Virus record (IMG/VR): IMGVR_UViG_3300031851_000256
Coordinates: 1-20,298 of that record
Strand: one strand, 5' to 3'
DNA from: a virus
Length of the DNA: 20,298 nt
The notes under the pieces are model-generated. The model saw only the letters and a list, made by a program, of their open reading frames with translations, searched no databases and had not been told where the DNA came from. Below, in pieces: positions 1 through 20,298 of this stretch. A program made the position numbers and the translations under genes. How positions within the stretch are numbered: the first letter of the stretch is position 1; every line of letters begins with the position of its first letter.

Positions 1-451
1 GCGTGATTTGATCGATCGATCTTGCAGAGGAATAAAATGCTGCAGCTGGATTATTACCATGATAAGTCCCATCAGTGACAGTTAATGGTGTATAGATGCC
101 GTCAGTTAAAGTATTAATAACAGTAGGACTAACTAATATATTAGAAACACTATCAGTTTTAGAATTTGATAGTTCAGGGTATGCTATATTATTACCAAAT
201 TGATTGATATCTTGTGGATCTACTACTATATCTATTAGTGTATAATAAGTGTGAGAACTTGCCGTTTGACTCCAGCAATAAACAAAATTACCGAATCGTA
301 CAACAGTCGGAAATGTATCCCATAATGACCAATCAGTATCGGTATTAGTACTCCATAGATCAGTGTAATCGTTACTACCATAGGCAATAACCTCTGCAGA
401 ACCTTCAGCACTTATGACTGTTTTTGTTATTGGATAATTTATCGTTGCCAT
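1..451 (-). CDS. Unknown protein next to the baseplate spike gene, C-terminus outside window
   Basis: An open frame of 150 codons starts with ATG at 451 (MATINYPITKTVISAEGS...) and runs off the left edge without a stop. It lies 4 bases after the stop of the gp5-like gene on the same strand, so it is probably read in the same late tail operon. The visible part is rich in T, S, D and Y, has short beta-prone stretches (for example FGNFVYCWSQT) and no signal peptide or membrane segment. I do not recognise the family. Position after gp5 and composition suggest a structural or baseplate-associated protein, but this is inference from neighbours only. Confidence 0.75.
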   Translation of the reverse strand, partial: MATINYPITKTVISAEGSAEVIAYGSNDYTDLWSTNTDTDWSLWDTFPTVVRFGNFVYCWSQTASSHTYYTLIDIVVDPQDINQFGNNIAYPELSNSKTDSVSNILVSPTVINTLTDGIYTPLTVTDGTYHGNNPAAAFYSSARSIDQIT

Positions 452-455
452 ATTG

Positions 456-1763
456 TTATGATCCTACTCCTGTTCCCCCGATTGGTGTGTTTGTATCGCC
501 TTGTGATGTAGCGTCAGCTGATGTATTTGGTTGTGAATGCATATGTGTTATAAGAGAAACACCACCACCTCCAGCTAATACATCACCGCTCACCCTTGTG
601 TTTGGTGTATTTATGTGTATCTTTTCAGGACAGTTAATCTTAAGATTCTTAGAAGATGATAGTGTTTTTGATCCTAAACATATATCAAAATCGTTGTTTG
701 TTATAGTAGTATTTCTATCAGCACCTACAATTAATATATCATTTACTGATATGTTTTGTGTTCGTGACGCACCTACTTGTAACGTTTGGTTAACACCGAT
801 TGTAGTTTGCTGGTCATCGCCTACACTAATAACTTGCCCATCCTTTACTTTCAGTAGATCAGTAGCACCTATATTAAATTCACGCTTGCCGAGTAACTCT
901 GTGATAGAGTCTCCGCCTATTTTAGTTTTAACATTACCCAGCACGTTAGTAACCATGTCACCTTCCACGTCCAGCACATAGTTACCCCCACACTTAACAT
1001 TTACGTCTCCATCTACGGCCAAGTTGCAATTTCCGACTATATACACAGTGTTATCCTTAGAGTGTACTGTATACCCATCCCCTACTATAGTATCTATCTT
1101 AGATCCATCGTGTATAACATCAGAGGATGTACCAGAGCTATGTGTATGTGATATTCTCTCATAACCAGGTGTATCATCGTATTCAATTACATGTCCAGCC
1201 TCAGTTTGTGTGACATTATTGTATGGATATTGAGGTTGGTAGTATGTTTTTGGGTCTGGTGTTGATACACTTTTATCTTCTGGCTTATCATCATCGGATA
1301 GGCTAGATAGTTTTGGTTGTGTGGCAATAGGTATGTTTGTGACTCTTTGTGCTAGTCTGTTTTTGTATACAGATGAGTTATTATTTGTGGCAGATTTAGG
1401 TGTATCTGGTGCATTTGCCTTAGGATATATTGCATTCGGGTCTTTAAAACCTTCTCCGTCTTGTAATGATTCTGTGCTTTCTCCAGGTAGTGAGCCAAGT
1501 ATTAATGCTTCTTGTTCGTTCGGGCCGTCAATAAATGTACCAAACACCCAGCTACCTTGTACTAATCCTAATGTCTGGCCTACACCTGATGTCGATGCGG
1601 ATGTAACCGGCATAACAACATTATACCATGGTAGATTATTAGTCGGCAGTAATGTTAAATCTTCTGTGTGTTTACCAAATATACGTACGCGTACACGATT
1701 TAATTGTGATGGATCGTTAATATCTTCTACGACACCAATAAAGAATTGTGGATTTTGAATCAT
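456..1763 (-). CDS. gp5: gp5-like baseplate central spike, without lysozyme domain
   Basis: This 435-residue protein looks like the cell-puncturing spike at the centre of the baseplate. Residues 1-95 look like the OB-fold of T4 gp5 and VgrG: FFIGVVEDINDPSQLNRVRV, then a GVG..LGLVQGSWVFGTFIDG segment. From about residue 210 the sequence becomes short repeated beta strands (VDGDVNVKCGG, DGQVISVGDDQQTT), as expected of the trimeric beta-helix needle. Near the end a THMH motif resembles the HxH iron site at the tips of phage spikes. T4 gp5 has 575 residues with a lysozyme domain between OB-fold and helix; here that place holds only a low-complexity linker, so the muramidase is missing. Its ATG overlaps the gp27-like stop by 4 bases (ATGA), matching the gp27-gp5 partnership. 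Confidence 0.85.
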   Translation of the reverse strand: MIQNPQFFIGVVEDINDPSQLNRVRVRIFGKHTEDLTLLPTNNLPWYNVVMPVTSASTSGVGQTLGLVQGSWVFGTFIDGPNEQEALILGSLPGESTESLQDGEGFKDPNAIYPKANAPDTPKSATNNNSSVYKNRLAQRVTNIPIATQPKLSSLSDDDKPEDKSVSTPDPKTYYQPQYPYNNVTQTEAGHVIEYDDTPGYERISHTHSSGTSSDVIHDGSKIDTIVGDGYTVHSKDNTVYIVGNCNLAVDGDVNVKCGGNYVLDVEGDMVTNVLGNVKTKIGGDSITELLGKREFNIGATDLLKVKDGQVISVGDDQQTTIGVNQTLQVGASRTQNISVNDILIVGADRNTTITNNDFDICLGSKTLSSSKNLKINCPEKIHINTPNTRVSGDVLAGGGGVSLITHMHSQPNTSADATSQGDTNTPIGGTGVGS

Positions 1764-3124
1764 AATGTTGTTTCGGGTTGTATCGAATCAGTCTTTGCTA
1801 CTATCTCTGTGTTATGTACGCCATCTTGGAACGTATGAATACATGAAAATATGAGGTACTGGCCCGATAACATAAGGTCATACCGCTCTGTATCTGATTT
1901 TCCAGTGTAATCTTTGTAGATAAGTGGGTCGGTTGCCTTCGGAAAATGTAATGCAATCGTCCTCCCTGGGTTAAGAAAGACGTCTCCCATCACAGTAAAG
2001 CTATGAGAACACGCATCATAGTTAGAAATATATGCACGTGAGATATGTGATTGCTCTTCGGCCAGCTCATTCATATTCTTTGGTCCATTATACGACGAAC
2101 GATTCACATAATGGTATGCTATATTCGCTTGTGGTATCTTATTCAATGGTGATCCAGCCTCAGATTCACGTTTATTCTTGACAGATTGGCCGTATGCTAC
2201 ATCCTTTTTTGATGTACTATGTTCGCTCTTTAATACCTTTGAAGCATCGAATATATGCTTACGATAATTCTTTTTAGCGATATCCACATAACGATTTTCA
2301 GATGCAAACGCACCTTTCTTCGCTTGTAATGATGGTGCCAGGCCGATATTTGAATTGACTTTCAGCATTTGTGTAGAACGCTCTAGATAGTTGGCATGAG
2401 TATTCGGAGTAGTATCTAGTTGATTTGTACTTCTAAATGTTTTATAAATAGGATTCTCATCGCGATCGTTAATATAGCTTAAAGGCGTGAGTTGCACAAA
2501 CCCTGAAAGGTCTTGATACAAAAAGTATGGTGTGCGATTAATATCTGCAGCAGTATCTAATACTGATATAGCTGCTCTCAGTGGATTTGAGATGTTTATA
2601 TTACCATCGAACTGTGTACCACATTTACCAAATGCAGCAAAGTTAGACACATTCAAGTCGTCTTTCATGATTCTCTCGATGATAGACGCGTTAGTTCCAG
2701 ATATTGTTCGTGAAATTGTTTTAAGCGGCGCGATATAAGCATGCTCTGACACAGCAACTAATGTATAAGCCTGTACCTGTGAGTTTTCAGCGTTCCTAGC
2801 GTAATCATTATATTCCTGTACATAAAACTTATAAGATAGTGTACGTTCAACATCGAGTGATTTAGTAACGATTTCAATATAAAGAACTTCGTTACCAGTA
2901 ATGTTAAATTCTTCTAGAAAGTTTGATTCATCACGAATACCAACCTCACACACAAGTGAAGGCGAAAAAAGGCTTTCGTGTATCTTGGTATAACCTACCA
3001 TGGCACGTATGTCACGACGTTGGCCGTTAACATTTTCCATGACACACTCTGTCAACTGATAGGCAGAATTCCCTATAGAATTCCCCTTTTCATCAACAAA
3101 GCCCGTATTAAATTTATCACTCAT
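1760..3124 (-). CDS. gp27: gp27-like baseplate hub protein
   Basis: This 454-residue protein is the likely hub ring that holds the gp5 spike. It begins MSDKFNTGFVDEKGNSIG and has a beta-rich N-terminal half (YTKIHESLFSPSLVCEVGI, VLYIEIVTKSL, SYKFYVQEYNDYARN) of the kind seen in tube-like hub domains. The ending (MLSGQYLIFSCIHTFQDG, TEIVAKTD) is typical of gp27/gpD-type hub proteins. T4 gp27 has 391 residues, so this one is somewhat longer. It overlaps gp53 by 8 bases upstream and gp5 by 4 bases downstream, a tight translational cluster. The call rests on fold-like features and on its place directly before gp5; I see no single diagnostic residue. Confidence 0.65.
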   Translation of the reverse strand: MSDKFNTGFVDEKGNSIGNSAYQLTECVMENVNGQRRDIRAMVGYTKIHESLFSPSLVCEVGIRDESNFLEEFNITGNEVLYIEIVTKSLDVERTLSYKFYVQEYNDYARNAENSQVQAYTLVAVSEHAYIAPLKTISRTISGTNASIIERIMKDDLNVSNFAAFGKCGTQFDGNINISNPLRAAISVLDTAADINRTPYFLYQDLSGFVQLTPLSYINDRDENPIYKTFRSTNQLDTTPNTHANYLERSTQMLKVNSNIGLAPSLQAKKGAFASENRYVDIAKKNYRKHIFDASKVLKSEHSTSKKDVAYGQSVKNKRESEAGSPLNKIPQANIAYHYVNRSSYNGPKNMNELAEEQSHISRAYISNYDACSHSFTVMGDVFLNPGRTIALHFPKATDPLIYKDYTGKSDTERYDLMLSGQYLIFSCIHTFQDGVHNTEIVAKTDSIQPETTL

Positions 3125-4157
3125 TCAGCAGTTTTTTAAATTCTCGTGCAAAGGACTCTATGTATATTGGATCTACTACTTTAATAGTTTTTCTCAAATT
3201 ATTTTCCTCTATCGTGTCATCATATATTGACACATAATTGCTCGCTTCAGGTCCTGCACTATATTCACTTATTTCTTCGTTAATATTTATTGGATCGTAA
3301 TAATGTGCAGGAGCAAGAGATCCGTCTTTCCAATACTGAGTAGACGTTAATGTGTAATCTGCATCTAACACGTTGTCCGGTCTTGAATCAAAGAATGCAT
3401 TTGGCCTGAATCTTACAGCAGCCAATCTAAGTTCATCAATAAAGGATTTACGAAGTGCACTTACAGCTGGAGTATTATCACTAATAAATTGAACACTAAA
3501 ATCTGAAGCAATTGTCCCGCTATAAAACATATCTACTTTTGATTTAGCTGAATATTGGGTATCAAGTGAGCCACCATCTCCAACTTGATCATTAATGGTG
3601 GAATCTTCATCAAACCGATCTTCAGCAAACCACGTGACATCGCTATTATCGATCCAAATAAGTGACTTAGTTGGATCATAGTCCACAATCTTAGCAGAGG
3701 AAAAAACTCTTATACCGCTGTCACCTTCATATCCTATACGCTTACATAGTCTTAAGTATGGCAAATACGCTTCATTTTTTATAGGAATTCCTAATACAGT
3801 AGACCTTCTTCCAGCATCATCAGCCTCTCCAACTGGAAATCTAAACGCAGAAATGTTTTTGTATTGATTAGCTATGTGATTTTTAATCTCGCTATCGCTT
3901 TTCGGCCATGCTGATAGACCTTCTTTTAATGAGTCGTTAGTAATGAAAAATGACCAATAGTAATCAGGTGTACCATAAAGTCTGTGTGAAACTGTATCAG
4001 GCCTTTCACCATTGATAATATCGACTCTATTATATGCATATGAGTTTTGTGCTAATCGATCAACAACATCCACATAGCGAAAATAGTCGGTGATTACAGT
4101 TTGAATAGCATTGCTTTGTACACTATACAAAGCTTTTGGAAATTGATTAAAAAACAT
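3117..4157 (-). CDS. gp53: gp53-like baseplate wedge protein
   Basis: This 346-residue protein resembles the wedge subunit gp53, which joins baseplate wedges together. The N-terminus has the family pattern: a segment YFRYVDVVDRLAQNSYAYNR, then INGERPDTVSHRLYGTPDYYWSFFITND, a LysM-like block common to gp53 proteins (G.RPD..S...YG...YYW...I.N). T4 gp53 has 196 residues; this copy has an extra C-terminal part of about 150 residues with acidic and beta-rich segments, of unknown role. It starts 26 bases after the stop of gp48, with no Shine-Dalgarno sequence, and overlaps the next gene by 8 bases. It belongs to the operon that starts at the late promoter near 5205-5212. Confidence 0.8.
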   Translation of the reverse strand: MFFNQFPKALYSVQSNAIQTVITDYFRYVDVVDRLAQNSYAYNRVDIINGERPDTVSHRLYGTPDYYWSFFITNDSLKEGLSAWPKSDSEIKNHIANQYKNISAFRFPVGEADDAGRRSTVLGIPIKNEAYLPYLRLCKRIGYEGDSGIRVFSSAKIVDYDPTKSLIWIDNSDVTWFAEDRFDEDSTINDQVGDGGSLDTQYSAKSKVDMFYSGTIASDFSVQFISDNTPAVSALRKSFIDELRLAAVRFRPNAFFDSRPDNVLDADYTLTSTQYWKDGSLAPAHYYDPININEEISEYSAGPEASNYVSIYDDTIEENNLRKTIKVVDPIYIESFAREFKKLLNE

Positions 4158-4183
4158 TGTGTTATATTTACTTTATTATATTA

Positions 4184-5185
4184 TCACGCGTTATCGCCAT
4201 CGATAAAGCCGCGCTTACGATCTACTCTCTCGAGAGCTTTTCGAGCTTTTTGAGCTTCTTCTCCTGTGGCTTTGTCGGTTAAATCTTTTAGCGTTTTTAG
4301 GGACCCTTGTTCTAATTGTTTAACAGTATCTGTTAAGCTGTTAAATGCTTCGTCAAATTCATTTTCTCTGACACCTTTTTCAAGATCAACAATTTCCTCC
4401 CGCGTAAGGATTTTTGTTTCTTGGAATTGTAACGACACGTCAATTTCATAAGGTGACATATCTTCATCACGAAAAGTGTTTGATGACGCATTTATAACTG
4501 TATTTGCAGCTGTAAGATAACATGAATAAATTTTAGGCATATAGGTTAATTCTTTCCCTCCTTTTGGCTCTAGAAATTCAATAATCCACTTTGGCGGGTA
4601 TTTAAGCATAAAACTACTAACACCTCCTAATTTCGATGCATACACCTTTTCTCTAAATACTCGTTGTATAGCATCGATCTCCTGGACTTCTTGCTTGGAT
4701 TTTCCGATCATTTTAAAATCAAATTGGAAATTTCTAAGTGTATTTCCAGAAAATGCGGTATTAGTCCTTGGGTTTTTAACTTGTTTGTTTGCAAATTCAA
4801 CAGCAGTTGCTATATTATCCGCGCCTAAAGCTTTCGCGACTAATATTGATGCACCAATACCACCAGCAGCCTGAGCTTCTTTCATAGCTATATCTCCGGC
4901 TTTTTTAGCCTTATCTGTAAGACTACCTTCTGTTGCAGCGATTTTTGCGAGTGTCCCAATAATTCCGATATCAATAGTAGTATAAGATCCACCATCGCTG
5001 TAGCTAACACCCTGAGGGCATGGGAAATACACTGACCGATTTCCTTCGTCTCCTGAAGATGGTATGCATGTAAACCTAATCATCGGCCTACCCTTATCTT
5101 CTAGATCTATCGGGAACTTCATAGTAGGCGGGTCTATGATTCGGTCTGCTTCGACAGGAAGTTCGGGTAATAATTCTGGTGCCAT
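4184..5185 (-). CDS. gp48: gp48-like baseplate tail-tube cap
   Basis: This 333-residue protein resembles T4 gp48 (364 residues), which sits on the baseplate hub and starts the tail tube. Typical features are the N-terminal MIRFTCIPSSG segment, a small-residue and alanine-rich middle (residues about 75-125), and the block FSGNTLRNFQFDFKMIGKS followed by EIDAIQRVFREKVYASK and LKYPPKWIIEFL, which matches tube-like domains in which hydrophobic strands alternate with a short helix. The C-terminal 70 residues are charged and helical. It is the first gene of the minus-strand tail operon. A TATAAATA octamer lies 19 bases before its ATG. The 15 bases before the start (ending ATTTATA) contain no Shine-Dalgarno sequence. 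Confidence 0.8.
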   Translation of the reverse strand: MAPELLPELPVEADRIIDPPTMKFPIDLEDKGRPMIRFTCIPSSGDEGNRSVYFPCPQGVSYSDGGSYTTIDIGIIGTLAKIAATEGSLTDKAKKAGDIAMKEAQAAGGIGASILVAKALGADNIATAVEFANKQVKNPRTNTAFSGNTLRNFQFDFKMIGKSKQEVQEIDAIQRVFREKVYASKLGGVSSFMLKYPPKWIIEFLEPKGGKELTYMPKIYSCYLTAANTVINASSNTFRDEDMSPYEIDVSLQFQETKILTREEIVDLEKGVRENEFDEAFNSLTDTVKQLEQGSLKTLKDLTDKATGEEAQKARKALERVDRKRGFIDGDNA

Positions 5186-5192
5186 ATAAATA
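5185..5192 (+). promoter_or_regulatory. T4-type late promoter for gp4
   Basis: TATAAATA on the plus strand, 29 bases before the ATG of gp4. It is an exact match to the T4 late promoter consensus, read by gp55/gp33-modified RNA polymerase. It lies inside the leader of the opposite gene gp48, and its first base is the first base of the gp48 start codon. Confidence 0.7.
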
Positions 5193-5204
5193 AGTATTTA
5201 GTGT

Positions 5205-5212
5205 TATTTATA
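5205..5212 (-). promoter_or_regulatory. T4-type late promoter for gp48 operon
   Basis: TATTTATA on the plus strand, that is TATAAATA on the minus strand, 19 bases before the gp48 ATG. It faces the plus-strand late promoter at 5185-5192, so the two predicted transcription starts fall within a few bases of each other around 5198. Confidence 0.7.
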
Positions 5213-5221
5213 ACAAAAACC

Positions 5222-5662
5222 ATGGCGTATTCTGGAAGATATAGAGTAAAGAACCCGAAAAAATACGAAGGTGATTTTAATAAAGTCAAGTATAGATCTC
5301 TATGGGAACGCCAGACATTTAAGTGGTTAGACAATAATCCAGGTGTCGTAGGTTGGTCTTCAGAAGAAGTAGTTGTTCCATACCGTTGTAAGACTGATGG
5401 TAAGATACACCGGTATTTTGTGGATTTATTTATTCGTACAAAGGATGGGAAAGTGTTTCTAATAGAGATCAAACCTAAGAAGCAAACCGTACCTCCTAAA
5501 AAGCCAGGACGTAAAACTAAAAGGTACCTTACAGAAGTATTAACATATGCTAAAAACCAATCTAAATGGGAAGCTGCTACAGCATATGCAAACAAGTATG
5601 GCATGACATTTGAAATATGGCATGAAGATACTTTAAGGTCATTTGGTATAAAAATCTTATAA
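5222..5662 (+). CDS. gp4: gp4-like head completion protein
   Basis: This 146-residue protein matches T4 gp4 (150 residues), which acts on the filled head before tail joining and has a nuclease-like fold. The family pattern is clear: MAYSGRYRVKNPKKYEGD, then YRSLWERQTFKWLDNNP, WSSEEVVVPY, and the core HRYFVDLFIRTKDGKVFLIEIKPKK, where D, E and the I.IKPKK motif correspond to a restriction-endonuclease-like catalytic centre. I chose the ATG at 5222 over an upstream GTG at 5201 because the family begins MAYSG and because the late promoter leaves little room upstream. There is no Shine-Dalgarno sequence (ATAACAAAAACC-ATG). The stop codon lies inside the next late promoter. Confidence 0.88.
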   Translation: MAYSGRYRVKNPKKYEGDFNKVKYRSLWERQTFKWLDNNPGVVGWSSEEVVVPYRCKTDGKIHRYFVDLFIRTKDGKVFLIEIKPKKQTVPPKKPGRKTKRYLTEVLTYAKNQSKWEAATAYANKYGMTFEIWHEDTLRSFGIKIL

Positions 5663-5665
5663 ATA
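5658..5665 (+). promoter_or_regulatory. T4-type late promoter before the 5673 gene
   Basis: TATAAATA overlaps the stop codon of gp4 (TTA-TAA-ATA). Only 7 bases separate it from the next ATG, so a transcript starting at the usual distance would have almost no leader. Confidence 0.65.
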
Positions 5666-5672
5666 GAGATAG

Positions 5673-6263
5673 ATGGCTACATTTATTAACAGGATTGAAG
5701 ATCGAGCAACTCTTGCTGGCATTGAAAGGAATACTAAACAGTCGCTAGAATGGTTTAGGAAGGAAATTCAAAACATCAAAACCGTACCTAGTCGGCCGAA
5801 GCTGATGGCAGATGAGAATCTTGATTACACAAACAAGCCACTAATCGGTCGTATGTTTATGTATGTGTATGATCCAAAACATAAGAAAACTCTTCCGTAC
5901 TACGATAGATTCCCGCTAATATTTTTAATTGATAGGGCTGAAGGAGGGTTCTATGGGCTTAATTTACATTACCTCTCACCTAGGTATAGAGCAATATTCT
6001 TTGATAATTTGACTGAATACACAAACAACAAGAAGTATAATAAGACAACCCGTTTAAGACTTAAATACAACTTTCTCGCATCTAATGCAAAGTTAAGATA
6101 TTTCGCTCCATGCTTTAAACGTTACCTCACAGATCATATTAAATCACGGATTGTTGAGGTTCCAGCTCAACATTGGGAGTCTGTTTTATTCTTACCATCA
6201 GAACAATTTAAAAAGGTCAGAGCACAAGGTGTATGGGCGCTATCTAAAAAACAATTTAATTAA
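5673..6263 (+). CDS. Conserved T4-like virion protein, possibly gp2-type DNA end protector
   Basis: This 196-residue basic protein has a pattern I associate with a protein conserved in marine T4-like phages: an N-terminal helix with NTKQSLEWFRKEIQ, then IGRMFMYVYDPKHKKTLPYY, DRFPLIFLI, GFYGLNLHYLSPRYRAIFFD, and FAPCFKRYLTDHIKSR. Members are sometimes annotated as DNA end protector gp2, which caps DNA ends in the head; I cannot confirm that assignment from sequence alone. Its place right after gp4 fits, since T4 genes 2 and 4 are adjacent and both act in head completion. The start at 5673 is the only ATG near the late promoter and gives an almost leaderless message. Confidence 0.75.
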   Translation: MATFINRIEDRATLAGIERNTKQSLEWFRKEIQNIKTVPSRPKLMADENLDYTNKPLIGRMFMYVYDPKHKKTLPYYDRFPLIFLIDRAEGGFYGLNLHYLSPRYRAIFFDNLTEYTNNKKYNKTTRLRLKYNFLASNAKLRYFAPCFKRYLTDHIKSRIVEVPAQHWESVLFLPSEQFKKVRAQGVWALSKKQFN

Positions 6264-6268
6264 AAGTT

Positions 6269-6925
6269 ATGGGACTACTAAACGATATTAAAAACACAAT
6301 CAACCCAGTCACGATTGACGAGTTTAAATCAACTGTTGGTAAACGAGGTGGTATAGCTACCACAAATAGATTTGCTATTACTATTACACCTCCAACGGCA
6401 GGGCTATTAAACCTAGGAGCTTTACTTGGTGATGGGCCATTAGTTAATGATCCGCGGGACATAAACATACTGTGCGAGTCCTGCTCTTTGCCGGGCAAAC
6501 TAATTATGACAGGTGATTATGATGCGTACGGAGCCAATCCAAGAAAATACCCGCAGAGCTCTATTCAAGAAGATGTCGCATTTACCTTTTTACTCACAAA
6601 TGATTTTTATGCTAAGAAGACATTTGATACGTGGCAAAATTCTATTGTTAATCAAACCACCCAACTAGTATCTTATGATGACAAATATAAAACAGACGTT
6701 TTTATTCAAGAACTAGATAAAGACAATACACCAGTATATGCTGTTCGCTTAAGAGATGCTTATCCTACAGCTGTAAACAGTATAGATCTTTCTAACACAA
6801 ATACAGACGCTGTGGCATCAGTAAGTGTGAACATGACGTACGATTTCTTTGAGGTTGAGCCACCTATTAGATCGATGATAAATAGTACTAGCGACAGGCT
6901 TAATGTACTTAAGCGGCTAATATAA
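6269..6925 (+). CDS. gp54: gp54-like baseplate tail-tube initiator (tube fold)
   Basis: This 218-residue protein has the general layout of phage tail-tube-fold proteins: NRFAITITPP strand, a Cys-containing SCSLPGK turn, VAFTFLLTNDFYAKKTFDTW (strand-loop-helix), VSYDDKYKTDVFIQELD, and a closing strand VSVNMTYDFFEVE. T4 gp54 (320 residues) and the tube protein gp19 (163 residues) share this fold. I favour gp54 because the gene lies among baseplate genes rather than beside a sheath gene, but gp19 remains possible. It starts 5 bases after the previous stop with no Shine-Dalgarno sequence (AATTAAAAGTT-ATG), so translation may be coupled to the gene before. Confidence 0.65.
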   Translation: MGLLNDIKNTINPVTIDEFKSTVGKRGGIATTNRFAITITPPTAGLLNLGALLGDGPLVNDPRDINILCESCSLPGKLIMTGDYDAYGANPRKYPQSSIQEDVAFTFLLTNDFYAKKTFDTWQNSIVNQTTQLVSYDDKYKTDVFIQELDKDNTPVYAVRLRDAYPTAVNSIDLSNTNTDAVASVSVNMTYDFFEVEPPIRSMINSTSDRLNVLKRLI

Positions 6926-6944
6926 ATTATAAATGAAAAACATT

Positions 6945-7646
6945 ATGGCATTACCAACAATTGAATCACCTAAATATTTCTTAACTATTCCATCAACAAA
7001 CGAGTCACTTGAGTTTAGGCCGTTTCTTGTAAAAGAGGAAAAGGTTTTAATGATTGCACAAGAAGCAGGAACTAATCAAAGTATGATTTCAGCGATGAAA
7101 GACGTAATAAAGTCATGCACATTCGGTGCATTAGACATTTATTCGTTAGCTATGAGCGATCTTGAGTATATTCTACTACAAATTCGTTCAAAGAGTGTCG
7201 GCGAAACTTCTGAAATTAGATTTAAATGCGACGAGTGTGACGAAATTATAGAATTAACAATAGATCTTTCAGAAATAGAAGTTTCAAAGGAAAAGGAAAA
7301 GGAAAACAAAGTGCAGCTAACTGACGATGTTGGTATAACACTTAAAGCGCCTGGTCTAAAAGAAGCTGAAAAAGCAGCTAAAAATAATAAGAAAAACAAC
7401 TCTATTGTTCAATCACTTTCGAGTGTAATCGAAAGTGTGTATGATTCTGATAACGTATATCCTTTTGCGCAAGCAGAACCAAAGGATATAGAAAACTTTA
7501 TTGATTCATTAAGCAGTGAACAGGTTAATAAAATAAAGGAGTGGGTTGATAGCATACCAACGCTTAAAAAAGAAATTAAATTCAAATGTTCACAGGGTAA
7601 AGAAAGAACAAAGATCTTAAGTGGTCTTGGTGATTTTTTCGCCTAG
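6945..7646 (+). CDS. gp26: gp26-like baseplate hub assembly protein (short form)
   Basis: This protein matches the T4 baseplate hub assembly family of gp26 (PF12322-like): LEFRPFLVKEEKVLMIAQEAG is the signature, followed by FGALDIYSLAMSDLEYILLQIRSKSVGE and FKCDECDE, a probable metal-binding CxxC, with one further cysteine late in the protein (FKCSQGK). I place the start at ATG 6945 (MALPTIESPKYF, 233 residues); an ATG at 6933 in the same frame would add four residues. The frame ends GDFFA-stop at 7646. At 7634-7640 it crosses the slippery heptamer T-TTT-TTC, and a -1 shift there joins it to the gp51-like sequence, giving a fusion of about 293 residues. Confidence 0.8.
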   Translation: MALPTIESPKYFLTIPSTNESLEFRPFLVKEEKVLMIAQEAGTNQSMISAMKDVIKSCTFGALDIYSLAMSDLEYILLQIRSKSVGETSEIRFKCDECDEIIELTIDLSEIEVSKEKEKENKVQLTDDVGITLKAPGLKEAEKAAKNNKKNNSIVQSLSSVIESVYDSDNVYPFAQAEPKDIENFIDSLSSEQVNKIKEWVDSIPTLKKEIKFKCSQGKERTKILSGLGDFFA

Positions 7647-7825
7647 CCCTTTCTCATAACTCATTAGAAAACTATTATCATGTTCAATTCTCGCTTGTGC
7701 AGCACCACAAATACAGCTTAACAGAACTTGATAATATGATTCCATGGGAAAGGGAGATTTACATTACACTTTTAATAGACCACATTAAAGAAGAAGAACT
7801 AAGACAACAACAAAACAATGGCTAA
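7634..7825 (+). CDS. gp51: gp51-like frameshift extension of gp26 (-1 frame)
   Basis: In the -1 frame relative to gp26, 61 codons from 7640 to 7822 encode RLALSHNSLENYYHVQFSL, VQHHKYSLTELDNMIPWERE and IYITLLIDHIKEEELRQ. The pattern L.H..L..YY..F...HHKYSLTE...M.PWER.IY is that of T4 gp51, a hub assembly factor. The frame is closed upstream by TGA at 7631-7633 and has no ATG, GTG or TTG before the conserved core, so it has no usable start of its own. It opens exactly at TTTTTTC (7634-7640), a classical -1 slippery heptamer in the gp26 frame. It ends TAA at 7825, overlapping the next ATG as ATGGCTAA. I read it as the C-terminal part of a gp26-gp51 frameshift product. Confidence 0.75.
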   Translation, partial: FFRLALSHNSLENYYHVQFSLVQHHKYSLTELDNMIPWEREIYITLLIDHIKEEELRQQQNNG

Positions 7826-9155
7826 CGAACCTTTTATCACCAGAAAAGATCTTGAAGACGTAACTCAAAAAGTTGCGATTCAAAATTCAAAAGATATCGC
7901 AAAACCTCTTGTTGATCAGCAAAAAAACAATGATCTTAAAGAGCTTGAAAGAAGTATTGAGCAAAAAGCTTTATTTCAAGATATAGCAGATGGTATTAGG
8001 GGACTTGGTGATTCGCTTCTCAAAGGTTTAAAAGACTTAATTCCTAAAACTGATGGTGGTCTTAGTAAGCTTTTAGGGTTAGGTCTTGGATTGTTGTTAG
8101 CTCCATTTGCAACGTTTATTGGCTTTATTGGACAACTAGGAGTTGAGTTGCGGTTTTTTAATAAATTAGTTGGCGGTAGGCTCAGTGCGTTTTTCAAACC
8201 AATCAAAGATTTCTTTACAAAAAATAAGTTCATTCAAAAGGTAGTTACTACGTTTAAGAACTTATTTTCTAGTAAAAAAGGATTCTTTGGAAAACTAATG
8301 AAATTTATCAAAGCTATTGGTAAATTCGCAACCGGTGGTCCGTTTAAAGCAATCATGAAATTTGCTGGATCCATTGGACGAATACTAGGTAAAGTGTTTT
8401 TGCCTATCACTATTCTCATGAGCATATTCGATTTCGTTAAAGGGTTTATGCGTGGTTATAAAGAAGGTGGTATTATAGAAGGTATTAAGCAAGGTATTAT
8501 GGATGTATTCGATGGATTAGTGGGCAGCCTCCTCCGAATACTAATGTGGATACCAACTAAGATTGCCGAATGGTTAGGATTTGACAATCTTGCGAAAGCA
8601 ATAGGTGAACAAACAGAAAATGTTATTCAAAGCGTTAAAGATGTGTTTGGCGGGTTAATTGATTTAGTAGTTGGCATTTTCACATGGGATAGTGAAAAAA
8701 TGGGGAAAGGTCTCCTCGGAATATGGACAGGAATCAAAAAAGCTCTGTTAGTTCCTTTTGAATTAATTATGGCTTATGTGAAAGACTTGTTTGGTTCAGA
8801 TGTTTTAGGAAAAATAAGTGATAAAATTAATGACATTGCAAAAGGGGTATTAGACTTTTTTGCTGATATCGGAGAAAAGATTGCAGATAAACTTGGATTG
8901 CCCGAAATAAAAAGAAAGACGAAGGATGTCGGTCCAAACGCGCGGGATCCAAGAGCGCCCTCTTTACTCAATAACCCTTTAAATGCGACGCCACTTCAGG
9001 ATATGTTTTTAAAGAATAAAGCTAAGCAGCTTCCGCAAATGCAGCAAGATAAGGTTATCCGACCACAAACAACTAACAATATCTTTAATAATTATAACTT
9101 CACAAATGGTCCTAGTAATATTAGTACAGGTGCTTTAAATCACGCGACCAAATAA
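7818..9155 (+). CDS. gp29-like tape measure / baseplate hub protein
   Basis: This 445-residue protein has the build of a small tape measure: a charged helical N-terminus (residues 1-75), a long stretch of hydrophobic and glycine-rich segments (LLGLGLGLLLAPFATFIGFI, KVFLPITILMSIFDFVKGFM), repeated amphipathic helices (DLFGSDVLGKISDKIND, GVLDFFADIGEKIADKLG) and an Asn/Gln-rich tail (NNIFNNYNF). In T4 the hub protein gp29 sets tail length and is built with the help of gp26, gp28 and gp51; in marine T4-like phages a protein like this follows gp26/gp51. The gene starts 8 bases before the gp51-frame stop, so it is translationally linked to the frameshift product. No Shine-Dalgarno sequence is visible. 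Confidence 0.65.
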   Translation: MANEPFITRKDLEDVTQKVAIQNSKDIAKPLVDQQKNNDLKELERSIEQKALFQDIADGIRGLGDSLLKGLKDLIPKTDGGLSKLLGLGLGLLLAPFATFIGFIGQLGVELRFFNKLVGGRLSAFFKPIKDFFTKNKFIQKVVTTFKNLFSSKKGFFGKLMKFIKAIGKFATGGPFKAIMKFAGSIGRILGKVFLPITILMSIFDFVKGFMRGYKEGGIIEGIKQGIMDVFDGLVGSLLRILMWIPTKIAEWLGFDNLAKAIGEQTENVIQSVKDVFGGLIDLVVGIFTWDSEKMGKGLLGIWTGIKKALLVPFELIMAYVKDLFGSDVLGKISDKINDIAKGVLDFFADIGEKIADKLGLPEIKRKTKDVGPNARDPRAPSLLNNPLNATPLQDMFLKNKAKQLPQMQQDKVIRPQTTNNIFNNYNFTNGPSNISTGALNHATK

Positions 9156-9160
9156 CTAAT

Positions 9161-9186
9161 GAGGGGCGACCTTTCAGCCACCCCTC
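9161..9186 (-). terminator. Hairpin terminator after the EF-hand gene
   Basis: On the minus-strand RNA, GAGGGGUGGC-UGAAAG-GUCGCCCCUC pairs over 10 positions, two of them G-U wobbles. In the plus RNA the same positions become A-C mismatches, so it works best for the minus strand. It stands between converging genes. The U-run after it is poor (AUUAGUUAUUU), so efficiency is uncertain. Its loop UGAAAG is the same as in the hairpin at 19343-19373. Confidence 0.45.
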
Positions 9187-9210
9187 CACTAGTATTATGT
9201 TTTATATGTA

Positions 9211-9588
9211 TTAGCCCTTCTTAGGAGCAGGCTTTTTTTCAGGTTTAACTTTACCTTTAGCTCCTTTTGGAAGCTTGCCTTTACCTTTAGGCTTTTGAGC
9301 ATTCTTACGACGCTCAGCCATGGCTGCCTTACGCTCTTTCTCGTCGAGCTTTCCATCTTTGTTCTTATCGAACCGCTTCATAAAAGCAGCTTTGGCAACT
9401 TTACGTTCGGCTTCACAAAGTTTTCCATCTTTGTTCTTATCGAACTTAGCCATAGCCGGTGGAAGCTTACGCTTACCATCGACCTTTGCAGGTTTTGCTT
9501 TATGTTTTCCATCTTTACTGTGATGGTCAGCTGCACAAACTCCCAGTGTGAGAGATGCAACGATTAGTGTAATTAGTTTATTTTTCAT
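9211..9588 (-). CDS. Exported EF-hand calcium-binding protein
   Basis: This 125-residue protein begins MKNKLITLIVASLTLGVCAA, an export signal. Cys18 could make it a lipoprotein, although V at -1 fits a lipobox poorly. Two canonical EF-hand loops follow, DKNKDGKLCEAE (50-61) and DKNKDGKLDEKE (74-85), each with D1, N3, D5, G6, L8 and E12, so both should bind calcium. The tail of about 33 residues is very basic (K, P, G). I chose ATG 9588 over an ATG at 9681 because the latter lies inside gp32 and would bury the signal peptide. It starts 13 bases after the gp32 stop and is probably read from the gp32 promoter. Such short EF-hand proteins are common in Verrucomicrobiota, Planctomycetota and Lentisphaerota and unusual in a phage. 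Function unknown. Confidence 0.85.
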   Translation of the reverse strand: MKNKLITLIVASLTLGVCAADHHSKDGKHKAKPAKVDGKRKLPPAMAKFDKNKDGKLCEAERKVAKAAFMKRFDKNKDGKLDEKERKAAMAERRKNAQKPKGKGKLPKGAKGKVKPEKKPAPKKG

Positions 9589-9601
9589 TATCTTATATGT
9601 T

Positions 9602-10513
9602 TTAGCTAGATGCCAATTTAGCAAAGTAGCTGAGAGTGTCTTCTGAGTCACCTTCTGAAGTAGTATCATTAGATGCTTCAACAGGAGCTTCGCTTTCTGC
9701 GCTATTCATAACAGGAGCTTCCTTAACAGTATTAAGTTCTACCTGCTGTTCAGTTGAAAGGCCAGTAGCTACTTCAGCTTCACCAATGACTTCAAATAGC
9801 TTACGCTTAAGGTCAGTATATGACTTGTAGTTTTCTGGATCAGTGAACTCACTTAGCTTATGGAGTTTGTTGTATACCTCTTCAAGCTGGGATTCATCAC
9901 CATCAAAGAGAGAAGATGCGCTATCAAACTCAGACTTATCATAGTTACGATAACCTTCTACATTACGAATCTTAAGCTTAAAATTAGCACCAGACCAGAA
10001 ATCAAAAGGATTGATTGGTGTTTCATCTTGGAATTGTGGTTGCATAACATCCATAACTTTATCCATGATTTTCTTACCGAACTCATAAAGGAATACCTTT
10101 CCTTCATTTTCTGGATTACCAGAATCAGAAACAACAAGCACGTTTGAAACGTGATGTAGACGGCGCTTACGCAATCTAGCAAGTTCTTTATCTTCATCAC
10201 GTCCTGTATTCCAGAGCTGTGAGTTCAATTCAGAAACTGGATCTGGCTGACCAATAGAAGTCAATGACCTCTCGATGTACCAACGGCCAGTTGATCCTTT
10301 GAATCCGTGATCCCAGTACCGTACCCATGGTAGATCTTCATCACCACCGGCTGGTAAGAAGCGAAGGACGGCATAACCGTTACCAGCTTTATCAACAGTT
10401 GGTTTCCAGATACGGTCATCGCCGTAGGTTTTCTTTTCGCTGTTATTATCAGCAGCTGAGACAAGTTTTGAGATCGCGTTGTCGCGATTTTGTTTTAGTT
10501 TTTCGAATGACAT
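9602..10513 (-). CDS. gp32: gp32-like single-stranded DNA-binding protein
   Basis: This 303-residue protein matches T4 gp32 (301 residues), which coats single-stranded DNA in replication, recombination and repair. Visible landmarks are the basic N-terminus for cooperative binding (MSFEKLKQNRD), the OB-fold core with NGYAVLRFLPAGGDEDLPWVRYWDHGF and VSNVLVVSDSGNPENEGKVF, then LYEFGKKIMDKV, FWSGANFKLKIRNVEGYRNY, and an acidic C-terminal tail for partner proteins. T4 gp32 has a zinc site from three Cys and one His; this protein has no cysteine at all, so the zinc ribbon is lost, replaced by PVSELNSQLWNTGRD. It has its own promoter at 10564-10592 and an unstructured A-rich leader of about 40 bases, which could serve gp32 autoregulation as in T4. 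Confidence 0.92.
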   Translation of the reverse strand: MSFEKLKQNRDNAISKLVSAADNNSEKKTYGDDRIWKPTVDKAGNGYAVLRFLPAGGDEDLPWVRYWDHGFKGSTGRWYIERSLTSIGQPDPVSELNSQLWNTGRDEDKELARLRKRRLHHVSNVLVVSDSGNPENEGKVFLYEFGKKIMDKVMDVMQPQFQDETPINPFDFWSGANFKLKIRNVEGYRNYDKSEFDSASSLFDGDESQLEEVYNKLHKLSEFTDPENYKSYTDLKRKLFEVIGEAEVATGLSTEQQVELNTVKEAPVMNSAESEAPVEASNDTTSEGDSEDTLSYFAKLASS

Positions 10514-10563
10514 AGTATTTTTTTGTATTTGCAGTGTATGTTTGTTTTTGACTGACAGGAGCT

Positions 10564-10592
10564 ATATTACCAAATATTACTCAATTTGTAAA
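10564..10592 (-). promoter_or_regulatory. sigma70-like promoter for gp32
   Basis: On the minus strand TTTACA (10592-10587), 17 bases, TAATAT (10569-10564). The -35 box lies in the last codons of gp59. The gp32 ATG at 10513 is about 50 bases downstream. Confidence 0.65.
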
Positions 10593-11177
10593 TAACAAAA
10601 GGATCTTGTTTTTGATCTTATCTTTTGGTAATGGCTTCTGTAGCATAATCGATTTGTATTTAATAAGCATATCGATTGTGTCTTTATTTATGCCTAATGG
10701 ATCGCTCACAGATCCACTCAGGCGCTTCAGGAAGTTGACGAGTATGTCCAATAACACAATAGTCTCAGGATGAATCTCACGCGCTCTGAGAGCCTCTAAA
10801 AGCGGATTTGCTGAGTAGTCTTCTGTAGTTGAACATAATTGGTCAAAAGTGTATCCTTTATTAGCTAGTAATTTCATGTCTTGATCAAACATATATGTGA
10901 GTTTATCGTATCGGGCCACAAAAGCAGAATAGATATCGTCAGACATATCTCCGATCCAGACATTTTTATTTTCAATTAAGTTTGATGTAAAGTATTGTAT
11001 AAGCTCATCTCTCTTAAACCGTCGGGAAAGCTTCTCAAAAAAGTAGCGGTCTCTCCGTTTTTCAAAACTAGTTTGTTTTGTTGGTGTTTTATAGTTATAT
11101 TTTATTGCATCGTAGTTTGAGGTAAAATGCAGCTTTAAAGATTGGTAAATCTGGTATGCTTGGTAACCGTTATTCAT
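10581..11177 (-). CDS. gp59: gp59-like helicase loader
   Basis: This 198-residue protein matches T4 gp59 (217 residues), which loads the gp41 helicase onto gp32-covered forks. Matching landmarks are the N-terminal YQAYQIYQSLKLHFTSNYDAIKYNY, then FEKRRDRYFFEKLSRRFKRDEL, YFTSNLIENKNVWIGDMSDD, and the C-terminal helical domain with ETIVLLDILVNFLKRL. Gp59 binds forks and gp32, so its place one gene upstream of gp32 makes functional sense. Its start overlaps the previous gene by 8 bases, marking it as the last gene of the operon that begins near 13066. The gp32 promoter sits at its 3' end. Confidence 0.88.
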   Translation of the reverse strand: MNNGYQAYQIYQSLKLHFTSNYDAIKYNYKTPTKQTSFEKRRDRYFFEKLSRRFKRDELIQYFTSNLIENKNVWIGDMSDDIYSAFVARYDKLTYMFDQDMKLLANKGYTFDQLCSTTEDYSANPLLEALRAREIHPETIVLLDILVNFLKRLSGSVSDPLGINKDTIDMLIKYKSIMLQKPLPKDKIKNKILLLFTN

Positions 11178-11514
11178 TATCTATTTCAAAGGAGCAGCCC
11201 TTTACTAAATCAGATGATGTCATTACACCAAGACCTGTTAGAGAATCATAGAGAAACTCATACGTATCAGAATCAACTTCCTCGCCAATTCCATAACGTT
11301 GGGCTGGGTCATTGTAGCTAATTGTATAAGTACTTCTGTCTAAGGTCTCGTCAGCAACAATCTCATATAGAGTACCATTGTATTCTACTTGAGAATGCCA
11401 ACAAACATTATAGTATGTTTCTTCTGCTGATTTTGTTACAGTCAATGTTTCTGTGGTCTTTTCTTCATCGCTAAATCCAGCTTCCATAACAATTTTAAAT
11501 TCGCGTTCAGTCAT
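11170..11514 (-). CDS. Unknown small acidic protein between gp33 and gp59
   Basis: This 114-residue acidic protein (MTEREFKIVMEAGFSDEEK...) has alternating beta-prone segments, for example STYTISYNDPAQRYGIGEE, and no signal peptide, membrane segment or known motif. It has only two cysteines. It overlaps the 43-residue gene before it by 4 bases (ATGA) and gp59 after it by 8 bases, so it is part of the replication and late-regulation operon. I do not recognise the family. Its fixed place between gp33 and gp59 suggests a role in replication or transcription rather than structure, but this is inference. Confidence 0.75.
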   Translation of the reverse strand: MTEREFKIVMEAGFSDEEKTTETLTVTKSAEETYYNVCWHSQVEYNGTLYEIVADETLDRSTYTISYNDPAQRYGIGEEVDSDTYEFLYDSLTGLGVMTSSDLVKGCSFEIDNE

Positions 11515-11642
11515 CGGTTACCTTGTCCGTTATAGGATTTCTTGTAATTTTTAGATGTTTTTAACTTTGATGTTTTTGACTTCGCGTGTACACCTTTACG
11601 GCGAATGCGTTTTTTAGGTTCGTGTTCTCCAATTTTTTTCAT
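11511..11642 (-). CDS. Small basic protein of 43 residues
   Basis: The frame from ATG 11642 to TGA 11511 encodes a lysine- and arginine-rich peptide: EPKKRIRRKGVHAKSKTSKL in the middle and SYNGQGNR at the end. Similar short basic proteins with a KG.HAK.K.S...S..Y...Y.GQG pattern occur near replication genes in marine T4-like phages, as far as I recall. It starts 3 bases after the gp33 stop and overlaps the next start as ATGA, so its place inside a packed operon supports translation. The charge suggests nucleic-acid binding; no function is known to me. Confidence 0.75.
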   Translation of the reverse strand: MKKIGEHEPKKRIRRKGVHAKSKTSKLKTSKNYKKSYNGQGNR

Positions 11643-11645
11643 GAT

Positions 11646-11888
11646 TTAATATAGTGTTGTTGTTGTTCTTTTAATAATGTTTCTATCCATAGCTTCGACT
11701 TCAAGCTTACTTTTAAGAGGGCCTTTGACAAGCTTAGCCATATCTTCTGGATCAATTTCTTTTTGCTCGCAGATTTCAATGATCGACTCTGTATAAGACA
11801 TTCCGTCTCCATATACAAGCTTCTCGACTTCGAAACGCAATTGTTCCTTTGTTATAGCAGGCTTGATAATGATTTTTTCTTTGCTCAT
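11646..11888 (-). CDS. gp33: gp33-like late transcription coactivator
   Basis: This 80-residue protein resembles gp33, which links RNA polymerase and the late sigma gp55 to the sliding clamp gp45 and activates late promoters. The pattern is FEVEKLVYGDGMSYTESIIE (helix), ICEQKEIDPEDMAKLVKGPL, then KSKLEVEAMDRNIIKR; the DPEDMAKLVKGPLK block is typical of the coactivator family in marine T4-like phages. T4 gp33 has 112 residues; this copy is shorter, as in related phages. Its ATG overlaps the stop of the 11885 gene by 4 bases (ATGA). Its presence agrees with the seven TATAAATA late promoters seen in this window; the sigma factor gp55 is not in the window. Confidence 0.85.
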   Translation of the reverse strand: MSKEKIIIKPAITKEQLRFEVEKLVYGDGMSYTESIIEICEQKEIDPEDMAKLVKGPLKSKLEVEAMDRNIIKRTTTTLY

Positions 11889-13042
11889 AGTGTTCTAATT
11901 AGTAGTGTGTCTTTGTTGATTCGACCATTGGCCGGTTTTCTTTTTGTTTTTATTTTAGAAAGTTCTTTGTCAATTTGTCTTTCTGTTTTGGCAGAAAGGA
12001 TTGGTAAAATTTCTTTTGGTTTTCTTAATGTGAGTGAATACGATTTAGATTCGTCAAACCCCTTTAACGTACTACCTTGAACGGTAAATCCATCACGGCT
12101 TGAAGATTTGAACACTGTCACCTTTCGGTATTTTGTATTAAACATAAAGAATGTTTGGGCACCAACAATGCGAGTAGGATCGCACGATTGCATGCAATAC
12201 TCCTTTGATTCATTCAAATAATTTAATCGTGCGACTTGTTTATCTGCAGTCTTTGCCTTTTTAATGCGTGGTTTTCGTGCTGCCTTTTTAGAAGATTTGT
12301 AAAGCACAATTTCATTTAGCATATCGTCAATTGCTTTAATACGATTTCTGAGTTGTGGCATAGAAAGGTATGAGAAACCTTCAACCATATCAGGGCACCT
12401 TTTTTCGTATGCGTCAATATAATCGCTTTTGTGTCTTTCTAACCAATTTACAACAGGACCAATAAACGAAACAGGAATATTTTCGCCCCTTAGAATAGAA
12501 GCAATAGGCATCTTTTTGATTTTCGCCTTAGAATCTGTCCAGTTGTCTAGCATCTCTTCTAGTTCGCATAATACACTAGACTGTACTTTTTTAGTCATGA
12601 TTGTATGGACATTGGGTTTTTTGGGTCCTGAATCATCTTTAACGACTGGTTTTTTAATACTCATTTCAGATTTTGCATCAGATAAAATAAAGCCGATGTT
12701 GTTTTTAACGCACTCTCTGTTAGTACTAAATTCAGGCATTCCCATATTATAGCAACGGCAAAGCTTTCCCGTGATGTTAAATATAAAACTACTTTTTGGA
12801 ACGTGAGGAATACATGCAATATCAACATCTGAATAAGAATTGTTTTTCATGTATTCTTGAATAATAGGGATATAGTCATCCCGGTCAAGGTAGTAATTAT
12901 AGAAGTTTAAGCATTTTCCAAGTTTGTCTTCATATTTTTCTTTAGGGCAATTATGCCAAGTTGGTTCATCGCCAGTAAACTTAAAATCAGGTGAGGCAAC
13001 CATTCCAGACTTGAGAAACTTCTTGTTCTTCTTTGCTTTCAT
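11885..13042 (-). CDS. Unknown conserved protein at head of the gp33-gp59 operon
   Basis: This basic protein of about 385 residues (398 from the furthest upstream TTG) is first in the operon with gp33 and gp59. It has a cysteine-containing N-terminal part (WHNCPKEKYEDKLGKCLNFY, ITGKLCRCYNMGM), a helical middle (LCELEEMLDNWTDSKAKIKK, LPQLRNRIKAIDDML-like segment), a very basic stretch (SSKKAARKPRIKKAKTADK) and a basic beta-rich C-terminal part (FFMFNTKYRKVTVF). I do not recognise it. Start choice is open: in-frame ATGs are at 13066, 13042 and 13003, but a TTTACA-N16-TATAAT promoter at 13076-13049 would exclude 13066. It overlaps gp33 by 4 bases. Basic residues suggest nucleic-acid binding. Confidence 0.75.
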   Translation of the reverse strand: MKAKKNKKFLKSGMVASPDFKFTGDEPTWHNCPKEKYEDKLGKCLNFYNYYLDRDDYIPIIQEYMKNNSYSDVDIACIPHVPKSSFIFNITGKLCRCYNMGMPEFSTNRECVKNNIGFILSDAKSEMSIKKPVVKDDSGPKKPNVHTIMTKKVQSSVLCELEEMLDNWTDSKAKIKKMPIASILRGENIPVSFIGPVVNWLERHKSDYIDAYEKRCPDMVEGFSYLSMPQLRNRIKAIDDMLNEIVLYKSSKKAARKPRIKKAKTADKQVARLNYLNESKEYCMQSCDPTRIVGAQTFFMFNTKYRKVTVFKSSSRDGFTVQGSTLKGFDESKSYSLTLRKPKEILPILSAKTERQIDKELSKIKTKRKPANGRINKDTLLIRTL

Positions 13043-13048
13043 GGTATT

Positions 13049-13076
13049 ATTATACACAGTTTGAGCCATTTGTAAA
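13049..13076 (-). promoter_or_regulatory. sigma70-like promoter of the gp33-gp59 operon
   Basis: On the minus strand TTTACA (13076-13071), 16 bases, TATAAT (13054-13049). It starts right after the hairpin at 13077-13119 and belongs by -35 sequence to the same family as the other early promoters in this window. The predicted start is near 13042. Confidence 0.55.
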
Positions 13077-13119
13077 CACAAAAAATAGTGAACAGCGCAT
13101 TATTGTCCACTATTTTGTG
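13077..13119 (-). terminator. Hairpin terminator after the PEP-CTERM-like gene
   Basis: Minus-strand RNA CACAAAAUAGUGGACA and UGUUCACUAUUUUUUGUG pair almost fully, with two extra bases and one mismatch, around a loop of about 10 bases. The U-run is within the stem, so this is an A-U-closed hairpin rather than a textbook terminator. It separates the late operon from the promoter at 13049-13076. Confidence 0.5.
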
Positions 13120-13149
13120 CTTTTTGCGAGTAATTAGGCAAATTTTACC

Positions 13150-13980
13150 TTATAGGCCACGTTTTTTATTGCTTAACAGAAGCAATATTGAAATACTCGA
13201 AAAAAGAGCCGAGCTTATTTCTGGAATGGCGGTGCCTGTCGTGCCATTGAACTTTAGTATGGAAGGGTTCTGAGAGAATGATACACCATTTAAATAAATA
13301 TCGTCACCTTGTTCTGCAAACTCCTCTATGGAGTTTAAAGTGAGTTGAGCGCTCGGGGATAAGTTAACAATGGATCTTTCAATTTGGCTATTAATAGCGT
13401 CTCCACCTCCCCGAAGTGTTAAGCTGCTAGTTGAATCTACATTTATCTCTAGTCCAATTGCAGAAAACATAGCATCCATATTTGATCCTTCGGTTATGTT
13501 TAAAGTTGAATAAACATTATCATCGTCATCCACGCCAGTAAACCCATTGTTGTTTTGGAAAATGAAATCCGTAGATTTTAATGTCACTGAAAATCCATCA
13601 CCAATTTCAATGTTTGAATAGGAAGGACTGTCCTCGAGTATTAAAGCATCTGTTATGCTTAATATATTAGCAATAGGAAAATCTCTATTTAATTCCTGAG
13701 AATCTGATTGTGAAAAATCCCAATTTGGGGCATCATAAAAATCGTAAATTTCTTCTCCGTCTCCGTCCCAAGTAATAACCATGTCTAATTTTTTATCTTT
13801 ACTTTCAGATATGTCTATGATATCCTCATTACTAATCTGAATAGGTCTTTCTGGATTAACTAGTGGATTAATGTTGGGGTCTCCTATTGGATCTATTATT
13901 AGTATATTACCTTCTACAGAGGTTATTACAGCAGCTTTCGTAAAACTAATTAAGATGAGAGATAAAAATACGGCTTTCAT
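13150..13980 (-). CDS. Exported protein with PEP-CTERM-like sorting tail
   Basis: This 276-residue acidic protein has a signal peptide (MKAVFLSLILISFTKA) and a beta-rich body of D/N/S-rich segments such as ITWDGDGEEIYDFYDAP and TLRGGGDAINSQIE. It ends in a tripartite tail: AIPEISSA, a hydrophobic span LFSSISILLLL, and a basic end SNKKRGL. This matches the layout of PEP-CTERM signals, which are cut by exosortase in some Gram-negative bacteria; here the PEP core reads PEI. Such tails are typical of Verrucomicrobiota and some other environmental bacteria and are unexpected in a phage. It is the last gene of a late operon, overlapping the gene before it by 4 bases (ATGA). An anchored surface protein made late in infection is the likely reading; its task is unknown. 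Confidence 0.75.
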   Translation of the reverse strand: MKAVFLSLILISFTKAAVITSVEGNILIIDPIGDPNINPLVNPERPIQISNEDIIDISESKDKKLDMVITWDGDGEEIYDFYDAPNWDFSQSDSQELNRDFPIANILSITDALILEDSPSYSNIEIGDGFSVTLKSTDFIFQNNNGFTGVDDDDNVYSTLNITEGSNMDAMFSAIGLEINVDSTSSLTLRGGGDAINSQIERSIVNLSPSAQLTLNSIEEFAEQGDDIYLNGVSFSQNPSILKFNGTTGTAIPEISSALFSSISILLLLSNKKRGL

Positions 13981-14168
13981 TTTTTCTTTTTAAGTATAAA
14001 GTTTTTTAGCTTGGTTAGATTTCCGGTGAGTTTGCCAAGTATTCTGCCTAGTTTGCTTTCAGCTGGAACAATGTAAGAAAGTGTCCCTAGTAAACCTAGT
14101 ATTGAAATAATAAACTCGGGCATTGACCCCATATATGGAGCAAGTATTTTATCAAATAAGTCTTCCAT
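13977..14168 (-). CDS. Small membrane protein, holin-like
   Basis: This 63-residue protein has one hydrophobic segment, MPEFIISILGLLGTLSYIVP (residues about 16-35), and a basic C-terminal half ending in FILKKKK. Size, topology and the order TM segment, P, small amphipathic helix, poly-Lys end resemble the 63-residue protein at 15517 in the lysis cassette, so the two may be distant paralogues. It starts 4 bases after the acidic repeat gene and overlaps the PEP-CTERM-like gene as ATGA, in a late operon. A holin or antiholin role is possible, as is a membrane partner of the two proteins encoded around it. I cannot choose between these. Confidence 0.7.
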   Translation of the reverse strand: MEDLFDKILAPYMGSMPEFIISILGLLGTLSYIVPAESKLGRILGKLTGNLTKLKNFILKKKK

Positions 14169-14172
14169 TTTT

Positions 14173-15393
14173 TTATCGTGTTATAACATCTGGTACCTGT
14201 GTGACCTGATCATCTTCTTCTAATTCTATTGTTTCTTCTGAGTTCTCAAGATCTGTTTTTTTCTTTTTTTCACCTTCTTCCTCTTCAGTTTCTTCAGATT
14301 CTTCTTCTTCCTCTTCACCTTCAGATTCTTCTTCTTCCTCTTCAGTTTCTTCAGATTCTTCTTCCTCTTCACCTTCAGATTCTTCTTCTTCCTCTTCACC
14401 TTCAGATTCTTCAGATTCTTCTTCAGTTTCTTCAGATTCTTCTTCAGTTTCTTCTTCCTCCTCTTCAGTTTCAGTTTCTTCCTCTTTAGATTCCTCCTCT
14501 TCAGTTTCTTCAGATTCAGTTTCTTCGGATTTTTCACCTTCAGATTCTTCTGTTTCGGTTTCAGTTTCTTCTTTAGTACCTTCTTCTGTGGTTTCCTCGC
14601 CATCACCTTCACCGCCATCACCATCACTATCACCGCCATCACCTTCACCGCCATCACCATCACCTTCGTATCCTTCTTCAGAAGTTCCTATAACGTCGCC
14701 ATAACCTTTTTCAGCATAATCAACTATAGTATCTGTTACAGAAGCGAACGGTTGAAACCCTATAGTTGATTCAGTAAAGTCGTTTAAACTAGAAAACACT
14801 TGATGCTCTTGCTCAGCAACAACAGCAATTTCAGTCCCCTTTTCTTTACTAGTTTTTGCTTGAAAATAAGCGCCACTGCCGATCGACATTGTACCAGCCA
14901 TTCCTATAGTGCCTACCTTTTGAACTGTTTCTTGGACAAATGCGCTTAAACCAGTAGCAGCACTTGCGGTTTGGGCTGTCGCACCCGCCGCTGCTGCCGC
15001 AGCGGTACCCTTTGCTGCCTTATCTAAAATATCTTTGTTTTTCTCGGCTATCTCAGATAGCTTATCCATAGTAGAAGTTTCGGCGGTCTCGCCGGGCTTA
15101 GCCTTAACTGGCTCTTCATCCTCTTTACTATATGCACTATCTTCAGCAGTTTCCTCTTCGTATTCCTCTTCGTCTTCAGAATTGCATTTTTCGCATTCGC
15201 AGGAAGACAGTTGCTGATTTTCTTCAAGAGCTCTAAGCAATCGCCACGCTGCTTCGCGAGCGTTTTCGTCAATATCGGCTACTAGATCTTTGTCTTCTGG
15301 TTGGCAAAACCTTTTAGCAAAGTCTTTAGCTTCTTCAAGAGAAAATTGTGATCTGTTATCATCCTCAGGTGGTTGTGGTATAAAGGTAGCCAT
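14173..15393 (-). CDS. Very acidic repeat protein, first gene of a late operon
   Basis: This 406-residue protein starts at ATG 15393 (MATFIPQPPEDD), 15 bases after a TATAAATA late promoter. Residues 1-75 are charged and helical and end in a cysteine cluster (SSCECEKCNS). A middle part holds an Ala-rich hydrophobic stretch (KGTAAAAAAGATAQTASAAT) and a Gly/Ser part. From about residue 240 come a Gly/Asp repeat (GDGGEGDG twice) and then roughly 110 residues of E, T and S (SEETEEE units), before a short acidic end. The composition suggests a disordered polyanion that could bind divalent cations or mimic DNA. I do not recognise a family. Virion part, DNA mimic or scaffold are all possible. It leads an operon with two membrane or surface proteins. 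Confidence 0.75.
   Translation of the reverse strand: MATFIPQPPEDDNRSQFSLEEAKDFAKRFCQPEDKDLVADIDENAREAAWRLLRALEENQQLSSCECEKCNSEDEEEYEEETAEDSAYSKEDEEPVKAKPGETAETSTMDKLSEIAEKNKDILDKAAKGTAAAAAAGATAQTASAATGLSAFVQETVQKVGTIGMAGTMSIGSGAYFQAKTSKEKGTEIAVVAEQEHQVFSSLNDFTESTIGFQPFASVTDTIVDYAEKGYGDVIGTSEEGYEGDGDGGEGDGGDSDGDGGEGDGEETTEEGTKEETETETEESEGEKSEETESEETEEEESKEEETETEEEEEETEEESEETEEESEESEGEEEEEESEGEEEEESEETEEEEEESEGEEEEEESEETEEEEGEKKKKTDLENSEETIELEEDDQVTQVPDVITR
14256..14672 (-). repeat. Imperfect tandem repeats coding for Glu- and Gly/Asp-rich tracts
   Basis: The 3' third of the acidic gene is made of imperfect repeats. On the plus strand, units like CCTTCAGATTCTTCTTC alternate with CTCTTCAGTTTCTTCAGAT through about 14270-14520, and CACCGCCATCACCATCAC units lie at about 14608-14665. 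The minus strand is purine-rich. Length variation by slippage or recombination is likely here, and assembly errors are possible. Confidence 0.8.
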
Positions 15394-15408
15394 AAGCTTT
15401 ATATCCAC

Positions 15409-15416
15409 TATTTATA
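15409..15416 (-). promoter_or_regulatory. T4-type late promoter of the acidic protein operon
   Basis: TATTTATA on the plus strand gives TATAAATA on the minus strand, 15 bases before ATG 15393. It is half of the perfect palindrome TATTTATAAATA (15409-15420), whose other reading is a plus-strand TATAAATA at 15413-15420. Confidence 0.7.
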
Positions 15417-15460
15417 AATAAGAGTACTTTGAAAAGAATATTCCTTAAAAAAATTTTAAG

Positions 15461-15468
15461 TATAAATA
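15461..15468 (+). promoter_or_regulatory. T4-type late promoter of the lysis cassette
   Basis: TATAAATA on the plus strand, 48 bases before ATG 15517. A second TATAAATA at 15413-15420 points the same way. The leader contains a tiny frame, ATG to TAA at 15484-15501 (MSTIQ), of unknown relevance. Confidence 0.7.
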
Positions 15469-15516
15469 GAACTAAGGACGGTTATGTCAACTATCCAATA
15501 AACAGAAAATAAAGAT

Positions 15517-15708
15517 ATGGAACTAATACTTCAATTCGTACAAGACCAACCATGGTTCGGAGTCGTAGCAGCTGCAATTGCACTTGCCTCTTCTATTGCT
15601 GCTCTTACACCTACACCAAAAGCAGGAACAATGATGGCTAAAGTTTACGGTGTTATTGACCTTCTTGCTCTTAACATTGGTAAAGCTAAGGACAAAAACA
15701 AAAAATAA
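15517..15708 (+). CDS. Holin-like small membrane protein of the lysis cassette
   Basis: This 63-residue protein has one hydrophobic stretch, GVVAAAIALASSIAAL (residues about 15-30), followed by TPTPKAGTMMAKVYGVIDLLALNIGKAKD and a Lys-rich end. The TPTPK...K.Y..ID.LALN.GKAK pattern is one I know from small conserved phage proteins found beside spanin-like and endolysin genes. The layout, one TM helix, an amphipathic helix and a basic tail, fits a class III-like holin or a holin accessory protein. It is first in the plus-strand lysis cassette behind a late promoter. The family role has not, to my knowledge, been proven, so holin is inference. Confidence 0.75.
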   Translation: MELILQFVQDQPWFGVVAAAIALASSIAALTPTPKAGTMMAKVYGVIDLLALNIGKAKDKNKK

Positions 15709-15723
15709 TTAAAAATATATTGT

Positions 15724-15957
15724 ATGTGGGGAAAGGCTATACTATCTGCTGCTACAGCTGCATTAAATGCATACGCTGCTCATATACAATGGAAGCGTGA
15801 AACACATATAGATAATATAGAAGATGAAATCGATTCTATTGCTGCTTCCTCTTCAGATGCTGCTAGTAAGTTGCGGATCAAGCGACTCCTGGTCAGAAAA
15901 CAGAGATACATTGAACAATTCGGCACTGTACGATCCAAGCCAGATTCGTCTGATTGA
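15724..15957 (+). CDS. i-spanin-like (Rz-like) protein
   Basis: This 77-residue protein begins MWGKAILSAATAALNAYAAHIQW, a weakly hydrophobic N-terminal helix that could anchor in the inner membrane, followed by an acidic and basic helical region (HIDNIEDEIDSIAASSSDAA, RIKRLLVRKQRYIEQF) fit for a coiled coil. Its second half is overlapped in the +1 frame by a gene for a small lipoprotein (15824-16054), the hallmark arrangement of Rz/Rz1 spanin pairs, which fuse inner and outer membranes at lysis. It is shorter than most i-spanins and its TM segment is weak, so the assignment depends on the context. It begins 15 bases after the holin-like stop. Confidence 0.6.
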   Translation: MWGKAILSAATAALNAYAAHIQWKRETHIDNIEDEIDSIAASSSDAASKLRIKRLLVRKQRYIEQFGTVRSKPDSSD

Positions 15958-16054
15958 AGGTCAAACATACCAGTTCCAAGAAGGGACATTGAAAGGTCGA
16001 GGGCAGGTATTTCACTCTGACTATGCATTTAGAGAGATGTTAATTAATCAATAA
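15824..16054 (+). CDS. o-spanin-like (Rz1-like) lipoprotein
   Basis: This 76-residue protein has a lipoprotein signal, MKSILLLLPLQMLLVSCGSS, with lipobox L14-V15-S16-C17, so it should be lipid-anchored at Cys17, with S19 at +2 of C consistent with sorting to the outer membrane. The mature part ends with IEGQTYQFQEGTLKGRGQ and VFHSDYAFREMLINQ; a similar Y.F.EG.L.GRGQ.FHSDY ending occurs in small lysis-region lipoproteins of other phages, as far as I recall. It overlaps the i-spanin-like gene by 134 bases in a different frame. The overlap of a helical protein and a lipoprotein supports a spanin pair. It lacks the proline-rich body of classical Rz1. Confidence 0.72.
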   Translation: MKSILLLLPLQMLLVSCGSSDSWSENRDTLNNSALYDPSQIRLIEGQTYQFQEGTLKGRGQVFHSDYAFREMLINQ

Positions 16055-16075
16055 TATTTTAATTGTAAAAAAAGC

Positions 16076-16107
16076 AAGGAGCCACCCTTTTATTAGAGTG
16101 GCTCCTT
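16076..16107. terminator. Bidirectional Rho-independent terminator
   Basis: AAGGAGCCAC and GTGGCTCCTT form a perfect 10-base stem with a 12-base loop. Plus-strand RNA ends in a U-run (CCUUUUUG); minus-strand RNA ends GCUUUUUUUAC. It lies between the converging lysis cassette and amidase genes and can end both transcripts. Confidence 0.9.
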
Positions 16108-16134
16108 TTTGTTACTAGTATTATAAAAATTATA

Positions 16135-16770
16135 TTAGGTGAGTTCCTTGATCCTACCAATGACAAGATTGTAAGTTTCCTCAGAAGGATCATCCTTTCT
16201 CCCTGGAGCCACCATCTTATGTGTCAGAATGCCATCTAAGGCGATTCCAAATTTATCCATAAGATAGATACACTTCTTGGCTGCCGAGTCGATCTCGGCC
16301 GCGCTGGGTGTCCTAGAATGAGTATTTCCGTAAAAAGAAATGCCTACACTGTGGCTATTGAGACCACTGATCCCATTCCATTTTGAGCGTCCAGCGTGCC
16401 ACGCTTTTTTAGTGTCATAAACGAACTGCGTTCTAGAACCGTCGGCTGCAATTAGATAGTGGTAACTGACCTGTGAAGCTTTATTTAGAATCCAAGATTT
16501 TGTGCCATCATGGCTTCCGCTACTGTGGTGTAAAACTACAAACTTTGGTTTGATAGTTCCAGATTGGTTTGGACTTGCCTTATACACTTCAGGGTAATCA
16601 TCTTTCAGATCAACGACTGGAGCTTCAGGCTTTTCAGGCTCTCCCTTACCATCGTGCACCAAATTTTCCCAAATCATTTTCCACGTGTTTGGACCGTCGA
16701 TTCCATCCGCTTTAAGGCCTAGCTTGGCTTGTACCTCTTTTACGACATTGTCTTTGCCTTTAAATTTCAT
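16135..16770 (-). CDS. N-acetylmuramoyl-L-alanine amidase endolysin
   Basis: This 211-residue protein has an N-terminal peptidoglycan-binding-like repeat (VKEVQAKLGLKADGIDGPNTWKMIW, residues about 8-35), an acidic proline linker, and a C-terminal Amidase_2 / PGRP domain. Zinc ligands are visible: the first His in KFVVLHHSSGSHDG, and His in DGILTHKMVAPGRKDDPS, with Asp (KDDP) in place of the third ligand Cys of T7 lysozyme, as is common in the family. It cuts the bond between muramic acid and L-alanine. I start it at ATG 16770, since the upstream in-frame TTG at 16776 lies at the predicted transcription start. The late promoter is 9 bases before the ATG. It has no export signal, so it needs a holin. 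Confidence 0.9.
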   Translation of the reverse strand: MKFKGKDNVVKEVQAKLGLKADGIDGPNTWKMIWENLVHDGKGEPEKPEAPVVDLKDDYPEVYKASPNQSGTIKPKFVVLHHSSGSHDGTKSWILNKASQVSYHYLIAADGSRTQFVYDTKKAWHAGRSKWNGISGLNSHSVGISFYGNTHSRTPSAAEIDSAAKKCIYLMDKFGIALDGILTHKMVAPGRKDDPSEETYNLVIGRIKELT

Positions 16771-16779
16771 AGTCAATCT

Positions 16780-16787
16780 TATTTATA
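16780..16787 (-). promoter_or_regulatory. T4-type late promoter of the amidase
   Basis: TATAAATA on the minus strand, with only 9 bases (AGATTGACT) between it and the amidase ATG at 16770. The predicted mRNA would start about 4 bases before the ATG. Confidence 0.7.
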
Positions 16788-16791
16788 CTTT

Positions 16792-17439
16792 TTAAATGTC
16801 TGGTGTACCTTTCCACAGAGATAATTCCCATTGCCTACGTCTCTCCAATCCTTTACGAACTTTTCCGCCGGCTATTCGGTATTTAGGTAAAATATCTTCA
16901 ATGCTTTTATAATTTCCTTCGTTAAGCCTGTCTTCTCCTTCAATCAAACGTTTTAGATTAGTCATTCCACAATTAAAAGCAAATGATGTTAAAGCATTTA
17001 ATTGGTAGTCAGTAAGATCAACAGTAACAACATCCTTTACTTTCTTTCTGACTTCTGCAAGGTGTTTACAAAGCAGATTTTCAGCTTCACTTTCGCTGAT
17101 TTTTCCACTTGAAACAACGGATTTATCTGTACAACCATAGCCTATAGTCATAACTCCTCCAGAACACTTATATGCTGCTTCGCTATAACCTTCAAAAAAC
17201 ATCACTCCTCGTAACATTTTTTTATTCCAATTTATAGATGGTTTAACAACTATTGGTTCTGGTTTAACAAGAACCGGCCTGTCGACATACTTAATGATTA
17301 TTTCAGTTCGAACAACCTCAAGAACTTGAGGAACCTCGACAATTTTTGGAACTTCAACTTTTACAACTTTAGTTTCACGTTTAAGAAAAAACGTAAATGA
17401 AACCAAGCTGGCAACTCCGAGTAAAATTACTAATCTCAT
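16792..17439 (-). CDS. Membrane-anchored GH24 muramidase (phage lysozyme)
   Basis: This 215-residue protein joins an N-terminal membrane segment (LVILLGVASLVSFTFFL, residues 3-19), a stalk of V, P and E repeats (VEVPKIVEVPQVLEV, residues about 27-42, continuing to about 68) and a T4-lysozyme-type domain (about 73-215). The catalytic pattern E-8aa-D/C-5aa-T is met as E (MFFEGY), C (YKCSGG) and T (VMTIGYG), with Cys in the place of T4 Asp20. YQLNALTSFAFNCG and GLERRRQWELSLW are also typical of the family. It would cleave the glycan of peptidoglycan from the membrane outward. Whether the N-terminus is an uncut anchor or a signal-arrest-release segment cannot be decided here. It has its own late promoter and lies next to the amidase. 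Confidence 0.88.
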   Translation of the reverse strand: MRLVILLGVASLVSFTFFLKRETKVVKVEVPKIVEVPQVLEVVRTEIIIKYVDRPVLVKPEPIVVKPSINWNKKMLRGVMFFEGYSEAAYKCSGGVMTIGYGCTDKSVVSSGKISESEAENLLCKHLAEVRKKVKDVVTVDLTDYQLNALTSFAFNCGMTNLKRLIEGEDRLNEGNYKSIEDILPKYRIAGGKVRKGLERRRQWELSLWKGTPDI

Positions 17440-17448
17440 AATATTTGC

Positions 17449-17679
17449 TTATTTATATTGTGGACCAAACATCTTTGATATGATCCGATTTACGATTTTT
17501 GGGCGTGGGGAAGAATCATTTTCGTCTTCCCAGTGGTGCTCAAGGTCAGCCGCGATTTCGTCAAGGACATCAAACATTGATAATTCGTAATTCTTATTAT
17601 TAAGTTCCGAATATAGCTCGATCCTGTCGTGAATGAATTTTGTAACTTCGGCGTATCTGATTTGATCTGTTTCTCGCAT
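17449..17679 (-). CDS. Unknown 76-residue protein
   Basis: This acidic, helical protein (MRETDQIRYAEVTKFIHDRI..., HHWEDENDSSPRPK) has no signal or recognised motif. It stands behind the promoter at 17704-17732 with leader CAACCAAGAAGGT-ATG, a weak Shine-Dalgarno at best. Its last codons and stop (CAA-TAT-AAA-TAA) contain the late promoter of the muramidase. Promoter type suggests early expression; function unknown. Confidence 0.7.
   Translation of the reverse strand: MRETDQIRYAEVTKFIHDRIELYSELNNKNYELSMFDVLDEIAADLEHHWEDENDSSPRPKIVNRIISKMFGPQYK
17450..17457 (-). promoter_or_regulatory. T4-type late promoter of the muramidase
   Basis: TATAAATA on the minus strand lies inside the last codons and stop of the 76-residue gene and 10 bases before the muramidase ATG at 17439. 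The predicted leader is only about 4 bases long. Confidence 0.7.
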
Positions 17680-17703
17680 ACCTTCTTGGTTGATTATGGA
17701 TAT

Positions 17704-17732
17704 ATTCTAGCACAAAAAATGTGCTATGTAAA
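17704..17732 (-). promoter_or_regulatory. sigma70-like early promoter with palindromic spacer
   Basis: On the minus strand TTTACA (17732-17727), 17 bases, TAGAAT (17709-17704). A perfect inverted repeat TAGCACA-N5-TGTGCTA (17708-17726) fills the spacer and touches the -10 box, fit for an operator. Confidence 0.75.
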
Positions 17733-17749
17733 TACTTTTTTTAATTAAT

Positions 17750-18232
17750 TTAGCGAGAAGGATTTGCTTTGAGCCAAGCTTCGATTTTAGACGATCCGAG
17801 AATTTCTCCATCAACCGTAGTGTACACTGTATCAAGATGGTTAAAATATCCCTCAAAACTAAGACACCTGACAGACTTTTTTACGGCAATCTTTGGATGC
17901 AAAGAGCTCGTTTCAGCTGTTTGTGTGATATCAAGGAAGAAACCATCTTTTGCACTCGTAACCCATGTTGGTGGATCCCAAGACTCAACATTTTCGTATG
18001 GGTCTTCAACAACCTCCTGGTGTCTAACTTTTTCCGTGAAATAGTCGTCTTCGCTTTCAATAGCTTTGATAAAAGCGGAAACGTCAACATCATCCGCGAG
18101 GATGTACGTTGTGCCTCCTTTAGCTTTCCAATAATTAGGGCATTCGCCATTACCATCCCAATCATGGGCACCATAATTTTCGTGGATTTGGGTGAAAATC
18201 TGGGTGAATTGTTCTTTAGTTGTGGTAGTCAT
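17750..18232 (-). CDS. Unknown 160-residue protein
   Basis: I start this protein at ATG 18232 (MTTTTKEQFTQIFTQIHENY), since the further upstream start at 18271 lies within the promoter at 18262-18290. It has a segment GAHDWDGNGECPNYWKAKGG followed by TYILADDVDVSAFIKAIES, and a C-terminal beta-rich part; no signal or membrane segment. I do not recognise it. The D-W-D-G-N-G-E stretch looks like a loop that could bind a metal but lacks the full EF-hand spacing. It is a single gene behind its own early-type promoter. Confidence 0.72.
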   Translation of the reverse strand: MTTTTKEQFTQIFTQIHENYGAHDWDGNGECPNYWKAKGGTTYILADDVDVSAFIKAIESEDDYFTEKVRHQEVVEDPYENVESWDPPTWVTSAKDGFFLDITQTAETSSLHPKIAVKKSVRCLSFEGYFNHLDTVYTTVDGEILGSSKIEAWLKANPSR

Positions 18233-18261
18233 AATGTAGTTTCTTGCTTGATTCTGGATAT

Positions 18262-18290
18262 ATTCTAGCACGTTTTTTGCGCTATGTAAA
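18262..18290 (-). promoter_or_regulatory. sigma70-like early promoter
   Basis: On the minus strand TTTACA (18290-18285), 17 bases, TAGAAT (18267-18262), followed by ATATCCAGAATCAAGCAAGAA, close to the leader of the other early promoters. The spacer again carries an imperfect palindrome TAGCGC...GTGCTA. Confidence 0.75.
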
Positions 18291-18320
18291 TCTTTTTTTG
18301 CGCAAAAAGCGCACTTTTTT

Positions 18321-18506
18321 TCATACTCCGGGAGTTAATAGAGTAGACACCTTTCTCTCTGATGGTCTGTCTCTAACCTCCCCGTCCTCGTCATACCATA
18401 CACAATCCCATACCTTTCTAAATGCCTCATCATAAGAGCAGTTCCACTCTTTAGACATCTTGACAGCATCCTCGTGCGCTTCCATCATCTCTTCTAGTTT
18501 TGTCAT
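18321..18506 (-). CDS. Unknown 61-residue protein
   Basis: This acidic small protein (MTKLEEMMEAHEDAVKMSKE, then SYDEAFRKVWDCVWYDEDGE) is helical in its first half and has two tryptophans. It starts 11 bases after the stop of the 35-residue gene and is probably read with the 134-residue gene from the promoter at 19074-19102. No family recognised. Confidence 0.6.
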   Translation of the reverse strand: MTKLEEMMEAHEDAVKMSKEWNCSYDEAFRKVWDCVWYDEDGEVRDRPSERKVSTLLTPGV

Positions 18507-18517
18507 ATCTATTTTTT

Positions 18518-18625
18518 TTAGCCCAATTCCATTTCACTATAAGCGAGCTGGAGCTCTCTTAGCTCCTTTTCGGCTTTTTCAATGGCTTCGTCAATTAGCT
18601 GTTCTAACATTTCTTTTTCTGTCAT
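18518..18625 (-). CDS. Small 35-residue helical protein
   Basis: The frame from ATG 18625 to TAA 18518 encodes MTEKEMLEQLIDEAIEKAEK followed by ELRELQLAYSEMELG, a single charged amphipathic helix with heptad-like leucines. It lies between two genes of the same strand, 19 bases after one and 11 bases before the next, so it fits the operon. Codon-level evidence is thin because of its length, and function is unknown. Confidence 0.5.
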   Translation of the reverse strand: MTEKEMLEQLIDEAIEKAEKELRELQLAYSEMELG

Positions 18626-18644
18626 AATATATTGGTGTTTAAAA

Positions 18645-19049
18645 TTAAAGGTAAGTTCCCATGAGGCTAAGCTCGTCATTTACGTCATCTTCGGTATATG
18701 GAACTTCGCCCCATGAGAGGTTGTTGTAGCTTTTCTCCTCGTGGATAGCAGCTGCAGCCTCAAACATACCAGACTCATCGATTGGCTCACTGACGGATTC
18801 CATGGAATCGGTTTTAACAACTGATTTACCTTTGTTAAGAATCGCATCGGCCAACGCAATCATCTTCTTAACGCTATAGTGGCCACGCTCAGCACCTTTA
18901 GCGCAGGGCTTGACGACCGGCCAAGTGTCATTAACAACAAGCCCTTTAGCTTCTGCAGCTTCAACAACCACTTTGCGACGTACGTCACCACTGAGAGTTG
19001 AAAGGATATTGCGGATGATTTGGATGTTTTTCTTGTTTTTTCTATTCAT
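18645..19049 (-). CDS. Unknown 134-residue protein
   Basis: The protein starts with a basic helix (MNRKNKKNIQIIRNILSTLS), then GDVRRKVVVEAAEAKGLVVN and ERGHYSVKKMIALADAIL, and has an acidic C-terminal half. The first 75 residues could be a small DNA- or RNA-binding domain, but I recognise no family. It is first behind the promoter at 19074-19102, with leader CAACCAAGAAGCT-ATG, and probably leads an operon with the 35- and 61-residue genes. Early expression is inferred from promoter type. Confidence 0.7.
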   Translation of the reverse strand: MNRKNKKNIQIIRNILSTLSGDVRRKVVVEAAEAKGLVVNDTWPVVKPCAKGAERGHYSVKKMIALADAILNKGKSVVKTDSMESVSEPIDESGMFEAAAAIHEEKSYNNLSWGEVPYTEDDVNDELSLMGTYL

Positions 19050-19073
19050 AGCTTCTTGGTTGATTATGATTAT

Positions 19074-19102
19074 ATAATAGCATGCTTTCCCTGAAATGTA
19101 AA
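19074..19102 (-). promoter_or_regulatory. sigma70-like early promoter below bent DNA
   Basis: On the minus strand TTTACA (19102-19097), 17 bases, TATTAT (19079-19074). The leader ends CATAATCAACCAAGAAG, identical over 17 bases (19052-19068) to that of the 17679 gene. Phased A-tracts lie immediately upstream. Confidence 0.72.
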
Positions 19103-19107
19103 TAGCC

Positions 19108-19217
19108 TTTTTAGTACTTTTTTAGTTTTTTTTGCGGTTTTTTCATAACTCATTGGTAATCAATGAGTTGCGTGAAAACATTTTTTTCTCTTTTTTTCTA
19201 GTTTTTTGCGGTTTTTT
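19108..19217 (-). promoter_or_regulatory. Helically phased A-tracts (predicted bent DNA)
   Basis: T-runs on the plus strand (A-tracts on the minus strand) lie at 19108-19112, 19118-19123, 19126-19133, 19138-19143, then 19181-19187, 19191-19197, 19202-19207 and 19212-19217. The spacing is close to 10-11 bases within each group, so the bends should add up. The motif TAGTTTTTT(TT)GCGGTTTTTT occurs twice (19123-19143, 19199-19217). No gene is visible in 19050-19398. Confidence 0.7.
19147..19169. repeat. Inverted repeat AACTCATTG / CAATGAGTT
   Basis: AACTCATTG-GTAAT-CAATGAGTT is a perfect 9-base inverted repeat with a 5-base centre, between the two groups of A-tracts. It shares its arm sequence with the repeats at 19232-19334 and could be a protein-binding site. 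Confidence 0.75.
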
Positions 19218-19231
19218 AGTAAAATCTTCGT

Positions 19232-19334
19232 AACTCATTGTGTACCAATACTTTACGATTAACTCATTGATAATCAACAACTTAGGGCGATAGCTACTAG
19301 TTTTAAAATTAAAGTATTGATTATCAATGAGTTA
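19232..19334. repeat. Further AACTCATTG repeats, with an 18-base inverted pair
   Basis: AACTCATTG recurs at 19232-19240 and 19261-19269 and, inverted, at 19325-19333. TAACTCATTGATAATCAA (19260-19277) is the perfect reverse complement of 19317-19334. CAATACTTTA (19246-19255) is likewise inverted at 19310-19319. The set could form cruciforms or bind a dimeric protein. Confidence 0.75.
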
Positions 19335-19342
19335 GAGCAAAA

Positions 19343-19373
19343 CAAAAAAACCCTCACCTTTCAGTGAGGGTTT
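19343..19373 (-). terminator. Rho-independent terminator of the outer-membrane protein gene
   Basis: CCCTCAC-CTTTCA-GTGAGGG gives a perfect 7-base stem, extended by A-T pairs. On the minus-strand RNA it is followed by seven U's. It lies 25 bases beyond the stop of the gene at 19399. Confidence 0.88.
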
Positions 19374-19398
19374 CAATAGATTTTAGGTATTTAGGAGA

Positions 19399-20166
19399 TT
19401 AAAATCCTCGCTTATAACCGAATTGCCATACGCTTTTAAAACCATCTGTTTGGATTTCGTTGTCAACACTACTCAATTGAGCATAAAGTGTGCCTCCTGA
19501 AAGATCGTACGATGCCCGAAGCCCGCCGATAACATATTCGTAATCATCTGAATATTCCCAGGTTTTTCCAAATTCTGCGTGGCCGGTCACATCAACACCG
19601 TATAGTGAAATGATGTCACGCGATACATTGACTGAAACATCGTATGCACCACCCGAAACAAGAGCAAAGTCGACGCCTACCAAGACATCATAAAAATTTG
19701 GTTCGTAGGCGTATCCGACGTTAAACTCAAAATCAGCATCACCGAGATCACCATCAGCATAATTTGTTGCCAGCCGAACACCTGCATAAGTGTCTCGATT
19801 TGCAACTCCGATAAATCCTCCGAAGAAATTGTCTTCTTTTCCGTCAACATACTCTAGAGAAGTGATTAGGTCTTTACCGTATACAGTACCCACTGTTGCG
19901 TTAACCTTACCAAATAGCGCATCGCTGTGTGTAAAAAGACCACCGTCAATCCGCTCTTCGAAAAAGCCGACATCCCCAACTACATTTGTTGGTTGAGTAA
20001 GGTTTAAGTCTAATCCATTAGCAAGGTCGCAAATGACGCTTTTGCTGCATTCTGAGGCTTCGCAGAAAACGATTTCAGGAGCTTCATTTGATTTTGCCGC
20101 AGGCATGCTAATGGCGAACAGGCCAATGATGAGTGCGGTAATGCTTAGTGTTTTTCTATTTTTCAT
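19399..20166 (-). CDS. Outer-membrane beta-barrel protein
   Basis: This 255-residue protein starts at ATG 20166 with a signal peptide (KTLSITALIIGLFAISMPAA) and continues into alternating beta strands separated by short acidic turns: SDALFGKVNATVGTVYGKD, FFGGFIGVANRDTYAGVRLA, FEFNVGYAYEPN, and a last strand VWQFGYKRGF that ends in Phe, the usual C-terminal signal for the outer-membrane assembly machinery. I count about eight to ten candidate strands, a small barrel. The N-terminal mature part has three cysteines (FCEASECSKSVIC). An ATG at 20226 would lie upstream of the signal peptide and is less likely. A phage-made outer-membrane protein may block adsorption by other phages or change the surface; this is inference. 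Confidence 0.82.
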   Translation of the reverse strand: MKNRKTLSITALIIGLFAISMPAAKSNEAPEIVFCEASECSKSVICDLANGLDLNLTQPTNVVGDVGFFEERIDGGLFTHSDALFGKVNATVGTVYGKDLITSLEYVDGKEDNFFGGFIGVANRDTYAGVRLATNYADGDLGDADFEFNVGYAYEPNFYDVLVGVDFALVSGGAYDVSVNVSRDIISLYGVDVTGHAEFGKTWEYSDDYEYVIGGLRASYDLSGGTLYAQLSSVDNEIQTDGFKSVWQFGYKRGF

Positions 20167-20191
20167 ATATTTTATTTTTTTCTTCAATGCT

Positions 20192-20298
20192 TTATGACTT
20201 ATAAATGTCATAAAGAAATTTTTCAAATTGTTCTACTTTTTCTAGGCGGTTAGGCCATAGAATGTATTCTTTTTCGGGGTTAGCTTTTAAATTATTCA
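20192..20298 (-). CDS. End of an unknown small protein
   Basis: An open frame enters at the right edge and ends at TAA 20192: NNLKANPEKEYILWPNRLEK, then VEQFEKFLYDIYKS. The first two bases visible before the first full codon are TG, so an ATG could lie exactly at the edge, which would make a 35-residue protein; a longer protein is equally possible. It ends 25 bases before the outer-membrane protein gene. Charge pattern and end look coding, but no family is recognised. Confidence 0.5.
   Translation of the reverse strand, partial: NNLKANPEKEYILWPNRLEKVEQFEKFLYDIYKS

Follow-up and report, generated by a model that had tools for sequence, protein, structure and literature searches.

Phased A-tracts and four symmetric IHF-type palindromes upstream of a predicted early promoter in a T4-like phage fragment

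Early promoters assisted by IHF are known from phage Mu (Pe) and from lambda (pL). Borrelia Hbb and SPO1 TF1 are homodimeric DNABII proteins with preferred, sharply bent sites, and TF1 belongs to a phage system with sites at early promoters. Early promoters of the T4 type carry A-tract UP elements, a −35 TTTAC and an extended −10, and we know of no T4 early promoter with an IHF-type array. The consensus of IHF itself is WATCARNNNNTTR, and its kinks lie 9 bp apart within a site of 35–40 bp that has an A-tract on the other flank (PMC9519438).

The window analyzed here (the whole stretch of DNA, a complete virus record of 20,298 bases) is a fragment of a T4-like phage. It contains homologues of a baseplate hub/lysozyme, a wedge protein, a head-closure protein, a single-strand binding protein, a helicase loader and a late-transcription co-regulator. 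No match to named phages was obtained by megablast of the window, and Rfam and tRNA scans of the window gave no matches either. A bent palindrome region was found between a minus-strand terminator and a minus-strand early promoter (Table 1). The promoter, which a preliminary description of this DNA had also placed next to the region, is predicted from a −35 TTTACA (19102–19097), a 17-nt spacer and a −10 TATTAT (19079–19074) preceded by TG, with 10 of 12 matches; the hexamers, a spacer within 16–18 nt and A-tracts just upstream correspond, as sequence matches, to a sigma-70 promoter with an UP element. The region was said to contain no open frame, which was essentially right, as just a mechanical ORF of 45 aa crosses it.

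Table 1. Positions of the features in and around the bent palindrome region (window coordinates).
Feature	Position	Strand	Remarks
First gene behind promoter	18645..19049	-	134 aa; without Pfam or PHROG match
Sigma-70-type early promoter TTTACA-17-TATTAT, TG before −10 (predicted)	19074..19102	-	AGTnCTAAAAAGGCTATTTAC common to phage record G001
First group, four phased A-tracts (A on minus strand)	19108..19143	-	~5 bases upstream of −35; UP-element-like position
Unit 1: TAACTCATTG GTAAT CAATGAGTTG	19146..19170		25-bp IHF-type palindrome; centre ~91 bp upstream of predicted start
Second group, four phased A-tracts	19181..19217	-	Between units 1 and 2
Unit 2: TAACTCATTG TGTAC CAATACTTTA	19231..19255		Weakest of the four
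Unit 3: TAACTCATTG ATAAT CAACAACTTA	19260..19284		Strongest; IHF consensus on both strands
Unit 4: TAAAGTATTG ATTAT CAATGAGTTA	19310..19334		IHF consensus, both strands
Intrinsic terminator of preceding gene 19399–20226(−)	19347..19374	-	Sequence match; upstream boundary of element

The gene behind the promoter has relatives at 60–68% identity in five viral contigs. The window genes nearest to the array are of lysis type or unknown, none next to it encodes an initiator, and no repressor gene was recognised in the 20-kb fragment. Adjoining lysis enzymes, amidase_2 and phage lysozyme, are encoded at 16135–17439(−). The protein of 17750–18271(−) was 90% identical in three related contigs (L127, L129, and L130), whereas its right-hand neighbours showed only 44–62% identity, a sign of recent mosaic exchange. 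At 14173–15408(−) a protein with a long Glu/Thr/Ser-rich low-complexity tail is encoded, and the strongest GC and AT skew of the window coincides with this tail. The hexamers TTTACA/TATTAT speak against the promoter being a typical Bacteroidota one, and a host from a related group such as Verrucomicrobiota is therefore possible. The window also encodes a secreted-looking EF-hand protein (9211–9681(−)) and a protein with a PEP-CTERM-like tail recognised by eye (13150–13980(−)); such proteins in a T4-like phage are a possible hint to a Verrucomicrobiota-type host.

Five exact copies of AACTCATTG were found at 19147(+), 19161(−), 19232(+), 19261(+), and 19325(−), all within 187 bp, and none elsewhere in the 20,298-base record, in agreement with the perfect inverted repeat and further copies described before; the backwards control sequence gave 0 matches. 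These repeats resolve into four 25-bp palindromes of the form YAA-N4-TTG-N5-CAA-N4-TTR, centred at 19158, 19243, 19272, and 19322. Units 3 and 4 share the 18-base perfect inverted pair noted previously (19260–19277/19317–19334), and the repeated GCGG-containing unit TAGTTTTTTGCGGTTTTTT occurs in two copies, of which the first has two additional T. In unit 2, the central TCAA of the consensus is kept on neither strand. Markov shuffles of the window contained 8 palindromes in 200 × 20 kb (~0.04 per 20 kb), with a maximum of one per shuffle. The near helical phasing of the A-tracts was borne out: eight T-runs of at least 5 at 19108–19143 and 19181–19217, in two groups of four, have centres that keep phase with a period of 10.5 bp (vector length 0.94), and the density of 8 in 120 bp is the maximum of the window, with 5 as the next best. 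The curvature prediction proposed in the preliminary description was carried out with a wedge model; of all 125-bp stretches of the window, this one is predicted to be the most curved, and for stretches of 60 and 200 bp higher values are found at other places.

Both halves of every unit conform to the IHF consensus, and the whole has the form of a symmetric IHF site; five of the eight half-sites match the consensus perfectly, and all five perfect WATCAANNNNTTR sites of the window are within the array. The geometry T|TG-N5-CA|A puts the two steps exactly 9 bp apart, as in the IHF kinks, and the flanks contain A-tracts or are A/T-rich, as in an IHF-type site of 35–40 bp. The unit spacings of 85 and 50 bp fit a wrap of that length, whereas at 29 bp units 2 and 3 are too close for two simultaneous wraps, as are the 25-bp spacings often found elsewhere. 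A 13-position half-site matrix made from the viral palindromes only was run on 451 bases of lambda attP. The top three positions were AATCAACTACTTA, TATCAATATATTA, and TATCAATTTGTTG, which we take to be its IHF sites H1, H2, and H′. In shuffles, three hits as strong as these turned up 3 times in 1,000, and matrices with permuted columns reached all three sites in 5 of 200 cases. With the full 25-bp matrix, H′ ranked first, with a wide gap to the next position. In the bacterial set of palindromes described below, the linkers of the two halves were nearly independent (0.404 compared to 0.375 ± 0.018 in shuffled pairs), as is expected of protein sites and not of hairpins. An FNR-type site (TTGAT-N4-ATCAA) was rejected, as the spacing here is one base and not four. 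The four palindromes are thus probably symmetric two-sided IHF-type sites for a DNABII protein (IHF/HU family).

Conservation of the repeats in relatives, on which the preliminary description had made its reading depend, was found in part. The array was absent from five contigs with orthologous flanking genes (L126–L130), and it was present in a sixth phage, with the motif class in many others. The sixth is the T4-like G001 (locus L098, 33.7 kb), which encodes a DNA polymerase, a DnaB-like helicase, UvsX and a ribonucleotide reductase. In G001, the DNA between the −10 box and unit 4, both included, is kept at 70% identity and with the same unit spacing (85/29/50); the unit nearest to a perfect palindrome is unit 3 (perfect) in G001 and unit 1 in the window. 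Further scans found the exact block only in G001 and in L050, where the block sequence is the same. Since the block is conserved but no window ORF gave a tblastn match in G001, the predicted promoter and the array behave as one module that travels or is retained together.

In the five contigs without the array, two extra short genes are found in its place, each with its own A-tract promoter, and a different short palindrome, TTCAnnTGAACACC, stands beside early promoters. These contigs contain a series of short early genes with near-identical promoters (TAGTAAAAAAAGTATTTACA..., e.g., L126:7300–8000), and TTCAnnTGAACACC between the genes is a second, different palindrome in the same setting.

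The 25-bp palindrome was found 130 times in 1.06 Mb of viral loci and 323 times in 0.82 Mb of bacterial loci. The loci were fetched with core-containing patterns, so that one hit per locus exists by construction, while the excess, the clustering and the dependence on spacing do not. A 5-nt spacer gave 130 hits in the viral loci compared to 0–2 for other lengths, and 323 compared to 1–5 in the genome loci; a 4-nt gap gave 130 hits in the viral loci compared to 0–6 for other gaps, and across all control versions, in which the core was permuted or the spacer or gap changed, matches numbered 0–6. The matches listed in the initial 17-mer scan of viral contigs were by themselves indistinguishable from chance, and the significance comes from these motif counts with their controls. 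Alignment on the core showed TAA/TTA to stand out at the outer positions, and in the bacterial set the flanks are A/T-rich out to about ±21. Clusters of at least two units were intergenic in 139 of 158 cases, counts that are approximate for viruses because their genes were called by a simple ORF script. A-tracts were more frequent beside arrays (1.9 vs. 1.1 per 120 bp), with at least four tracts in 17% vs. 3.4%. The commonest unit spacing in viruses was 25 bp, i.e., end-to-end tandem (35 cases), and large viral records contained many dispersed clusters, three examples having 25, 18, and 12 units in 274, 160, and 68 kb, respectively. Viral units were nearer to the stop of the upstream gene than to the next start in 190 of 291 cases, and were equally dense between convergent and divergent genes; the class as a whole is therefore not tied to promoters. 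One unit was observed in crAssphage (BK010471.1, ~95982–96006; L471:5983–6007), intergenic and directly upstream of the replication gene repL. A literature search for the 25-bp motif and the 11-bp core gave no relevant paper among those covered.

Among the matches listed in the bacterial scan, nearly all were in Bacteroidota; Fibrobacter and Verrucomicrobiales were represented by one record each. A Microscillaceae MAG of 6.8 Mb (G017) contained 1,657 strict 25-bp copies, at loci such as L131 and L135, which have nearly independent linkers and no shared flanks and look like a genome-wide protein site. Two other MAGs contained 54 and 63 strict copies, and 31 of 79 genomes of the order of G017 contained at least one; control matches were 0 in all of these. 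In a phylum-wide Bacteroidota sample, the motif was present in 5 of 99 genomes, so that its density varies strongly by lineage. Seven copies in four genomes were found among 96 Verrucomicrobiota genomes (control 0), and most sampled Bacteroidota and Verrucomicrobiota genomes had none or few. A PF00216 protein was matched in all eight bacterial genomes checked, in the 1,657-copy MAG only weakly and partially, and none was encoded in 50 array-bearing viral records. The occurrence in Bacteroidota genomes with 0 control matches makes a host factor plausible, and because the motif is also bacterial and no array-bearing viral record encodes a PF00216 protein, the phage proteins that the preliminary description proposed for binding assays are less likely binders than a host protein.

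On these grounds, we consider it an even prospect that the region is an upstream control element of the minus-strand early promoter, bound by a host DNABII protein. Such a protein (IHF/HU family) would bind the four palindromes with its two arms entering the DNA at T|TG and at CA|A, two steps separated by 9 bp, and would fold the DNA sharply at centres that lie about 91, 176, 205, and 255 bp upstream of the predicted start. Together with the eight phased A-tracts, some of them in UP-element position, these folds would wrap the upstream DNA and thereby set how strongly RNA polymerase uses the promoter. If the binder is a DNABII protein, it very likely comes from the host, and we lean towards an action of the array on this particular promoter. 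The protein, its bending of the DNA and its effect on transcription are what we infer here, activation being more likely than repression. The earlier proposal that bent DNA with repeated palindromes marks a strongly controlled promoter gains support from the block kept in G001 and from the IHF-family form of the sites.

The main rival explanation, which we judge unlikely, holds that a dimeric helix-turn-helix regulator, either MarR-like or a phage repressor, uses the palindromes as operators and silences or represses early promoters from dispersed sites, comparable to the stoperators of mycobacteriophages, which are dispersed sites for the phage's own repressor. The prevalence of 25-bp tandem spacing suits a 25-bp footprint better than a wrap of 35–40 bp, and the many dispersed clusters per large phage record and the differing palindrome TTCAnnTGAACACC beside early promoters of the related contigs would likewise fit such operators. 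However, wherever the IHF consensus specifies a base, the conserved positions and spacings agree with it, and the matrix from the viral palindromes finds the IHF sites of lambda attP. The motif is also common to many viral contigs and to bacteria, unlike phage-specific operators, and the half-site centres are 15 bp apart, an unusual distance for helix-turn-helix dimers.

The region had also been proposed as a replication origin of the phage, in which the palindromes on bent DNA would be iteron-like; this proposal fared poorly, and we now regard it as improbable. Bent DNA, repeats and a promoter do occur together here, IHF sites are present in known origins such as oriC, the crAssphage unit lies just upstream of repL, and G001 is a replication-gene segment. 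Against this, GC skew shows no change across the site, a weak test as the record ends 1 kb to the right; no initiator is adjacent, and the five relatives with orthologous flanks are without the array. Besides, an origin would be expected at one or a few sites per genome, whereas large phage records of other lineages (the window's own genome being incomplete) contain many dispersed clusters; it is therefore unlikely that such sites generally serve as the one origin or the one master site of a genome.

As improbable is an extragenic palindromic repeat (REP- or MITE-like) or a hairpin or terminator-like RNA element without promoter function: the units are intergenic in viruses and bacteria alike, reach a very high copy number in one genome, fold strongly as RNA in this region (z −6.2) and show a slight excess of pairing linkers in viruses (0.459 compared to 0.408), but in the bacterial set the pairing of linkers falls short of significance and lends little support to an RNA reading, and the array, standing after a terminator and before a promoter, is probably little transcribed. 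REPs are described as GTAG- or CGTC-tagged palindromes of 20–40 bp (PMC3733652); the 25-bp units are without either tag, and their copies have only fixed positions in common, with differing linkers and flanks, and are thus not copies of one mobile sequence.

Rather than a replication origin, the region is then probably an architectural control site taken over from the host. Tentatively, we further suggest that many phages with hosts of the Bacteroidota type carry dispersed upstream arrays of a symmetric 25-bp DNABII bend site that seems not to have been described, that this site is genome-wide in some of those hosts, and that the phages use the host's nucleoid protein as ready-made promoter architecture. 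If true, YAA-N4-TTGA-N3-TCAA-N4-TTR would be the DNA code by which a nucleoid protein recognizes specific sequences in bacteria from which no sites of this kind seem to have been described. Control regions in the genomes of uncultured phages could then be located by it, and a T4-like phage that depends on the DNA architecture of its host for early gene expression would be at hand as a testable case.

Compared to H1, H2, and H′ of lambda attP, the sites are alike in their consensus halves, the 9-bp kink spacing, the A-tract flanks and the clustering in a phage control region, whereas the consensus is present here on both halves as a full palindrome and in lambda on one side only. By its form, the full palindrome is suited to a symmetric or homodimeric protein. 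In this the array resembles the systems of Hbb and TF1, with a symmetric protein and sharply bent sites, without the sequence preference being known to be the same; they differ in that, with a PF00216 gene in 0 of 50 array-bearing viral records, the protein would here be the host's. At Mu Pe and lambda pL, too, a sigma-70 phage early promoter is preceded by an IHF-type bend and by A/T-rich DNA, with one or two one-sided sites there and four symmetric sites over 190 bp here. With T4-type early promoters, finally, the predicted promoter has in common the −35 TTTAC, the extended −10 and the A-tracts upstream, a layout that is the same in the five related contigs.
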